64,000 nt of DNA from Sorangium cellulosum (GTDB taxonomy: Bacteria; Myxococcota_A; Polyangia; Polyangiales; Polyangiaceae). Location: contig NZ_CP012673.1 in NCBI RefSeq assembly GCF_002950945.1, forward strand, positions 12,825,501-12,889,500, in the 5' to 3' direction. Position 1 is the stretch's first letter. Each line of letters begins with the position of its first letter. Shown here in pieces: positions 1 to 64,000 of the stretch. The translations under genes and the position numbers were made by a program. The notes below the pieces were generated by a model. That model had not been told where the DNA came from. It did not search any database and worked only from the letters and a program-made list of their open reading frames with translations.

Positions 1-400
1 CGATCCACGCGCTGTCCTGCGTCGCGAGGTCGTTGTACTTGCGCTCGCCCCCGAAGATCGCGACGAAGAACTGGTGGCGCTGGTGCGTCTCCTCCAGCGT
101 CTTCTCGAGGAGCTTCTGCCGCTGCTCGATCGTGAGCCGGTAGTCCTGCGCGTAGCGGACCACGTAGGCCCAGCGGAAATCCCACGACTCGAACGTGGCG
201 GTGGCCGTGAGGAAGTTGTCGAGCTCGGAGAGCGCGATCAGGTGCTCCGTGCGCGTCCAGGCGCGCAGCACGTACTCGTAGTCCGTCGCCACGTACTCGC
301 GAGGGCCCTCGTTCAAGCTCACGAGCTGGGTCGAGCAGCCGGCCTGCCCGACGAGCGCCGCGAGGACCAGACCGCGCCGGATCCATGCCGAGGTGACCAC
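1..400 (-). CDS. Putative exported lipoprotein, C-terminus beyond window
   Basis: Reading the minus strand from a GTG at 400 gives an open frame that runs off the left edge, so about 133 residues are visible. The N-terminus (VVTSAWIRRG, then LVLAALVGQAGC) looks like a lipoprotein signal with Cys at residue 22, although Gln at the -3 position is unusual for a lipobox. The mature part is acidic and aromatic-rich (YEYVLRAWTRTEHLIALSEL, FESWDFRWAYVVRYAQDY) and suggests helices. I do not recognise a family. It follows the gene at 500-1504 in the same direction and probably belongs to the rseP-led gene row. A second in-frame GTG at 439 is possible but would put non-hydrophobic residues before the signal. 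Confidence 0.6.
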   Translation of the reverse strand, partial: MVTSAWIRRGLVLAALVGQAGCSTQLVSLNEGPREYVATDYEYVLRAWTRTEHLIALSELDNFLTATATFESWDFRWAYVVRYAQDYRLTIEQRQKLLEKTLEETHQRHQFFVAIFGGERKYNDLATQDSAWI

Positions 401-499
401 GCGCCCAGGGTACCCACCTGCCGCGCTGGATGCACGCACTCGGAGGAGATCACCGCGCCTTCCCCCCTTCCGGCGGCCAGCTCGCCCCCGCCGGGGCCC

Positions 500-1504
500 T
501 CACCGGGGCGGCGGCGGCCGAAGCGCGCCCGGCACGAACGAGAAGCTGACATTGAGGCGCGCGGCGTAGTACGAGTCGACGTCGCCGCGCAGCGGCGTCG
601 CGATCGGGAGCAGCACGCTCAGCGCCGGCTGCACGTTGCTCGACAGGATCAGGCGGACGCTCGGCGAGATCGCGAACGTCGCGCGCCTGCTGTCCGGCAG
701 GCCCTCGGTCAGCTGGTAGACCTCCCAGAGCTCAAGCCCGAGCCCGACCGGGCGCGCGAGCCGGTAGCCGAAGTAGAACGCGGTGTGCGCCCGGATGTCG
801 GTGCGGCGCTCCCGGGAGAACAGGCCGCGCACGACGAGCGACCAGTCGAGGCCCTGCCGGAGCTGGAAGATGAACGGCCCCGTGATGTGCCGCATGTCGA
901 ACCACGGGCGGAACGTGATCGTCAGGTCCCGGAAGCGGGTCTCGTCCCACGGCCGCACCACACGCGCCGTCCGCAGCACCTCCTCCTCGGCCGGGGAGAC
1001 CTCGCGCGGCGTCGGGATCACGACGCCGAAGCCCCCGCCGGACGAGAGCCCGCGCACGCTCGACCACACGCCGCGCCCGTAGAGCTCGGGGCTCCCGAGC
1101 TGGATCGACCGTTCGACCCCCGGGACGCTCGCGGCGGCCGAGTCGTGCACCACGCCGACGAACCACTTGCGCGGGACGAGCGGCATCTCGAGCTCGCCGT
1201 GCGAGTACCAGGCGAAGGCGCTCTTGCCGCTGCCCGCACTGCCCCAGTCGGGCTCGATCACGGCCGCCGTGTACTCGAAGGTGAAGGTGGGATCGCGCCG
1301 CGTGAGCGCGGGGAGCGTCGGCGGCGCGGGGACGTCGAAGACCGCCTCGTCGTCGTCGGACCACGCGCCGGAGCCCGGCGGCGCCGCCAGCGCGGCCGGA
1401 GGCGGCGCGGCCAGGTAGAGGAGCGGAAGCCAGGACGCCGCGCGAGCGAGGCGCCCGGCCGGCGCCGGATCCCGCGCGGGCAGCGTCGGCGTCACGCGCG
1501 TCAC
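500..1504 (-). CDS. Exported protein, probable outer-membrane beta-barrel
   Basis: This 334-residue protein starts at GTG 1504, 10 bases after the rseP stop codon. Residues about 20-41 form a hydrophobic signal with a plausible cleavage after ALAA. The mature part has many short alternating hydrophobic/aromatic stretches (FTFEYTAAVIEPDW, ITFRPWFDMRHI, FYFGYRL) and ends with YAARLNVSFSF, which is what a beta-barrel of the outer membrane looks like. No named family is recognised. The tight spacing behind rseP suggests co-transcription; a link between the protease and this envelope protein is inference only. Confidence 0.65.
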   Translation of the reverse strand: MTRVTPTLPARDPAPAGRLARAASWLPLLYLAAPPPAALAAPPGSGAWSDDDEAVFDVPAPPTLPALTRRDPTFTFEYTAAVIEPDWGSAGSGKSAFAWYSHGELEMPLVPRKWFVGVVHDSAAASVPGVERSIQLGSPELYGRGVWSSVRGLSSGGGFGVVIPTPREVSPAEEEVLRTARVVRPWDETRFRDLTITFRPWFDMRHITGPFIFQLRQGLDWSLVVRGLFSRERRTDIRAHTAFYFGYRLARPVGLGLELWEVYQLTEGLPDSRRATFAISPSVRLILSSNVQPALSVLLPIATPLRGDVDSYYAARLNVSFSFVPGALRPPPPR

Positions 1505-1514
1505 GCGGGGGATG

Positions 1515-2621
1515 TTACTTCGATCCGAGGCCGAAATCGTTCGCGGTGACGTAGAGCATCAGCCCGATCAGCATGAACACGCCCACGAGGTGGATGTGCG
1601 CCTCGATGCGGGCGTTGGGCCGGCGCCGCGTGGTGGCCTCGTAGAACAGGAACATCAGCCGGCCGCCGTCCAGCGCCGGGAACGGGATCAGGTTGAACGC
1701 GCCGAGGTAGGCCGAGAGCATGCCGAGGAACTCGAGCCCGTCGGCCCAGCCGCGCTTGGCCGCGTACGCGGTCTCCTCGATCATCCGCTTCGGACCCCCG
1801 AGCTCGCCCTCGACCCTGCCCGTGATGACCTGGCCGAGCCCGACGATCAGGCCCTGCACGACCTTCGGCGGCTTCGTCAGCGCGAGCACCGCGGCCTCCT
1901 TGGCGGTCACGGGCGCCCGCTGGATCGGGCCGATCGCCGTCACGCCGATCCTGCCCGAGCCGTTGTCGCTCGCGGGCGTGATCGCGACCGGGATCCGCTC
2001 GCTGCCGCGCTCGATGACGAGGTCGAGCTGCCGCCCCGGGCTGCGGGAGATGATCTCCGCCATCTTCTCCCAGTCCTGCACCGGCGTCCCGTCGATCTCG
2101 ACGATCCGATCGCCGTCCTTCAGGTTGGCGGCCGCCGCCGGCGTGCCGGCGACCACGCCGATCTCGGTCTGGCGGTAGTGCTTGCCGCCCGTCATCAGGC
2201 TCGCGAAGAACAGCACCGAGGCGAACACGTAGTTCGCGAGCGGACCGGCGAAGATCGCGGCGATCCGGCCCACCAGGCTCGCGTTCGCGTAGCTGCCCTT
2301 GTCCTCGGGATCGACCTCCTCCATCGGGTTCATCCCCGCGATCTGGACGTACGCGAGGAAGGGGATCATCGCGACCTGGAACACGGTGGGGCCGTGCTTC
2401 ACCGGATCGTGACGCCAGAGCCGCAGGCGGATCTTGTCCGCCGCGGTCGTGAACCAGAAGTACCCGTCTTTCGGGACAACCTTGAAGAAGGTGGGTCCGA
2501 AGCCGATCGAGAACTTCAGGACGCGCATGCCGTAGGCGCGCGCGGCGAAATAATGCCCCGCCTCGTGAACCACCATCAGCAGGGCGAGACCGAGGACGCC
2601 AACGAAATACCAGCCGACCAT
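1515..2621 (-). CDS. rseP: Site-2 (RIP) zinc metalloprotease RseP
   Basis: RseP-type proteases cut transmembrane segments of anti-sigma factors or other single-pass proteins inside the inner membrane. This 368-residue protein has the zinc site HEAGH at residues 19-23 within the first membrane segment. A PDZ domain lies around residues 130-200 (GTPAAAANLKDGDRIVEIDG), and the second conserved motif, FPALDGGRL, lies near the C-terminus and is followed by further membrane segments. Length and order match the family, which often has one PDZ outside enterobacteria. It is followed after 10 bases by an outer-membrane-like gene. In other bacteria rseP usually sits with dxr/cdsA/bamA; none of these is in the window. 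Confidence 0.93.
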   Translation of the reverse strand: MVGWYFVGVLGLALLMVVHEAGHYFAARAYGMRVLKFSIGFGPTFFKVVPKDGYFWFTTAADKIRLRLWRHDPVKHGPTVFQVAMIPFLAYVQIAGMNPMEEVDPEDKGSYANASLVGRIAAIFAGPLANYVFASVLFFASLMTGGKHYRQTEIGVVAGTPAAAANLKDGDRIVEIDGTPVQDWEKMAEIISRSPGRQLDLVIERGSERIPVAITPASDNGSGRIGVTAIGPIQRAPVTAKEAAVLALTKPPKVVQGLIVGLGQVITGRVEGELGGPKRMIEETAYAAKRGWADGLEFLGMLSAYLGAFNLIPFPALDGGRLMFLFYEATTRRRPNARIEAHIHLVGVFMLIGLMLYVTANDFGLGSK

Positions 2622-2829
2622 CTCGGGCTAGTCTAACCAGGGTGCGGCGCGTCCGCACGCACGTCATGCCCGCCCCGCACGCCTGCGTCGGTGGACGCTC
2701 GCCCCCCTCGCCGCGCGGCGTCGCGCCCCCTCGCCGCGCCGCGCGGCGGCGCCGCCTGGCGCCGCGCGGCCGCCGGGCAGCGCAGCGCCCTGGGCGGCGC
2801 GGCGCTCCGCAGAGTCCGCCGGGAGCGGC

Positions 2830-3387
2830 TCAGCCGGTGAAGAACGAGACGCCGACGCTGAAGAACGGGTACCCGACGCGCATCGTCAGCGCGACCTCGT
2901 CGTTGAAATGGTACCGGCCGCCGATCATGGTGGCGAAGTCGAGCCACGCTTCCCGGTAGAAGCCGTCGCTCCGGACGAGCACACCGAGATCGGCGAAGGC
3001 GCTCCACTTGTCGTTGAAGAAGAAGTTCCACTGCAGGGTGACCGGGCTGATCAGCGTGAAGTCGTCGTAGCAATACCTGCAGTTCGTGATATCCACGCCG
3101 AACGAGATCCCGACCGTGTTGTTGATCTTCGGGACGAACGCCGGATCACCGAGCTCGATGGTCGCCCTGAAGCCGACGCCGAACTCGGTGTCGAAGTCCC
3201 GGTACCTGCGGTAACCGCGCAAGCCGTAGTCACGGCGCCAGAAGGCGAGGTTGCCGTGCGGCTCGAGCTCGGCCGTGTAGTCGGGATGGTCGTGCGGATT
3301 CTTGATGTTCGCCTGCGCCTCGGGCGCGAGCGCGACGAGGGCGACGCCAGCAAGAGCAACACCCACGAGCGAGGGGAGCGCTTTCAT
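2830..3387 (-). CDS. Exported beta-barrel-like protein
   Basis: The preferred start is ATG 3387 (MKALPSLVGVALAGVALVAL), because it begins directly at a Sec signal with cleavage near QANI; an in-frame ATG at 3477 only adds basic low-complexity residues. The 185-residue product has a mature part rich in Tyr/Phe/Trp and alternating hydrophobics (FGVGFRATIELGD, VTLQWNFFFNDKWSAFADLG, VALTMRVGYPFFSVGVSFF) ending in Phe-Thr-Gly, typical of small outer-membrane barrels. Two Cys occur in a CRYC motif. No family name can be given. About 210 bases of extremely GC-rich, palindrome-laden DNA separate it from rseP downstream. Confidence 0.7.
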   Translation of the reverse strand: MKALPSLVGVALAGVALVALAPEAQANIKNPHDHPDYTAELEPHGNLAFWRRDYGLRGYRRYRDFDTEFGVGFRATIELGDPAFVPKINNTVGISFGVDITNCRYCYDDFTLISPVTLQWNFFFNDKWSAFADLGVLVRSDGFYREAWLDFATMIGGRYHFNDEVALTMRVGYPFFSVGVSFFTG

Positions 3388-3641
3388 GGGCCCTTCGTAC
3401 CAAAGGAACGGCAGCGAAGGAAGCAAACGGACACGGCGCCCCGCCGCGGTGGCCGCCGCTGGACGGCGATGTCGCACCTCGCGCCACGCGCCGCCGGGAC
3501 GGAGCGCGCTCCCGCGGGGCGAGCTCGGCCGCCCCGCGCGCAGCGAGCTCGTCTGGCTGAGGCGCGCGCTTCGCGGTACACAGGAGCAGCCGCCGCAGAG
3601 CCCGCGCGCCGCGGAGGGGCGGCCTTCGCCGGAGCGTCGAG

Positions 3642-5480
3642 ATGAGAGGACCGACCCGCGTCATGCTTCTGGCCCGCCGCTGTCCGCGCGTGGGTTCGCT
3701 CGTCGGGGGCGCGCTCGTCGCGCTCGCCGCGCTCGCCTGCGGCCCCACGATCCAGGTCGCGGGGCCGCCGCCCGAGGAGGCGACGCAGCCCGCGCCGCCG
3801 GAGAAGAAGCCGGGCGCCCCGGCCCCGGCCCCGACGTCCGCGCCGCCGGAGCCGCCGGCGCCCACGGCCGCCGAGCCGTTCGTGAAGACGCGGGACTCCG
3901 ACGAGTGGGTGAGCCAGTCGCTCAAGCTGCAGCGGCGCTACGAGCGCGTCCTCGTGGTCGGCGCGCCCGCCCCCGCCACGATCCGCGTCGCCCCGCTCGA
4001 CCTGAACGCGCGCGGCGCGGCGGCCGAGGCGCAGGAGGTCCCGGTCACGCGCGCCTTCGCGACGCTCCAGCAGGCCGCGGACGCGGCCCGCGGCGGCGAC
4101 CTCGTCGCCGTGTTGCCCGGGACCTACGCGGGGTTCTCGGTCGGCGACAAGCCGAGCGCCGGCCAGGAGCGGTTCATCCACTTCAAGGCGATGGGGAGGC
4201 CGGGCGAGGTCGTGATCAACCAGGCGTGCGCCCTCGACCCGAGCTGGATGATCTACCTCAAGGCGGCGCACCACGTGGTGATCGAGGGCTTCAACCTCGC
4301 CGGGAGCAGCGAGCCGGGCCGGCAGAGCGCGGGCGCGCCGCGCGCGGGCGTCATGGTCGACGGCGCGTTCGGCGAGACCGGCAAGCTCGCGCACCACATC
4401 GCCGTCGTGGGGAGCTTCTCGCATCACCACCGGATGTGGGGGTTCCACTCGACCGACAGCCACACCGTCCTCCTGCAGGACAACCTGTTCGCCCTCTCGG
4501 CGCGCGAGCACGGAGCCTACGTGTCCGACGGGTCGGACAACTACGTGGTCCGGCGCAACGTGTTCTTCGGCAACAACGCGGGAGGGTTCCAGGCGAACCT
4601 CGATCCGGAGGCGTCGCTCGAGGAGGTGATGAAGCACCCGTCGTTCCGGAGCTACCCCCCGCCGGCGCCGACGCGGGCCTGGGCCGCGGGGCTCATCAAG
4701 CTCGCGACCGATCGCTTCGGCGAGCACGGGTTCCCGGACGGCCGCGGCGAGAATTTCATCATCGAGCAGAACGTGATGAACGGCAACGGCCGCGCCGGCG
4801 GCGGGGCGCTCAACCTCGCCGGGCTGTCGGACTCCCTCATCCAGAACAACCTCCTCTACGGCAACCTCGCGCACGGGATCGCGCAGTGGGACAACGCGAA
4901 CCCCTACGACAAGGCCTACGTGGAGCCCGGCCCCAGCGCGCCGGAGCAGGTGAGCGGCCCCGAGGCGCTGCCCCTCTTCGGCTGCCGCAACAACCTGATC
5001 CGCAACAACACCGTGATCATGAACAACGGCGGCCGGGCCGCGCTCCAGTGCGGCAACGGCAGCTGGGGCTGCCGGCTCCGGAACAACGTGTTCATCAACG
5101 ACGCCTCGGCCTCGATCGAGGTGTTGAGCACGGGCATCTACCGGTTCGACGCGGGCCACAACGTGGTGAACCAGGTGAGCTACGGCGGGATGCCGCCCGC
5201 GCTGAAGCGCCTGGCGGCGTCGCTCGCCGAGACGCGGGCGGTCACGGGCATCACGCGCGCGCGGTTCGCGGCCGAGGTGATGCGCGCGAGCGACGAGCCG
5301 TGGGTGATCCTCGAGGGGGGCTGGTGGAAGCTCAACCCGAACCGGCCGGATTTCAGGCCGAAGCGAACGTCGAAGATGCTGCTCGGGCAGGGCGACGCCC
5401 GCGAGGTCCCGGCGCACGATCTGCTCGGGAACAAGCGCGGCAGCGCGGATCTCGGGGCGCTGTCGCCGGCGTCCGACTGA
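3642..5480 (+). CDS. Right-handed beta-helix lipoprotein
   Basis: The 612-residue product begins with a signal ending LVALAALAC, Cys at about residue 33, so it is probably a lipoprotein. A Pro/Ala-rich linker follows to about residue 85. The rest shows irregular beta-helix rungs with Asn ladders (DNYVVRRNVFFGNNAGGF, NNLIRNNTVIMNNGG), as in parallel beta-helix/pectate-lyase-like and DUF1565 proteins. An entry motif of the type ATLQQAADAARGGDLVAVLPGTY occurs near residue 140, as in carbohydrate-binding beta-helix proteins. A polysaccharide-binding or cleaving role at the cell surface is inference; no catalytic residues were identified. ATG 3642 has GGAG upstream; ATG 3663 is an alternative. Confidence 0.85.
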   Translation: MRGPTRVMLLARRCPRVGSLVGGALVALAALACGPTIQVAGPPPEEATQPAPPEKKPGAPAPAPTSAPPEPPAPTAAEPFVKTRDSDEWVSQSLKLQRRYERVLVVGAPAPATIRVAPLDLNARGAAAEAQEVPVTRAFATLQQAADAARGGDLVAVLPGTYAGFSVGDKPSAGQERFIHFKAMGRPGEVVINQACALDPSWMIYLKAAHHVVIEGFNLAGSSEPGRQSAGAPRAGVMVDGAFGETGKLAHHIAVVGSFSHHHRMWGFHSTDSHTVLLQDNLFALSAREHGAYVSDGSDNYVVRRNVFFGNNAGGFQANLDPEASLEEVMKHPSFRSYPPPAPTRAWAAGLIKLATDRFGEHGFPDGRGENFIIEQNVMNGNGRAGGGALNLAGLSDSLIQNNLLYGNLAHGIAQWDNANPYDKAYVEPGPSAPEQVSGPEALPLFGCRNNLIRNNTVIMNNGGRAALQCGNGSWGCRLRNNVFINDASASIEVLSTGIYRFDAGHNVVNQVSYGGMPPALKRLAASLAETRAVTGITRARFAAEVMRASDEPWVILEGGWWKLNPNRPDFRPKRTSKMLLGQGDAREVPAHDLLGNKRGSADLGALSPASD

Positions 5481-5648
5481 GCGAACCGGGGCGCGCCGGA
5501 CGCGGGCGCTCTCGGGGTGTGGACGCTCGCATCGGCCCACGCGCCCACCGGAGAAAAACCTTGCGGGGGGTGGGAAGTAGGCGAACGATCGCGCCGCGTT
5601 GGGGGCATCTACGTGGACCACCCGCGGCGTGCCCAAAGGAGAGCGGAG

Positions 5649-6365
5649 ATGCGCGGACGTACTTCTTCTCTGGTGTGCGTGATCTGTGTCGCGGCCGCCG
5701 CGGCGTTCACGGCGTGCTCGGACGACACGCCGTCGAACCCCGGCGGGGGTGGCGGAGACGGCGGCGGGGGAACGACGAGCAGCACGACGTCGAGCGCGGC
5801 GACCACGACCTCGGCGGCGACCACGACCTCGAGCAGCTCGGGCGGGGGTGGCGGCGAGGGCGGCGGAGGGGGCGAGACCGTCTGTGATCAGGCCTGCGCG
5901 AAGGCCGCGGAGTGCGAGGTCCCCGTGTGCAGCCTCGTCCCTTACGACTGCTCGGATCCGGCGGCGGAATGTGCCGCCGAGTGCGTGAACGGGGCGTCGT
6001 GCGAGCAGATCCAGACGCTGACGGGGGAGAACGTGGACCCGGAGCTCGCCGGCTGCCTGAGCGAGTGCCAGGGCGGCGAGGGTGGAGGGGGCGGCGGCAC
6101 CGGCAGCGGCACGCAGTGCCTGAGCTGCGCGGCGCAGAACGGCTGCATGACGGCGTGCGCGCTCAACGCGACCTGCCGGGTCTGGCTCGAGTGCGCCCGG
6201 ACCTGCATGGAGAGCGATCCGCAGCCGGCGTGTTTCACCGCCTGCAACGAGGCCCACCCCGACGCCCAGAGCCGGTATGAGGCCGTGTACGAGTGCACCT
6301 GCACGAGCTGCGAGGCGAGCTGCGGCGCCGTCGCCGATCCGTGCGCTCAGCCGGGAGGCATGTAG
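5649..6365 (+). CDS. Cys-rich lipoprotein of unknown function
   Basis: ATG 5649 is chosen because AAAGGAG lies seven bases upstream and because the protein then starts with a lipoprotein signal (MRGRTSSLVCVICVAAAAAF, lipobox FTAC). The frame is open further upstream to 5517, but that part is not signal-like. The 238-residue product has a Gly/Ser/Thr-rich spacer at residues about 30-78, followed by two Cys-rich blocks separated by a Gly run. Cys occur in patterns such as CDQACAKAAECEVPVC and CLSCAAQNGCMTAC, suggesting disulfide-bonded repeats outside the cytoplasm. Such proteins are common in Polyangiales; no function is known to me. Confidence 0.8.
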   Translation: MRGRTSSLVCVICVAAAAAFTACSDDTPSNPGGGGGDGGGGTTSSTTSSAATTTSAATTTSSSSGGGGGEGGGGGETVCDQACAKAAECEVPVCSLVPYDCSDPAAECAAECVNGASCEQIQTLTGENVDPELAGCLSECQGGEGGGGGGTGSGTQCLSCAAQNGCMTACALNATCRVWLECARTCMESDPQPACFTACNEAHPDAQSRYEAVYECTCTSCEASCGAVADPCAQPGGM

Positions 6366-6481
6366 TCGGGCTCGGGCGGCCTCGGTCGCGGGCGACCCGG
6401 CGCGCGCTGGCAGGGCAGGCCCGAAGGACTACCGGCGACAACACCCGGGCCCGCGCGCCGAGCGCGTGTACACTCTCCCGC

Positions 6482-7666
6482 GTGCCGACCGCGCCGCCCC
6501 GCGCTCCCCGCCGGGCCCCCCTATCGGACAGATCCCCGCTCCCTGGACGCCCTCTGTCGGACCTCGCCCCCACCGGCTGGCTCGCTGCCGCGATATGGCT
6601 CACCGCGTGCGCCGCGCCGGGCGACGGCGGTGGCAGCCCTGCGGGCAGGGCGGGCGCCTCCGTCGAGGCCGCCCCTGCTGCCCTGCCGGCGGCCCTCGCC
6701 GCCGCCGCGCTGTCCGCGTCCGCCGCGCCGGCGTCGGCCGTGCCTGCGTCCGCTGGCAGCGCCCACGCCGGCGCGGCCATCCTGGGCGGCGCCCCCGCCG
6801 AGCCTGCGTCCGCCGGGAGCAGCGCGAGCGCGGCATCAGCCGGCGCGCCCCCGCCCGGCTCGGCCAGCGCCGGGTTGCCCGCCCTGCCGCTCCAGGCGCC
6901 CGGGGCGTGCCCCGCCGACATGGCCCCCGTGGGCGGCTTCTGCATCGATCGCTACGAGGCGCACCTCGTCACCGAGGCCGGCGGCGAGCTCGCCGTGCAC
7001 CCGCATTACAAGAGGCCGGAGCCGGGGGTCCGCTACCTCGCCCGCAGCGGGCCCGGCGTGTTTCCGCAGGCGTACATCAGCCGTGTCGAGGCCAAGGCCG
7101 CGTGTGCCGCCGCCGGCAAGCGCCTCTGCACGCGGCGGGAGTGGCAGCGCGCCTGCCGCGGCAACGGGGTCCACCGCTACCCGTACGGGCCCCGCGGCGA
7201 GCGCGGGCGGTGCAACACGGGAAAAGCGCACCTCCTGCGCGAGGTCTTCGGCGAGCACCCGCCGGGCGGGTGGAGCTACGAGAGGCACTTCAACAGCCCC
7301 GAGCTCGACCAGAAGCCCGGCTTCCTGGCAAGAAGCGGCGACTACGCCGGATGTGCGAGCGAGCTCGGGGTCCACGACCTGATCGGGAACCTGCACGAGT
7401 GGGTGAGCGACATGGTCGATCACGATCTCGTGATGCGCCTCGCGGTCGAGGGCGTCGAGCGCCGCGACCAGCCGTGGCACGAGGGCAACGGCGTGTTCAT
7501 GGGCGGCTTCTTCAGCACGACCAGCGAGCTCGGCCCGGGCTGCTACTTCACCACGATCGCCCACGAGCCGACCTATCACGACTACTCCACGGGATTCCGC
7601 TGCTGCGACGGCCCCACGTTGCCCGCGGCGCCGGCCGGGGCGGGCGCGAAGAAGCAGGACGGCTGA
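6482..7666 (+). CDS. FGE-sulfatase (SUMF1-type) domain lipoprotein
   Basis: GTG 6482 gives a lipoprotein-like start: short basic Pro-rich N-terminus, hydrophobic WLAAAIWLTAC, then an Ala/Ser/Gly-rich linker to about residue 140. The C-terminal 250 residues match the formylglycine-generating-enzyme fold: GGFCIDRYEAHLV, AAAGKRLCTRREWQRACRG, YPYGP, IGNLHEWVSDM, and the end motif STGFRCC. Members of this family either oxidise sulfatase Cys or Ser or, as exported versions often do, act in other roles such as binding. The paired active-site Cys of true FGE could not be confirmed. No sulfatase lies in the window. 394 residues. Confidence 0.82.
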   Translation: MPTAPPRAPRRAPLSDRSPLPGRPLSDLAPTGWLAAAIWLTACAAPGDGGGSPAGRAGASVEAAPAALPAALAAAALSASAAPASAVPASAGSAHAGAAILGGAPAEPASAGSSASAASAGAPPPGSASAGLPALPLQAPGACPADMAPVGGFCIDRYEAHLVTEAGGELAVHPHYKRPEPGVRYLARSGPGVFPQAYISRVEAKAACAAAGKRLCTRREWQRACRGNGVHRYPYGPRGERGRCNTGKAHLLREVFGEHPPGGWSYERHFNSPELDQKPGFLARSGDYAGCASELGVHDLIGNLHEWVSDMVDHDLVMRLAVEGVERRDQPWHEGNGVFMGGFFSTTSELGPGCYFTTIAHEPTYHDYSTGFRCCDGPTLPAAPAGAGAKKQDG

Positions 7667-7797
7667 CGGCGGCGGCTCGCGGTGGAGCACCAGGCCACCG
7701 CGCGGTGACCTGTCGGGGGCTGGGTCCGAGTCCGGGCCCCGGTGGCTCTCCAGGCGAGGAGCACACAGCTCACGCGACGCTGGATTAGGATGGCGCC

Positions 7798-8898
7798 ATG
7801 TCGCGTCGACGGCGGTCCGTGCCGCTTGCCCTCAGCGCCGCGTTCGCGCTGTCGTCCGTGGCCGCGTCGGCGGAGCCGGGCGCCTCCGATCGCGTTCGCG
7901 CTCCGGCGTCCGCCGCCCCGACCACCTCGGCGGCCGATGCCGTCGCGCGCGACGCCATCCGGCGCGGCGACGAGGCGCGGCGCGCCGGCCGGTGGGGTGA
8001 AGCCGCCCTGGCCTACCGGGCCGCCCTGGAAGAGCGCCGCGGCCCGCCGCTCTCGCTCGCGACCCGCGCCGAGGTGGCCGGGGAGCTCGGCCTGTGCGAG
8101 CTCGCGCTCGGCGCGCATCGAGACGCCGCGGAGCACCTGCGCTTCAGCCTCGAGCACCGCAGCGCGCTCCCCGTCGAGCAGCAACGGCGGTTCGAGGCTG
8201 GACAGGTGCAGGCGGAGCGCGAGGTCGGCACGCTGTTCCTCGCCGTGAGCCCCCGCGACGCCGAGGTGCTCCTCGACGGCAGATCGCTCGGCGCGCCGCG
8301 CCCGGTCCACGTCGTCTTCGTCGAGCCTGGACCCCACACGGTGCGCGCGAGGCTCGCGGGGTACGCCGACGCGGTGGCCGGCATCGAGGCGGTGCGCGGC
8401 GCCTCGTCGAGCGTGACGCTCGCGCTCGCCGTGAGGGCGCCTGTCCCGGCGCCGTCGGCCCGCGCGAACGCGCTCCACCCCGGGCCCGCGCAGCCCGCGG
8501 CTCCAGGCGACACGGCCGACGTGCTGCGGCGCATCGCCCTCGGGACCGCCGCGGCGGGCGCCGTCCTCGGCGCCGGCTTCTGGGTCGCCGCGGAGGTGCT
8601 CGACGGCGTCGTCGACGAGCGCGCCCGAGAGATCCGCGAGCGCGGGGGACACGGCGCGTGCAACGGCGCGGGGTTCTCCGGGGCGTGCAAGCACCAGGAG
8701 GCGCTCATCGCGCGGCGCGACGGCGTGGGCGCGGCGGCCGTCGCGGTCCTCGTCGCGAGCGGCGCGCTCGGAGCGCTCTCGGTGTCGTCGTACTGGTGGG
8801 CCCCGGCGGCGCCGCCGCGCGCGACGGCCGGCTTCACGCCGATGGTCGCGGGGGCGACGGGGCTCTCGCCCGGCGTGACCCTCCAGGCGGTGTGGTAG
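7798..8898 (+). CDS. Exported PEGA-domain protein
   Basis: The 366-residue product has an N-terminal Sec signal (PLALSAAFALSSVAASA). Residues about 55-135 form an alpha-helical, TPR-like region. A PEGA domain follows at about 140-215 (LFLAVSPRDAEVLLDG, then EPGPHTVRARLAGY), a surface-layer-like fold common in myxobacteria. Two hydrophobic segments after residue 240 (IALGTAAAGAVLGAGFWVAA and AAAVAVLVASGALGALSV) look like membrane helices flanking a loop with two Cys. PEGA proteins are generally envelope-associated, binding function unknown. The next gene starts 11 bases after the stop, so they are probably co-transcribed. Confidence 0.82.
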   Translation: MSRRRRSVPLALSAAFALSSVAASAEPGASDRVRAPASAAPTTSAADAVARDAIRRGDEARRAGRWGEAALAYRAALEERRGPPLSLATRAEVAGELGLCELALGAHRDAAEHLRFSLEHRSALPVEQQRRFEAGQVQAEREVGTLFLAVSPRDAEVLLDGRSLGAPRPVHVVFVEPGPHTVRARLAGYADAVAGIEAVRGASSSVTLALAVRAPVPAPSARANALHPGPAQPAAPGDTADVLRRIALGTAAAGAVLGAGFWVAAEVLDGVVDERAREIRERGGHGACNGAGFSGACKHQEALIARRDGVGAAAVAVLVASGALGALSVSSYWWAPAAPPRATAGFTPMVAGATGLSPGVTLQAVW

Positions 8899-8909
8899 GC
8901 TGCCCCGCG

Positions 8910-10529
8910 ATGGGGGACACGCGCGCGAGGTGTGGGGCTGCCGCGCGCTGCGCGCTCGTCGCCGCGACGTGGGTGATGCTCGGGTGCGGCAGCGCGGTCA
9001 GCGTGTGCGGGTGTTACCCGTACGACTGCGCCGAGCACATCGCGTGCGGCGAGCCCGGCGCGCCGGAGGGCGAGATCGAGCCCGAGGCGCCGGGCACGCC
9101 GCCGAGCGCGCCGGACAGCCCCGACGGCGATCCCTGCGGAGGTGATCCGATCGACGCCGCGCCGACGAACGGCTGCGGCGTGTTCGCGAGCAGCAGCCTC
9201 GGGGACGACGCGAACCCGGGCACGCGGGCGTTGCCGGTGCGCACGCTGCGCCAGGCGATCGAGCGCTCGCGCCAGGGCGCGCGGCGCGTCTATGCCTGCG
9301 CGGAGATCTTCAAGGAGGCCGTCGAGGTCCCGGCGGGCACGGAGATCTGGGGCGGCCTCGACTGCGCGCGCGGGTGGGCCTTCATCGGGGACCGCGCGAA
9401 GGCCGTGCTCGCGCCGGCGCCGGACCTGATCCCGCTGCGCGTCGAGGGCGGCAGCGGCGCGTCGGTCGTCGCCGACGTGATCGCGCAGGCCGCCGACGCG
9501 GCGCAGCCGAGCGGCTCGTCGATCGCAGCGCTGGTGCTCCCCGGCGCGACCGTGACGTTCCTCCGCAGCGCGCTCGTCGCGGGGCACGGCGCTCCCGGCG
9601 AGCACGGCGAGTACGGCGGCGACGGCGCCGCCGCGAGCGGCGCGTACGGACACAGAGGGGGCGACGCCTGCTCTGCGGATGTCGTCGCGGGCGCGCCGGC
9701 CGCCGCGACGACCTGCGACGACGGCGACACGATCGGCGGCGCCGGTGGCGACGGCGCGGTCACCAGCGGCGACGATGGGCGCAGCGGGCTGCCGGAGCCG
9801 ATCTCGAACGCGATGGGGTGGGGGCAGGCGGGAGAGGGCCAGACGGCCGGCGCGGCCTGCACGGATGGGGTACAGGGCAATCCGGGCAGTCACGGCGCGC
9901 AGGGCCGCGGCGCCGCCGGGCGCGGGATGATCACGCGCGCGGGCTGGGAAGGGATCCGCGGCGCGGACGGCGCGCGAGGGTTCTCCGGTCAGGGGGGCGG
10001 CGGCGGCGGCGGGACGCTGGGCGGCGTGATGTTCTGCGGCATGTCGCCGGCGCTGCCGAAGGGCGGCGCGAGCGGCGGCTCGGGGGGCGGCGGCGGGTGC
10101 GGCGGCCGCGGTGGCCAAGGAGGCGGCTACGGCGGTGCGAGCATCGCGCTGATCAGCCTGAGCGACGGCGTGACGTTGCACGACACGACCCTCGCTGCTG
10201 CGGACGGGGGCGACGGCGGGCGCGGCGGTGCTGGCCAGATCGGCGGAGAGGGCGGCAGCCGTGGCACCGGCGGCGCGGCGAGGAGCGGCTCGCTGCGGGG
10301 CTGCGACGGCGGGCGCGGCGGCCAGGGCGGGAACGGAGGCCACGGCGGCGGGGGGCTGGGCGGCCCGTCGATCGGGATCGCGTACCTGCTCGATCCTCCG
10401 AAGGTCCTGGGGATGCTGTCGCTCGGCGTCGGTGAGCCGGGCAAGGGGGGCGCAGGCGGGCGAGCAGACCTGCCGGAGCTGGCGGGGCAGGCCGGCGCGG
10501 GCGCGGAGATGCTCGGCTTCGTCCAGTAA
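8910..10529 (+). CDS. Gly-rich PGRS-like lipoprotein
   Basis: ATG 8910 lies 11 bases after the preceding stop. The 539-residue product starts with a lipoprotein signal (ALVAATWVMLGCG, Cys at residue 22). After a Cys-containing stretch and a Pro-rich linker comes a beta-helix-like entry motif (NPGTRALPVRTLRQAIERS, as in DUF1565 proteins). The C-terminal half is dominated by Gly-Gly-X repeats (GGDGAAASGAYGHRGGD, GGQGGNGGHGGGGLGG) interrupted by short hydrophobic rungs. Such Gly-rich triplet proteins recur in Polyangiales and look like surface-exposed repeat lipoproteins. Function unknown. The gene is the last of the exported row and is followed by a perfect inverted repeat. Confidence 0.82.
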   Translation: MGDTRARCGAAARCALVAATWVMLGCGSAVSVCGCYPYDCAEHIACGEPGAPEGEIEPEAPGTPPSAPDSPDGDPCGGDPIDAAPTNGCGVFASSSLGDDANPGTRALPVRTLRQAIERSRQGARRVYACAEIFKEAVEVPAGTEIWGGLDCARGWAFIGDRAKAVLAPAPDLIPLRVEGGSGASVVADVIAQAADAAQPSGSSIAALVLPGATVTFLRSALVAGHGAPGEHGEYGGDGAAASGAYGHRGGDACSADVVAGAPAAATTCDDGDTIGGAGGDGAVTSGDDGRSGLPEPISNAMGWGQAGEGQTAGAACTDGVQGNPGSHGAQGRGAAGRGMITRAGWEGIRGADGARGFSGQGGGGGGGTLGGVMFCGMSPALPKGGASGGSGGGGGCGGRGGQGGGYGGASIALISLSDGVTLHDTTLAAADGGDGGRGGAGQIGGEGGSRGTGGAARSGSLRGCDGGRGGQGGNGGHGGGGLGGPSIGIAYLLDPPKVLGMLSLGVGEPGKGGAGGRADLPELAGQAGAGAEMLGFVQ

Positions 10530-10585
10530 GGCCCGCTAGCTAGAGCGACAAACGGGTTGAACCCGCCTGAAACGAGCAGAAATTC

Positions 10586-10654
10586 GAACCGCCAAGGCGC
10601 CAAGGACGCCAAGGAGAATACGATGTCTTGGCGTCCTTGGCGCCTTGGCGGTTC
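10586..10654. repeat. 28-bp perfect inverted repeat, possible terminator or mobile repeat
   Basis: Bases 10586-10613 and 10627-10654 are exact reverse complements of 28 bp, separated by a 13-base loop. The arms consist of repeated CCAAGG/CGCCAAGG steps (left arm begins GAACCGCCAAGGCGCC). It lies between the stop of the Gly-rich lipoprotein (10529) and the stop of the sigma-factor gene (10772 side), i.e. between converging genes, so it could act as a bidirectional terminator; no U-tract follows. The AAGGCGCCAAGGACGCC type of repeat is one I remember as recurring in unrelated genomes, so it may instead be a dispersed element. Confidence 0.85.
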
Positions 10655-10769
10655 ATTTCTCGCTCGATCAACGTGATGGTGTTCTAGCAGGCCAGCAGGA
10701 GCGGGCAGCAGGCGCCGGGCTCGGGCGCAGCGTGGGCTCAGGGCAGCGCAGGCTCGATCCTCGGCGGCG

Positions 10770-11972
10770 TCACGGGGTGTTGTTTCCGGTGGCGTCTCCG
10801 ATGTCGCTTCCGGCGTTGAGCTCGCGCAGGAGCGCCTCCCGCCGTCCAGCGAGCTGCCCGCGCGGAAACTGCCGCGCGTGACGCTCGAGCATCTCGGAAG
10901 CCTCGGCGAGGTGACCGGCCCGCAGCGTGACGGCGGCCTTCTCGATGAGCCGGCGCTCCTCGGCGAGCCGGGCCGCTCCGTCGCCGGGGCGCTCGCGCAC
11001 GCGACGGGCGGCAGAGCCCGCAGGCGGCGCCGGGGGAGGCGCGGCGCGGGTCTCTGTATCCGCCGCTGCTGCGGCGTCGCGACGCTGCGGCGAGCGCGGA
11101 GGGCGCGGCGCGGGCGGCGCGCTGGGTGGAGCATGCCGGGCGGCCGCCGCGTGCACGCCGGCCTGCGCGAGCACCGGCGCAGGCTCCGCGGGCGCTGTCG
11201 CAACGCCGGCCGCGACGGCGGCCGCTGCGGCGGCGACGCAGACGGGCTTCGCGATGCCGAGGGCGGACGCGCCCCAGGTCCCTGCCCCCGCGGGTGTGCC
11301 GAGGCCCAGGTCTGCGAGGCGGCGGAGCAGCCAGTCTCCCAGGCGGTCGCGCAGCGCATCGCGGAGAGGTGCCGCCGGCCGTCCGACCTCGAGGCAGCCT
11401 GGCAGGACGAGGCTCCCCTCGTCCCAGCCGCGGCTGCGGGTACGGCAGCGCGCTCGCCGTCGCGCGACCGCTGCGTCGAGGTCCCTGCGTGCGAGGCGGA
11501 GGCGGCTCCACGCCGTCTGGACCGGGATGGACAGCGCCTGGGCGATCTCGCTCATGTCCATCTCCAGGATCGTGTGCGCGACGAGGACGGCGCGTCGTTC
11601 CGGGATCACCTCGGCGAGCAGCTCGTCGAGCGCCTCGCGCTCGTCGCTGGCCACGGCGAGCGCTTCCAGGCTCGGCGATTCGTCCAGGAGGGGCTCGAAC
11701 CATCCGGGCGACCAGGGCACCTCACGGCGGCGATGGGCTCTGTCCCGGTAGTGCGTGAAGTGGTGCGTGGCGATGCCGATGAGCCAGCTGCGCATCGTGC
11801 CCAGCTCGGGATCGAACCGGCTCAGGCCGAGGTAGACGCCGTGAAGCACCTCCTGCATCACGTCCTCCAGATCCTGCCGTTTCACGCCGAGGTACAGCAG
11901 GTACGTGGCGAGCATCTCCCGATGGTCTCGCCAGATCGCCTCGAAGAGCGCCTTCTCCGGTTCCAATGCCAC
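10770..11972 (-). CDS. ECF-like RNA polymerase sigma factor with C-terminal extension
   Basis: Residues about 1-75 match sigma region 2 (LEDVMQEVLHGVYLGLSRFD, MRSWLIGIATHHFTHYRDR), and about 115-165 match region 4 with the helix-turn-helix (ERRAVLVAHTILEMDMSEIA, VQTAWSRLRLARRDLD). A normal ECF factor ends near residue 180; this one has 400. The extra part holds a hydrophobic, Ala-rich segment around residues 235-260 (AAAAAAVAAGVATA), a Pro/Ala-rich linker and a helical end resembling a TPR hairpin (HLAEASEMLERHARQF). Such extensions may replace a separate anti-sigma factor; none is encoded next door. The segment may place the factor at the membrane, which is inference. Converges with the Gly-rich lipoprotein gene. 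Confidence 0.87.
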   Translation of the reverse strand: MALEPEKALFEAIWRDHREMLATYLLYLGVKRQDLEDVMQEVLHGVYLGLSRFDPELGTMRSWLIGIATHHFTHYRDRAHRRREVPWSPGWFEPLLDESPSLEALAVASDEREALDELLAEVIPERRAVLVAHTILEMDMSEIAQALSIPVQTAWSRLRLARRDLDAAVARRRARCRTRSRGWDEGSLVLPGCLEVGRPAAPLRDALRDRLGDWLLRRLADLGLGTPAGAGTWGASALGIAKPVCVAAAAAAVAAGVATAPAEPAPVLAQAGVHAAAARHAPPSAPPAPRPPRSPQRRDAAAAADTETRAAPPPAPPAGSAARRVRERPGDGAARLAEERRLIEKAAVTLRAGHLAEASEMLERHARQFPRGQLAGRREALLRELNAGSDIGDATGNNTP

Positions 11973-12204
11973 CTCACCTCGTCGCGCGACAGGCCTCCGC
12001 GTGCCCCCGCGCCACCGCGTCTCGCAACCCTCACTTCATGAATTGCGTTCGGACGGCTCGGATCGTCACGGAATCGACAGCCCTGCTCCTTCGCCGCAGC
12101 GGCTGGGCTCGTCGTCGGCGCGGGCTGCCGTGTCGCCGCGGGGAACCGGACGGCGCGGCATGCTGCCCCTTGCTTCACGGTCGGCGCGCTGGCCAAGCTT
12201 GGGC

Positions 12205-13167
12205 ATGGCCTTCGCCGACCTGAAGAACGACTTCGTCTTCCGGCGCATCTTCGCGACCCACCCGGACATCCTCCGGGGTCTGCTCAACGACCTGCTCGAG
12301 CGTCAGGGCGACCGGACCATCGACGCCATCGAGTACCTGCCGAGCGAGCAGGCGCCGCTCGTCGCCGGGGCGAAGCTGTCGATCCTGGACGTCAAGTGCA
12401 AGGACCGATCGGGCGCGACGTTCGTCGTGGAGATGCAGCTCATCCACGTTCCCGGCTTCATCAACCGCGTCGTGTACAACGCGTGCAAGGCCTACGTGGG
12501 GCAGCTCAAGATGGGCAGGCCGTACACGGATCTGGCGGACGTGGTGGCGATCTCGATCTGCGACTTCGCGGTATGGCCGGACGCCGAGCAGGACGCCGCG
12601 AAGCTGCCCCGCGTACCGATGCTGAGCCGCTGGAACATGACCGAGCGGCGCTCGGGCAACCACGGCTTGCTCCAGGTCCAGTATGCCTTCCTGGAGCTGC
12701 CCAAGCTGCCCAAGCGGCGGCCGGAGACCGGGGCAGAGCTGTGGGCGTGGCTGTTCGTCCACTCGCCCGAGCTGACCGAGGTGCCGCCCGATCTGCCGGC
12801 GGGCCCGCACAGGGATGCGCTGGAGCTCGCCAACGAGGCGACGTTCACCGAGGCCGAGCTCGACGCCTACCGCAAGGTGATGGATGAGATCCAGCAGGTG
12901 CGCGAACTCGTCGCCGCCAAGCGCGCCGAGGGCGAGGCCGCCGGGTTCGCCCGGGGGGAGAGCGCCGGGTTCGCCCGGGGGGAGAGCGCCGGGCTCGCGA
13001 AGGGCAGGGCCGAGGCGGTCCTGGCGATCCTCGAGGCGCGCGGGATCGCGGTCGACGACGCGGTCCGCGCGCGCATCGTGGGGTGCACGGACGCGGCCAC
13101 GCTCGCGCGCTGGCTTGCCCGCGCGGTGACCGCGACCTCCGCCGAGGAGGTCCTCGCCGAATCGTGA
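12205..13167 (+). CDS. Rpn-family PD-(D/E)XK nuclease/putative transposase
   Basis: The 320-residue protein begins MAFADLKNDFVFRRIFATHP, the characteristic N-terminus of the Rpn (recombination-promoting nuclease)/PD-(D/E)XK transposase-like family. The core nuclease motif is visible around residues 65-85: LSILDVKCKD followed by VVEMQLI, giving the Asp and the Glu-x-Gln of the family. The family cuts DNA and promotes RecA-independent recombination in E. coli; some members are linked with phage defence. Near residues 245-270 a GEAAGFAR/GESAGFAR/GESAGLAK repeat is encoded by 24-bp tandem units (12940-12963 and 12964-12987, third copy degenerate). ATG 12205 is chosen by family match; the frame is open upstream to 11905. 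No terminal inverted repeats were seen. Confidence 0.88.
   Translation: MAFADLKNDFVFRRIFATHPDILRGLLNDLLERQGDRTIDAIEYLPSEQAPLVAGAKLSILDVKCKDRSGATFVVEMQLIHVPGFINRVVYNACKAYVGQLKMGRPYTDLADVVAISICDFAVWPDAEQDAAKLPRVPMLSRWNMTERRSGNHGLLQVQYAFLELPKLPKRRPETGAELWAWLFVHSPELTEVPPDLPAGPHRDALELANEATFTEAELDAYRKVMDEIQQVRELVAAKRAEGEAAGFARGESAGFARGESAGLAKGRAEAVLAILEARGIAVDDAVRARIVGCTDAATLARWLARAVTATSAEEVLAES
12940..13009 (+). repeat. In-frame 24-bp tandem repeat in the Rpn nuclease gene
   Basis: Two identical 24-bp units (12940-12963, 12964-12987) and a diverged third follow each other inside the coding sequence. They encode AGFARGES-type octapeptides. Unit length is a multiple of three, so copy-number change would keep the frame. 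Variable repeats at this position are usual in this family, where the C-terminal tail is poorly conserved. Confidence 0.85.
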
Positions 13168-13216
13168 GTCGCCCACCGAGTCGCACGCCACGACGGGAAC
13201 CGGGGACATCCTCCAG

Positions 13217-14269
13217 GTGTCCGCCCTCTCGGTGATTACGAACGCGGCGACGACCCTGGAAGAGGCGCGCTCCATCGCAAGGCTTCGTCCCCGCTACGGC
13301 CGGCGTCTCGCGGCCGCCGCGGCGCTGCTCCTCGCCGGCCTCGGCGTCATCGGAGCCTGCGTCAGCCAGCCATTCGTCGCGGCGCGCCCGCCGTCCGCAC
13401 CGGAGCTCTCCGCGGATCCGGCCCGGCTGGAGCGCGATGTCCGCAAGCTCGTCGAGACGTTCCGCCCGCGGGGCTATCGGCACATCGAGCAACTGGACCG
13501 CGCCGCGGCGTACCTCGGCGACGAGCTCAGGGCCGCTGGAGGGCGCGTCACCGAGCAGCTGTACGACGTGGAGGGGCGGACCTACCGCAACGTGCTCGCG
13601 CGGTTCGGCCCGGCCTCGCCGGCGCGCGTCGTGGTCGGCGCCCACTACGACGCGGCGAACGACCTGCCCGGCGCCGACGACAACGCGAGCGGCGTGGCGG
13701 GGCTGCTCGAGCTCGGGCGGATGCTCGGCCGGGCGCCGCTCCGCGGCGACGTCGAGCTCGTGGCGTTCACGCTGGAGGAGCCGCCGTACTTCCGCTCGGC
13801 GCATATGGGCAGCGCCCGCCATGCGGGCGCGCTGCGCGCGGCCGGCGTGGAGGTCCGGGCGATGATCAGCCTGGAGATGATCGGGTATTTCACCGACGAG
13901 GAGGGCAGCCAGGCGTTCCCGCTGGCGCCGCTCGCGATGCTCTATCCCACGAAGGGAAACTTCGTGGCCGTGGTGGGCAATCTGGAGGGGCTCTCGCTCG
14001 TGCGCCTCGTCAAGGGGGCCATGCGCGGCGCGACCGACCTGCCCGCGTACTCCCTGAGCTCCCCGGCGCTCGTCCAGGGCGTGGACTGGTCCGACCACCG
14101 GAGCTACTGGGACGCGGGCTACCCGGCGGTCATGGTCACGGACACGGCGTTCCTGCGCAACCGGCGTTACCACACAGCCAAGGACACGCCGGACACGCTG
14201 GACTACTCGCGCGCGGCGAAGGTCGTCACGGGCGTGGCGCAGGCCGTCCTCGCGCTCGCGAACGAGTGA
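13217..14269 (+). CDS. M28-family zinc aminopeptidase, membrane-anchored or exported
   Basis: GTG 13217 gives a 350-residue protein with a hydrophobic N-terminal segment at about 32-48 (LAAAAALLLAGLGVIGAC), which could be a membrane anchor or, with Cys at 48, a lipobox. The catalytic domain matches peptidase family M28: metal ligands in VVVGAHYDA and GADDNASGVAGLLEL, the acidic pair in FTLEEPPYF, and the later motifs ISLEMIGYF and DWSDHRSYWDAGYPAVM; the final ligand lies in NRRYHTAKDTPDTLD. These enzymes release N-terminal residues from peptides using two zinc ions. It starts 49 bases after the Rpn gene and has no obvious functional partner. Confidence 0.9.
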   Translation: MSALSVITNAATTLEEARSIARLRPRYGRRLAAAAALLLAGLGVIGACVSQPFVAARPPSAPELSADPARLERDVRKLVETFRPRGYRHIEQLDRAAAYLGDELRAAGGRVTEQLYDVEGRTYRNVLARFGPASPARVVVGAHYDAANDLPGADDNASGVAGLLELGRMLGRAPLRGDVELVAFTLEEPPYFRSAHMGSARHAGALRAAGVEVRAMISLEMIGYFTDEEGSQAFPLAPLAMLYPTKGNFVAVVGNLEGLSLVRLVKGAMRGATDLPAYSLSSPALVQGVDWSDHRSYWDAGYPAVMVTDTAFLRNRRYHTAKDTPDTLDYSRAAKVVTGVAQAVLALANE

Positions 14270-14273
14270 GCGC

Positions 14274-14323
14274 GTCGGCGCGTCGCTCAGCTCCTCCAGT
14301 CGGCGCGTCGCTCAGCTCCTCCA
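14274..14323. repeat. Two 25-bp direct repeats
   Basis: Bases 14274-14298 and 14299-14323 are identical 25-bp units (each starting GTCGGCGCGTCGCTCAGCTC). They begin a few bases after the M28 peptidase stop codon. No palindrome lies inside the unit. Probably a local slippage duplication; no function suggested. Confidence 0.85.
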
Positions 14324-14415
14324 GCGGATGAGAAGGCCTGTGAGCGAACACGTGTCCAGGAGCGCGCGAAGCGCCCCGAGGCAATAATCCGTCGCGCAGC
14401 GCCCGTGCCCGGCGG

Positions 14416-14446
14416 TTGACGGGATTCCGGCGGCTCCGGGTAGCAT
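14416..14446 (+). promoter_or_regulatory. Possible housekeeping-type promoter
   Basis: TTGACG at 14416-14421 and TAGCAT at 14441-14446 resemble -35 and -10 elements, with a rather long 19-base spacer. It would give a leader of about 80 bases for the gene starting at 14535. Based on sequence likeness only. Confidence 0.35.
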
Positions 14447-14534
14447 GCCCGATGGACAACCTGCCGTGGGGCAGCTTGCTTGGACAACGCATGTCCGTGC
14501 AGCGCGAACCGCCCCCGGCCGCAAGGGAGGAATC

Positions 14535-15401
14535 GTGGCAAGACCGAGACCGAAGAAGTCAGCGCCGGCCAGGCCGAGCGCACCGAGCGAGGCTGCGGAG
14601 GCGTTCGCGTTGATCGAGCCCGAGCTCGATCGCGTTGAGAAGGTCGTCCCCATCAACGTCGACATTCCGCGCGCGGTCGCCGTCGCGGTGGGCGCCGTCC
14701 CGCACCTCAAGGCGCTGCGCGCCCGCTTCGTGGACGAGCTGCCCAGGTTCCCGCTCGAGGCGCTGGACAAGCTGATGAGCTACGCGCTCGCGGCCTGGTA
14801 TGCGCACCTCCTGGCGCTGCCCGCCGGTCCGGGCCAGGACGGGCTGAAGCCGCTGCTCGACGAGGCGTCCGCGCTGCGCGCGGACCTGCTCGTGGCGGCG
14901 GAGGCCCTCGCGCACAAGGGCTTCGTCGACGCCGGGCGCGTCGCGGAGATCCGGAGCGGCAAGGGCCACCTCGACACGGCGAACGACCTGGTCGCGCTGG
15001 CCGCGCTGTTCGGCGAGTCGTGGGACGCCGTGAAGAACAGGACCACGGTGGAGTGGCCGGAGGTCGAGCGCGCGTCGAAGCTCGGCCCGGAGCTGCTCGT
15101 GGCCCTCGGCGCCCGCAACCAGCCGGGGCTGCCGGCGCCCAAGGCCGTCGATCCGGCCGAGCGTCGCGCGCGGGCGTTCACGCTGCTCGTGCGGGCGTAT
15201 GACCAGTGCCGCCGCGGCGTCACGTACCTGCGCTGGGCCGAGGGGGACTACGACGCGATCGCGCCGTCGCTCTTCGCGGGGCGCGGAGGAGCGCGGCGCG
15301 CGGGGCCGGCCAAGGGGGAGGCGGCGGACGAGGGGGCGGAGGGAGAGCCCACGGGAGAGGGCGGCCTGGGCCTCGAAGACGGCGAAGCGCCGGTGGAGTA
15401 A
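14535..15401 (+). CDS. Conserved-looking protein of unknown function
   Basis: GTG 14535 is preceded by AGGGAGGAATC, a strong ribosome-binding site, so the longer frame from 14445 is rejected. The 288-residue product has a basic Pro/Ala-rich N-terminus (VARPRPKKSAPARP), then an alpha-helical core with motifs such as FVDELPRFPLEALDKLMSYA and LLVAAEALAHKGFVD, and an acidic, Gly/Glu-rich tail after about residue 255. There is no signal peptide or membrane segment, so it is cytoplasmic. I recognise no domain. It stands alone between the M28 gene and the repeat array, with its own possible promoter at 14416. Confidence 0.8.
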   Translation: MARPRPKKSAPARPSAPSEAAEAFALIEPELDRVEKVVPINVDIPRAVAVAVGAVPHLKALRARFVDELPRFPLEALDKLMSYALAAWYAHLLALPAGPGQDGLKPLLDEASALRADLLVAAEALAHKGFVDAGRVAEIRSGKGHLDTANDLVALAALFGESWDAVKNRTTVEWPEVERASKLGPELLVALGARNQPGLPAPKAVDPAERRARAFTLLVRAYDQCRRGVTYLRWAEGDYDAIAPSLFAGRGGARRAGPAKGEAADEGAEGEPTGEGGLGLEDGEAPVE

Positions 15402-15548
15402 CACACGGCGCAGGGGCCTGAGGCGGGGTGGAGGCGACGGTCGGCCTCGAGGCCGGGGTACATACGGCGCGGGAGCGGTCTGGAACGACCGTTCCCGTCG
15501 GTCTCGCCGCTCCCCGTCTCCGTGTGCCGTGCACACGGCAACCACGCC
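15402..15548. other. Intergenic stretch with small inverted repeats
   Basis: No gene is visible. It holds an 8-bp inverted repeat (CCGTGTGC, three-base gap, GCACACGG) at 15520-15538 and a GGAAC/GTTCC pair at 15486-15495 region, leading into the repeat array at 15549. Confidence 0.6.
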
Positions 15549-15890
15549 GACCGGTCCGACCGGCCCAACCCCATCGAAATCACGTTCTTCGAGCGGTCGG
15601 ACCGCCGCTGTGGGCGACAGCGCAACGCCGGCGGGGCGGTCGGGCCGCCGCTCTGCTGTCAGGATCATTGTCCAGAAGGCGGTCCAACCGCCTCGCCGGT
15701 GTCGAGATCGACGCCGAACGGGCGGTCCGACCGCCGCTCGTGCCGAGATCCATGCAGGATGCGGCGGTCCGACCGCCCTTTCCCGGTCGAGATGACGGTT
15801 CAGCGAGCGGTCCGACCGACCGCTCGCTGTCGAGATCGGTATCCGGAGGGCGGTGCAACCGGCTCGCGCTCAGCATGACGATCCTGTGAG
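15549..15890. repeat. Array of eight 42-43 bp units with a palindromic core
   Basis: Units start at 15549, 15591, 15634, 15677, 15720, 15762, 15805 and 15848, so every step is 42 or 43 bases. Each unit starts with a core close to GGGCGGTCCGACCGCC, which is itself a near-perfect palindrome, followed in the better copies by a half-conserved GTCGAGATC block and about 10 variable bases. The first, second and last units are the most diverged. The step is close to four DNA turns, placing all cores on one helix face. It lies about 200 bases upstream of the AlbA_2/ParA gene pair. Repeats are too degenerate and the spacing too short for CRISPR. An iteron- or centromere-like protein-binding array is the simplest reading. 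Confidence 0.85.
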
Positions 15891-16024
15891 CCCGGCGCTC
15901 CATCGAGCTGGCCGCCGGACCCTTGCGGTGCTCGAGCAAACCTATCCCGAGGCCCGCCCCACCTTCCGCGTCCGTTCTCCCGGCATACGCCTCGCTCGGC
16001 GGCTGGGGCGTTGTTCCGCCCGCG

Positions 16025-16034
16025 GTCCCGGGAC
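16025..16034. promoter_or_regulatory. 10-bp palindrome GTCCCGGGAC
   Basis: A perfect 10-bp palindrome 58 bases before the presumed start of the AlbA_2-type gene, 20 bases before the larger palindrome. May be a half-strength copy of the same kind of operator (shared CCCGGG centre). Confidence 0.4.
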
Positions 16035-16054
16035 ATACTACCGGCGAAGCGGTC

Positions 16055-16076
16055 CCCCACCTCCCGGGAGGTGGGG
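16055..16076. promoter_or_regulatory. 22-bp perfect palindrome, probable operator
   Basis: Bases 16055-16076 read CCCCACCTCCC followed by its exact reverse complement, without a loop. It ends 15 bases before the ATG at 16092. A loop-free palindrome at this place suits a dimeric DNA-binding protein better than a terminator and could allow autoregulation of the AlbA_2-ParA pair; this is inference. Confidence 0.6.
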
Positions 16077-16091
16077 CGGTCCTCGGAGCTG

Positions 16092-17285
16092 ATGCACCTC
16101 ATGACGCGGGAAGAGCTGGAGGCGATGCTCCAGGAGATCGAGTCGGATCGCGTCGAGCGCACCAGATCGGTGAAGGACGAGGACAAGATCGGTCAGGCGA
16201 TCTGCGCGTTCGCCAACGATCTACCTGGCCACCGCAGGCCGGGCTACCTCTTCATCGGCGCGAACGATGACGGGACGCCTTCCCACCTCACCATCGACGA
16301 CCGCATGCTCCAGACCCTGGCGGCATTCCGATCGGACGGCAATATCCAGCCGCTTCCGGTCATGACCGTGCAGAAGTGGTCCCTCGGCGGGGGTGACATG
16401 GCGGTCGTCGAGGTGCTTCCCTCCGATCTGCCTCCGGTTCGCTACCGAGGCCGCATCTGGATCCGCGTTGGACCGCGCAAGGCCATCGCCAGCGAGCAGG
16501 ACGAACGTGTCCTCGCCGAGCGCAGGACGACGCTGGCCCGGACCTGGGACGCGCGCCCTTGCCGCGAGGCATCGCTGTCCGATCTCTCGCTGGACCTCTT
16601 CACGTTGAGCTATCGGCTGTACGCGGTCGCTCCCGACGTCATTGAGGAGAACCACCGCACCGCGGAGCAGCAGCTCGCCGCCCTGCGCTTCTTCGATCCA
16701 CGAGCAGGCTTTCCCACGAACGCCGGGGTCCTGCTCTTCGCCAAGGATCCGCTCTACTTTCTGCCCGGCGCCTACGTGCAATACGTCCGGTATGATGGCG
16801 CGACGCAGGCCGCGGACGTCCTCAAGGAGCGGCGCTTCTCGGGCGATCTGCTGAGCGTGATGCGAGGCCTCGACCAGCTGGCTGCGGAGGTCGAGAGCGC
16901 ACGGCCGGTCGCGCTGGACGAGGGGGGAGACCGGACCGTGTACGATTACCCGCGACGGGCGCTCCACGAGTTATTGACCAACGCGATCATCCACCGCAAC
17001 TACGATGGATCGACCACGCCGGTGATGGTCAACCACTTCGCGGACCGGATCGAGATCCTGAGCCCGGGCGGGCTGTACCCCGACCTCACGCCCGAGCAAT
17101 TTCCGCACGGCACCGCCTACCGCAACCCCATCGTCGCCGAGGCTGCGAAGGTGCTGGGGTTCGTCAACCGGTTCGGACGTGGCATCGCGATCACGCAGGC
17201 TCAGCTCGCCGCCAACGGCTCTCCACCGGCGACCTTCGAGCCCGCGTACAACCGCTTCCTGGCCGTGGTGCGGAGACGGCCGTGA
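16092..17285 (+). CDS. AlbA_2/Schlafen-type ATP-binding protein
   Basis: The 397-residue product has an AlbA_2 (Schlafen AlbA-like) domain at about residues 10-145, with QEIESDRVERTRSVKDEDKI, ICAFANDLPG, GYLFIGANDDG and the closing PPVRYRGRIWIRVGPRKA. The C-terminal third (about 265-390) is the RecG-like/HATPase_c_4 type with LHELLTNAIIHRNYDG, DRIEILSPGGL, YRNPIVAEAAKVLG and NRFGRGI. Family members are annotated as transcriptional regulators or ATP-binding proteins; several Schlafen-like proteins act in phage defence. ATG 16092 is preceded by CGGAG; ATG 16101 is an alternative and the frame is open to 16011. Its TGA overlaps the GTG of the ParA-like gene, so translation is coupled. Confidence 0.87.
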   Translation: MHLMTREELEAMLQEIESDRVERTRSVKDEDKIGQAICAFANDLPGHRRPGYLFIGANDDGTPSHLTIDDRMLQTLAAFRSDGNIQPLPVMTVQKWSLGGGDMAVVEVLPSDLPPVRYRGRIWIRVGPRKAIASEQDERVLAERRTTLARTWDARPCREASLSDLSLDLFTLSYRLYAVAPDVIEENHRTAEQQLAALRFFDPRAGFPTNAGVLLFAKDPLYFLPGAYVQYVRYDGATQAADVLKERRFSGDLLSVMRGLDQLAAEVESARPVALDEGGDRTVYDYPRRALHELLTNAIIHRNYDGSTTPVMVNHFADRIEILSPGGLYPDLTPEQFPHGTAYRNPIVAEAAKVLGFVNRFGRGIAITQAQLAANGSPPATFEPAYNRFLAVVRRRP

Positions 17286-18301
17286 AGACCATTGCGTTCT
17301 TCAACAACAAGGGTGGAGTCGGTAAGACGTCGCTCGTCTACCACCTCGCCTGGATGTACCACGAGCTCGGCGAGCGCGTCGTCGCCATCGACCTCGATCC
17401 TCAGTCCAACCTGACGACGGCGTTTCTTCCCGTCGAGCGGCTCGAGCAGCTCTGGTCGAGCCATGAGCATCCGCACACGATCCTCGGCGCGATCCAGCCG
17501 CTCATGGATCACATCGGCGACCTCGCGCAACCTCATGTGGAGCTCGTGGACAGCGACATGTGGAGCGCGCTCTCGCTCGTACCGGGCGATCTCGGCCTCA
17601 GCCTCTTCGAAGACCGGCTCGCAGAGGCATGGAACAAGTGCCTGAGCGACAGCCGGGGCGAGGCGCCGGACGCGTTCCGGGTCATGAGCGCCTTCCACCG
17701 GGTCATGGAGCGCGCAGCGGCGCAAGCAGAAGCCGATCTCGTCTTGGTCGACGTGGGGCCGAACCTCGGCGCGCTGAACCGCGCTGCCCTCGTCGCCTCC
17801 GATTTCGTCGTCGTGCCGCTCGGCGCCGATGTCTTCTCCCTTCAGGGGCTGCGCAACCTGGGGCCGACGCTCGCACAGTGGCGGCGCGGCTGGAGGAAGC
17901 GCCTCGACAACGAGGCGCGTCCCGAGGAGGTCTCCGTACCCAAGGGCGAGATGCGCCCCATCGGCTACGTCATCCTGCAGCACGCCGCGCGTGAGGGTCA
18001 CCCCGTGAAGGTGTACCAGCGATGGATCGACAAGATCCCGGAGGTCTATCGCCGGAGGCTCCTCGGCGAGGAAGGGGACGTGCCCAGCCCGGATCCGCAC
18101 CTGCTCGCGACGATACGGCACTACCGCAGCCTCATGCCCATGGCGCAGGAGGCGCGAAAGCCGATGTTCCTGCTCAAACCCGCCGACGGCGCCATTGGCA
18201 GCCACGCCGCGGCCGTGCAGGACTGCCGGCGCGATTTCGAGGCGCTCGCTCGCCGCATCGCCGCCGGCGCCGGCATCCCTCTGGTCTCGCCTCCGGCCTG
18301 A
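17282..18301 (+). CDS. ParA-family ATPase
   Basis: The 339-residue protein starts at GTG 17282, overlapping the previous stop (GTGA). It has a deviant Walker A box, NNKGGVGKTSLVYHLAW (residues about 8-24), the motif VVAIDLDPQSNLTTAFL (A'), and a Walker B-like LVLVDVGPNLGALNRAAL near residue 160, followed by SDFVVVPLGADVFSLQGL. These are the hallmarks of ParA/Soj ATPases that move DNA or protein cargo on the nucleoid. It is longer than a typical Soj (about 250) and has an extra region at about 215-300 (KVYQRWIDKIPEVYRRRLLG) seen in some stand-alone ParA-like proteins. No ParB-like gene is adjacent; the AlbA_2 protein or an unknown factor might take that role (inference). The array at 15549-15890 is a candidate centromere. 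Confidence 0.9.
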   Translation: MKTIAFFNNKGGVGKTSLVYHLAWMYHELGERVVAIDLDPQSNLTTAFLPVERLEQLWSSHEHPHTILGAIQPLMDHIGDLAQPHVELVDSDMWSALSLVPGDLGLSLFEDRLAEAWNKCLSDSRGEAPDAFRVMSAFHRVMERAAAQAEADLVLVDVGPNLGALNRAALVASDFVVVPLGADVFSLQGLRNLGPTLAQWRRGWRKRLDNEARPEEVSVPKGEMRPIGYVILQHAAREGHPVKVYQRWIDKIPEVYRRRLLGEEGDVPSPDPHLLATIRHYRSLMPMAQEARKPMFLLKPADGAIGSHAAAVQDCRRDFEALARRIAAGAGIPLVSPPA

Positions 18302-18343
18302 TCCCCACGTCCGCGAGGCGCTGTCAGCCCGGAGCCAGCTCGC

Positions 18344-19276
18344 TCACGCCGCGAACATCCGGTCGAGCACCGCCCTCGGCGCCCCGCCCTGCAGGATCGT
18401 CTCGAGCGCCTCGAACACCCCCCCGTCGACCTTCCGCTCCTTCGCGAACGCCACGATCCGCGGGATCAGCGGGATCGCCTCCACGCGCAGCCGCGCCTCC
18501 GCGACCGCCTCGTCGAGCGTGCGCCCGCGCGCGAGGGCCTTGCCGAGCAGCACCTCGGGGCGGCTCTCGAGCCGGATCGAGGCGAGCAGGTCGCCGTAGC
18601 CGCCGAGCCCCAGCACCGTCCGCTCCTCCGCGCCCGCCGCGACGGCGATGCGGGCCGCGCTGTCCACCGCCCGCGAGATCAGCGCCGCGAGCAACCCCGG
18701 CCCGGCGCCCGCCTGCTCGGCGAAGCCGACGCCGATCGCCAGGCAGCCCACCAGCGCCGACGCCCACTCCAGGCCCAGGAGATCCGGCGTCGTGTAGACG
18801 CGGAGCGCGTCGGACTGGAACGCCGCCGTCACCGCGGCGTGCACCTCCGGGAACCGCGAGCCGCACACCATCGCCGACGGGCGGCCCTCCGTGAGCTCAT
18901 CCGCCTGCACCGGGCCGCCGAGCGCGCCCACGCGGCGCGCCGGCGTCTCCTCCCGCACCAGATCCGAGACCGTCTTCAGCGCCTCGCCCTCGAGGCCGCG
19001 CACGCCGTGGATCACGAGGTGCGAGCCGTCCATGTGATCGCCCAGCGCGCGCAGCGCCGTCCGCGCCGCGTTCGACGGCACCGCGATCACGAGCAGCCGC
19101 GCCCGGGCCACCTCCGCGTAGTCCCGCACGATCCGCGGGCCGTCGTTGATCTGCGGGTGCTCGCGGCGGGAGAACAAGAGGACCTCGGCCCCGGTGCGGC
19201 TCGCCGAGAGCGCCAGCGCCACCCCCCAGAACCCGCCGCCGATGACCCCGACCGAAGGCGCCGGACGAGCGCTCAC
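18344..19276 (-). CDS. GpsA-like protein lacking catalytic lysines
   Basis: The 310-residue product has the NAD(P) Rossmann motif of glycerol-3-phosphate dehydrogenase near its start (VGVIGGGFWGVALALSASR) and the family layout to the end. However, where active GpsA has a Lys in the GALKNV stretch, this protein reads EWASALVGCLAIGVG (Lys to Val, Asn to Gly). The earlier conserved Lys-Gly is His-Gly (VIHGVRGLEG), and the SRN motif is SRP. It may therefore be inactive for the classical reaction (sn-glycerol-3-phosphate + NAD(P)+ to dihydroxyacetone phosphate) or act on another substrate. GTG 19276 overlaps the stop of the PlsB-type gene by 4 bases (GTGA), so the two are coupled and probably act together. 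Confidence 0.85.
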   Translation of the reverse strand: MSARPAPSVGVIGGGFWGVALALSASRTGAEVLLFSRREHPQINDGPRIVRDYAEVARARLLVIAVPSNAARTALRALGDHMDGSHLVIHGVRGLEGEALKTVSDLVREETPARRVGALGGPVQADELTEGRPSAMVCGSRFPEVHAAVTAAFQSDALRVYTTPDLLGLEWASALVGCLAIGVGFAEQAGAGPGLLAALISRAVDSAARIAVAAGAEERTVLGLGGYGDLLASIRLESRPEVLLGKALARGRTLDEAVAEARLRVEAIPLIPRIVAFAKERKVDGGVFEALETILQGGAPRAVLDRMFAA

Positions 19277-21042
19277 CGGGCACCTCCCGCGCCGTTCGCC
19301 GACCCCGCGCCCGCGGCGCCGGCCGCGGCGCCGGCGCGGGGCCCGGCCGCGCCGCGGTCGTCGCCCCGCGACGCCGCCGGCGACGGCGTCGCCAGCTGCG
19401 GCAAGGGCGGCTGGACCTGCAGGCCGGTGGGCACGCCCGGCGGGGCGATCACGTCCCACGCCACGCCGTGGGCCGCGAGGCGGTTCTGGTAGTAAAAGAG
19501 CAGGTTCGTGTCGCAGATCGCGACGCCGTCAGGCCGCGAGTCGAGCACCGGCGCCGAGTGGTAGCCCGCGAAGGCGCGCATCGCGCGCTCGACGATGTCG
19601 CCGCCCGAGCCGAGCCGGACGTCCTCGCCCAGCACGATCAACCCCTGCTGCTCGAGGGCGCGCAGCCGATCGCACAGGGCGACAACGTCCGCCGCGAGGT
19701 CGTCGCGGGGCACCGTGAGCACGTCGCGCTGGCGCAGCACCGTGAAGAGATCCGCCGCGGGCGACTGGCTGCGCAGCCGGGCGAAGCTCGCGGCCGCGAC
19801 GACGTGCGTCGCCATCACGACCGTATCGCGCGCGTACGCCCGGCAGATCTCCTCGCCGAGCTCCCGGGCGTACTGGGCGTCCCGCGCCGCGTCGATGAGC
19901 ACCTTGCCGTCCTGGTCCTTCATGTAGCTCGCGGGATCCACCTCGCGGCCGCGGGCGTCGAAGGAGCGGCCGAGCTCGTCCACCCGGTTGCCGAACGGAT
20001 CGATCGGGTCGGAGAAGCGGATGACCACCGCGGCGTTCATCGCGAGGAGCTTGCGGAGGAACGACGCGACCCGGCCGACCCGGCTCGACTCGTCGTCCTC
20101 GATGATGAAGCGGCCCTTGCCCGCCTCGGAGAGGAAATCGGCGATGAGCGTCTCGGCCTCGAGCGTGATGAGGTAGTTGATCGTCGCCGGGACGAAGAAG
20201 ATGCGGCGCTCGCGGCCGCTCTGCAGCGTCCGCGCGTAGGCCTCGAACGCGCTGCCGACCAGGCCGAGCTTCAGCCGCCGCTCCACGCCGCCCGAGCGCG
20301 ACCGCGTACCCCCGGGGAAGAACAGCGAGTGGTAGCCGCGCTCGAGCAGCACGCCCGAGTACGTCTTCAGCACGTCCTTGTAGAGGTTGTGCCGGATGCG
20401 CCGATCCACGCGGTAGGCGCCGAGGTTGTGCATGAAGAACGAGAGGACCGGGTTCGTGAACAGGTTCTTCCCGGCGCCGTACGTGGCGGGCGGCAGGCCG
20501 GCGCGCTCGAGGGCGTAGCCGAAGACGATCGAGTCCATGTTCGACAGGTGCGTCGGGACATAGACCGCCGTGCCGCGGCCCACGAGCGACCGGAGCTTCG
20601 CGAGCGGGCCCTGCACGAGCACCCGGTCGGCGAGCAGCTCGAGGCTGACGAGCCTGCGCGGGTCGCGGACCACCGTCATGAGCTTGCGCGGCGCGAGCAG
20701 GGCGCTGACGACCGGCGGCAGCAGCCGGGACGAGAGCTGGTAGACGCGCCGGTCGAAGTTCCCCGCGATGTCCCACGCGTACTCCTCCGAAAGCTCCCGC
20801 AGCCGGCGGCGCCGCTCCGCGTCCTCCATGCGGCCGAGCGAGCGGGCGAGCTTCTGCCACTCGGCGAGCTCGCGCACGTCCTGCGGCTTCCGGGAGCCCT
20901 CGAGCCGCTTCGCCTCCTGGTACGCCGCCTCGTTCAGGGCGAGCAGCGGATCCCTCGTGGCGCTGAGGACCCGTTCGACCACGGTGCGCACGATCGCGTC
21001 GCGCGCGTCGTTGAACCCGAAGATGGGAGCGCGGGAGTCCAT
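19273..21042 (-). CDS. plsB: PlsB-type glycerol-3-phosphate acyltransferase
   Basis: This 589-residue protein matches the PlsB/GPAT class that transfers an acyl chain to position 1 of glycerol-3-phosphate at the inner membrane, the first step of phospholipid synthesis. Acyltransferase motif I is HLSNMD (H-x4-D) within VYVPTHLSNMDSIVFGYAL, motif II is near NLGAYRVDRRI, and motif III is FFPGGTRSRSGG, with Gly instead of the usual Glu. The C-terminal 45 residues are an Ala/Gly/Pro-rich tail. ATG 21042 is chosen because the upstream extension to 21156 is basic and unlike the family. The GpsA-like gene follows with a 4-base overlap. An alternative reading is a related acyltransferase with a different acceptor. 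Confidence 0.85.
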   Translation of the reverse strand: MDSRAPIFGFNDARDAIVRTVVERVLSATRDPLLALNEAAYQEAKRLEGSRKPQDVRELAEWQKLARSLGRMEDAERRRRLRELSEEYAWDIAGNFDRRVYQLSSRLLPPVVSALLAPRKLMTVVRDPRRLVSLELLADRVLVQGPLAKLRSLVGRGTAVYVPTHLSNMDSIVFGYALERAGLPPATYGAGKNLFTNPVLSFFMHNLGAYRVDRRIRHNLYKDVLKTYSGVLLERGYHSLFFPGGTRSRSGGVERRLKLGLVGSAFEAYARTLQSGRERRIFFVPATINYLITLEAETLIADFLSEAGKGRFIIEDDESSRVGRVASFLRKLLAMNAAVVIRFSDPIDPFGNRVDELGRSFDARGREVDPASYMKDQDGKVLIDAARDAQYARELGEEICRAYARDTVVMATHVVAAASFARLRSQSPAADLFTVLRQRDVLTVPRDDLAADVVALCDRLRALEQQGLIVLGEDVRLGSGGDIVERAMRAFAGYHSAPVLDSRPDGVAICDTNLLFYYQNRLAAHGVAWDVIAPPGVPTGLQVQPPLPQLATPSPAASRGDDRGAAGPRAGAAAGAAGAGSANGAGGAR

Positions 21043-21118
21043 GGGCCTAGTCGTATAGAAATCAGGCGGCGGGCGCGAGCGGAATACGAGTCGAATGGCC
21101 CGATCGCGACGCCGTGAC

Positions 21119-21874
21119 TCAGCGGTAATTGTCCTTCGCGCGCCGCACGGCGGCAAACACGTCGGGCAGCGTCTGGCCGGGGAATCGGTCCCGCACGGAC
21201 GGCTCGCTGCAGCGCAGGAACGGGTTCGTCGCGAGCTCCTCGGCGATCGTGCTCCCCACCGTGGGCTCGCCGCGCTCGCGCGCCGCGCGGGCCGCGGCGA
21301 GCTTGTCGCGGACAGCCTGGTTGTCCGGCTCGACCGTCTCCGCGAAACGGAGGTTGTTCACCGTGTACTCGTGACCGCAGAAGACACGCATGTGCCCCGG
21401 GAGCGCGGCGAGCTTGGAGAGCGAGGCGTGCATGACGTCCGGTGTGCCCTCGAACATGCGGCCGCAGCCGGCGATGAAGAGCGTGTCTCCCGTGAACACC
21501 ACGTCCTCGACGCAGTAGGACACGGCGCCGAGCGTGTGGCCGGGCACGTGCAGCGGCTGGAGCGCAAGGCCGGCGACCTCGACCGGCTTGCCCTCCTCGA
21601 CCCGCACCGTCTGCGCCGGGACACGCCCGACATCGCTCGAGTGCGCGAACACGGGGATGTCGCCGTAACGCTCGCGGAGCGCCTCGTTGCCGCCGACGTG
21701 ATCGTGGTGGTGGTGCGTGTTGACGATGGCCGAGAGGCCGAGCCCCGCGCGCTCGAGCGCCGCGACGACCGGCGCCGCCTCCGACGGGTCGATGACGATC
21801 GCCTCACGCCGCCCGTCCGCGGCCACGAGGTAGGCGTAGTTGTCGCTGAGGCAGGGCACCGGGAGGATGAGCAT
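21119..21874 (-). CDS. gloB: Hydroxyacylglutathione hydrolase (glyoxalase II)
   Basis: The 251-residue protein is a metallo-beta-lactamase-fold hydrolase that splits S-lactoylglutathione to lactate and glutathione in methylglyoxal detoxification. The metal-binding motif THHHHDHVGGN lies at about residues 53-63; further ligands are in VPGHTLGAVSY, FTGDTLFIAGCGR and FCGHEYT. The C-terminal HAGH region (NPFLRCSEPSVR) is present, which separates true GloB from shorter lactamase-fold relatives. Length matches the family. It lies in a minus-strand row 85 bases downstream of a flippase-like gene and 76 bases before the acyltransferase gene; no metabolic link among these is obvious. Confidence 0.95.
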   Translation of the reverse strand: MLILPVPCLSDNYAYLVAADGRREAIVIDPSEAAPVVAALERAGLGLSAIVNTHHHHDHVGGNEALRERYGDIPVFAHSSDVGRVPAQTVRVEEGKPVEVAGLALQPLHVPGHTLGAVSYCVEDVVFTGDTLFIAGCGRMFEGTPDVMHASLSKLAALPGHMRVFCGHEYTVNNLRFAETVEPDNQAVRDKLAAARAARERGEPTVGSTIAEELATNPFLRCSEPSVRDRFPGQTLPDVFAAVRRAKDNYR

Positions 21875-21959
21875 CGGGCGGTGACTATAATGCGGCGCAC
21901 GCGCGGGAGCCGGGGAAAAGGCGCGCGGCGCGGGCGCGCGCCTCCCGGGCGAGCCGGGG

Positions 21960-23228
21960 CTAGAGCAGGAACGACGCCGCGTAACCCAGGAGGAGGAGCC
22001 CGAGGGCCGCGTAGGCCACGCGGCGAAGCGCGGGCGCGTCGAACAGGAACGCCATCCGCAGCACGGCGACGATCGCGGAGGGGCCGAGCACGCCGAGGCG
22101 ATCGAGGACCCCGGCGGGCCAGAGCAGGAGCGCCGCGGCGACGAGCGCGCTGCTCAGCACGCTGCCGATGACCAAGGACCGGCTCCGGTGCGACTTGGCG
22201 AAATAGAAGCACAGCGGATCCGAGATGGCCGGCACCACGACGGACACGAGGAATGTGGACGGGAGATCGTCCCGCGCGCTGCCCGTGAAGGGCAGCAGCG
22301 GCACGTGGACGACGAAGAGGAGGTATATCGCGACGCCGATCGAGAGCGTGAACGGGACCGTGCGTACCCAGGTCGAGAGCGCCTTCGCGCGCCGCTCGGC
22401 CTCGCTGCCCGCCCCGCTGAGCGCGCCGGACGTGAGGGCGCGGGTCGCGAACGACTGCGAGGCCGTCGTGAGGAGCGGCATGATCGACCAGCAGAGCACC
22501 TGGGTCCCGACGCGCGACTCGCCGAGCAGCGGGATGGCCTTGTGGAGGGCGAGCGGGTAGACGGCGACCGTGGAGAGGTTGACGAGCGAGGGCCACACCG
22601 CGTGGCGCACGAGCAGGAACGCCATGCGGATCGCGCGCCGGATCTGCACGCGCCCGACCATCGCGACGACCGGCACGGCGACGCCCGCCCCGACGAGCAC
22701 CGCGCTCAGCCGGGGCATCCCGAGCAGCGCCGCGCCGAAGCAGAGCCCGACCGAGATCGCGGCGGTGATCGAGACGAGCAGGAGGAAGCGGCCCCGGGCC
22801 TGCCAGATCGGCCACACGACGGGGTTCGCGCAGGCGAGCAGCGAGCAGAACGCGAAGGCCGCGGCGCTCAGCGCGGCCACCGGCCCGAGCCCGCTCGCGA
22901 GATCCAGCGCCGCCGTGAGCGCGCCGGCCACGGCGCCGAGCACCGCCAGCGCGCCGGCCACGGCCGCGCGGCCGCGCGGCTGGCCGAGCAGCCTGGCGCG
23001 GTTCGCGAGCGACGCGGCGAGGCCCACGGCCACGAGCGCGACGACGGTGCTCGCGTGGGTCGTCGTGAGCACGTACGCCGTCACGGCGCTGGTGCCGACC
23101 ACGCCCGACAGGATCCACTGGCTGGTGAGCGAGGCGGCGCGGGACAGGAGCAGGGCGCCCACCACCCCGAGCCCGCCGTACGCGATCCGGTGGAGCAGCT
23201 TCTTCAGGGAGCGGGCAACCTCTCTCAT
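21960..23228 (-). CDS. Polysaccharide flippase-like membrane protein
   Basis: The 422-residue protein consists almost entirely of hydrophobic segments; about 12 transmembrane helices can be counted, starting with YGGLGVVGALLLSRAASLT. The pattern of paired helices with short basic loops, and the length, suit the MOP superfamily (Wzx-like oligosaccharide flippases) of lipid-linked sugar exporters. No motif pins down the substrate. It has a divergent promoter region with the RNase HII-like gene (112 bases). No glycosyltransferases lie near, so a role in capsule, O-antigen or exopolysaccharide export is inference. Confidence 0.72.
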   Translation of the reverse strand: MREVARSLKKLLHRIAYGGLGVVGALLLSRAASLTSQWILSGVVGTSAVTAYVLTTTHASTVVALVAVGLAASLANRARLLGQPRGRAAVAGALAVLGAVAGALTAALDLASGLGPVAALSAAAFAFCSLLACANPVVWPIWQARGRFLLLVSITAAISVGLCFGAALLGMPRLSAVLVGAGVAVPVVAMVGRVQIRRAIRMAFLLVRHAVWPSLVNLSTVAVYPLALHKAIPLLGESRVGTQVLCWSIMPLLTTASQSFATRALTSGALSGAGSEAERRAKALSTWVRTVPFTLSIGVAIYLLFVVHVPLLPFTGSARDDLPSTFLVSVVVPAISDPLCFYFAKSHRSRSLVIGSVLSSALVAAALLLWPAGVLDRLGVLGPSAIVAVLRMAFLFDAPALRRVAYAALGLLLLGYAASFLL

Positions 23229-23340
23229 CGTGCTCCCCCCGAACGGGGGCGGAGCCTAGACGAAGCGCGCTGCGTCGACCACACGGTTCTCGGAGCGGCC
23301 TCGGGGTGACACCGGCGGCGTCGTGTGGCAAGGGGCCGGC

Positions 23341-24345
23341 ATGCCGTCCGTCGAGCCCTCCGTCCGTTACCGCATCGGCGTCGACGAGAACGGCCTCGGC
23401 CCGCGGCTCGGCCCGATGGTGGTGACCGCGGTCCTCTCGCGCGTCACGGAGGCCGGCTGGCAGACCGCGGGCCGCGCGCCGCGCGGCGCCCTCGCGCAGC
23501 GGCTCGGCGACTCGAAGCAGCTCGTCGCGCACGGGGACGTCTCGCTCGGCGAGGCCTGGGCCCGCGCGCTGGTCGCGCGGGGCTGCGGCCGCGCCGGGCT
23601 GGCCGCGTCCGTGTCGTCGGTGGGCGAGCTCCTCCACGCCGTCTCGCTCGAGGACCGCGCCGCGCTGCGCGCGCTGTGTCCCAGCCACGTCGAGGAGCAG
23701 TGCTGGTCCGAGGACGGGGAGGCGTTCACCGCGCCCGACAAGGTGCTCCGCGCGATCGGCCGCGACCTCGACAAGCTCGCGGAGAAGGGGGTCGAGATCG
23801 TCGCCGTGCGCTCGATCCTGATCTGCGCCAAGCGGATGAACGACGGCGCGCGCGCGGGGAAGAACCGGTTCGTGCTGGATCTCCACGCCATGGAGCGGCT
23901 CATCCTCGAGCTGCGCGCCCTCGCCGGCGTGGACGTGTTCGCGGTGTGCGGCAAGGTCGGCGGCTTCGGCAAGTACGGGGCCGCGTTCGGCCCGCTCGCG
24001 GGGAGGCTGCACCTCGTGGTCGAGGAGAGCCGCGCCCGCAGCGCCTACCGCTTCCCTGGTCTCGGCGAGATCGCCTTCGTCCGCGACAGCGACGCCTCGG
24101 ATCTCTGCGTCGCGATGGCGTCGATGGTGGGCAAGTACGTCCGCGAGGCGATGATGGGGCGCGTCGCCCGCCATTACCAGCGCGCGGTCCCCGGCCTGCA
24201 CGGGGCGAGCGGCTACCACGACCCGATCACGTCGGCGTTCATCAAAGCGACCCGGCTGATCCGCGGCGCGCGCGAGATCCCGGACGACTGCTTCGAGCGG
24301 CGCGCCGCCGAGGGCGAGGTCTCCCTGGAGAGCGACGGCCCGTAG
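23341..24345 (+). CDS. Divergent RNase HII-like protein
   Basis: ATG 23341 is preceded by AAGGGG. Of 334 residues, the N-terminus has YRIGVDENGLGPRLGPMVV, matching the DEAGRGPLAGP motif of RNase HII, and GDSKQL matching DSKKL. The third motif, FVRDSDASDLCVAMASMVGK followed by YVREAMM, fits the GDA...IAAASI.AK..RD..M block, and GLHGASGYHDPIT near the end fits the C-terminal region. A large insertion (about residues 55-150, with several Cys) separates motifs 2 and the core. The usual Asp after the central strand appears to be replaced (FAVCGKVGG). RNase HII cuts RNA in RNA-DNA hybrids; whether this one is active is unclear. Probably a paralogue, not the housekeeping rnhB. Confidence 0.75.
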   Translation: MPSVEPSVRYRIGVDENGLGPRLGPMVVTAVLSRVTEAGWQTAGRAPRGALAQRLGDSKQLVAHGDVSLGEAWARALVARGCGRAGLAASVSSVGELLHAVSLEDRAALRALCPSHVEEQCWSEDGEAFTAPDKVLRAIGRDLDKLAEKGVEIVAVRSILICAKRMNDGARAGKNRFVLDLHAMERLILELRALAGVDVFAVCGKVGGFGKYGAAFGPLAGRLHLVVEESRARSAYRFPGLGEIAFVRDSDASDLCVAMASMVGKYVREAMMGRVARHYQRAVPGLHGASGYHDPITSAFIKATRLIRGAREIPDDCFERRAAEGEVSLESDGP

Positions 24346-24467
24346 CCCGGCGCCTGCGGCCGCCGGAGCGCGGCCGCGCGCGCGAGGCGCGTAAGCCGGC
24401 GCGAAACCGGCGGCGCCGTCCGGCGTAGAGAGGGTGTGTGCGCTACGCTCGACCGGCCAGGTGGACC

Positions 24468-25637
24468 ATGAAGTTTCCCCGCATTGCTCGTCTTTTCGCG
24501 CTCGTGCTGCTCGCGTGCGCCGCCCTCGCGTGCCGTCGCGCGCGCGAGACGCACCACGCGAGCGAGGCCGCTCAAGAGTCCAAGGAGGCTATGACGATGT
24601 CGGACAAGACCTATCGCAAACCGTCGGATGAGGAGCTGCGAAAGCGGCTCACGCCGCTCGCGTACGAGGTGACCCAGCGCGACGCGACCGAGCCGCCGTT
24701 CCGCAACGCGTTCTGGAACAACCACGACGCGGGGCTCTACGTGGATGTCGCCAGCGGCGAGCCGCTGTTCTCCTCGCTCGACAAGTTCGATTCGGGCACG
24801 GGGTGGCCGAGCTTCACGCGCCCCGTCGAGCCGGAGCGGGTGGTGGCCCGCGTCGACCGGGCCCACGGCATGGTCCGGACGGAGGTGCGCTCCCGGAGCG
24901 GCGACTCGCACCTCGGGCACGTCTTCGAGGACGGCCCCGCGCCCACCCGGCTGCGGTACTGCATCAACTCCGCGTCGCTCCGGTTCATCCCGGTGGATCG
25001 CCTGGAGGCTGAGGGCTACGGCGCCTACCTCGCCCTGTTCAAGGGCCAGGGCGACGCGCCGCGAGGGGCCGCCGCGGCGCCGCCGGAGGCCGCCGGAGCG
25101 AACGCCTGCGCGATGCCTTCGGCGGGAGAGCCGGCCGGCTGCAAGGCGACGCTGGAGACGGCCCTCCTCGCGGGCGGCTGCTTCTGGGGGATGGAGGAGC
25201 TCCTCCGGGGCATCCCTGGCGTCCTCGAGACGGAGGTCGGTTACACGGGCGGCCGGACCAAGGCCCCCACCTACGAGGACGTGAAGACGGGCGCCACCGG
25301 CCACGCCGAGTCGGTGCGTATCGTCTTCGATCCCGCGAAGCTGTCGTACGCCGAGCTGCTGGAGAAGTGGTTCTTCCGCATGCACGATCCCACGACGCGC
25401 AATCGCCAGGGCAACGACGTCGGCACACAGTACCGCTCGGCCATCTTCGTCACGACGCCGGAGCAGCGCCGCGTCGCCGAGGAGGTGAAGGCGCGAGTCG
25501 ACCGCAGCGGCAAGTGGCCCGCGCCGATCGTCACAGAGATCGTCGAGGCCGGTTCGTTCACCCGCGCCGAGGAGTACCACCAGAAGTACCTGGAGAAGGA
25601 GCCGGGCGGCTACACGTGCCACTTCCTGCGCGACTGA
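24468..25637 (+). CDS. msrAB: MsrB-MsrA fusion, methionine sulfoxide reductase lipoprotein
   Basis: ATG 24468 gives a lipoprotein start ([20 protein letters not shown], lipobox ALAC), placing the enzyme outside the cytoplasm; the frame extends to 24438. The MsrB domain (about residues 45-175) carries [37 protein letters not shown] and the catalytic Cys in [11 protein letters not shown]; it lacks the two CxxC zinc pairs. After an Ala-rich linker, MsrA (about 225-389) has the catalytic [13 protein letters not shown] and the GYTGG and GHAESVRI motifs. Together they reduce both diastereomers of methionine sulfoxide in oxidised envelope proteins. The order B-A is less common than A-B. An electron donor is not encoded nearby. 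Confidence 0.93.
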
Positions 25638-25721
25638 CGCGCCCCCGTCTTCCTGTCCCGTGACGCGGAGCCATTGCGGAGGCCCCCGCTCCCGCTCCCC
25701 GCCCTGAGCGGCCTCCCACCA

Positions 25722-25777
25722 CCTCCAGCACCACGCCCCCCAGAGCGACCGCCTTCAGCACCACGCCCCCCAGAGCG
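25722..25777. repeat. Two 26-bp direct repeats
   Basis: Near-identical copies around 25722-25747 and 25752-25777 (core CAGCACCACGCCCCCCAGAG) are spaced 30 bases apart in the gap between the Msr gene and the cruciform. One mismatch near the 5' end. Function unknown. Confidence 0.75.
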
Positions 25778-25897
25778 GTGGTCACCCGCACAGGAGACGG
25801 GCCCAGATCGGCGTTTTCGGCGCGCAGGCGTACTCCCGTACGCCGAGCACCGAAAACGCCGAGGTGGGCCCGTATCCGCAGCGGGTGACCGCCGCTC
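25773..25897. terminator. Large nested palindrome between converging genes
   Basis: A roughly 125-base imperfect palindrome. Outer arms 25773-25789 and 25881-25897 pair with one mismatch; then ACGGGCCCA pairs with TGGGCCCGT (25865-25873); inner arms GGCGTTTTCGG (25810-25820) and CCGAAAACGCC (25850-25860) pair exactly; the tip is GGCGTAC-TCCC-GTACGCC (25827-25844). It separates the msr gene (plus) from the lipoamide dehydrogenase gene (minus), and its right end touches that gene's stop codon. A bidirectional terminator is likely; its size is unusual. Confidence 0.75.
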
Positions 25898-27303
25898 TAC
25901 CGGTTGGCGATGTGGATGGCGGCGCCCATGGCGTGGGCGGCGGCCTCCATCAGCGACTCGCCGAGGGTCGGGTGGGGGTGGATCGTGAGCGAGAGGTCCT
26001 CGAGGAAGGCGGCCATCTCGAGCGAGAGCGACGCCTCGCTGATCATCGTGCTCGCCTCGGGGCCGACGATGTGCACGCCGAGCACCTGCTTCGTCTTCTT
26101 GTCGGCGACGACCTTCGCGAACCCCTCGGTCTCGTTCATGGCCATGGCCTTGCCGAGCACCGAGAACGGGAACTTGCCCACGGTGACCTCGATGCCCTTG
26201 GCCTTCGCCTCCGCCTCGGTGAGCCCCACCGTGGCGATCTCCGGATCGGTGAAGATGGCGCCCGGGATCGCGACCCAGTCCTTCTCGGCCTTGTGCCCCG
26301 CGATGACCTCGGCGACGATCTCGCCCTCCTTCGACGCCTTGTGCGCGAGCAGGGGCGGACCGCTGATGTCGCCCACGGAGTAGATCGACGGGACGTTGGT
26401 GCGGCCCGCCTTGTCCGCCGGGACGAACCCGCGCTGATCGACCGTCACGCCGACCTTCTCGAGGCCGAGCCCCTTCGAGTTCGGCCGCATGCCGACGGCG
26501 ACCAGCACCGTGTCGACGACGATCGTCTGCTCCTTGCCGTCGACCTGGATCTTCACGCCGACCGAGCCGTCCTTCTGCTTCTCGTGGCCGAGCGCCTTCG
26601 CCCCCTTGTAGATCTTGCCGCCGCGCTTCTCGATCTTCCGCTCGACGACCTTGGTGCAGTCGGGGTCGACCCCCGTGAGCAGCTCCGGCAGCGCCTCGAC
26701 CACGGTGAGCTCCGAGCCGAACGCCTGGTACACCATGCCGAGCTCGAGGCCGATGACGCCGCCGCCGATGACGAGCAGCCGCTTCGGGATGCGGCGCAGG
26801 CTCACCGCCTCCTTCGCGCCGATGATCGTGTCGCCGTCGAACTTGAACGTCGGGATCTCGATGGTGGTCGCCCCGGTCGCGATGACGATCGCCTTGGTCG
26901 CCTCGACCTGCTCCACCGAGCCGTCCGGCAGCGTCACGTCGACGCGCTTCGGCCCGACCACCGTGGCGGTGCCGGTGAGCAGCTCGGCCCCGTTGCCCTT
27001 GAGCAGCGACCGGACGCCGCCGGTGAGCTTCTTGACGATGCCCTCCTTCCAGTCCTGCATCTGGTTCGGATCGAGCTCGACGCCGCTCACCTTGATGCCC
27101 ATCGCGCTGCCCGCCTTCGACTTCTCGTAGAGGTGGGCGGCGGAGATCAGCGCCTTGGAGGGGATACAGCCCCAGTTGAGGCAGACACCGCCGGGCTGCT
27201 CCTTCTCGATGCAGAGCGTCTTCTGCTTGAGCTGAGCCAGCCGGATGGCGCAGGGATAACCGCCGGGGCCGGCGCCGATGACGATTGCGTCGTAGGTCTT
27301 CAT
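25897..27303 (-). CDS. lpdA: Dihydrolipoyl dehydrogenase (E3)
   Basis: E3 reoxidises the dihydrolipoyl group of 2-oxoacid dehydrogenase complexes, passing electrons through FAD and a disulfide to NAD+. The 468-residue protein has the FAD motif IGAGPGGYPCAIRLAQL at the start and the redox-active pair in GVCLNWGCIPSKAL (residues about 38-51). A NAD-binding GGGVIGLELG lies near residue 180, and the C-terminal dimer domain ends with the catalytic HPHPTLGES. Length is typical. A good ribosome-binding site (AAAGGA, five bases away) supports ATG 27303. It follows an E1-alpha gene in the same direction, 163 bases downstream, which fits a role in the same complex. Confidence 0.96.
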   Translation of the reverse strand: MKTYDAIVIGAGPGGYPCAIRLAQLKQKTLCIEKEQPGGVCLNWGCIPSKALISAAHLYEKSKAGSAMGIKVSGVELDPNQMQDWKEGIVKKLTGGVRSLLKGNGAELLTGTATVVGPKRVDVTLPDGSVEQVEATKAIVIATGATTIEIPTFKFDGDTIIGAKEAVSLRRIPKRLLVIGGGVIGLELGMVYQAFGSELTVVEALPELLTGVDPDCTKVVERKIEKRGGKIYKGAKALGHEKQKDGSVGVKIQVDGKEQTIVVDTVLVAVGMRPNSKGLGLEKVGVTVDQRGFVPADKAGRTNVPSIYSVGDISGPPLLAHKASKEGEIVAEVIAGHKAEKDWVAIPGAIFTDPEIATVGLTEAEAKAKGIEVTVGKFPFSVLGKAMAMNETEGFAKVVADKKTKQVLGVHIVGPEASTMISEASLSLEMAAFLEDLSLTIHPHPTLGESLMEAAAHAMGAAIHIANR

Positions 27304-27466
27304 CCTTGTCCTTTTGTGCGCTTCGGAGACTGGGATAGGGGCGCTGGGGTCCGTCCGGCAAGCCCCTGGTTGACCAGCCCTGAGGCCGCGCCCGCCACCG
27401 CGAGCCGTACCCTGGGTGCTGCCGGGCTTACACGACCTCGCCCCGAGGGGAAATCCTCTCCGGAGG

Positions 27467-28660
27467 TCAGCCCCCGCCGCCGTGTGCGGGCGCTTTCGGG
27501 CAGCGCAGGAGCTCCGCGCGCTGCTCGCGCAGGTGCCAGGGCAGCTCCGCGTAGACGTCGTCGAACAACGTCTCGCGGGCCGGCGGGGCCATCGCCTCGA
27601 CGTCCGCGACGGCGGCGGCGATCTCGGCGTTGAGCTCCTCCTCGAGGGCCGCGTCCGCCGCGTCGTCGACGAGGCCGCGGGCCGCGAGGTGGCGCCTGAG
27701 CCGCAGCAGCGGGTCGCGCTTGGTCCAGCGGTCGACCTCCTCCTGGGACCGGTAGCGGCTCGGGTCGTCGCTCGAGGAGTGCGCGCCGACGCGGTAGGTC
27801 AGCGCCTCGATGAAGCTCGGCCCGCCGCCGGCCCGGGCCCGCGCGACCGCCTCCGAGACGGCGCGGTAGACGGCGAGCACGTCGTTGCCGTCGACCCGCG
27901 CCGACGGGACGCCGTAGGCCCGCCCCTTCACGGCGATGGTCGTGGAGGCCGTCTGCCGGGACGTCGGCACGCTGATCGCCCAGTGGTTGTTCTGGCAGAT
28001 CAGGACGCAGGGCACCTTGAAGACGGCCGCGAAGTTCATCGCGTTGTGGAAGTCGGGCTCGCTGGTCGCGCCGTCGCCCATGAACGCGGCGACCACGGTG
28101 CGGTCGCGGCGCAGCTTCGCGGCCCACGCGGCGCCGACCGCCTGCGGGAGCTGCGGCCCGATGCAGCTCGACCAGGACACCTGGTTCACCTGCCGCCCGC
28201 TCATGTGCGACGGCATCTGGCGCCCCTTGAGGAGATCGCCCGCGTTGCCGAAGACCTGGGCCACGTAGGTGCGGAGCGGGAAGCCGCGCACCAGCATCAT
28301 CACGCTCTCGCGCAGCGCGGGGAAGATCCAGTCGGAGGGCTCGAGCGCGAGCGCCGTCGCGATCGGCGTCGCCTCCTGGCCGGTGCACGCGCCGTAGAAG
28401 CCGACCCGCCCCTGCCGCTGGAGCAGGAGCATCCGCGCGTCGAGCAGCCGGAGCCGCTTGATCTCCCGGTAGGCGCGCAGCAGCAGCGCGTCGCCGAGGC
28501 CCGGGTCGGTCGCGGGGTCCAGGGATCCGTCGTCGCCGAGGACGCTGAGCAAGCCCTCGTCGTCCAGCTCCCCGGCCCGGAGCGGCGGGCCGTCAGGTGG
28601 AGGGACGTCGACGGCAAGCGTCGTCGAGGCGCCGGGCGGCGCGGCTTCCAGCTCGCTCAT
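27467..28660 (-). CDS. 2-oxoacid dehydrogenase E1 component, alpha subunit (BCKDH-like)
   Basis: The 397-residue protein is a thiamine-diphosphate-dependent E1-alpha. The ThDP motif is MGDGATSEPDFHNAMNFA...NN (residues about 195-225), and FYGACTGQEA and GNAGDLLKGRQMPSHM near the front are typical of the branched-chain rather than the pyruvate type. The His-Ser loop near the active site is present as YRVGAHSSSDDPSRYR. E1-alpha works only with E1-beta in an alpha2beta2 tetramer, decarboxylating branched 2-oxoacids for branched-chain acyl-CoA synthesis, relevant to iso-fatty acids in myxobacteria. No E1-beta or E2 gene is next to it. The first 50 residues are a variable acidic/Pro-rich extension. 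Start ATG 28660. Confidence 0.92.
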   Translation of the reverse strand: MSELEAAPPGASTTLAVDVPPPDGPPLRAGELDDEGLLSVLGDDGSLDPATDPGLGDALLLRAYREIKRLRLLDARMLLLQRQGRVGFYGACTGQEATPIATALALEPSDWIFPALRESVMMLVRGFPLRTYVAQVFGNAGDLLKGRQMPSHMSGRQVNQVSWSSCIGPQLPQAVGAAWAAKLRRDRTVVAAFMGDGATSEPDFHNAMNFAAVFKVPCVLICQNNHWAISVPTSRQTASTTIAVKGRAYGVPSARVDGNDVLAVYRAVSEAVARARAGGGPSFIEALTYRVGAHSSSDDPSRYRSQEEVDRWTKRDPLLRLRRHLAARGLVDDAADAALEEELNAEIAAAVADVEAMAPPARETLFDDVYAELPWHLREQRAELLRCPKAPAHGGGG

Positions 28661-28763
28661 GGGCGGACCATACCGCGAAACGGCGGCGGTCGCGGCGCCT
28701 TCGCCGCGCGGCGAGCCTGTCCCCGCCCCCCGCGAGCAGCGCCGCCCGGCCGCCGCGGCGGCT

Positions 28764-29039
28764 TCACCCGAGGAGGACGCGGAACATCCGCTTGCTGTCG
28801 GACAGGTAGTAGTAGGCGGCGCGGTCCGTGTCGCCCATCAGATCGAGGATCGCCTGTTCCATCTGGTCCGGGCTCAGGGTGTTGGACACCTCCCACGTAT
28901 GGGGCGTCACCTCGTCGCCTTGCCACGGTCCGGCGCAGAGCGCGACGAGGCGCGCCCGGTTCGCCTCGTCGGCGATCGAGAACGTGAGGATGTAATCGTG
29001 GCTCACGAAGCCGCTGTAGAGCTTGTTGTCGCGCGGCAT
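28764..29039 (-). CDS. Small protein of unknown function
   Basis: ATG 29039 has GGGAGAG six bases upstream, and the codon choice is that of a real gene. The 91-residue product (starting MPRDNKLYSGFVSHDYILTF) is soluble, without signal or membrane segment. The likely order strand-helix-strand-helix-strand (YILTFSIAD, ANRARLVALC, HTWEVSN, PDQMEQAILDLMG, MFRVLLG) is compatible with a small ferredoxin-like fold of the kind seen in Cas2/VapD-size proteins, but no motif proves a relation. It lies alone between the E1-alpha gene and the DUF4149 gene. No function is claimed. Confidence 0.75.
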   Translation of the reverse strand: MPRDNKLYSGFVSHDYILTFSIADEANRARLVALCAGPWQGDEVTPHTWEVSNTLSPDQMEQAILDLMGDTDRAAYYYLSDSKRMFRVLLG

Positions 29040-29094
29040 CTGGTCTCTCCCTGCCGTGGGTGCGGAGCGGCGCGGCGGCGCGCTCCCGGCGCGT

Positions 29095-29706
29095 TCACCG
29101 CGGGCCGGGCGGCAGCGGCGCGTCCGCTTCCTCGTCGTCGTCGAGCTCGGGGCGGCGCGCGCCGAGCGTGAACACGTGCAGCACGACCAGGCTCGCGCCC
29201 AGGAACACCTCCGCCCTGCCCGCGAGCTCGGCGCGGCGGTGGGCGCGCTCGAGCTCCATGCCGAGCTCCCCCTCCCCGCGCCGGACGCCGTCGCGGTGGA
29301 GCGCAGCGATGCGGGGGGTGAGCGCCAGGCCGACGTACGCGGCGCAGCCCGCGATCACCATGGCGAGCACCCGGCGCACGCGGGCCGCCGGGCCCACGCC
29401 GCGGCGCCCGGCGGCCCAGGTGCGCACCACCTCGGCGCCGAGGAGGATCACCGCGGCGCCGAGCGCGAGCTGATCGAAGCGGGCAAACGCCGCGGTCATC
29501 GCGTCGCCGGAGTAAGGAGCCGGGGTGAGCCGGAAGACGAACGGGGCGGCGCAGGCGCCGAGCGCCACCATCCCGCCGGCCCAGGCGCCTGCCGCGAGCG
29601 CGGCCGTGCTCGCGGCGGCGCGATCGATCAGGTGGCGGCGCGACGCGGCGCGCTCCTCGGGGCTCGGCGCGAGGTCGGCCTCGCTGAACTGGGGTTCGTC
29701 GTTCAT
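29095..29706 (-). CDS. DUF4149 (TMEM205-like) membrane protein
   Basis: ATG 29706 is chosen because AGGTGG lies six bases before it; the upstream frame (to 29913) is the shadow of the HEAT gene. The 203-residue protein has about four membrane segments (AALAAGAWAGGMVALGACAA, LALGAAVILLGAEV, VLAMVIAGCAAYVGLALTP, EVFLGASLVVLHVFTLG). The stretch TPRIAALH after the third segment is typical of DUF4149 proteins. Role unknown. It starts 14 bases after the HEAT-repeat gene's stop region and is probably co-transcribed with it. Confidence 0.8.
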   Translation of the reverse strand: MNDEPQFSEADLAPSPEERAASRRHLIDRAAASTAALAAGAWAGGMVALGACAAPFVFRLTPAPYSGDAMTAAFARFDQLALGAAVILLGAEVVRTWAAGRRGVGPAARVRRVLAMVIAGCAAYVGLALTPRIAALHRDGVRRGEGELGMELERAHRRAELAGRAEVFLGASLVVLHVFTLGARRPELDDDEEADAPLPPGPR

Positions 29707-29720
29707 GGGATCCACCTTGC

Positions 29721-30788
29721 TCACTCGACCGGGGCCGCCGGCGAGCCCGGCGCGCTCGCGGCGGCGGACGTGATGGCGGCGAGCGCCTCCTCGACCGCCC
29801 CCTGGTCGGCCTTGCGATCGTCGCCGCGCATCGCCGCGATCGGCTGGCGGGCCGCCTCGAGGCGGGCGCGCCCGGCGGCCGCGACGGCGAGCGTGCGGCG
29901 GTGGCGGTCCCACGCGCCGAGGTCGCTGAGGATCTCGCGGATCGCGCGCTCGTTCCCCATCCGCGCGAGCGCCACGCGCGCGTGCCAGCGCAGCGGATCG
30001 CGCCCGAAGCCGAGCCTGAGCCCGAAGGCGCGCCGCTCCAGGGCGCTCCGCGCGGCGGCGAGGCCGAGCTCACCGCAGAGCTCGATGGCCGCGGCCTCGT
30101 CCTCGTGGTCGATGCCGCGCAGCTTCCCCTCCGCGACCTCGACGAGCACCGCGTGTCCCGCCGGGTCGCCGAAGCGCGCGAGGACGACCGCCGCCGCTGC
30201 CCGGACGAGCGGCGACGTGTGGCCGAGCAGCGCCCACGCGCGCGCCAGGCCCGACGGAGGCAGGTCGCCGTTCGCCTCCCCGAGCTCCTCGAAGACCCGC
30301 AGGGCGATGTGGCAGACGAGCGGGTCGTCGTCGTGCGTGGCCTGGACCACCGCCTCGATCGCGTCCTCCGGCTGGGTGCAGACGCGCGGAAATGCGATCA
30401 CCGCCTGGAACCTGACCTCGGGCCGCTCGTCCGAGAGGGCGCGCCGGAGTCGCCCCGTGGCGCGCGCGTCGCCGATCTCCCCGAGCGCGGTGATCGCCAT
30501 CTGCCGGACGTGGGCGTCGGCGTCCTCGACGGCGAGGAGCAGCGCGGGGAGCGCCTCGCCCGCCTTCGTGTCGGCGAGCGCGATGGCGGCGGCCGCGCGC
30601 ACGGACGGGTGCACGTCGTCGCGCAGCGCGCTCTCCACGGCGCGCAGGACCTGCTCCCGCGCCGTGTCGACGTACGGGACGAGGTCCCCCACCGCCTCCG
30701 CGCGCACGGCCGGCTTCGACGAAGCGACATCGCGCAGCGCAGCCTCGAGTGTCCTCTTCGCTGGAGCCGGTCCGAACACGCGACGCAC
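29721..30788 (-). CDS. HEAT-repeat protein
   Basis: This 355-residue protein starts at GTG 30788 and is built of about eight helical HEAT/PBS-lyase-like repeats of 30-35 residues, e.g. VHPSVRAAAAIALADTKAGE, AHVRQMAITALGEIGDARAT, PEVRFQAVIAFPRVC and SPLVRAAAAVVLARFGDPAG. Such repeats form a curved solenoid for protein binding; E-Z-type relatives attach bilins to phycobiliproteins, which is not expected here. It has no signal peptide. It is followed by the DUF4149 gene in the same direction, so a joint scaffold function at the membrane is possible. Confidence 0.88.
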   Translation of the reverse strand: MRRVFGPAPAKRTLEAALRDVASSKPAVRAEAVGDLVPYVDTAREQVLRAVESALRDDVHPSVRAAAAIALADTKAGEALPALLLAVEDADAHVRQMAITALGEIGDARATGRLRRALSDERPEVRFQAVIAFPRVCTQPEDAIEAVVQATHDDDPLVCHIALRVFEELGEANGDLPPSGLARAWALLGHTSPLVRAAAAVVLARFGDPAGHAVLVEVAEGKLRGIDHEDEAAAIELCGELGLAAARSALERRAFGLRLGFGRDPLRWHARVALARMGNERAIREILSDLGAWDRHRRTLAVAAAGRARLEAARQPIAAMRGDDRKADQGAVEEALAAITSAAASAPGSPAAPVE

Positions 30789-30833
30789 GCTAGCACGGTC
30801 GGCGCGGGAAGCCGGATCGCTCCCGAGGAGCGC

Positions 30834-31580
30834 TCAGCTTCCGCCGGCGCCGCCCGCGCCCTCGGCTCCGCCGGCACCCCCACCACCGCCAGCGCCCTCT
30901 GGATCGCCGCCGCCCCCGCCGTTCCCGGCGCCGCCGGCGCCATCTCCACCGCCGGCGCCGCCCGCACCACCGGCGCCGCCCTCACCGTCCTCGCCGCCCG
31001 CACCACCGGCGCCGCCGGCGCCGCCCGCGCCGCCCTGACCGCCCGCGCCGCCCTCACCCGCCGCGGGCCCACAGACGCCGGGCACCTCGTCGGGCTCGCG
31101 CGGCGGCTCGCTGGTCTCGCTCGAAGAGGATCGGCTGGGCAGGCACGCCTTCGAGCCGTCCGGCTCGGCGTCGACGATGACGGCGCTGCGCTCGCCCGGC
31201 TGGATCGCGGCGAGGTCCCGGAGCTCGTGCAGCGGCTCGCAGGCGTAACCGGCGCGGCAGTCGTCGTCGTCGTCGCAGGTGGCCATGCAGAACGTCCGCT
31301 CGAAGCGCGGCCAGCGGACGTTCTCGAGCACGCCGCACGCCTGATCGAGCACCGGGTTGAACGCCACGCAGACGCTGCTCCCGCTGCAGCTGTCGGGCGT
31401 GCAGTTGAAGACCGTGCAGTAGCCCCCCGGCTGCGTGCTGTCGCAGAAGAGGTCCTGCTCTTGCTGGACGCAGTCGATCGATGACGCGCAGGCGTCGCCG
31501 ATCTGCGGGCCGCACCCGGCGAGCAGCGGGGCGGCGCCGACGACCACGACGAGAAGGAGAGACCCGGTAAGGCGGAGCAT
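30834..31580 (-). CDS. Cys-rich lipoprotein with Gly-Gly-Ala tail
   Basis: The 248-residue product has a lipoprotein signal ending PLLAGC (Cys at about residue 23). Residues 25-150 are Cys-rich with spacing that suggests several disulfides (DACASSIDCVQQEQDLFCD, CMATCDDDDDCRAGYAC). From about residue 175 to the end, the chain is almost only Gly, Ala, Glu in a GGAGGAGG-type repeat of about 75 residues. This two-part layout, Cys-rich head and GGA tail, is frequent in Polyangiales surface lipoproteins, with unknown role. It is divergent from the ferredoxin gene. Confidence 0.82.
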   Translation of the reverse strand: MLRLTGSLLLVVVVGAAPLLAGCGPQIGDACASSIDCVQQEQDLFCDSTQPGGYCTVFNCTPDSCSGSSVCVAFNPVLDQACGVLENVRWPRFERTFCMATCDDDDDCRAGYACEPLHELRDLAAIQPGERSAVIVDAEPDGSKACLPSRSSSSETSEPPREPDEVPGVCGPAAGEGGAGGQGGAGGAGGAGGAGGEDGEGGAGGAGGAGGGDGAGGAGNGGGGGDPEGAGGGGGAGGAEGAGGAGGS

Positions 31581-31669
31581 CAGGAGGGCCGCTTAGTACC
31601 GGCAGGGGCGCCCGCGCGCAAGCGCGCCGCCGCCCTGCCGCGGCGATCCGGCGCATGGTTCCGCCCGAA

Positions 31670-31698
31670 TTGACACCCTGCGGTCAGGCCTCTACAAA
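31670..31698 (+). promoter_or_regulatory. Sigma-70-like promoter of the ferredoxin gene
   Basis: TTGACA at 31670-31675 (perfect -35 consensus), 17-base spacer, and TACAAA at 31693-31698 (four of six -10 bases). The ferredoxin ATG follows about 41 bases after the -10. This is the clearest housekeeping promoter seen in the window. Confidence 0.65.
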
Positions 31699-31739
31699 CG
31701 AGCGGACCGGGGTTGACCCCGGAGAATGAAGCAAAGGCC

Positions 31740-32045
31740 ATGGCGACTTACATCACTGAAGACTGCATCAACTGCGGCGCCTGCGAGCCGGAATGCCCGA
31801 ACGAGGCCATCAGCGAGGGCGATGAGATCTACGTGATTGATCCCGAGCTGTGCACGGAGTGCGTCGGGTTCTATGACCACGAAGCGTGCCAGGCCGTGTG
31901 CCCGGTCGAGTGCTGCCTGCCCAACCCGCAGATCGTGGAGACGGAGGAGACCCTCATCGCGCGCGCGCTCAAACTGCACCCCGATGATGCCGATCTGCAG
32001 AAGAGGGCCGCCGCCAACAACTACCCGTCGCGCTTCCGGAAGTAG
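31740..32045 (+). CDS. YfhL-type 2[4Fe-4S] ferredoxin
   Basis: The 101-residue protein starts MATYITEDCINCGACEPECP, the first [4Fe-4S] CxxCxxCxxxCP motif at about residues 9-20. The second has the wider loop CTECVGFYDHEACQAVCP that marks the YfhL/Alvin ferredoxin type with low reduction potentials. The C-terminal helix (TEETLIARALKLHPDDADLQ) is also typical. It carries electrons to unknown partners in the cytoplasm. ATG 31740 is chosen by family start and AAAGG immediately upstream; a promoter lies at 31670. Confidence 0.95.
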   Translation: MATYITEDCINCGACEPECPNEAISEGDEIYVIDPELCTECVGFYDHEACQAVCPVECCLPNPQIVETEETLIARALKLHPDDADLQKRAAANNYPSRFRK

Positions 32046-32136
32046 CGCACGTCCTCGAGCGGCGCGCCGCCTCTCGGGCCGCGCTTTGCATGGCTCCGCC
32101 GGCTTCGTCGATTCAACGTGGTGTCCGGGTCGCGAC

Positions 32137-32907
32137 GTGACCCGGCGATGGGCCCTATTGCTCCTCGCGGGCGCCTGCGCCGGCTGTCACGGCAGCGGCC
32201 CGCTGCTCCATCCGGCCCATGTCCTTCGCCCGGGCTTCATGAGCTTCGGCGGCGGAGTCTCCGGCGAGATGGTCGTCGCCGGAGCGACGGCCGCGGCTCC
32301 GGACGCCGGCGCCGCGGGCGCCCCGGCGGAGGGCGCCGCCGAGCGGCACCTCTCCGAGCTCACGGTCGCGCCAGGGGTGGCCCCCTGGGTCAGCGCCCGC
32401 GTCGGCATCGAGGGCGACAACGAGGCTGGCCTGACGTACACCGGCCGAGCGCTCCGGCTCGATGGGCGCCACGCTTTCGCGCTGGGCGAGCCGACGCTGT
32501 CGGTCGGGCTCGGCGCCTCGGCGCTCTTCGCCCGCGAGACCGGCGCCGGCGCAGCGGGGAGCCGCGCTCACGGCGCGGGGATCGATGTTCCGCTCCTGCT
32601 CGGCTTCCAGTCGGACGCGGATCTCTATGCAGTGTGGTTCGGACCGCGGCTCGGGCTCGAGCTCCTCGGCGGTGAGGTGCGCTTGCCCGCCGCCGGACCG
32701 GCGGCCGAGGGATCACTCGTCGACGTGTCGGGCCGGCACCTGGAGGTCGGGTTCGTGCTGGGGGCGCGCGGCGGGTTCCGCCACGTGCATGTCGCCCTGG
32801 AGGTCACAGCGGCCTACCACCACGTCGCGGGCGAGCTCGCCGGCGCTCCGGTCGCGCTCGACCAGGCGACCTTCACCCCGGGCGGCGGCCTCACGGTCAC
32901 TTTCTGA
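32137..32907 (+). CDS. Lipoprotein, possible outer-membrane protein
   Basis: GTG 32137 gives a lipoprotein start (VTRRWALLLLAGACAGC, lipobox ACAGC with Cys at residue 17). The 256-residue mature protein contains many beta-type segments (LSVGLGASALFARETGAG, LEVGFVLGARGGFRHVHVAL, ALDQATFTPGGGLTVTF), ending in Phe, which suggests a barrel-like or beta-sandwich fold. No family is recognised. The ORF is open upstream to 31837, but that overlaps the ferredoxin gene. About 90 bases separate it from the ferredoxin. Confidence 0.72.
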   Translation: MTRRWALLLLAGACAGCHGSGPLLHPAHVLRPGFMSFGGGVSGEMVVAGATAAAPDAGAAGAPAEGAAERHLSELTVAPGVAPWVSARVGIEGDNEAGLTYTGRALRLDGRHAFALGEPTLSVGLGASALFARETGAGAAGSRAHGAGIDVPLLLGFQSDADLYAVWFGPRLGLELLGGEVRLPAAGPAAEGSLVDVSGRHLEVGFVLGARGGFRHVHVALEVTAAYHHVAGELAGAPVALDQATFTPGGGLTVTF

Positions 32908-33042
32908 CCTGACCGGAGCCGCGTGCCGAAGCCGCGTCCAGAAGTGCCCGGAGCAGAACCGCAAAACCACGAATTTCTTCAATTTTTCGGTGGCTCGTAC
33001 AGGTGCTTGCCCGCCCGGAGGACCGGCCTTAGACTCGGATCT

Positions 33043-34020
33043 ATGCGTCCCAACGGCGCCCTATCCAGTGCATGCCTCATCCTGGCCGGCGCGGCTCTCG
33101 TCGGCTGTTCGGCGCCCGTCGCGGGCGACGCGGCCGACGCGAGCGGGGCGATGACCCAGGGCGTCGTGCTCGTCGAGCGCGCGATCAACCTGAGCCGGGA
33201 CGTGGACTCGACCTCCTTCCCCGTCGAGGCAGACGAGGCGGCGCTCCCGAGCGCGGCCGCCGAGGGGGCGGGGTCGGTCACCAACGTCTCCGCGAAGTTC
33301 ATGCGCCTCTCCTCCGCGACCGACCCCGAGCTCGCCGAGCGGGTGGTCGGCTCGCCGCTCGATCTCCCGGCTGCGGGCAGCTGCATGGTCCTGTCGCCGG
33401 CGGCCGACGACGAGTCGGCGATCAGCCTGAGCTCGCTCGGGTCGATCGAGCTGCTCGACGCGGGCGACGTGACGATGAAGACCGAGAGCACCGAGATGCC
33501 GCTCGCCGCCCGCGCCTTCCCCGACGTGGGCGACCTCGTCTTCGGCGTGTTCTACACGTCGCGCGACGCCACGAGCGACCTGCCGGCGCCGGCCCGGTAC
33601 GTCTTCGAGAGCTCCGGCTCGGGGCTGCTCGACCGGTTCGCCTTCGAGGCCGACGCGCCGGCCGGCCCCGAGGAGGTGCGGATCGGGGACGTGGATCTGG
33701 CCGACGGCGTCGCGCTCGACGCGGGGGTCGGCGCGGTCGTGCAGTGGCGCGCGGACGAGGACGGCAGGGCGCAGGACGTCATCTATGTCGACGTGACCTC
33801 GGCGCGCGGCGCGGCCGTGCGGTGCTCCTTCAAGGACACGGGGAGGGGCGTGATCCCGGGCTCCCTGCTCGATCCGTCGACGCTCGGACCGCTGCCGGCG
33901 AACGTGACCGTGGCCGTGCACCGCACCCGGCAGGCGCCGTTCAGCGCGTCGGGGATCGACCTCGGCGAGGTGCGCTTCGACCTCTCCGTGATCGGCCGCG
34001 CGCGCATCGCCGCTCACTGA
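33043..34020 (+). CDS. Lipoprotein of unknown function
   Basis: ATG 33043 starts a clear lipoprotein signal (SACLILAGAALVGCSAP, Cys at residue 22); the upstream frame to 32923 is not signal-like. The 325-residue protein is acidic, with a predicted beta-rich body and no catalytic motif I recognise. A possible promoter (TTGCCC 33007-33012, 17 bases, TAGACT 33030-33035) would start the transcript almost at the ATG, i.e. a leaderless mRNA; this is weak evidence. The AT-richer stretch before it (32960-32995) is unusual here. The next gene, a kinase, follows after 4 bases, so the two are likely one operon. Confidence 0.75.
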   Translation: MRPNGALSSACLILAGAALVGCSAPVAGDAADASGAMTQGVVLVERAINLSRDVDSTSFPVEADEAALPSAAAEGAGSVTNVSAKFMRLSSATDPELAERVVGSPLDLPAAGSCMVLSPAADDESAISLSSLGSIELLDAGDVTMKTESTEMPLAARAFPDVGDLVFGVFYTSRDATSDLPAPARYVFESSGSGLLDRFAFEADAPAGPEEVRIGDVDLADGVALDAGVGAVVQWRADEDGRAQDVIYVDVTSARGAAVRCSFKDTGRGVIPGSLLDPSTLGPLPANVTVAVHRTRQAPFSASGIDLGEVRFDLSVIGRARIAAH

Positions 34021-34024
34021 CCGT

Positions 34025-36142
34025 TTGCCGACCGACGTCAGGGTGGCGTACGACGACCTGCGACGGCGCGCGGCCGAGCTCGCCGCGATCGGACAGCGCG
34101 GCCGCGGCGCGGCCCTCCTCGCGGCGGCCGGCGATCACGCCGGCGCGTCGGAGCTGCTCGAGCGGGCCTGCGACTTCGCCGGCGCCGCCCGCGAAGCGCT
34201 GGCGGCCGAGGACCCGGCCCGCGCGGCGCTCATGGCCGCGATCGGCGGGGACGACGCGCTCGCCGGCGAGGCGCTCGATCGCCTCTCCACCGCGGCGCCC
34301 CGCGACGCCGCGCTGCGCGTCGCCGCCGATCTCGCGGCGCGCGGGTTCGCCCGCCACGCCGGCGCGCTGTTCGCCGGGCTGGGCGCCCACGCCGCGGCCG
34401 CGGAGGCCTTCACCGCCGCCCAGGACGCGTGCCGCGCCGCCGAGAGCTTCGAGCTCTCCGGCCGCCCCGCCGACGGCGCGCGGGTGCTCGAGGCCGCCCT
34501 CCGCCGCCGCCCGGACGACGCGGCGGCCCGCCTCGCCCTCGGCGAGCTCCTCGCGCGCCACGGCCGCACCGAGGCCGCGGTGCGGGCGCTGCAGCAGCTG
34601 CCGCCCCGGAGCGCGGAACGCACCCGCTCGCTGCCGCTGCTCAGCCGTTGCCTGGGCGAGCTCGGGCTCGAGGACGCCGCGCGCACCGTGCGCGACGAGC
34701 TCGCCCAGCTCGCCACGCACGATCCGCGCGACGGGGCGCTCGCGCCGCGGGGCCACGCAGCCGGCCGCCCCGCCTCGGCGCTTCCCCCCGCCTCGCCGCC
34801 TCCCGCCGCGGGCCCGTCGCGCGCACCGTCGACCGCGCCGCTCCTGTTCGGGCGCTACGAGACCCTGCGCGAGATCACGGCCACGCCGCACGCGCGCGTG
34901 GTGGAGGCGCGCGACCGGATCACGGCGGAGCGCGTCGCCGTGAAGATCTTCGCCGGCGCGGCGTTCGGATCAGGGCGCGACGCGCTGCTCAGGTTCGAGC
35001 GCGAGGCGCGCGCCCTCGCGCAGCTCCGGCACCCGAACGTCGTCGCGCTGCGCGCGTACCACCCCGAGGGGCCGGCGATGGTGCTCGTCTGGATGGCGGG
35101 CGGCTCGCTGCTCGATCGGCTGCGCGGGGATCCGGTCGCGCCCGCGCGCGCCGTCGAGATCGCGACCGCGGTGCTGTCCGCGCTCGGCGAGGCGCACCGG
35201 CTCGGCATCCTCCACCGCGACGTGAAGCCGAGCAACGTGCTCTTCGACGAGGTCGGGACGGCGCACCTCGCGGACTTCGGGGCCGCGCACCTCGGCGATC
35301 TCTCCACGACCGCCACCGCCGGGGCGATCGGGACCTTCGCGTACATGTCGCCGGAGCAGCGCATGGGCCGGCCGGCGACGCTGGCGAGCGATCTGTACGG
35401 CGCCGGCGCGGTGCTCGCCGAGCTGCTCACGGGAGAGCCGCCGGCGCCCGCCGTGCGCGGGCGGCTCGATCCGGCGCCGAGCGAGATCCACCCGGACCTC
35501 ACGCCGGCGCACGACGAGATCGTGGCGGCGCTGCTCGCGGAGGACCCCGCCGCGCGGCCCGCCGACGCGTTCGAGGCGCGCCGCGCGCTCACCGCGCTCG
35601 CCTGGCCCACGCGCGCGCGGCCAGCGAGGTCGCGCGCGAGCGCCCGGCCCCGGGCGAGCGACGCTCCGCCGTCCACCACCGCGCGGCTCGGCGCGACCCT
35701 GGAGGCCGGCGACGGCCGCGACGTGGAAGGACGGTGGCGCGACCTCTGGCTCGCCCGCGACGTCCTCGTGCTGCAGCTCGACGACGCCACGCTCGCGCGG
35801 GCCCGCGCGTTCGCGCGCGCGGGCCACGCGGCCCTGCCGGTCGTCCTGCGGGTCGACCTCGACGCCGGCGAGATCTGGGTGGCGCCGCCGCTCGGCCGCG
35901 CGCTCGCGGACGAGCCGCGCGCCCTCACGCGGGGGCACCTCGCGCGGCTCGGCGAGGCGATCGCGGCGCTCCACGCGGCGGGGGGCGCGCACGGGTGCAT
36001 CGACGGCCAGCACGTCTACCTCCACGACGGCGAGGTCGCGCTGGCCTACCCGCGCGAGGCCCCCGGCGACGTCGAGGCGATGGCCGCGCGGGATCTCGCG
36101 GCGCTGCGGGAGCTCGACGGCGGCGCGCCGGACGAGGCCTAG
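34025..36142 (+). CDS. Ser/Thr protein kinase with TPR head and pseudokinase tail
   Basis: This 705-residue protein seems to start at TTG 34025, four bases after the previous stop; no better start was found. Residues about 1-230 are Ala-rich helical repeats of TPR type. A kinase domain covers about 275-535: VAVKIF (ATP-binding Lys), LHRDVKPSNVLF (catalytic Asp 399), ADFGAAH and YMSPEQRMGRPA. Its Gly-rich loop is abnormal (REITATPHARVVEA). A second region at about 565-690 resembles a shrunken kinase: GRWRDLWLARDVLVLQLDD and HGCIDGQHVYLHDGEVALAY in place of HRD...DFG, so a pseudokinase. Phosphorylation targets are unknown; no membrane segment. Confidence 0.85.
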   Translation: MPTDVRVAYDDLRRRAAELAAIGQRGRGAALLAAAGDHAGASELLERACDFAGAAREALAAEDPARAALMAAIGGDDALAGEALDRLSTAAPRDAALRVAADLAARGFARHAGALFAGLGAHAAAAEAFTAAQDACRAAESFELSGRPADGARVLEAALRRRPDDAAARLALGELLARHGRTEAAVRALQQLPPRSAERTRSLPLLSRCLGELGLEDAARTVRDELAQLATHDPRDGALAPRGHAAGRPASALPPASPPPAAGPSRAPSTAPLLFGRYETLREITATPHARVVEARDRITAERVAVKIFAGAAFGSGRDALLRFEREARALAQLRHPNVVALRAYHPEGPAMVLVWMAGGSLLDRLRGDPVAPARAVEIATAVLSALGEAHRLGILHRDVKPSNVLFDEVGTAHLADFGAAHLGDLSTTATAGAIGTFAYMSPEQRMGRPATLASDLYGAGAVLAELLTGEPPAPAVRGRLDPAPSEIHPDLTPAHDEIVAALLAEDPAARPADAFEARRALTALAWPTRARPARSRASARPRASDAPPSTTARLGATLEAGDGRDVEGRWRDLWLARDVLVLQLDDATLARARAFARAGHAALPVVLRVDLDAGEIWVAPPLGRALADEPRALTRGHLARLGEAIAALHAAGGAHGCIDGQHVYLHDGEVALAYPREAPGDVEAMAARDLAALRELDGGAPDEA

Positions 36143-36175
36143 CTCTCCCGGGGCGCGCGCCCGGCGCGGCGATGG

Positions 36176-36463
36176 CTACAGGCAGGGGCCGTAGTAGTCC
36201 CCGTCGCGCTTCGTGATGTCGTAACAGCAGTAGGCGCCGTCGTACTCGGGCTCGCTGTCGACGGACTCGACCTCGCCTCCGTCACACTGGGAGCCGAAGT
36301 AGGCGAGCGCTTCCTCTTGGGAGGGGCATTCCCCCTCGATTTCAGTCCACTCGAAGCACCCGACCTTGCTGCACCCCGCGCTCGCGACGGCGAGCGCCAG
36401 GGCTGCGAGCGAAGAGGCCACGATCGGGCAGCGTGCAAGAGCCGAACGGATCGTCGAGATCAT
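36176..36463 (-). CDS. Small Cys-rich lipoprotein
   Basis: The 95-residue product starts with a lipoprotein signal ([18 protein letters not shown], lipobox SAGC, Cys at residue 31) and has a short acidic mature part with about seven Cys (CFEW, CPSQE, CDGG, YCCYD, GPCL). No family is known to me. It is convergent with the kinase gene (34 bases apart) and divergent from the urocanase gene. Reading frame and signal make it credible despite its size. Confidence 0.75.
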
Positions 36464-36642
36464 GGATTCTCCCGGACACGGACGCAGCGCGCGCCCGGGG
36501 CGAGCATACCCCGGTTCGGACGGGGTCGGCTGCCCTGGAGAGGCGCCGGTCGGGCGGAGCAGGCTTACAACACGCCCCGGCCGAAGGGCGGCCCGGCGGC
36601 CGGCCTGCTGGTCGATCCCGATCGGCTGGGGTAGACGACAGC

Positions 36643-38322
36643 ATGGCGACCGGAGAGCAGGGGGCCCGGGTGGTGCGCGCGCCGCGCGGGAGCGAGCGGA
36701 GCTGCAAGGGGTGGATCCAGGAGGCCGCGCTCCGGATGATCCACAACAACCTGGATCCGGAGGTCGCCGAGCGGCCCGACGATCTGGTGGTCTACGGCGG
36801 CACCGGCAAGGCCGCGCGATCGTGGGCGGCGTTCGACGTGATCGTCCGGGAGCTCAGGGAGCTCGCGGACGACGAGACGCTGCTCGTGCAGTCGGGCAAG
36901 GCGGTGGGCCGCTTCCGCACCCACCCGGACGCGCCGCGCGTGCTGCTCGCGAACTCGAACCTCGTGGGGCGGTGGGCGACGTGGGACGAGTTCCGGCGGC
37001 TCGAGGCGCTCGGCCTGACCATGTACGGGCAGATGACCGCGGGCTCGTGGATCTACATCGGCTCGCAGGGCATCGTGCAGGGCACCTACGAGACGTTCGT
37101 CGCCGCGCGCAAGGCGCACGCCGCGCGCGTCCCGGGCGGCGGGCGCTGGGTCCTCACCGCGGGCCTCGGCGGCATGGGCGGCGCGCAGCCGCTCGCCGCG
37201 ACCATGGCGGGCATGGCCTGCCTCGGCGTCGAGATCGATCCCGCGCGCATCGAGAAGCGGCTCCGCACCCGTTACGTCGACGAGCGCATCGACGACCTCG
37301 ACCGGGCCCTCGACGTGGTCCTCGAGAGCGCCGGGCGCGGGGCGCCGCGCTCCGTCGCGCTCTGCGGCAACGCCGCCGACGTCTACCCGGAGCTCGTCCG
37401 CCGCGGCGTCACGCCGGATCTCGTCACCGAGCAGACCGCGGCGCACGACCCGCTCGTCGGCTACGTCCCGCCCGGCCTCACGCTGGAGCAGGCCGCGGCG
37501 CTCCGCGCCCGCGATCCGGAGGAGTACGTCGCGCGCGCGAAGGCGGGGATGCGGCTCGAGGTCGAGGCGATGCGCGCGATGCAGCGGCGCGGGGCCGAGG
37601 TCTTCGACTACGGCAACAACATCCGCACCTGCGCGATGGAGGCGGGCTGCCAGGACGCCTTCGAGATCCCCGGCTTCGTGCCGGCGTACGTCCGCGAGCT
37701 GTTCTGCCAGGGCAAGGGCCCGTTCCGCTGGGTCGCGCTCTCGGGAGACCCCGAGGACATCCTCGCCACCGACCGCGCCGTGCTCGAGGCGGTCCCGGGC
37801 GATCCCGACCTCCGGCGCTGGATCGAGCTCGCGCAGCAGCGGATCGCGTTCCAGGGGCTCCCGGCCCGGATCTGCTGGCTCGGCTACGGCGACCGCGCGA
37901 AGGTCGGGCTCGCCTTCAACGAGCTCGTGCGCACCGGCCGGGTGAAGGCGCCGCTCGTGATCGGGCGCGACCACCTCGACTGCGGCTCGGTCGCGTCGCC
38001 GTTCCGCGAGACGGAGGCGATGAAGGACGGGTCGGACGCCATCGCCGACTGGGCCCTCCTCAACGCCCTCGCGAACACCGCCGGCGGCGCGTCGTGGGTC
38101 AGCTTCCACCACGGCGGCGGCGTCGGGATCGGCAACTCGCTGCACGCGGGCATGGTCATCGTCGCCGACGGCACCGAGGCCGCCGCCCGCAGGCTCGAGC
38201 GGGTGCTCACCATCGACCCCGGGATGGGGATCATCCGCCACGCCGACGCGGGCTACGAGACGGCCGCCCGCGTGGCCGACGAGAAGGGCGTCCGGGTGCC
38301 GCACCGGGCGCCGCGCCCGTGA
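36643..38322 (+). CDS. hutU: Urocanate hydratase
   Basis: Urocanase converts urocanate to imidazolone-5-propanoate, the second step of histidine breakdown, using tightly bound NAD+ as an electrophile. The 559-residue protein shows the family signature [68 protein letters not shown], and the C-terminal [20 protein letters not shown] with the conserved Cys. Length fits (about 550). ATG 36643 is chosen by homology; the open frame upstream to 36433 is not conserved-looking. No hutH, hutI or hutG gene is in the window; the neighbour on the right, endonuclease IV, converges with only 3 bases between stops. Confidence 0.96.
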
Positions 38323-38325
38323 GGC

Positions 38326-39276
38326 TCACGCGCGCGGCGCGCGGGCCTTCCGCTTCGCCGGCCGCGGCTCCGCCGCGCCCCGCGGCGTTGGCGGCTCCGC
38401 CGCGCGCGCCGGCGGCTCCGCCGCGCCCTTGAGCGCGCGCAGCCGCTCGATCTCCTCCGCGTAGCCGCGCCGCTCCTTCGAGAGCGGCGGCAGCTCCACC
38501 ACCGCCGGCACGCGCGCGAGCCGCGGGTCGTTCGCGAGCCGCCAGAACGGCGCGAGGCCCATCTCCCCGTCGCCGATGCGCTCGTGCCGATCGAGCCGCT
38601 GGCCGAGCGCGGCCTTCGAGTCGTTCACGTGCATGCACCGCAGCCGGTCCAGGCCGAGCAACCGGTCGAAGTCGCCCCAGAACCGCGCGTAGCCGGCCTC
38701 GCTCCGCAGGTCGTGCCCCGCCGCGAAGGCGTGCTGCGTGTCGATGCAGACGCCGAGCCGCGCCCCCTCCGGCCCCGCGCGCTCGATCATCGCGGCGATC
38801 TGATCGACGCGGTCGCCGAGCGTCGACCCCTGCCCCGCCATGTTCTCGATGCACAGCTGTGCGGTCAGCCCCTTCGCCCGCGACAGCACGATCGCGAGGC
38901 TCTCGCCGATGCGGTCGAGCCCGGCCTCCTCGCCGAGGCCGCGGTGCGCGCCCGGGTGGAACACGACGAAGTCGATCCCGAGCGCGTCGCACCGGGCGAG
39001 CTCCTGGAACAGCGCCTCCCGCGAGCGCTCGAGGATCGCGGCGTCGTCCGCGCACAGGTTGACGAGGTAGCTCGCGTGGGCGAGCGTCCTGCCCGCACCG
39101 GCCCACGACGCGCGCGCGGCGCGGAACGCCGCGATCTGGTCCGCGCTCAGCGCAGGCTCCCGCCACTGGCCCGAGACCTTGGTGAAGATCTGCACCACCT
39201 CGCAGCGATCCTCCCCCGCCAGCGCGACCGCGCGATGAAGGCCGCCCGCAACGGACTCGTGCGCCCCGAAGATCAT
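38326..39276 (-). CDS. nfo: Deoxyribonuclease IV (AP endonuclease)
   Basis: Endonuclease IV cuts DNA 5' of abasic sites in base excision repair with three zinc ions. The 316-residue protein starts MIFGAHESVAGGLHRAVALA, the family N-terminus, and has zinc-ligand motifs VVFHPGAH, LCIENMAGQG, LGVCIDTQHAFAAGHD, CMHVNDSKA and RHERIGDGEMG. These fit the order and spacing of the family. The C-terminal 35 residues are an Ala/Pro/Arg/Lys tail (RPAKRKARAPRA), which may add non-specific DNA binding. A very long frame in the same register upstream to 43809 is a shadow of the ether-lipid gene. No clear ribosome-binding site before ATG 39276. Confidence 0.94.
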   Translation of the reverse strand: MIFGAHESVAGGLHRAVALAGEDRCEVVQIFTKVSGQWREPALSADQIAAFRAARASWAGAGRTLAHASYLVNLCADDAAILERSREALFQELARCDALGIDFVVFHPGAHRGLGEEAGLDRIGESLAIVLSRAKGLTAQLCIENMAGQGSTLGDRVDQIAAMIERAGPEGARLGVCIDTQHAFAAGHDLRSEAGYARFWGDFDRLLGLDRLRCMHVNDSKAALGQRLDRHERIGDGEMGLAPFWRLANDPRLARVPAVVELPPLSKERRGYAEEIERLRALKGAAEPPARAAEPPTPRGAAEPRPAKRKARAPRA

Positions 39277-39407
39277 GCGGCGCAGTGATTGAGCCGCCCG
39301 CGTTGAACCGGCAAGCGTTACGCTGAGCGCGCCCGGCTTGTCACGCAGGCCGGCAGATCGGCGCGTCCGGTCAGCGCGTTGGGGTCGCACCCGGAAAACC
39401 CCGCCAA

Positions 39408-39437
39408 GCCTCCCCCACCGTGCCGCTCGGGGGAGGC
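39408..39437. promoter_or_regulatory. 9-bp inverted repeat in divergent intergenic region
   Basis: GCCTCCCCC at 39408-39416 and GGGGGAGGC at 39429-39437 are exact reverse complements with a 12-base loop, about 110 bases before the ATG of the four-domain gene. It could be an operator or an attenuator; no choice can be made from sequence. Confidence 0.4.
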
Positions 39438-39546
39438 AAATGGGGAGCAATCGGCATGCCCGGACGGCGCGAATCCGGGTTCGCGGCACCTCACCCTTGA
39501 CGCGTTCTGGCCCAGGCGCGAATTGAGCGGCCTTCCTGGAGTCTCG

Positions 39547-42500
39547 ATGAGCCAACTCGGTGTGACGAACGGGGCGGGAGCCAAAGGGGTGGAGCTGACG
39601 CCGCCGGGCGGAGCGCGCGGCGATGAGCTCGCGGCGGTCCCGCCGCTTGTGCCCTCCCATGTGTTCTCGGGCAAACAGCTCGTGGTGGTCGGCGGGACCG
39701 GGTTCCTCGGCAAGGTCTGGCTGGCCATGCTGCTCACCCGGTTCCCCGAGATCGCCCACATCTACCTGCTCGTCCGGGCCAAGGAGAACCAGTCGCCCGA
39801 GGAGCGCTTCTGGTCGCAGATCGCGACCTCGCCGGTGTTCGATCCGCTCCGCGAGCAGCACCCCGGGCCCGCCTTCGAGGAGTACCTCCGGCAGAAGGTG
39901 ACCCCCATGAACGGCAACGTCGGCCAGCCGCTGCTCGGGCTCGGCGACCGCGTCGGGGAGCTCACCGGCAAGATCGCCGCGGTCGTGAACGTGGCCGGCG
40001 TCGTCGACTTCAACCCCCCGCTCGACGAGGCGCTCGAGGTCAACGCGTTCGGCGTCAGCAACCTCGTCGAGCTCGCGCGGACCCTGGGCGCCAAGGTGAT
40101 GCACACGAGCACGTGCTTCGTCGCCGGGTACCGCTCCGGGCTCATCGAGGAGAACCACCCCGCCGAGATCCCCTTCCCCCGCGCCGCGGGCGAGACGTGG
40201 TTCGGCGCCGCCTGCCCGAAGCGGACGCTCGATCGATCCCACTGGGACCCGCAGCGCGAGATCAGCGAGTGCCTCGACCTCGTGAAGCAGGCGCGGCAGC
40301 GGTGCGAGGACGCCTTCCGGCAGAGCGCCTTCCTTGACGAGGCCAAGGCCAACCTGGCCTCGCGCGGCGAGCCGTGCCGCGGCACCGCGCTCGAGAACGA
40401 GCTCGCCAGGGTGAAGCGCAAGTTCATCAAGGACCGGCTCGTCGAGGCCGGCAAGGAGCGCGCGCTCTTCTGGGGGTGGACCAACATCTACACCTACACG
40501 AAGAGCATCGGCGAGCAGGTGCTCGCGAGCTCCGGGCTGCCCTTCACCATCGTCCGGCCCGCCGTCGTCGAGACCGCGGTCGAGTTCCCGTTCACCGGCT
40601 GGAACGAGGGGATCAACACCTCGGCGCCCTACCTCTACCTCGCCTCGAAGGGCCAGGTGCAGTTCCCGGGCGACCACGACGTGCGGCTCGACATCATCCC
40701 GGTCGACATGGTCGCGAGCGGCATGGTCGCCTCGCTCTGCGAGCTCATCGAGGGGCGCGCGCCCGCCGTGTACCAGTACGGGACCACCGACACGAACGGC
40801 TGTCGGGTGACGCGTTACCTGGAGCTCGCCGGCCTCTACAAGCGGCGGCAGGTGTTCGAGGGGAAGAAGACCGCGATCTTCGACATCGTGTCGTCCCGCT
40901 TCGAGCCGCGCGGGCTGAGCCGGCAGCAGTACAACGCGCACGGCGCGCGCACCATCGAGGGCGCGCTCCGCGGCCTCGGCGGCCTGCTCAAGACGGCCGG
41001 CGTCGGCCCCGCCGCGGCCCTCCTCAAGCCGGCGGCCGCCGCGCTGGAGGGCGCCGCCAGGGCCGAGCAGAAGACGGCCGCCCTGCTCGAGGTCTTCCTG
41101 CCGTTCGTGGCCGAGGCGGACTGGGTCTTCTCCTGCGCCAACACCCGCGCCGCGATGGCCCGCATGCCGCCCGAGGAGCGCGCGCGCTTCATCTGGTCGC
41201 CGGAGGCGCTCGACTGGCGGGAGTGGATGTGGAACGTCCACCTGCCCGGCCTGGAGAAGTGGGCCTTCCCGCTCATGGAGAACCTCCTCCGCCGGGAGAT
41301 CAAGCCGCTCCGGCCCTACGACAGCCTGGTGGATCTGCTCGACGAGATCGCCGAGCGCCACGACCACGCGCTCGCCCTCCAGCAGCTCGAGCAGGACGGG
41401 CTGTCGCGCACGAGCTACCGCGAGCTCCGCGACGCCGCCTGCAAGACGGCCGCGCGCCTCGCCGCGCTCGGCGTGCGCCGCGGCGACCGCGTGGCGCTCT
41501 CCGGCGCGAACCAGCCGGCTTGGCCCGTCACCTACTTCGGCATCCTCCGCGCCGGCGCCGTCGCCGTCCCGATCGACCCGGGGCTCGACGCGAAGGCGTT
41601 CGCCGACATCGTCCGCTCGTCGACGGCGAAGGTCGTCCTCTGGGACCGCGGCGTGGAGGCGAAGCTCGGCGCCGCCGTGCGCGCGGCGCAGCCGAACGTG
41701 GCCGCCTTCGATCTCGCCGGCTTCGCCGAGGGCCGCGCGGCCGACCTGGGCCCCGCCTCCGGCGAGGGGCTCGCGCCCCCGGACGTGCGCGTGGGCAGCG
41801 AGGACGTCGCGAGCGTCGTCTACACGAGCGGCACGACCGGCGAGCCGAAGGGCGTCCTGCTCACGCACGGCAACTTCACCGCGCTGCTCGCCTCCCTCGC
41901 CCCGGTGTTCCCGCTCAAGGCGAGCGACCGCGTGCTCAGCGTGCTGCCGCTCCACCACACCTTCGAGGTCACCTGCGGCCTGCTCCTGCCCCTGTCGCAG
42001 GGCGCGCGGATCATCTACCTCGACGAGCCCTCGGCCGACCGGCTGAGCGAGGCGCTGAAGAAGGCGCGCGTCACGGCGATGGTCGGCGTGCCGGCGCTCT
42101 GGCAGATGCTGGAGCGCAGGATCGTCTCCCGGGTGAAGGAGCAGGGGCCCGCCGCGGCCACCGCCTTCAACTGGGCGATGGAGCTGAACCGCATGCTCGG
42201 CAAGCGCCTCGGGCTCAACGCGGGGCGGCTCTTCTTCGGCAGCGTCCACGACGCGCTCGGCGGCAACGTGCGCTTCCTCATCTCGGGCGGCGCGGCGCTC
42301 CCCAGGAACACGGCCTCGCTGTTCCGCGGCCTCGGCCTGCCGCTCACCGAGGGCTACGGCCTGACCGAGGCGGCGCCGCTCCTCACCCTCGCCAAGGCCT
42401 CGCCGTCGGGCGCCCCGGGCAACGTCGGCAAGCCGATCCCCGGCGTGCAGATCAAGATCGCGAGCCCGGACGCGAACGGCGTCGGCGAGGTGCTCGCGCG

Positions 42501-44127
42501 CGGCCCCAACGTCATGAAGGGCTACGCCGACGACCCCCGCGCCACCGAGCAGGCGCTCGACGCGGAGGGATGGCTGCACACGGGCGACCTCGGCAAGCTC
42601 GACAAGCAGGGGCGGCTCGTCCTCGTCGGCCGCCAGCAGGAGGTCATCACGCCGGCGAAGGGCGAGCCCGTGTACCCGGTCGACGTCGAGCGCCAGCTCG
42701 GCAAGGTCCAGCACGTCCGGGAGCTCGCGATCGTCGGCGTCGACGTCGGCCGCGGCGAGCAGGTCGCCTGCCTCGCCGTCCCCGAGGCGCCGCCCGCGCC
42801 GCGGGACGGCGACGAGGCGCTCGCGCGGGCGGCGCAGCACGAGCGCGCGCTCGACGCGCTCCGGACGGCGATCCAGGCGCTGCCCAAGCCGGGCCAGCCC
42901 ACGATCGTGCACCTCCACGACACCGACCTGCCGCGCGCCGCGTCCGGCCAGGTGAAGCGCTCCGAGGTGAAGGCGATCGTCGCGCGCCTCGCCGCCGAGG
43001 CCACGTCGGTCGAGGGCGCCGGCGCGGCGGCCCTCGCGCACGACGCCGCGACCGCGGAGCCGAAGAAGCACAAGCCGGGCGAGGAGCCGATCCAGATCCC
43101 GCGCCCGGTGGCCGACTTCGCCAAGCACTGGATGAACAAGGTCCAGTCCGGCTTCTACGGGAACGTGATGCGCCCGAAGGTCTACGGCCGCGCGTTCATC
43201 CCGTACAACCGCCACACGATCGTCGTCTCGAACCACGCGAGCCACCTCGACATGGGGCTCGTGAAGTACGCGCTGGGCAGCTACGGCGACGGCATCGTCT
43301 CGCTCGCCGCGCAGGACTACTTCTTCGAGGGCAACCGCTGGCGGCGCGCCTACTTCGAGAACCTCACCAACCTGGCGCCGTTCGACCGCAAGGGCGGCCT
43401 CCGCACGGCGCTGCGCCAGACGGGCGAGATCCTCGACCGCGGGCGCACCGTGCTGCTCTTCCCCGAGGGCACACGCAGCCCCGACGGCAGCATCCTGGAG
43501 TTCAAGCCGGCGATCGGGCACCTCGCGCTCACGCACGGCGTGGACATCCTGCCCCTCTACCTCGGCGGCACCTTCGAGGCGCTCCCCAAGGGGCGCAGCA
43601 TCCCGATCCGCCGCGACGTCGTCGCGCGCATCGGGCCGCCGCTCGAGATCGCCGACCTCCGCCGGCTCACCGCCGGGATGAAGTACGCCGTGGCCTGCCG
43701 CAAGGTCGCGGAGCTCACGCAGCTCGCCGTGACCCGGCTGCGGGAAGGCGGCGCCCTCGACCTGCGCCGGCTCGAGAGCATCGAGCAGGCCGCCGGGACC
43801 AAGGAGCACCCGCTCACGGTCCTGTTCCGCGAGCTCGAGACGAAATACGTCGCGGGGCGGGTCACCCAGCCGATCACCTACTACGTCACGTTGGGGACGG
43901 AGGAGGAGGCGAAGTGGACGCTGCGGATCGATCCGGCCGGCTGCGAGGCGCGGCTCGGCAAGCCGAGCCAGCAGGCGGACTGCGTCCTCAAGACGACGCC
44001 GGAGATCTTCACGAAGATCGTCCGCGAGGCCTACACACCGAGCCCGATGGAGTTCATGACGGGCCTCGTGAAATCGAACGACATCTCCCTCCTCCAGACC
44101 TTCCAGAAGGTGTTCGACCTCGCATGA
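39547..44127 (+). CDS. elbD: ElbD-like four-domain enzyme: acyl reductase, acyl-CoA ligase, acyltransferase, SCP2
   Basis: This 1526-residue protein has four domains. First, a fatty acyl-CoA reductase (about residues 40-520; VVVGGTGFLGKVWLAMLL, YTKSIGEQVL with the Tyr/Lys pair). Second, an AMP-binding acyl-CoA synthetase (about 590-1150; VVYTSGTTGEPKGVLLTHG, LTEGYGLTEAAP, GWLHTGDLGKLDKQG). Third, a PlsC-type acyltransferase (about 1180-1410; NHASHLDMG, LFPEGTRSPDG). Fourth, an SCP2-like lipid-binding domain to the end. This layout resembles ElbD, a multifunctional enzyme needed for ether lipids in Myxococcus xanthus: activation and reduction of a fatty acid, acylation and lipid handling on one chain. 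The stop overlaps the next gene's start (ATGA). The symbol is by likeness only. Confidence 0.88.
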   Translation: MSQLGVTNGAGAKGVELTPPGGARGDELAAVPPLVPSHVFSGKQLVVVGGTGFLGKVWLAMLLTRFPEIAHIYLLVRAKENQSPEERFWSQIATSPVFDPLREQHPGPAFEEYLRQKVTPMNGNVGQPLLGLGDRVGELTGKIAAVVNVAGVVDFNPPLDEALEVNAFGVSNLVELARTLGAKVMHTSTCFVAGYRSGLIEENHPAEIPFPRAAGETWFGAACPKRTLDRSHWDPQREISECLDLVKQARQRCEDAFRQSAFLDEAKANLASRGEPCRGTALENELARVKRKFIKDRLVEAGKERALFWGWTNIYTYTKSIGEQVLASSGLPFTIVRPAVVETAVEFPFTGWNEGINTSAPYLYLASKGQVQFPGDHDVRLDIIPVDMVASGMVASLCELIEGRAPAVYQYGTTDTNGCRVTRYLELAGLYKRRQVFEGKKTAIFDIVSSRFEPRGLSRQQYNAHGARTIEGALRGLGGLLKTAGVGPAAALLKPAAAALEGAARAEQKTAALLEVFLPFVAEADWVFSCANTRAAMARMPPEERARFIWSPEALDWREWMWNVHLPGLEKWAFPLMENLLRREIKPLRPYDSLVDLLDEIAERHDHALALQQLEQDGLSRTSYRELRDAACKTAARLAALGVRRGDRVALSGANQPAWPVTYFGILRAGAVAVPIDPGLDAKAFADIVRSSTAKVVLWDRGVEAKLGAAVRAAQPNVAAFDLAGFAEGRAADLGPASGEGLAPPDVRVGSEDVASVVYTSGTTGEPKGVLLTHGNFTALLASLAPVFPLKASDRVLSVLPLHHTFEVTCGLLLPLSQGARIIYLDEPSADRLSEALKKARVTAMVGVPALWQMLERRIVSRVKEQGPAAATAFNWAMELNRMLGKRLGLNAGRLFFGSVHDALGGNVRFLISGGAALPRNTASLFRGLGLPLTEGYGLTEAAPLLTLAKASPSGAPGNVGKPIPGVQIKIASPDANGVGEVLARGPNVMKGYADDPRATEQALDAEGWLHTGDLGKLDKQGRLVLVGRQQEVITPAKGEPVYPVDVERQLGKVQHVRELAIVGVDVGRGEQVACLAVPEAPPAPRDGDEALARAAQHERALDALRTAIQALPKPGQPTIVHLHDTDLPRAASGQVKRSEVKAIVARLAAEATSVEGAGAAALAHDAATAEPKKHKPGEEPIQIPRPVADFAKHWMNKVQSGFYGNVMRPKVYGRAFIPYNRHTIVVSNHASHLDMGLVKYALGSYGDGIVSLAAQDYFFEGNRWRRAYFENLTNLAPFDRKGGLRTALRQTGEILDRGRTVLLFPEGTRSPDGSILEFKPAIGHLALTHGVDILPLYLGGTFEALPKGRSIPIRRDVVARIGPPLEIADLRRLTAGMKYAVACRKVAELTQLAVTRLREGGALDLRRLESIEQAAGTKEHPLTVLFRELETKYVAGRVTQPITYYVTLGTEEEAKWTLRIDPAGCEARLGKPSQQADCVLKTTPEIFTKIVREAYTPSPMEFMTGLVKSNDISLLQTFQKVFDLA

Positions 44128-45128
44128 GCCGCTACCTCGTCACCGGCGCGACCGGTTTCCTGGGTTCGCACCTCGTCACGGAGCTGCGCGGCGCGGGCCA
44201 CGACGTGGTGGCGCTCTGTCGCCAAGGGGAGGCGGCAGCGCTCGCCGCGCAAGGCGCCGAGGTCCGCCGCGGCGACGTGCTCGACGCGGCGTCGGTCCGC
44301 GCCGCCGCGGCGGGCTGCGAGGGGCTCTTCCACTGCGCGGGGCGCGTGTCGCGGCGCCGCGAGGACGCCGAGGTGCTGTACCGGACCCACGTCGAGGGGA
44401 CCAAGATCACCCTCGACGCCTGCCGCGACGCGGGCGTGAAGCGCGTGGTCCTCGCGAGCACGAGCGGCGTCGTCGCGGTGAGCAGGCGGCCGGACGACAT
44501 CCGCGACGAGACGGCGCCGCCGCCGGTGGACCTCATCGCCGGCTGGCCGTACTACCGCTCGAAGCTCTACGCCGAGCGCGCCGCGTTCGATCGCAACGGG
44601 CCGGGCTTCGAGGTCGTCGCCGTGAACCCGAGCATCCTGCTCGGCCCGGGCGACGTCCACGGCGCCTCCACCGGCGACGTGGTGAGCTTCCTCGAGCGCC
44701 GACTCCCCTTCATCCCGGCCGGCGGCCTCTCCTTCGTCGACGCCCGCGACGCGGCGCACGGCATGGTGCTGGCCATGGAGAAGGGCCGCCCCGGCGAGCG
44801 CTACCTGCTCGGCGCCGCGAACATGAGCCTGGATGTATTTTTCCACCGCCTCTCGCGCGTCTCGGGGGTCCCGGCCCCTGCCCTGCGGCTGCCGCGGAGC
44901 ATCGCGCTCGCGAAGGCGGGCGCGCACCTGATCGAGCGGGCGCGGAAGCGGCTGCCGATCGATCTGCCGGTCGATCCGGTGTCGGCCGAGATGGGCCAGC
45001 ACTTCTGGTACCTCGACGCGACCAAGGCCCGGCGCGAGCTCGGATGGACGCCGCGGGACCCGGTGGAGACGCTGTCGGATACGGTCGCCGATCTGCGCGC
45101 GCGCGGCGTCGTCTGGCCCCAGGTGTAG
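44124..45128 (+). CDS. Extended SDR, NAD-dependent epimerase/dehydratase-like
   Basis: ATG 44124 overlaps the preceding stop, so translation is coupled. The 334-residue protein has the Rossmann motif VTGATGFLGSHLVTEL at residues 5-20, a central STSGVVAV, and the catalytic pair in WPYYRSKLYAE (Tyr-x3-Lys). It belongs to extended/atypical SDRs like the sugar epimerase HpnA or 3-beta-hydroxysteroid-type reductases. Its context with the ElbD-like protein suggests a keto-reduction in ether-lipid or related lipid synthesis (e.g. of an alkyl- or acyl-dihydroxyacetone phosphate); this is inference. Confidence 0.88.
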   Translation: MSRYLVTGATGFLGSHLVTELRGAGHDVVALCRQGEAAALAAQGAEVRRGDVLDAASVRAAAAGCEGLFHCAGRVSRRREDAEVLYRTHVEGTKITLDACRDAGVKRVVLASTSGVVAVSRRPDDIRDETAPPPVDLIAGWPYYRSKLYAERAAFDRNGPGFEVVAVNPSILLGPGDVHGASTGDVVSFLERRLPFIPAGGLSFVDARDAAHGMVLAMEKGRPGERYLLGAANMSLDVFFHRLSRVSGVPAPALRLPRSIALAKAGAHLIERARKRLPIDLPVDPVSAEMGQHFWYLDATKARRELGWTPRDPVETLSDTVADLRARGVVWPQV

Positions 45129-45515
45129 GACGACGCCCGGGCGCAGGGCGACGCCCGGGCGCAGCACGACGCCCGGGCATCGCGGAGGCGGCGGCGCGGC
45201 CTCTCGCCGCCGGCGCGCGGCCCCGGCTTGCGCGCGGCGGGGAACAGCGGCGCCCCCGGCTCGACGCTCCAGCGGCGGTCCTGCCGCGAGCCGCGCGCCA
45301 AAGCTGCCTCGACAATGGCGTTACGCCACAGCCCTGCTCCGGCGCCGCCGCAGGCTCATCCTTGCCGCCGAGTGCTGGGTCCGGTCCGGCGTTTGCAACC
45401 GCCAGAGGCAAGCACCGAACGCAAACGCAAAGGCAACATGCGAAGAGGAGCCGACGCGCAGCGGCGCCGACGCCGACCTCCGACGCACCGAGAAAGCCGC
45501 GCAACAGCGAGGGGA
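45129..45515. other. Intergenic region with 18-bp tandem repeats
   Basis: No gene is visible in these 387 bases; open frames on both strands read as low-complexity Arg/Ala/Pro. It opens with three 18-bp tandem units, starting at 45132, 45150 and 45168 (core GACGCCCGGGCGCAG, the third ending GACGCCCGGGCAT), each holding the palindrome GCCCGGGC, directly after the SDR stop codon. These could fold as a terminator. A promoter for the histidine-kinase gene must lie further right but no convincing elements were found. Confidence 0.6.
45132..45185. repeat. Three 18-bp tandem units with GCCCGGGC
   Basis: Units start at 45132, 45150 and 45168, each with the palindrome GCCCGGGC; they begin 3 bases after the stop of the SDR gene. 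Confidence 0.8.
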
Positions 45516-46619
45516 ATGACCGTGGTGAGAGCACCTATGTCCTTCGAAAGCCCGACCCCGGAGAAGCTCCGGGTCGGGCTCGTGTTGATGGAGGTCGGCC
45601 GCGATGCGCGGGTGATCTTCGCCAACGAGCCGGCCCTCGAGGTCGCGTTCGCCTTCGAGGACCTCGACGGACACACCCCGCACGTCGTGGACGCCGCGGG
45701 CAAGCCGCTCGCTCCCCATGAGCGGCCGCGGTCCCGCGCCGCGCGGGGCGAGTCGTTCGGCCCGTCGCTGACGCGCTGGAAGACCGACGACGGCGACGTC
45801 ACGCTCGTCGTCCGGTGCGACTCCATCGCGCAGGACCGCCGGCTCGCCGCGCTCACCCTCGTCGACGTGACGGCCTTCTCGCGATCGGCGGAGGACTCGC
45901 GCGCGGCGCTCGCGGCGCGCGACGAGTTCCTCTCCATCGCGGCGCACGAGCTAAGGTCGCCCCTCAACGCCCTGCTCCTCACGGTCCACCGGCTCCGGCT
46001 GCGCGTGTCGCCGGACGGAGCGGCCTCCGAGCTCGGGAAGCTGATCGACATCTCCGAGCGCCAGATCGAGCGGCTGACCAGCCTGGTCCAGAACCTCCTC
46101 GACGTGACCCGGATCCGCGCCGGCCAGCTCGATCTCGAGCTCGAGCCGCAGGACCTCTGCCAGATCGTGCGCGACGCCGCGGAGGCGCTCGCCGACCAGG
46201 CCCGCGCCGCCGGGACGCAGGTCACGGTCGTCGCCCGCGAGCCGCTGCAGGGCCTCTGGGACGGCGCGCGCATCGAGCAGGTCGTGCACAACCTGCTCAC
46301 GAACGCGCTGAAATACGGCGGAGGCGGCCGGATCGAGATCTCGCTCGCGCGTGAGGGCGCGGCGGCGAGGCTCGCGGTGCGCGACCACGGGCCGGGGGTC
46401 GCCGAGGACGACCGCGAGCGGATCTTCGAGCCGTTCAAGCGGCTCGCGTCGACCTACAAATCGCAGAGCCTCGGCCTCGGCCTCTACATCGTCCGGGAGA
46501 TCGTCCGGGCCCACGGCGGCAGCATCGCCATCGAGGCGCCCGACGGCGGCGGCGCGGCGTTCGTCGTGCGCCTGCCCGTCACCCAGGAGGCGGCAGCCAC
46601 GGCGACGGAGCAGCCATGA
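45516..46619 (+). CDS. Sensor histidine kinase
   Basis: The 367-residue product has an N-terminal PAS-like half (about residues 12-125) with ESPTPEKLRVGLVLMEVGRD and IFANEPALEV. It is followed by the dimerisation/phosphoacceptor domain with IAAHELRSPLNALLL (His 144) and the ATPase domain with N-box LLTNALKYGG, G1 RDHGPGV and G2 LGLGLYIVREIVRAHGG. No membrane segment, so a soluble sensor. ATG 45516 (GAGGGGA just before it) or ATG 45537 may be used. Its stop overlaps the start of the KaiC-like gene, and a stand-alone receiver gene follows, so the three form one signalling unit. The phosphotransfer target is presumably that receiver. Confidence 0.92.
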   Translation: MTVVRAPMSFESPTPEKLRVGLVLMEVGRDARVIFANEPALEVAFAFEDLDGHTPHVVDAAGKPLAPHERPRSRAARGESFGPSLTRWKTDDGDVTLVVRCDSIAQDRRLAALTLVDVTAFSRSAEDSRAALAARDEFLSIAAHELRSPLNALLLTVHRLRLRVSPDGAASELGKLIDISERQIERLTSLVQNLLDVTRIRAGQLDLELEPQDLCQIVRDAAEALADQARAAGTQVTVVAREPLQGLWDGARIEQVVHNLLTNALKYGGGGRIEISLAREGAAARLAVRDHGPGVAEDDRERIFEPFKRLASTYKSQSLGLGLYIVREIVRAHGGSIAIEAPDGGGAAFVVRLPVTQEAAATATEQP

Positions 46620-48160
46620 CGCGAGGACGCGAAGAGGCGCCCGGCGCGGAGCGGCGCTCGTCCGGGGTCGAGGGGGACGAGGGCGCCGGCGGCGGCCTCC
46701 CGAGGCTCGAGTCCGGCATCCCGAGGCTCGACTACATCCTGAAGGGCGGGTTCCTCCAGAGCGGCACCTACGCCCTGATGGGACCGCCCGGGAGCGGGAA
46801 GACCATCTTCGGCAACCAGCTCTGCTTCGAGCACGTGCGCAGGAGCCCGGGCTCGCGGTGCGTCTACGTGACGCTGCTCGTCGAGTCGCACAGCAAGATG
46901 ATCCGCCACCTGAGCGGGATGAAGTTCTTCGACGCCGCGGCGATCCCCGACCGGGTCTACTACATCAGCGGCTACCCGGCGCTCCGCGACCAGGGCCTGT
47001 CCGGGCTGCTCGACCTCCTGCGCCGCACGTTGCGCGAGCGGCGCGGCACCGACGTGCTCGTGATCGACGGGCTGGAGAGCGTCGAGCAGCGCGCGCCCAG
47101 CGCGCTCGCGTTCCGCGAGTTCGTCCACGAGATCCAGGGGCTCTCGTCGTTCAGCGCGTGCACGACGTTCGTCCTCTCGAGCCTGCGGGAGCAGACGCAC
47201 GCCGAGAACGCGCTCGTCGACGGCGTCATCGAGCTCACGGATCAGCTCATCGGACCGCGCGCCGTCCGGGAGCTCACGGTGCACAAGTTCCGCGGGAGCG
47301 ACTACCTGCGCGGCAAGCACGAGGTCGAGATCGACACGTCCGGGATGGTCATCCACCCGCGCATCGAGATCCAGTTCGACAGCCCGCGGGAGAGCGCGAC
47401 CGAGGAGCGCCAGCGGATGCGCTTCGGGATCGAGACCTTCGACGCGATGATCGAGGGCGGCGTGCTCTCGGGCTCGGCGACGGCGCTGCTCGGCGCGCCC
47501 GGCACCGGCAAGACGCTGCTCGGGCTCTCGTTCCTGGTCGAGGGCGCGGGGCGCGGCGAGGAGGGGGTCTACTTCGGCTTCTACGAGCCGCCGCCGCGGC
47601 TCTGCGAGAAGGCGCGCCAGGTCGGCATCGACCTCGAGACCCACGTCAGGAAGGGCACGATCCGGCTCATCTGGCAGCCCCCGCTCGAGCACAGGATGGA
47701 CTCGCTGGCCGAGCAGCTGATCGAGCTCCTGCGCCAGGATCCGAAGCCGCGGCGCCGGCTGTTCATCGACGGCATCGAGGGGTTCCGCGCCGCGTCCGTC
47801 TATCCGGACCGGATGCCGCGGTTCCTGTCGGCGTTCACCAACCAGCTCCGGATGCTCGACGTGACGACGCTCGTGAGCGAGGAGCTCGATCTGTTCACGC
47901 CCCTCATCAAGATGCCCAACGCCGAGCTCGGGAACGTCGTCGAGAACGTCATCCTGCTCCGCTACGTCGAGCTCAGGTCGCAGATCCACCGCCTGCTCTC
48001 CGTCCTGAAGATGCGGGAGAGCCTCTACGATCGGTCGATCCGCGAGTTCGTCATCACCGGGCGCGGGATCGAGGTGGCGAGCTCGTTCCGGTCCGCAGAA
48101 CAGATCCTCTCGGGGCAGGCGCGCGTCGCCGCCGGGCTGGACGGAGAGGAGGAGCAGTGA
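46616..48160 (+). CDS. KaiC-like double-ATPase domain protein
   Basis: The 514-residue protein has two RecA-like KaiC domains. Domain 1 has Walker A GPPGSGKT (residues 56-63) and Walker B TDVLVIDGLESV; domain 2 has GAPGTGKT (293-300) and a second Walker B, RRRLFIDGIEGF. The usual catalytic Glu pair after Walker A is only partly kept (LLVESHSK; YFGFYEPP). The phospho-Ser/Thr of clock KaiC is not recognisable. Such proteins exist outside cyanobacteria together with histidine kinases. ATG 46616 overlaps the kinase stop and its own stop overlaps the receiver's GTG, so kinase, ATPase and receiver are coupled; the ATPase may set the receiver's input or timing (inference). Confidence 0.9.
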   Translation: MTRGREEAPGAERRSSGVEGDEGAGGGLPRLESGIPRLDYILKGGFLQSGTYALMGPPGSGKTIFGNQLCFEHVRRSPGSRCVYVTLLVESHSKMIRHLSGMKFFDAAAIPDRVYYISGYPALRDQGLSGLLDLLRRTLRERRGTDVLVIDGLESVEQRAPSALAFREFVHEIQGLSSFSACTTFVLSSLREQTHAENALVDGVIELTDQLIGPRAVRELTVHKFRGSDYLRGKHEVEIDTSGMVIHPRIEIQFDSPRESATEERQRMRFGIETFDAMIEGGVLSGSATALLGAPGTGKTLLGLSFLVEGAGRGEEGVYFGFYEPPPRLCEKARQVGIDLETHVRKGTIRLIWQPPLEHRMDSLAEQLIELLRQDPKPRRRLFIDGIEGFRAASVYPDRMPRFLSAFTNQLRMLDVTTLVSEELDLFTPLIKMPNAELGNVVENVILLRYVELRSQIHRLLSVLKMRESLYDRSIREFVITGRGIEVASSFRSAEQILSGQARVAAGLDGEEEQ

Positions 48161-48540
48161 CAACGGTGCTCGTGGTGGACGACGAGTCGGATCTCCTCGC
48201 GTGCATCGAGGGGTTGCTCGAGGACGAGGGGTACACGGTGGTGACGTTCCCCGACGGCAAGCAGGCGCTCGACTACCTGCGCGGCGGCGCCCGTCCGGAC
48301 CTCGCCCTCGTGGACCTGATGATGCCGATCATGAACGGGTTCGATCTCGTGGCCGCCGTGAGCAAGGAACGTCAGCTCGACGGCATGCCGATCGTGATCA
48401 TGAGCGCGGTGGAGCAGCGCCAGGAGCTGCTCCAGAAGCTCGACGGCAGGGCGCAGGCCGTCCTGAAGAAGCCCTTCACGGCGGACAAGCTCCTCGGCGT
48501 GGTCGGCAAGGTGCTCGCGGCGCCCGCGCCGGCCGCCTGA
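48157..48540 (+). CDS. Single-domain response regulator
   Basis: GTG 48157 overlaps the TGA of the KaiC-like gene and is preceded by GAGGAGCA. The 127-residue protein is a lone receiver: acidic pair D8-D9 (VVDDESD), phosphoacceptor D53 (LALVDLMMP), switch Ser83 (VIMSAVE) and K105 (VLKKPF). It has no output domain, so it acts by protein contact like CheY, perhaps on the KaiC-like ATPase or another kinase. It ends 40 bases before the end of the convergent CBS gene; a GC-rich inverted repeat lies between. Confidence 0.93.
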   Translation: MTTVLVVDDESDLLACIEGLLEDEGYTVVTFPDGKQALDYLRGGARPDLALVDLMMPIMNGFDLVAAVSKERQLDGMPIVIMSAVEQRQELLQKLDGRAQAVLKKPFTADKLLGVVGKVLAAPAPAA

Positions 48541-48580
48541 GGCGCCGCCGGCGGGCGAGCGCGCCGCAGGCGCGCCGCGT

Positions 48581-49501
48581 TCAACCGGCCCGGCGGAGCG
48601 GGGTCGGCGGGAAGAGGTCCTTCATGTCGAGCGGGAGCTGGCCGCGGAACCCCTCGACCTCGCCGGCGGACACGCTGTCCGCGATCGCCTCGCAGATCGC
48701 CTGCAGCACGAAGCCCGCGGCCTCGCGGTCCATGCGCAGCTCGCGCGCGAGGTCGCCCTCGATCGTGTCCGTGGTGATGCGTTTGTCGGGTCCGTCGAGG
48801 AACGGGGCGAGGGACGGGTGGAGCCTGGAGGGGAGCTGCGCGATGAGGTGCCGCGCCTCCTGGGGCGTGACCCTGCGGCAGAGGCTGCCGAGGGCGATCT
48901 CGAGCGCGAGCTCCGCGTGCTCCCGGGTCTGGAGGCCGCTGTGCCGCTCGACGGCGTGGAGCAGCCGGCCGTACGCGCTGTCGGCGCGCGCCTTGCGCCG
49001 GGTGAGGGCGCGCATGCGCCCGCGGGAGAGCTCCGGGCGCGCGGGCTCCTCGGGGTGCAGGGCGCCCTCCGGCTTGAAGCGGGCGGCCACCTCGAGCTGC
49101 GCCTTCACGATGGAGCCGGCAGTCCCGGCGTCGATCACCCCGTCGGCGAGCAGGTCGTCGAGCGTCACGAGGCCGACCGGCCGCCCGTGCTCGGTGAGCG
49201 GCACGCGCCGGCACGCACGATCGCGCATGGTGCGCACGACGTCGTCGATCGACGCGCTGATCTCGAGGGTCGCGACCTCGTCCGACATGATGTCGTGCAG
49301 CGGGGTGCTGTGCGCGTCGAGGTCGCCTGCCACGACCTCGAGCGCGACATCGCGATCGGTCACGAGGCCGACGATGTGGTGGTCATCGTGGACCAGGACG
49401 GCGCCGACGTGGTTGTCGGCCATCGCCCGCGCGGCCTCGTAGGCGGTCGAGCGCGGGCGCAGAATGATCATTCGCGAGCGTCGGTAGTCTTCGAGCGGCA
49501 T
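48581..49501 (-). CDS. CBS-domain pair with DUF2267
   Basis: The 306-residue protein has two CBS motifs at about residues 10-60 (MADNHVGAVLVHDDHHIVGL, VTDRDVALEV) and 75-125 (MSDEVATLEISASIDDVV, RRVPLTEHGRPVGLVTLDDL). They form a Bateman module that binds adenosine nucleotides. After a basic linker comes a DUF2267 domain (about 180-300; RLLHAVERHSGLQTREHAEL, LIAQLPSRLHPSLAPF, DLFPP). CBS-DUF2267 fusions are found in stress-related settings of many bacteria, function unknown. It is convergent with the receiver gene and divergent from the large regulator gene. Confidence 0.9.
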   Translation of the reverse strand: MPLEDYRRSRMIILRPRSTAYEAARAMADNHVGAVLVHDDHHIVGLVTDRDVALEVVAGDLDAHSTPLHDIMSDEVATLEISASIDDVVRTMRDRACRRVPLTEHGRPVGLVTLDDLLADGVIDAGTAGSIVKAQLEVAARFKPEGALHPEEPARPELSRGRMRALTRRKARADSAYGRLLHAVERHSGLQTREHAELALEIALGSLCRRVTPQEARHLIAQLPSRLHPSLAPFLDGPDKRITTDTIEGDLARELRMDREAAGFVLQAICEAIADSVSAGEVEGFRGQLPLDMKDLFPPTPLRRAG

Positions 49502-49727
49502 GGCGAGGGCCCCTCCCCTGGGCAGCCTGCGGCGCGTGTGCGCATGCGGCGCGCGCGTGCGTGCGTCGAGGAGCAGCTAGCCAGAAGGGTACCAACACCG
49601 CCGGTCGACCCTCACGTCGTGCGAGCGGGACCAGCCTTGGAAACGAGGTCGCGCTCGTGATGGGAACCACACCCAAACAGCGTCATCCGTACAAGTGCAT
49701 TCAGGTTGTCGCCTAGGATGCCGTGTC

Positions 49728-52700
49728 ATGATCGTCTCCAGTGATTACCGGCACGTCCAGGAGATCGAGCGGAGTGAGCACTGGACTCGGTACCGGGCGC
49801 TCCGCGCGGCCGACGACGCCCCCGTGGAGCTCAAGGCGCTCCGGACCGATCCGGCGCGCATGGCCGACACCGCGCGCCTGAAGCACGAATACGCGCGCAT
49901 CGCGCAGATCGATTCGACGCGGCTCGTCAAGGTGCTCGGCGTCGAGGAGCACGAGCAGGGGGTCACCCTCGTCCTCGCGGGGCTCCGCGGGCGGGATCTC
50001 GGCGCCCTCCTCTCGACGCGCGGGCGCCTCGGCGCGCCGGAGTTCCTCGGCTTCGCGATCGCCATGACCGAGGCCCTCCGCGATCTGCACCAGCATGACG
50101 TGCTCCACAGGGCCGTCCGGCCGAGCAGCTTCATCATCGACGGGGCCGGCGAGGTACGGCTGACCGAGTACGGCGTGGATGCCCAGGTGACCCGCGAGGA
50201 AGAGGCGATCTACAGCCCAGCCGTCCTCGCAGGGAGGCTGCCTTACCTGTCGCCCGAGCAGACAGGGCGGATGAACCGGGGGGTCGACCACCGCGCCGAT
50301 CTCTACTCGCTGGGCGTCGTCTTCTACGAGATGCTCACGGGCAAGAGGCCCTTCACCTCGCACGATGCGCTCGAGCTCATTCACGCGCACATCGCCGCCG
50401 TCCCGGAGGCGCCCGCGCAGGTCGAGCCGTCGGTCCCGGCGGCGCTGAGCGACCTCACGATGAAGCTCCTCCGCAAGGACGCCGAGGACCGCTACCAGTC
50501 GGCCGGCGGGCTTTTGGACGACCTCGTGGAGTGCCAGGCGCGCCTGCGGCGCGACGGCCACATCCAGGGCTTCATCGCAGGACAACACGACAGGACGGCG
50601 GCGCTGCAGATTCACCAGAAGCTGTACGGCCGCGATGACGATATCCGCCGTCTCAACGCCTCCTTCCAGGCGACCCTCCGCGGCGGCCGCAACATCGTCC
50701 TCGTGTCCGGCTACTCGGGGGTCGGCAAATCGTCGCTGGTTCACGAGATCTTGAGGCCGCTCGCCCGCGAGCGGGGGTATTTCGTCAGCGGCAAGTACGA
50801 CCAGTTCAACCGCGACAAGCCTCACGGCGCCATCGCCCAGGCGTTCGAGGGGCTCCTCCGGCAGATCCTGTCCGAGCCGGAGGCGCGGCTCGAGTCGTGG
50901 CGGACAGCGCTCCGCCAGGCGCTCGGCAACAACGCGCGGGTGCTCTGCGACGTCATCCCATCGCTCCGGCACCTCGTCGGCGATCCGCCGCCCGTCCCGG
51001 AGCTCGGCCCGATCGAGGCGCAGAACCGGCTCAACCTCACGTTCCAGCGCTTCGTCTCGGTGTTCGCGCGAAGCGCCCATCCGCTGGCGCTCTTCCTCGA
51101 CGATCTGCAGTGGATCGATAGCGCCAGCCTGATCCTGCTCGGGACGCTGCTCGGCGGCGAGCCGCTCGAGTCGCTCTTCTTCTGCGGGGCGTACCGCGAC
51201 AACGAGGTGAGCCCGGGGCACCCCTTGTTCACCGCCCTGCGCGAGCTCGAGGGGGCCGGGATCGGGTGCGAGCACATCGTGCTGTCGCCCCTCGGGCTCC
51301 CGCAGCTCGCCGAGCTCGTCCGCGACTGCGTGGGGCGCGAGCGCGGAGACGACGAGGTCGAGGCCCTCGCCGCGCTCGTGCTGAAGAGGACGGGCGGCAA
51401 CCCGTTCTTCGTCAAGAAGCTCATCCAGTCGACGCACCGCGCCGGAGCGCTGCGCTTCGATCGCGGCCGGGGCTGGAGCTGGGATCTCGACGCCATCGCT
51501 TCCCTCGAGCAGTCGAGCGACGCCGTCGACCTCATGGTGAGCGCCATCCGCAGGCTGCCGCCGGAGACGCAGCGGGTGCTCACGCTCGCGTCGGCGATCG
51601 GCAACCGCTTCGATCTGAGCACGCTCTGCACCGTGCTCGAGTGCTCCGCGGACGAGGCCTACGCCCGCCTGGAGCCCGCGCTGCGCGAGGGGCTGCTCGC
51701 GAGCGACGGCGCCGGGCACCGCTTCGTCCACGACCGGATCCAGGAGGCCGCCTATTCGCTGATCTCCGGGGGCGAGAGGGCGGCGTTGCATCATCGGATC
51801 GGCACGCTCCTGCTCTCGACCGTCGGCGCGGGCGGCGTGGAGCGCCTGTTCGACGTCGTCAATCACATGAACAGCGCGGGCGATCTCGTCACGGGCCCCG
51901 GCGCGCGCCTCGCGCTCGCGCGGATGAACCTGCAGGCCGCAGAGGCGGCCGAGGCCGCGGCGGCCTTCGACGCGGCGCTCAGGTACGCTGTCCAGGGGAT
52001 CGACCGGCTCCCGCCTGACGCGTGGAGCTCGGAGTACGAGCTCACCTTCACCCTCACGACGAAGAAGGCGCTGATGGACTCGGTCGCCGGACGGCACGGC
52101 GACGCCATCGACACCCTGTCAGGCTGCTTCGAGCGCGCCCGGAGCCGCCTCGACCAGACCCGGATCCGGCGGCTGAAGATCAACGTCCTCATGCTGCAGA
52201 ACGACCTCGCCGCCGCGCTCACCGAGGGGGTCGCGGCCATCGGCGCGTTCGGCGTCGAGCTCGCGAAGAGCCCCGGAGACGACGAGGTCACCGCCGAGCT
52301 CGACGCGACGATGCAGCTCGTCGCGGGGAGGCCCATCGAGGCGCTCTGCGAGCTCTCGCGCGTCACCGATCCTGACATGAGCGCCCTCCAGGAGGTGCTG
52401 CAGGAGCTGTTTCTGCCGTGTTACTTCATCTCGCCCAACAACTACGCCATCACCGTGATGAAGGTGGTGCAGAACACGCTGAAGCACGGCATCGCGAACA
52501 GCTCGATGTACGCGTTCGTCAATTTCGGCGTGTTCCTGTGCGCGCGCGGCGACGTCGAGGTGGGGTATCAGTTCGGCCGGGCGGCCATGCGGCTGAACCA
52601 GCGCTACCCCGACAAGCGCGCCGAGCCGATGCTCTTCAACACGTGGGGCTGCTCCGTGCAGCACTGGAAGGACGGCTATCCCACGTACAAGCAGACGTTG

Positions 52701-54647
52701 CTCTCGGGGCTCCACGTCAGCATGGAGACGGGGCAGCACATCTGGGCTTTTTACAACGGGCTCAACGCGAACACGAACAGCCTCCTGGCTGGCCGGAACC
52801 TCGGTCACGTCCTCGCGGAGTCGCGCTCGCTGCAGCCGCTCATCCGGCTCGACAGGTGGAAGCTGGCCACCTGGATGATCGGCGCGGTCGCGCAGGTATG
52901 TCACAACCTGACGAGCCCGACGCCGGAGCCCGCGAGGCTCGCCGGAGAGTGGATCGAGGTCGACAAGATCGTCGAGGAGGCGCGGCGCATGGGCAACCAC
53001 GCCTCCGTCTTCTTTGCGCGGTTCTACGCCATCTTCCTCGCGCTCTTCCAGGGGGCGGCGCGGGAGGCGGCGGCGCTCGCGGACGAGACCTCCGCGGAGG
53101 CCATGGGCATCGCGAGCTGGCACGGTACGCCCTGCTTCCATTTCTATGGCGGGATCGCGCTCGCCCTCGCCGCCGACGCCGAGGGCCCCGGGGCGCGCGA
53201 GCGCTACCTCGCGAAGGCGCGCGCCGCGGCGGAGAGGCTGTCGCGCTGGGCGCAGCACGGCCCCGAGAACCTCCGCCACCGCCACCTCCTGCTGTCGGCC
53301 GAGCTCGCCGCCCACGAGGGCGACCCGTCGGCGGGCGCGCGCTACGACGAGGCGATCGCCGCGGCGCGCGGCGGCAACTACCTGCACGACCAGGCGCTCG
53401 CGAACGAGCTCTGCGCGCGCCACCACCTCCGCTGCGGCAAGACGACGATCGCCCGCGGCTACGCGCTCGAGGCCTACGCGGCCTACGCGCGGTGGGGCGC
53501 GACCGCGGTCCTGGAGCGCCTCGACCGGGATCACCCCGAGCTGCTCGGCCGCGATCTCTTCCTCTACGGCAAGCCCGGCGCCGCGCCCCCCCAGGCCCAC
53601 CGCGAGGGCGCGGCGCGCGAGGGGGTGGATCTGCGCAGCGTCCTCAAGGCCTCCGAGGCCCTCGCCGGCGAGATCGTCCTGCCGCGCCTGCTGGAGAAGC
53701 TGATGTGTATCATCCTCGAGAGCGCCGGCGCGCGCCGGGGGTTCTTGATCCTCAAGGAGGACACCCGCCTGACGATCGAGGCCGAAGGCCACGTCGAGGG
53801 CGCGCGCGTCGAGCTCCTCCAGAGCCAGCCCCTCGGCGCGCGCGCCGATCTGTCGAGCAACGTGGTCCGCTACGTGGCGAGGACCAAGGAGAGCATCGTC
53901 GTGGGGGACGCCTCCGCCGAGGCCTGGCTCGCCGACGACCCGCACCTCAAGGCGAGCGGCACGAGGTCCCTCCTGGTCGCGCCGCTGCTGCACCAGGGGC
54001 GCACGCTGGGGGTGATCTACCTGGAGAACGACCTCGCCGCGTTCGCCTTCACCGAGGATCGCGTGGAGCTGCTCCGGCTGCTCTCGTCCCACGCCGCCGT
54101 GTCGATCGAGAACGCCCGCCTCTTCGGCCAGCTCGAGGACAAGGTCGAGGCGCGCACGGCGGAGCTGCGGGCGGCGAACGAGCAGATCACGATGCTGCAC
54201 GCGGCCCGCGAGCGCGAGCAGGAGCAGCAGATGAAGGAGACGCTGAAGCTCATCGAGCGCCAGCGTGAGCTCATCCACGAGCTGTCCGCGCCCGTCATCC
54301 GGGTCTGGGACGACGTGCTGGCGGTCCCGGTGGTCGGCGCGCTCGACGACGAGCGCGCCGCGGAGATCATGAGCGCGCTCCTCGACGCGGTGACGGGCGA
54401 CAGCGCGCGCTTCGCCATCATCGACCTCACCGGCGTCGGGGTGATCGACGCGAGGACCGCCGACCACCTGCTCAAGCTCGCGCGCGCCATCGAGCTCATC
54501 GGCGCCCGGGCCGTCATCACCGGCGTCCGGCCCGCCGTGGCCAAGGCCATGGTCTCGCTCGACGTGAGCGTGGGCTGCTTGAGGCTCCACGCCAGCCTGC
54601 GCGAGGGGCTCAGGGCCTGCATGCGCGAGCTGCCGCGGGGCCGCTGA
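49728..54647 (+). CDS. Giant regulator: pseudokinase, AAA ATPase, GAF, coiled coil, STAS
   Basis: ATG 49728, with AGGAT upstream, starts a 1639-residue protein. Residues about 5-290 are a protein-kinase fold whose catalytic Asp is Ala (HRAVRPSSFIID, Ala 129) and whose DFG reads TEYG, so it cannot use the usual mechanism. Next is an AAA/PknK-like ATPase (Walker A GYSGVGKS, 328-335; FLDDLQWID as Walker B), then about 700 residues of helical, TPR-like repeats, a GAF domain (about 1300-1470), a coiled coil (about 1480-1520) and a C-terminal STAS domain of the RsbR type (IIDLTGVGVIDARTADHLLK). Similar proteins usually end in a histidine kinase; here STAS replaces it, pointing to partner-switching or stressosome-like output. 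Ligands unknown. Confidence 0.88.
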   Translation: MIVSSDYRHVQEIERSEHWTRYRALRAADDAPVELKALRTDPARMADTARLKHEYARIAQIDSTRLVKVLGVEEHEQGVTLVLAGLRGRDLGALLSTRGRLGAPEFLGFAIAMTEALRDLHQHDVLHRAVRPSSFIIDGAGEVRLTEYGVDAQVTREEEAIYSPAVLAGRLPYLSPEQTGRMNRGVDHRADLYSLGVVFYEMLTGKRPFTSHDALELIHAHIAAVPEAPAQVEPSVPAALSDLTMKLLRKDAEDRYQSAGGLLDDLVECQARLRRDGHIQGFIAGQHDRTAALQIHQKLYGRDDDIRRLNASFQATLRGGRNIVLVSGYSGVGKSSLVHEILRPLARERGYFVSGKYDQFNRDKPHGAIAQAFEGLLRQILSEPEARLESWRTALRQALGNNARVLCDVIPSLRHLVGDPPPVPELGPIEAQNRLNLTFQRFVSVFARSAHPLALFLDDLQWIDSASLILLGTLLGGEPLESLFFCGAYRDNEVSPGHPLFTALRELEGAGIGCEHIVLSPLGLPQLAELVRDCVGRERGDDEVEALAALVLKRTGGNPFFVKKLIQSTHRAGALRFDRGRGWSWDLDAIASLEQSSDAVDLMVSAIRRLPPETQRVLTLASAIGNRFDLSTLCTVLECSADEAYARLEPALREGLLASDGAGHRFVHDRIQEAAYSLISGGERAALHHRIGTLLLSTVGAGGVERLFDVVNHMNSAGDLVTGPGARLALARMNLQAAEAAEAAAAFDAALRYAVQGIDRLPPDAWSSEYELTFTLTTKKALMDSVAGRHGDAIDTLSGCFERARSRLDQTRIRRLKINVLMLQNDLAAALTEGVAAIGAFGVELAKSPGDDEVTAELDATMQLVAGRPIEALCELSRVTDPDMSALQEVLQELFLPCYFISPNNYAITVMKVVQNTLKHGIANSSMYAFVNFGVFLCARGDVEVGYQFGRAAMRLNQRYPDKRAEPMLFNTWGCSVQHWKDGYPTYKQTLLSGLHVSMETGQHIWAFYNGLNANTNSLLAGRNLGHVLAESRSLQPLIRLDRWKLATWMIGAVAQVCHNLTSPTPEPARLAGEWIEVDKIVEEARRMGNHASVFFARFYAIFLALFQGAAREAAALADETSAEAMGIASWHGTPCFHFYGGIALALAADAEGPGARERYLAKARAAAERLSRWAQHGPENLRHRHLLLSAELAAHEGDPSAGARYDEAIAAARGGNYLHDQALANELCARHHLRCGKTTIARGYALEAYAAYARWGATAVLERLDRDHPELLGRDLFLYGKPGAAPPQAHREGAAREGVDLRSVLKASEALAGEIVLPRLLEKLMCIILESAGARRGFLILKEDTRLTIEAEGHVEGARVELLQSQPLGARADLSSNVVRYVARTKESIVVGDASAEAWLADDPHLKASGTRSLLVAPLLHQGRTLGVIYLENDLAAFAFTEDRVELLRLLSSHAAVSIENARLFGQLEDKVEARTAELRAANEQITMLHAAREREQEQQMKETLKLIERQRELIHELSAPVIRVWDDVLAVPVVGALDDERAAEIMSALLDAVTGDSARFAIIDLTGVGVIDARTADHLLKLARAIELIGARAVITGVRPAVAKAMVSLDVSVGCLRLHASLREGLRACMRELPRGR

Positions 54648-54751
54648 GCCCCGCGGCGCGGCCTCCGCGCGCGCCGCGAGGCCAGGCCTACGCCCGGAGC
54701 GCTCCCTGCCGGCGGCGCCCGCTCAGCGCGCCTGCTTCCTCGCCGGCGCCA

Positions 54752-55729
54752 TCACTCGGCCACTCGGAGCGCGAGCTTGCCGAGATGGTGACGTGCGAGG
54801 GCGAGGTGGGCTTCGGCGGCCTGGGCCAGGGGGAACGTCCGGGCAACGTGGACCTCGAAGGGGCCGGACTCGATCAGCCGGTTGAGCTTGTCGATGATCT
54901 CCGGGCCGGGCTCACCGTTGTAGCTGCTGAGCCGAACGGTCGACCGGGCTCGAGGCTCCGGGTGGACGCCGTTCGGGTAAGCGACGTGCCCGCCGTCGCG
55001 TACTGCGCCCAGCGCCGCCTCGGCCGCCTCGCCGGAGGCGGTGAGCAGGGCGGCGTCGAGCCCCTCGGGCGCGAACGCGCGGGCGGCGGCGAGCACATCG
55101 TCGCTGCGCCCGTCGAGGGCGGCGTCGGCCCCCAGCCGCTCGGCCAGCGCCACGCCGTCATTGCCCGAGGCGACCGCGAGCACCCGGGCGCCCATTCTCT
55201 TGGCGAGCTGTACCGCCATGTGCCCGACGCCGCCGCTCGCGCCGAAGATCATCACCGACTCCCCCTGCTTCAGCCCGAGCGTATCGTCCAGGCCACGCAG
55301 CGCGGTGATCCCGACACCCCCCATCACCGCCGCCTGCTCGACCGTCAGCTTGCCGGGGAGGAACGAGACGAGATCCGCGCGCACCGCCGCGAGCTCGGCG
55401 TAAAACCCGCCCTTGGGATTGAGGAAGCCGAGCGCGTAAACCCGGTCGCCCTCGCGGAAGCGTCGGACTCGCTCGCCGACCGCGACGACCGTCCCCGCCC
55501 CTTCGGAGCCAAGCACATACGGAAACTGGGGCGTGAGCCCGAGCATCCGGGCGTATCCCCCTTCGCGCTCGAACGGATCCCACTCGCCCACACCCGCGAC
55601 CTCGACACGAAGGAGCACCTCGTCCGGACCGATGGTGGGCACGGGGATCGTTCGTGGCACGAGCGTCTCGGGACCGCCGAAACGGTCGATCGCAATCGCC
55701 TGCATCGTGTTCCGCGTCGTATGTTCCAT
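54752..55729 (-). CDS. Zinc-free MDR-family quinone/NADP oxidoreductase
   Basis: The 325-residue protein has the medium-chain reductase fold: GroES-like N-terminus (AIDRFGGPETLVPRTIPVPT, LGSEGAGTVVAVG) and a nucleotide-binding FGASGGVGHMAVQLAKRMGA. The zinc-ligand Cys/His of alcohol dehydrogenases are missing, as in the quinone-oxidoreductase (QOR) branch, which uses NADPH to reduce quinones or enones. ATG 55729 has AAAGG seven bases away. It stands alone between a STAS regulator and the large transglutaminase-type gene. Substrate unknown. Confidence 0.9.
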   Translation of the reverse strand: MEHTTRNTMQAIAIDRFGGPETLVPRTIPVPTIGPDEVLLRVEVAGVGEWDPFEREGGYARMLGLTPQFPYVLGSEGAGTVVAVGERVRRFREGDRVYALGFLNPKGGFYAELAAVRADLVSFLPGKLTVEQAAVMGGVGITALRGLDDTLGLKQGESVMIFGASGGVGHMAVQLAKRMGARVLAVASGNDGVALAERLGADAALDGRSDDVLAAARAFAPEGLDAALLTASGEAAEAALGAVRDGGHVAYPNGVHPEPRARSTVRLSSYNGEPGPEIIDKLNRLIESGPFEVHVARTFPLAQAAEAHLALARHHLGKLALRVAE

Positions 55730-55869
55730 GGCTGGCCTTTCGGAGTGGTTAGCGGCGGATCGCCTGACGCTTCGATCGTTCAGCATCCCGCCGGCGCAAA
55801 GGAGGCGAGCCCTCCACCACGTCTGCACCGGCCGGCGGTCAGGCCACCAGCCCCCCCAGCGCCCGTCGC

Positions 55870-58800
55870 TCACCGCGCCGGCTTGTTCGCCGCCGCGACG
55901 GGCACGAGCCGCACCATCCGGTGCAGCAGCCCGTCGACCCGCTGCAGCCACCCGCGCCACGCGGCGTAACGCGCCACCGGGATCGTCGACTGGTCGACGA
56001 TCACCCGCTCCTTCACGACCACCGCGTTCTTGCCCGGCACCTTCGCGAACGAGAGCGTCGCCCGCCCGAACTCGCCGCCGTTCTCGTCGCCCCCCGGCGG
56101 GAGCTCGGCGAACGTGTACCCCGCGGGCGCGACGATCGTGATCGTCCGGTGGTGGTGCCGCGGCGCGAGGCTCGGCGGGAGCACCACGGGGAGCGTGCGC
56201 TTCACGAGCGGCGCGAGCTGCGAGGTCAGCGTGGTCGTGCCCGAGAGCGGCACCGCGAGCTCCGCGCCCTCGCGGCGCGCGAGCCCCTCGGAGACCGCCT
56301 CGTACTCGAGCGACGCCGCGCCGTTCGGGAGGTCGGCCTGGAACGCCACCTTCGGCTTCACGTCGACCGTCGGGAACCAGCCGTAGGCGAGGTACTGCTC
56401 GACCCACTGCGCCCGCGCGTCGGCCTCGGCCAGGTTCGACCGCAGCTCGAACGCCGCGTCGCCGATGTGCCGCTCCTTCGCCGCGAGCTCGCCCGCGCCC
56501 GACGGCGAGAGCGCGATCGTCCACGCGGCGTCGACGCCGTGATCCGCGGGCGAGCTCGCCGGCGTCTCCACGATCTTCGGGGGCCCGTCGTCCACGAACA
56601 GGGCCAGCGTGCGCGCATCCATCGCCGGCAGCGGCCCGAGCCGGCTCTGCGGGCTCGTCGCGTCGAGCCACAGGCCGGGCGCGCCGCCCTGGCCGGGCAG
56701 GTACGCGATGCCGTGATCGAAGACGGGGATCGCCGCCACCTCGCTCCGGAGCAGCGACGGCTGGCCCGTGTAGCGCGTCTGCACGAGCACCTCCGTCGCC
56801 TCGATGCCGATCGACTTGAGCAGCGTGATCAGCAGCATCGCCTTGTCGTCGCAGTCGCCCTGGCGCCGCGCGAGCAGCTCCTGCGGGCGGTTCGGCAGCC
56901 ACCACTCGCCCGAGACGAAGTTCACGTAACGGATGTCGTCGGCCACGAAATCGAAGAGCGCCCGCAGCTTCTCCTCGCGCGTCGCCTTGCCCTTCGTGAG
57001 CTCGGCCGCGAGCCTCCGGACCTGGTCGTCGGGCTCGGTGAAGCCCGCGACCGCGCCCCGGTACCACTCCCGGAAGTCGTGCCAGCCGTGGAACGTCGAC
57101 CCCACGACCACCGGCAGCACCTCCGCGAGGTGCGGGGCGAGCGGCTCCTCGGGCACCTCGGGCGGGTCGTCCCAGATGTACCGCGTCACCTCGCGGCCCT
57201 CCTTCTCGGACTTGAGCACCCGTTCGGCCTTGCCGTTCAGGACGTCGATCGCGAGGGGATCACGCTTCGGCGAGTCGACGACGACCTCGTTGTAGAGGAT
57301 CGGCCGCGTGTCGGTCGAGCCGACGTAGTCGATGAAGTAGAACGGCGCGTCGCCCCGGCGGCCGACGGGGCCCGCGGTCCAGGAGCGCACCGCGACCTCG
57401 ACCACGTCCCCCGTCTTGAGCTTGGGCCAGCGCACGAAGGGCCGCGCCCCGCCCGAGCCTTGCTCGTCCGGCTGCGCCACCGTGCCGTCCTTGCGGTGGA
57501 CGCGCGCGAAGAGCAGCTCGTTGTCCTCGCCCTCGACGGGGATGTCGCGCTCGTAGAGATCCTGCTCGGTGCGCGGCTCGATGACGACCTCGCGCGCGTA
57601 GTGCATGAGCTGCGAGACGCGCTTGTCCGGGTGGTACGTCACGACGCGCACCCAGTGGAGCTGCCGATCGGCCACCTCGCCCTTCTTCGCCGGGCTCTTC
57701 CGCGCCCGCGCGAGGAACACCTCGGGCGCGACGACGTGCTGCTCGTCGCGCATGCGCCGCCGGCCCGGCGCGCCGGAGGGGTCCGCCCCGACCGAGCCCT
57801 CGCCGAGGCGGAGCGCGAGCTCGGCCCGGAGGTACGGGTCGCCGGGGGAGAGGTCGCGCGCCCGCGCGAGCGCGGCCGTGGCCGCGGCCGTCGCGAACGT
57901 CGACTGCGCGGTCGCGCCCTGCCGGGCCGCGGCGAGCGCCTGGAACGCGGCGGGCTGGTTCGGGGCGACCTGCGTGGCGTAGAAGAGCACCTCGCGCGCC
58001 CACGCGGGGCGGCCGGCGTCGTGGAGCGCGCGGCCGATGCGGATCACGTCGTCGGCCGACGTCTGCAGCGCGAGCGCGCCGGCCGCCGCCACCTCCATCG
58101 CGGCGCCGCCCTGGGGCTCGAACGCGAGCACGTAGTCCGCGCCCCGCGACTCCGGGGAGATCTCGGCGAGCCTGCGCGAGGCCCGGAGCGCGAGCGCGGG
58201 GTCCCGCCGGGCGGCGGCCGCGATCTCCTGCCAGACGACGACCGGGGTCCGGTCCTTCTGCTCGCGCAGGGCCGCGAGCAGCTCCTCGAGCGACGCCTGC
58301 GCGAGCCCCGCCGGCCCGAGCTTCCGCTTGGCGAGCGCGCGGAGGACGCGCGCCTCGGGGTCGCGCGCCGCGCGCAGCGGGTCCTCGCCCAGCGCCGCGA
58401 ACGCCCAGTCCACCCGGCCCGAGCCGAGGTGGGCGGCGACGAGCCGGCGCTGCGCGAACGCCGCGGAGGCCCGGTCCTTCTCGGCGACGCCGCGGGCGCG
58501 CGCGGCCTCGAGCCAGCCGCTGCGGTTCGCGCCGAACGGCGACACCCACCCGGCGAGGGCGAGCGCGTCGGAGGAGATCCCCGGCGCCTGCGTCACGCGG
58601 TCGAGCAGCCCGGGCGCCCGCGGCGACCGCTGGTCGTCCGCGCCCGCCAGCGTGCGCACCACGACGGCCGTGAGCGTCTGATCCAGCGTCGGCGACGCGC
58701 CGGCGTCGAGCGCGCGGTCGAGCGTCGTCTTCACGACGGCCGCGCGCGACGGCGCCGGCGGCGGCAGGCGCAGCGGCGTGAGGTCCGACGAGGTCGCGAG

Positions 58801-59928
58801 CGCCACCGGCCGGCGCTGCTCGTCGGTGAAGCGCACCCGGACCCGTCCCGCGTCGGCGATCGCGCCGGTGCACAGCTTCAGGGCGAGCAGGTGATCGCCC
58901 GCGGGCGCCTCGATGCGCGCGGCGAGGCGGTCGAGCACGAGGCGCTGGTGCGCCGCCTCGCTCGCGGCGACGTCTTCGCCGTCCCACACGACCCGCACGG
59001 CGCCGGTCGCGGCGACGTGGGCGAGGAGCGGCTTGTGATCGAGCGCGGCGGGGATCGTGACGCGGGAGGCGAGGTACGTGCAGCTCTCGCCGCGGGGATG
59101 GATGTAGAGGTCGAGCGGCACGCCGCGCGCGGTCGACGCCGAGGGCAGCACCCGGCGCCAGGCGACGTCGTAGACGCCCCAGGAGTAGCGGGCGCTCATG
59201 TCGGAGAAGCGCTGGCCTTCCGCCTCGGGCCCCTCGCGGCGCGCGAGCCCGCCGCCGGAGTTGTCCTGGAACGGCCCGAGGATGGCGAACGCCTTCACGA
59301 GCCCCGACGTGTCCGGGGGCGCGTCGTACGAGACGGCGCGCACGCCGGGCCACGCCGGCGGCTGCGGCTCGGGGGCGAGCGCGGCCGCGAGCCAGCGCGC
59401 GTCGTCGGCGACCGGCGAGTCGGACGCCGCGATCTGCGCGAGCCCCTCGGCGGCGCGTCCGCGCGCCGCGCGATCGGCGAGCGAGGCCGCGATGACGAGC
59501 CCGGCGACGGCGTCGTCGCCGCCCCGCCGCGCCCGGGCCAGCGCGGCGCCGAGCATCTCGTCGGGCGTCGCGGCGGTCCACCGGTACGCCGGCACGACGG
59601 TGGCGCGCTTCTCGGGCGCGCCCGCGGCGGCGGCGGACGGCGTCCTCGCGGCGCCGGAGGGCGGCGTCTTGGCGGCCCCGGCAGCGGGCGTGCCCGCGGC
59701 GGGCGCCTTCGCCGCGCTGCCGGCGGGCGCCTTCGCCGCGCTGCCGGCGGGCGCCTTCGCCGCGCCGGCCTCGGCGCCGCCAGGGCGCGGCGCCTGCGCG
59801 AGGGCCGGAGCGGGCAGCGCCGCGAGGGCGAGCAGCGCCGCGATCCCTCCACGCCGCCCACACCAGCGCGCCGCGCGAGCGCGCGCACGTCCCACCCGTC
59901 GATCTCCCCCAGGCGAGCTCCGCTCCAT
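55870..59928 (-). CDS. Large exported DUF3857/transglutaminase protein
   Basis: ATG 59928 is preceded by GAGG at a good distance and is followed by an Arg-rich stretch and a signal (GIAALLALAALPAPALAQA). The 1352-residue protein then has an Ala/Pro-rich linker, encoded in part by 24-bp repeats, a long helical repeat region (about 250-740), a DUF3857 region (about 740-900) and a transglutaminase-like domain (about 960-1090) with the catalytic Cys in GDCDDKAMLLITLLKS, and His in the following part. A beta-rich C-terminus ends the chain. DUF3857-transglutaminase proteins are found in the envelope of Bacteroidetes and Proteobacteria; their target is unknown. It is divergent from the small exported-protein gene. 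Confidence 0.87.
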   Translation of the reverse strand: MERSSPGGDRRVGRARARAARWCGRRGGIAALLALAALPAPALAQAPRPGGAEAGAAKAPAGSAAKAPAGSAAKAPAAGTPAAGAAKTPPSGAARTPSAAAAGAPEKRATVVPAYRWTAATPDEMLGAALARARRGGDDAVAGLVIAASLADRAARGRAAEGLAQIAASDSPVADDARWLAAALAPEPQPPAWPGVRAVSYDAPPDTSGLVKAFAILGPFQDNSGGGLARREGPEAEGQRFSDMSARYSWGVYDVAWRRVLPSASTARGVPLDLYIHPRGESCTYLASRVTIPAALDHKPLLAHVAATGAVRVVWDGEDVAASEAAHQRLVLDRLAARIEAPAGDHLLALKLCTGAIADAGRVRVRFTDEQRRPVALATSSDLTPLRLPPPAPSRAAVVKTTLDRALDAGASPTLDQTLTAVVVRTLAGADDQRSPRAPGLLDRVTQAPGISSDALALAGWVSPFGANRSGWLEAARARGVAEKDRASAAFAQRRLVAAHLGSGRVDWAFAALGEDPLRAARDPEARVLRALAKRKLGPAGLAQASLEELLAALREQKDRTPVVVWQEIAAAARRDPALALRASRRLAEISPESRGADYVLAFEPQGGAAMEVAAAGALALQTSADDVIRIGRALHDAGRPAWAREVLFYATQVAPNQPAAFQALAAARQGATAQSTFATAAATAALARARDLSPGDPYLRAELALRLGEGSVGADPSGAPGRRRMRDEQHVVAPEVFLARARKSPAKKGEVADRQLHWVRVVTYHPDKRVSQLMHYAREVVIEPRTEQDLYERDIPVEGEDNELLFARVHRKDGTVAQPDEQGSGGARPFVRWPKLKTGDVVEVAVRSWTAGPVGRRGDAPFYFIDYVGSTDTRPILYNEVVVDSPKRDPLAIDVLNGKAERVLKSEKEGREVTRYIWDDPPEVPEEPLAPHLAEVLPVVVGSTFHGWHDFREWYRGAVAGFTEPDDQVRRLAAELTKGKATREEKLRALFDFVADDIRYVNFVSGEWWLPNRPQELLARRQGDCDDKAMLLITLLKSIGIEATEVLVQTRYTGQPSLLRSEVAAIPVFDHGIAYLPGQGGAPGLWLDATSPQSRLGPLPAMDARTLALFVDDGPPKIVETPASSPADHGVDAAWTIALSPSGAGELAAKERHIGDAAFELRSNLAEADARAQWVEQYLAYGWFPTVDVKPKVAFQADLPNGAASLEYEAVSEGLARREGAELAVPLSGTTTLTSQLAPLVKRTLPVVLPPSLAPRHHHRTITIVAPAGYTFAELPPGGDENGGEFGRATLSFAKVPGKNAVVVKERVIVDQSTIPVARYAAWRGWLQRVDGLLHRMVRLVPVAAANKPAR
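59702..59765 (-). repeat. In-frame 24-bp tandem repeats coding KAPAGSAA
   Basis: Two full 24-bp units (59702-59725, 59726-59749) and a partial third encode repeated KAPAGSAA octapeptides in the linker after the signal peptide of the DUF3857 protein. Likely slippage-prone spacer. Confidence 0.8.
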
Positions 59929-60129
59929 CGGTCCTCGTTTCCAGCCCACGGCATAGCGCGGGCCCGATCGGGGCGCGAGCGCGGCGATCGCCGCGGCAGA
60001 GCCCGCGATCGCCGCGCAGGCCCCGGCGATCGCCGCTCCGGGAGGCCGCCCCTGCGCCGGAGCGGCGCGCCGCGCCGGGCCCGGCGCGAGAACTTGGCCG
60101 GCGATCGCGCGGCCCACTAGCGTGCCTTC

Positions 60130-60579
60130 ATGTGGTACGCGCCGAGATGGTTGCTGTCCGCGGTGGTGGCCCTCACCACGCTGGCGGCCTCGCCAACGCT
60201 GGCCCTCGCCCGCGAGACCAAGGTCGAGTGGAAGAGCGTCGACGCGCCCGCGGGCGAAGGCCAGACCCAGCGGGCCCGCACGCTGCGCAAGCTGCTCACC
60301 AGCGCCGCGAAGAAGGCCGACTTCGGCAAGGCGAAATCGGTCGTGCTGAGCGCGCGGATCGTCGAGTTCACCTCGGCGACGCGCGGCGATGTCCACCGCG
60401 TGAGCTGCACCGTCCTCGGCCGCGTCGTCGGCGGCGCCACCGCCCGCTCGCGCATCTCGTTCGGCGGGCGGCCGAGCGAGCGGCAGGCGCTGGAGAAGCA
60501 GGTGCTCACGATGGTCGCGAACGGCGTGGTCGGCCGGCTCGCCTCGATCGTCCGCGCCCGGTCCGAGCCGCGCGACTGA
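60130..60579 (+). CDS. Small exported protein of unknown function
   Basis: The 149-residue product has a Sec signal (LLSAVVALTTLAASPTLALA, cleavage after ALA). The mature part, about 120 residues, is basic and of mixed alpha/beta type, with segments VVLSARIVEFTS, VSCTVLGRVVGG and LEKQVLTMVANGVVGRLASI; one Cys. No family is known to me; it is found next to a DUF3857-type gene in opposite direction, with 200 bases of promoter space between. Confidence 0.75.
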   Translation: MWYAPRWLLSAVVALTTLAASPTLALARETKVEWKSVDAPAGEGQTQRARTLRKLLTSAAKKADFGKAKSVVLSARIVEFTSATRGDVHRVSCTVLGRVVGGATARSRISFGGRPSERQALEKQVLTMVANGVVGRLASIVRARSEPRD

Positions 60580-60692
60580 CCCCGGCCCGAGCCGCGCGCC
60601 CGCGCGCCCACGCCGACCCCCGGCGCGCGGCGCCCCCGGGCCGCGGCGCGCTCGACCGCTCCCCGGATCTGCGTTACGGGGGCGCGCACGTC

Positions 60693-61124
60693 ATGGAGCT
60701 GGACCGGAGGGTGGCCGAGCTCTTCCAGGAGGAAGACCGCGCTCGGGAGATGGCGGCGAAGCTGATCGCGCTGGCGCAGCGCTCCCCCGAGGCAGCGAGC
60801 GCCGAGCGCGAGAGCCTGCTCGGGTTCCTCCACGGCCCCATGGAGCGGCACATGCACTACGAGGAGGCGGCGTTGTTCCCGCATTTCCAGGCGCGCGGCC
60901 TCGCCGAGGAGGTCCAGGTCGCGCTGAAACATCACGCCGCGCTGCGCGAGGCGACGGAGGCCCTCGCGAACGCCGCGCAGGGCGGCGACGTCGCGGGGAG
61001 CATCGTCCGCGTCGCCCGGCTCCTCTTGCACCATACAAATTTCGAGGGCGACTATATTTATCCAGAGCTCACCCATGACGAGTGGCGCGCGCTGATGCAG
61101 GAAACGGTTCACCCGGGCGTCTGA
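60693..61124 (+). CDS. Hemerythrin-like HHE domain protein
   Basis: The 143-residue protein is a four-helix bundle of the HHE type. Potential di-iron ligands are seen in MERHMHYEEAALFP (His and Glu at about residues 54-61), VALKHHAALREAT and LLLHHTNFEGDYIYPEL. The first helix shows no clear ligand His, so the site may be incomplete or use Glu. Members bind oxygen, NO or sense iron/oxygen. No signal peptide; cytoplasmic. ATG 60693 is chosen from the domain border (the frame continues upstream to 60132, out of register with the previous gene). The kinase gene starts 54 bases further on. Confidence 0.85.
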   Translation: MELDRRVAELFQEEDRAREMAAKLIALAQRSPEAASAERESLLGFLHGPMERHMHYEEAALFPHFQARGLAEEVQVALKHHAALREATEALANAAQGGDVAGSIVRVARLLLHHTNFEGDYIYPELTHDEWRALMQETVHPGV

Positions 61125-61178
61125 CCGGGGCGCAGGAACTCGACACAGATGTTCCCCTCGACGTAGGCTTTTGCCGCC

Positions 61179-63773
<2,595 letters not shown>

Positions 63774-63779
63774 ACGTGG

Positions 63780-64000
63780 ATGGAAACGACAGCGTACGAG
63801 CAGTACTCCGAGGAATCCGGGGATTGGTTGAGGAAGGGGCGGGCTCGGCTCCTGTCCCATCTGGTGCGTGAGTTCAGCCCGGCGCGGCGGCCGATCGAGC
63901 TCCTGGAGGCCGGCGCCGGCGTCGGCCAGAACCTGAGTGTCCTCGCGGAGTTCGGGGCCGTCGATGCGATCGAGGTGAGCCCGCTCGGGCAGGAGGCCAT
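63780..64000 (+). CDS. SAM-dependent methyltransferase, N-terminal part
   Basis: An open frame starts at ATG 63780, seven bases after the kinase stop, and runs off the right edge (about 73 residues seen). It starts METTAYEQYSEESGDWL and has the class I methyltransferase motif I, PIELLEAGAGVGQNLSVLAE, with the acidic end of strand beta-2 as DAIEVSPLG. This fits UbiE/MenG-like small-molecule or protein methyltransferases; the substrate cannot be told from this part. Tight spacing suggests co-transcription with the kinase. Confidence 0.8.
   Translation, partial: METTAYEQYSEESGDWLRKGRARLLSHLVREFSPARRPIELLEAGAGVGQNLSVLAEFGAVDAIEVSPLGQEA

What the first reader, a model, noticed from the sequence alone, without database searches (positions are those of the whole stretch)
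15549..15890. Helically phased array of eight palindromic-core repeats next to a ParA-type locus
Eight units begin at steps of 42 or 43 bases, about four DNA turns, each with a near-palindromic core close to GGCGGTCCGACCGCC. The step is constant while the bases between cores drift, which points to selection for protein binding in phase rather than for a transcript or protein. It sits upstream of a coupled AlbA_2/ParA gene pair, as centromere or iteron arrays sit near parA in plasmids. That it is the cargo-binding site of this ParA is inference.
Basis: partly seen in the sequence, partly recalled or inferred. Interest (0 to 1): 0.75.

Follow-up and report, generated by a model that had tools for sequence, protein, structure and literature searches.

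The report
Centromere-like DNA arrays with unknown protein
A row of eight evenly spaced DNA palindromes in a soil bacterium belongs to a widespread, apparently undescribed family in which a protein of unknown kind travels with arrays built like the F plasmid's centromere, in several versions with different DNA addresses, so it may be a new way for bacteria to tag or move DNA.

Summary
The array is real: eight near-palindromic 15-bp cores at steps 42,43,43,43,42,43,43. Its conserved partner is not AlbA_2/ParA but the unannotated gene just before it (14535-15401, here 'X': 288 aa, all-alpha, no Pfam, NCBIfam, PHROG, PADLOC or fold match). X is a multi-copy family in Myxococcota. Of 108 X genes, 55 have a 41-44-bp-step array close by, against 5 of 225 control genes; other step lengths stay near background. 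Cores differ between X groups and are often shared within one, while the step stays near 42.2 bp, four DNA turns. Remote arrays without X, including a second one in this genome, carry the core class of an X in the same genome, for the three classes tested. At three orthologous arrays AlbA_2 is absent; ParA recurs at one locus in two genomes. The architecture equals F-plasmid sopC (43-bp repeats, 16-bp inverted repeats), but X is not SopB-like. Best reading: X dimers coat phased arrays to form a centromere- or anchor-like complex. Binding and function are inferred.

The parts
14535..15401 (+). Gene X, 288 aa, GTG start behind a GGGAGGA ribosome-site-like stretch; all-alpha protein of unknown family; candidate array-binding protein
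   Evidence: ORF; homologues beside arrays; AlphaFold2 pLDDT 85.7, pTM 0.74; no family or fold match
15550..15863 (.). Array of eight 15-bp near-palindromic cores at 42-43 bp steps
15550..15564 (.). core 1 ACCGGTCCGACCGGC
15592..15606 (.). core 2 AGCGGTCGGACCGCC
15635..15649 (.). core 3 GGCGGTCGGGCCGCC
15678..15692 (.). core 4 GGCGGTCCAACCGCC
15721..15735 (.). core 5 GGCGGTCCGACCGCC
15763..15777 (.). core 6 GGCGGTCCGACCGCC
15806..15820 (.). core 7 AGCGGTCCGACCGAC
15849..15863 (.). core 8 GGCGGTGCAACCGGC
16101..17285 (+). Neighbour, probably not part: SLFN_AlbA_2 + HATPase_c_4 protein; absent from the three orthologous array sites
17282..18301 (+). Neighbour, probably not part: ParA-type ATPase; also present at the orthologous site of one other genome

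Best explanation
The array is the multi-site DNA target of the protein encoded directly before it (X). X, or a complex containing it, binds the inverted-repeat cores as a dimer; the 42-43 bp step puts successive dimers on one face of the helix, so the array is coated as one nucleoprotein platform, as SopB does on sopC of the F plasmid. X groups differ in core, and in the three core classes I followed there were, besides the array at X, one to three remote arrays per genome, so X would act in trans and different versions should not cross-react. The platform most likely serves DNA anchoring, clustering or segregation (centromere-like) rather than control of one promoter. Shown: the arrays, their step, their linkage to X, correlation of core and X, and remote arrays of matching core class. 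Inferred: that X itself binds, that it dimerises, and that the role is anchoring or segregation. A HerA-like DNA-translocating ATPase beside X in other genera may be a motor; ParA here may be an occasional local one.
For: 55 of 108 X genes have an array of 4 or more units at 41-44 bp steps within -1000/+600 bp, against 5 of 225 control genes (Fisher p about 1e-26); the other five step ranges give 6, 1, 1, 1 and 0 of 108. An earlier run with steps 41-43 gave 38 of 67 against 6 of 295. Core distances of 41-43 bp make up 236 of 253 between 38 and 47 bp; mean of 38 array means 42.20 bp. Between-unit identity over 36 arrays is 0.88-0.94 at 2 to 5 bp from the dyad, 0.77 at the centre, and 0.52-0.64 from 10 bp on: a two-half-site footprint. 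X identity and core similarity correlate (28 arrays, r 0.31, permutation p 0.001). Clade I arrays carry CGGT-N3-ACCG, nine arrays of a second Sorangium group ACCG-N4-CGGT, and remote arrays fall into the same classes. Within the genus, the window-core pattern occurs in the four genomes with a window-type X and in neither of the two without. Five of 15 remote arrays lie between converging genes, away from promoters. sopC run through the same detector gives 11 units at exactly 43 bp with an inverted-repeat core; paper passages give twelve 43-bp repeats with 16-bp sites for ParB(F).
Against: No binding data. X has no known DNA-binding fold and its body is mildly acidic; only the N-tail is basic (mean +3.2). 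53 of 108 X genes have no array of 4 or more units by this detector (some windows are cut by contig ends), and one orthologous X lineage in the six Sorangium genomes has none (L080, L084, L091, L095, L101, L103). Core does not follow X strictly: four members of the second Sorangium X group (L087, L089, L094, L099) show ACCG-N4-CGGT at most out of step, while some distant X pairs share a core (L129/L112, X identity 0.34). In the window clade the array lies after X, elsewhere mostly before it. No motor gene is constant: HerA-like in 17 of 120 loci, ParA in 3; three Sorangium genomes with X have no close HerA-like gene. X was not found in the plasmid or phage collections, so these are chromosomal and need not serve segregation. 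Core and X could correlate by co-inheritance alone.
Confidence: 0.5

Rival explanations
1. The arrays are operators: X is a transcription regulator that binds clusters of sites to control itself and a small regulon.
For: Of 38 X-adjacent array loci, 31 have the array 96-557 bp upstream of the matched X body; single core copies sit 26 bp before the start of an 87-aa gene in two genomes (L217:7472, L039:8335); six of 15 remote arrays lie between diverging genes.
Against: Five of 15 remote arrays lie between converging genes (L040, L043, L226, L227, L231); in 7 of the 38 the array lies after X; 6 to 18 phased sites exceed what an operator needs; the 29 neighbour proteins searched are unrelated in kind.
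Confidence: 0.22
2. The array is transcribed into a chain of RNA hairpins that X binds, like the antitoxin RNA of type III toxin-antitoxin pairs.
For: Tandem array beside a single protein gene; cores can form hairpins; the two arms of units covary (1569 paired cells against a null of 1547.7, sd 4.1, maximum 1562 of 1000); centre length differs between arrays (2, 3 or 4 nt).
Against: Step fixed near four DNA turns across unrelated cores; spacers near background identity; 148 of 273 arm mismatches are neither A.C nor G.T, and on the X strand A.C exceeds G.T, 75 to 50 (p 0.03), which would fit wobble only on the opposite strand; arrays on either side of X or far away; X has no toxin family match; no Rfam match at gathering threshold in 7 loci.
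Confidence: 0.08
3. The arrays are neutral or selfish tandem repeats (MITE-like, or degenerate CRISPR) that happen to lie near X.
For: Tandem duplication probably made some arrays (13 steps of exactly 43 bp in L088); array sites differ between species.
Against: Linkage to X; the same step with unrelated cores in many genera; conserved cores with diverged spacers; orthologous remote arrays kept between species (L007, L038 and the 3-core array of L037; L225/L229 by matching neighbour gene lengths).
Confidence: 0.08
4. One reading: the array is the centromere of the neighbouring AlbA_2/ParA pair, with AlbA_2 as the adaptor.
For: ParA-type gene 1.4 kb away, here; a relative at the same site in So0157-2; similarity to SopA of F weak but detectable (E 3e-8 for the single comparison).
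Against: AlbA_2 gene in 1 and ParA in 3 of 120 loci, the latter one orthologous site in two genomes; array without either in G165 and G166; second array in the own genome without ParA.
Confidence: 0.05

Closest known systems
sopC (parS of the F plasmid) with SopB
   Same: Tandem repeats of 43 bp with inverted repeats of 16 bp (ten motifs in twelve repeats) bound by a dimer; array directly after the binding-protein gene, as here in the window clade (passages in PMC6238139 and PMC9178275; NC_002483 checked)
   Different: X is not ParB/SopB-like by sequence profile (hhalign probability 0.1) or fold; no constant ParA; chromosomal; several paralogues per genome with different cores; remote arrays
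Type Ib centromeres (parH/ParG, parS/omega of pSM19035)
   Same: Repeat arrays bound by an adaptor, some systems with several array sites on one replicon (passages in PMC5016525)
   Different: Binding proteins are small, ParG and omega being ribbon-helix-helix (same passages); X is 288 aa and all-alpha without fold match
Type III toxin-antitoxin (ToxIN)
   Same: A noncoding tandem-repeat array paired with one protein gene (abstract and passages of PMC8860590)
   Different: There the repeats act as RNA pseudoknots and the protein is an endoribonuclease; here the step follows the DNA helix, arrays may follow X or be remote, X has no toxin match
CRISPR arrays
   Same: Short palindromic cores at constant spacing
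   Different: Spacers recur partly within arrays, cores vary within arrays, and no cas family was among the neighbour proteins searched

Membership tests
Type Ia partition system (SopABC/ParABS) | Centromere of repeated inverted repeats; for sopC a 43-bp step | tested here: met

Type Ia partition system (SopABC/ParABS) | ParB-superfamily centromere-binding protein | tested here: not met
   X: no Pfam or NCBIfam family, hhalign to SopB probability 0.1, no Foldseek PDB match at E<=0.001
Type Ia partition system (SopABC/ParABS) | Walker ParA ATPase in the same operon | tested here: not met
   ParA in 3 of 120 loci, one orthologous site in two genomes; in the window it lies after the array and AlbA_2
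Type Ia partition system (SopABC/ParABS) | Stabilises the replicon that carries it | not testable with these tools
   needs a plasmid-loss experiment
Type III toxin-antitoxin | Toxin gene of the ToxN/CptN/TenpN families (names recalled) | tested here: not met
   no match of X in Pfam or NCBIfam; all-alpha model
Type III toxin-antitoxin | Repeats act as structured RNA | tested here: inconclusive
   no G.T preference on the X strand, but arms covary within units; no Rfam match in 7 loci
Type III toxin-antitoxin | Array upstream of and co-transcribed with the toxin gene (recalled) | tested here: not met
   arrays downstream of X in window, L039, L086, L104, L106, L122, L126 and remote from X
CRISPR array | Near-identical repeats with unrelated spacers, and cas genes | tested here: not met
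   cores vary within the array, spacers partly shared, no cas family among the neighbour proteins searched
Replication-origin iterons | Rep initiator gene next to the repeats | tested here: not met
   no Rep initiator family among X and the neighbour proteins searched; not every neighbour was searched

The most novel reading that the evidence does not exclude
Myxococcota carry a set of mutually orthogonal DNA address systems: several X proteins per genome, each group recognising its own phased array at its gene and at a few remote chromosomal sites, and holding, clustering or moving those sites through complexes built like sopC but with a non-ParB protein and, in some genera, a HerA-like DNA pump instead of ParA.
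Probability: 0.25. Interest if true: 0.92.

Novelty: new variant of a known kind. Interest (0 to 1): 0.78.

Why it matters
If right, the sopC type of centromere has been reached with an unrelated binding protein and multiplied into several non-crossing versions in one chromosome. That would give a natural set of orthogonal DNA tags, a test case for how protein-DNA specificity diverges while geometry is held at four helical turns, and a function for a large unnamed protein family of very large bacterial genomes. It also makes the question of why sopC repeats are 43 bp open to comparison across many natural arrays.

Tried and rejected
AlbA_2/ParA as cognate pair: rejected by orthologous sites and by the second array. 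RNA hairpin array: weakened but not excluded. A second motif at half period as a general feature: not seen in the mean profile, though several Sorangium arrays hold both GGCAGC..GCTGCC and ACCG-N4-CGGT. My first impression that every paralogue has a wholly different core was too strong: nine arrays of one Sorangium X group share ACCG-N4-CGGT; L087, L089, L094 and L099 of the same group show it out of step or not at all. The reversed-sequence control was zero in most arrays but not in all: 5 hits of ACCG-N4-CGGT in L081; 4, 7, 4 and 2 of CGGT-N3-ACCG in L098, L120, L121 and L118; single hits in some others. HerA as obligatory partner: rejected, X occurs without it in G164, G165 and G166, and it occurs in genomes with no X match, such as G074 and G075. 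Remote homology of X: nothing in Pfam, NCBIfam, PHROGs, PADLOC, PDB folds or viral folds and none by profile in PDB sequences; weak hits not used: two Pfam at E 0.03 and 0.09 for one X, one PDB chain at E 1.3. Among the 12 stretches fetched matches, L045 and L047 are not arrays of this kind; L046 holds a 43-bp-step chain of 6 between converging genes and was left out of the 15 remote arrays, as was the 3-core array of L037.

Literature: searches found no paper with all terms; one search found 25 papers and 1,266, of which I saw only the listing of 8 each, plus passages of PMC3696898 and PMC11237760; the passages on repeats that I saw speak of CRISPR only. 'Apparently undescribed' rests on these calls in an open-access library.

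Limits of counts: the 60 + 40 X loci were taken by me from the listed matches (mostly the better-scoring ones, spread over genomes), not at random and not all. The 108 X genes include pairs that share one array (L119, and neighbours in L118 and L120), second X copies (L092) and windows cut by contig ends. Its 225 control genes come from the first 64 loci only. Of the 20 X loci outside the order, 6 have 4 or more units. Core distances outside 38-47 bp (38 shorter, among them 8 bp 14 times and 33 bp 6 times, and 20 longer) were set aside as internal repeats or stray hits. In the count of 38 X-adjacent array loci I dropped the chain of L097 (probably coding). Gene calls near arrays come from a home-made codon-usage caller, not a trained gene finder. 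Remote arrays were sought by exact pattern for three core classes only; diverged ones can be missed.

Full report
OBSERVATION. They form the longest chain among 26 such matches in the window, whereas 60 resampled windows with the same mean number of matches gave chains of at most 2. The window lies at C1:12825501-12889500 of a 14.56-Mb single-contig genome, and a pattern search of that genome found this array, one other at C1:12033203-12033427 with the same core and step, and no match of the reversed control pattern.

THE SECOND ARRAY AND THE ORTHOLOGOUS SITES. The second array has seven cores at steps 43,42,43,43,43,43 and no X-like or ParA-like gene in the 17 kb fetched around it. In 183 genomes of the order the two-core pattern matched 25; many matches look like coding or simple repeats. 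I fetched 12 further stretches from 9 of these genomes. Arrays of 6 or more cores at steps of 40-46 bp are in L036, L037, L038, L039, L040, L042, L043 and L044; L041 has three cores; L046 holds a 43-bp-step chain of six with a variant core; L045 and L047 are not arrays of this kind. The window site is the same as L039, L040 and L086/L217 (two overlapping stretches of one genome), with gpsA and its neighbours conserved, but the genes between array and gpsA differ: AlbA_2 and ParA in the window; a 116-aa protein, a CHAT/NB-ARC/TPR protein, an 87-aa protein and ParA in L217; the 87-aa protein and a nucleotidyltransferase in L039; none in L040, where X is missing from the site too. In L215 and L216 there is no array and no X at this site. 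By matching contig lengths, L086/L217, L039 and L040 come from Sorangium cellulosum So0157-2, So ceGT47 and So0008-312.

PROTEIN X. The gene directly before the array (14535-15401) has homologues beside arrays in L039 (89% identity), L042 (42%) and L044 (33%). It is a paralogous family: 66 of 183 genomes of the order match at E<=1e-5, many with several matches, and 43 of 377 genomes sampled across the phylum. X matches no family in Pfam, NCBIfam, PHROGs or PADLOC. An AlphaFold2 model from an alignment of 47 sequences is all-alpha with good confidence (pLDDT 85.7, pTM 0.74); Foldseek finds nothing at E<=0.001 in PDB or viral models.

LINKAGE. I fetched 100 X stretches (60). With L039, L042, L044 and the window, one search scored 108 X genes: 55 have a chain of 4 or more 11-mers (at most 2 mismatches) at 41-44 bp steps within 1000 bp upstream or 600 bp downstream, against 5 of 225 other genes of the first 64 loci; for 3 or more units the counts are 79 and 19, for 5 or more 41 and 1. 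Five other step ranges give 6, 1, 1, 1 and 0 of 108 X genes for 4 or more units. The lag spectrum rises chiefly at 41-44 and 82-86 bp. An earlier run on 67 X genes gave 38 against 6 of 295. Outside the order, 6 of 20 X loci have 4 or more units, in other orders of the class (L148, L153, L157) and elsewhere in the phylum (L158, L166, L167). Six orthologous Sorangium X loci have none.

ANATOMY. In arrays with a clear dyad the core distances between 38 and 47 bp are 39:1, 40:5, 41:41, 42:103, 43:92, 44:4, 45:4, 46:3, and the mean of 38 array means is 42.20 bp; 58 further distances outside this range, 38 shorter and 20 longer, were set aside. Over 36 arrays the identity between units is about 0.9 at 2 to 5 bp either side of the dyad, 0.77 at its centre, and 0.52-0.64 from 10 bp on. 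That is the shape of a dimer site with two half-sites, not of a conserved transcript. Arm mismatches show no G.T preference on the X strand (A.C 75, G.T 50, others 148), although arms covary within units beyond a within-array shuffle (1569 against 1547.7, sd 4.1, maximum 1562 of 1000); units related by duplication can cause that.

SPECIFICITY. Core similarity rises with X identity over 28 X-linked arrays (r 0.31, permutation p 0.001), though some distant pairs share a core (L129/L112). Clade I (window, L039, L086, L098) has CGGT-N3-ACCG in most units, as do the more distant L042 and L044; nine arrays of a second Sorangium group (L078, L081, L082, L083, L088, L090, L093, L100, L102; X 81-91% identical in the pairs that one search lists) have ACCG-N4-CGGT in most units; L087, L089, L094 and L099 of the same group do not. 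Arrays without X carry the class of an X found in the same genome: CGGT-N3-ACCG in L007, L036, L037, L038 and L040; ACCG-N4-CGGT in L230, L231 and L232; and the GGGT-N3-ACCC core in G180 (four arrays, one at X) and G181 (three arrays, one at X). No X was found in L225-L232. L040 and L043 lie near contig ends, so X just beyond cannot be excluded; for L043 no cognate X was established. Of 15 remote arrays, five lie between converging genes, six between diverging ones and four in tandem, so promoters are not the common factor.

PARTNERS. The 29 neighbour proteins searched are of mixed kinds. The one recurrent neighbour is a HerA-like ATPase (HerA_C, E 9e-12), in 17 of 120 loci, a few of them fragments. 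It occurs in 82 of 183 genomes of the order, among them some without X, and was not found at E<=1e-60 in three Sorangium genomes with X. ParA recurs only at the window site in two genomes.

COMPARISON WITH KNOWN SYSTEMS. The F-plasmid centromere sopC consists of twelve 43-bp repeats with 16-bp inverted repeats bound by ParB(F) (passages). Run through the same detector, it gives 11 units at exactly 43 bp. So the array works, in architecture, like sopC. Membership in the family fails, because X is not ParB-like and ParA is not a constant neighbour.

VERDICT. Array and X form one unit with high probability (my estimate 0.9). That X itself binds the array is likely (0.65), and that the role is centromere-like anchoring, clustering or segregation is the best single guess (0.4 to 0.5), with regulation of transcription next.

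Noticed in passing
window 16055-16076: Perfect 22-bp palindrome CCCCACCTCCCGGGAGGTGGGG just before the AlbA_2 gene; possible operator or stem-loop of the AlbA_2-ParA pair (read directly).
   Followed up: no
L217:7472 and L039:8335: A single copy of the core lies 26 bp before the start of an 87-aa gene in two genomes, as an operator would.
   Followed up: no
window 15401-18344 and orthologues L039, L217: Variable genes between array and gpsA: AlbA_2/ParA, nucleotidyltransferase (weak DUF2204/AbiEii-like match), CHAT/NB-ARC/TPR protein; looks like a site where defence-like genes come and go.
   Followed up: partly
L007:9413-14944: 1843-aa protein next to the second array that reads like a NACHT-type ATPase with HEAT-like repeats and a phosphoesterase end (my reading, no family search), beside a remnant of the AAA_21 protein that is longer in L038.
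   Followed up: no
L080, L084, L091, L095, L101, L103: One X orthologue (90-96% identity) in six Sorangium genomes has no array by the detector; its neighbours are conserved (greA family searched only in L080; L103 is cut by a contig end).
   Followed up: partly
L037:6679-6773 and 7824-8090: Two arrays (three and seven cores) flank one gene (6917-7708, homologous to part of the AAA_21 protein of L038) in S. cellulosum So0157-2.
   Followed up: no
L118, L119, L120: Two X genes with a HerA-like gene and one array in a single locus, in L119 with divergent X genes sharing the array.
   Followed up: no
G000:C1:7446398 and others: Some HerA-like matches lie in open frames of 800-1200 aa, so this ATPase may be fused to another domain in many genomes.
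   Followed up: no
L046:3116-3351: A chain of six 43-bp steps with a variant core between converging genes in G069, which has one X match elsewhere.
   Followed up: no
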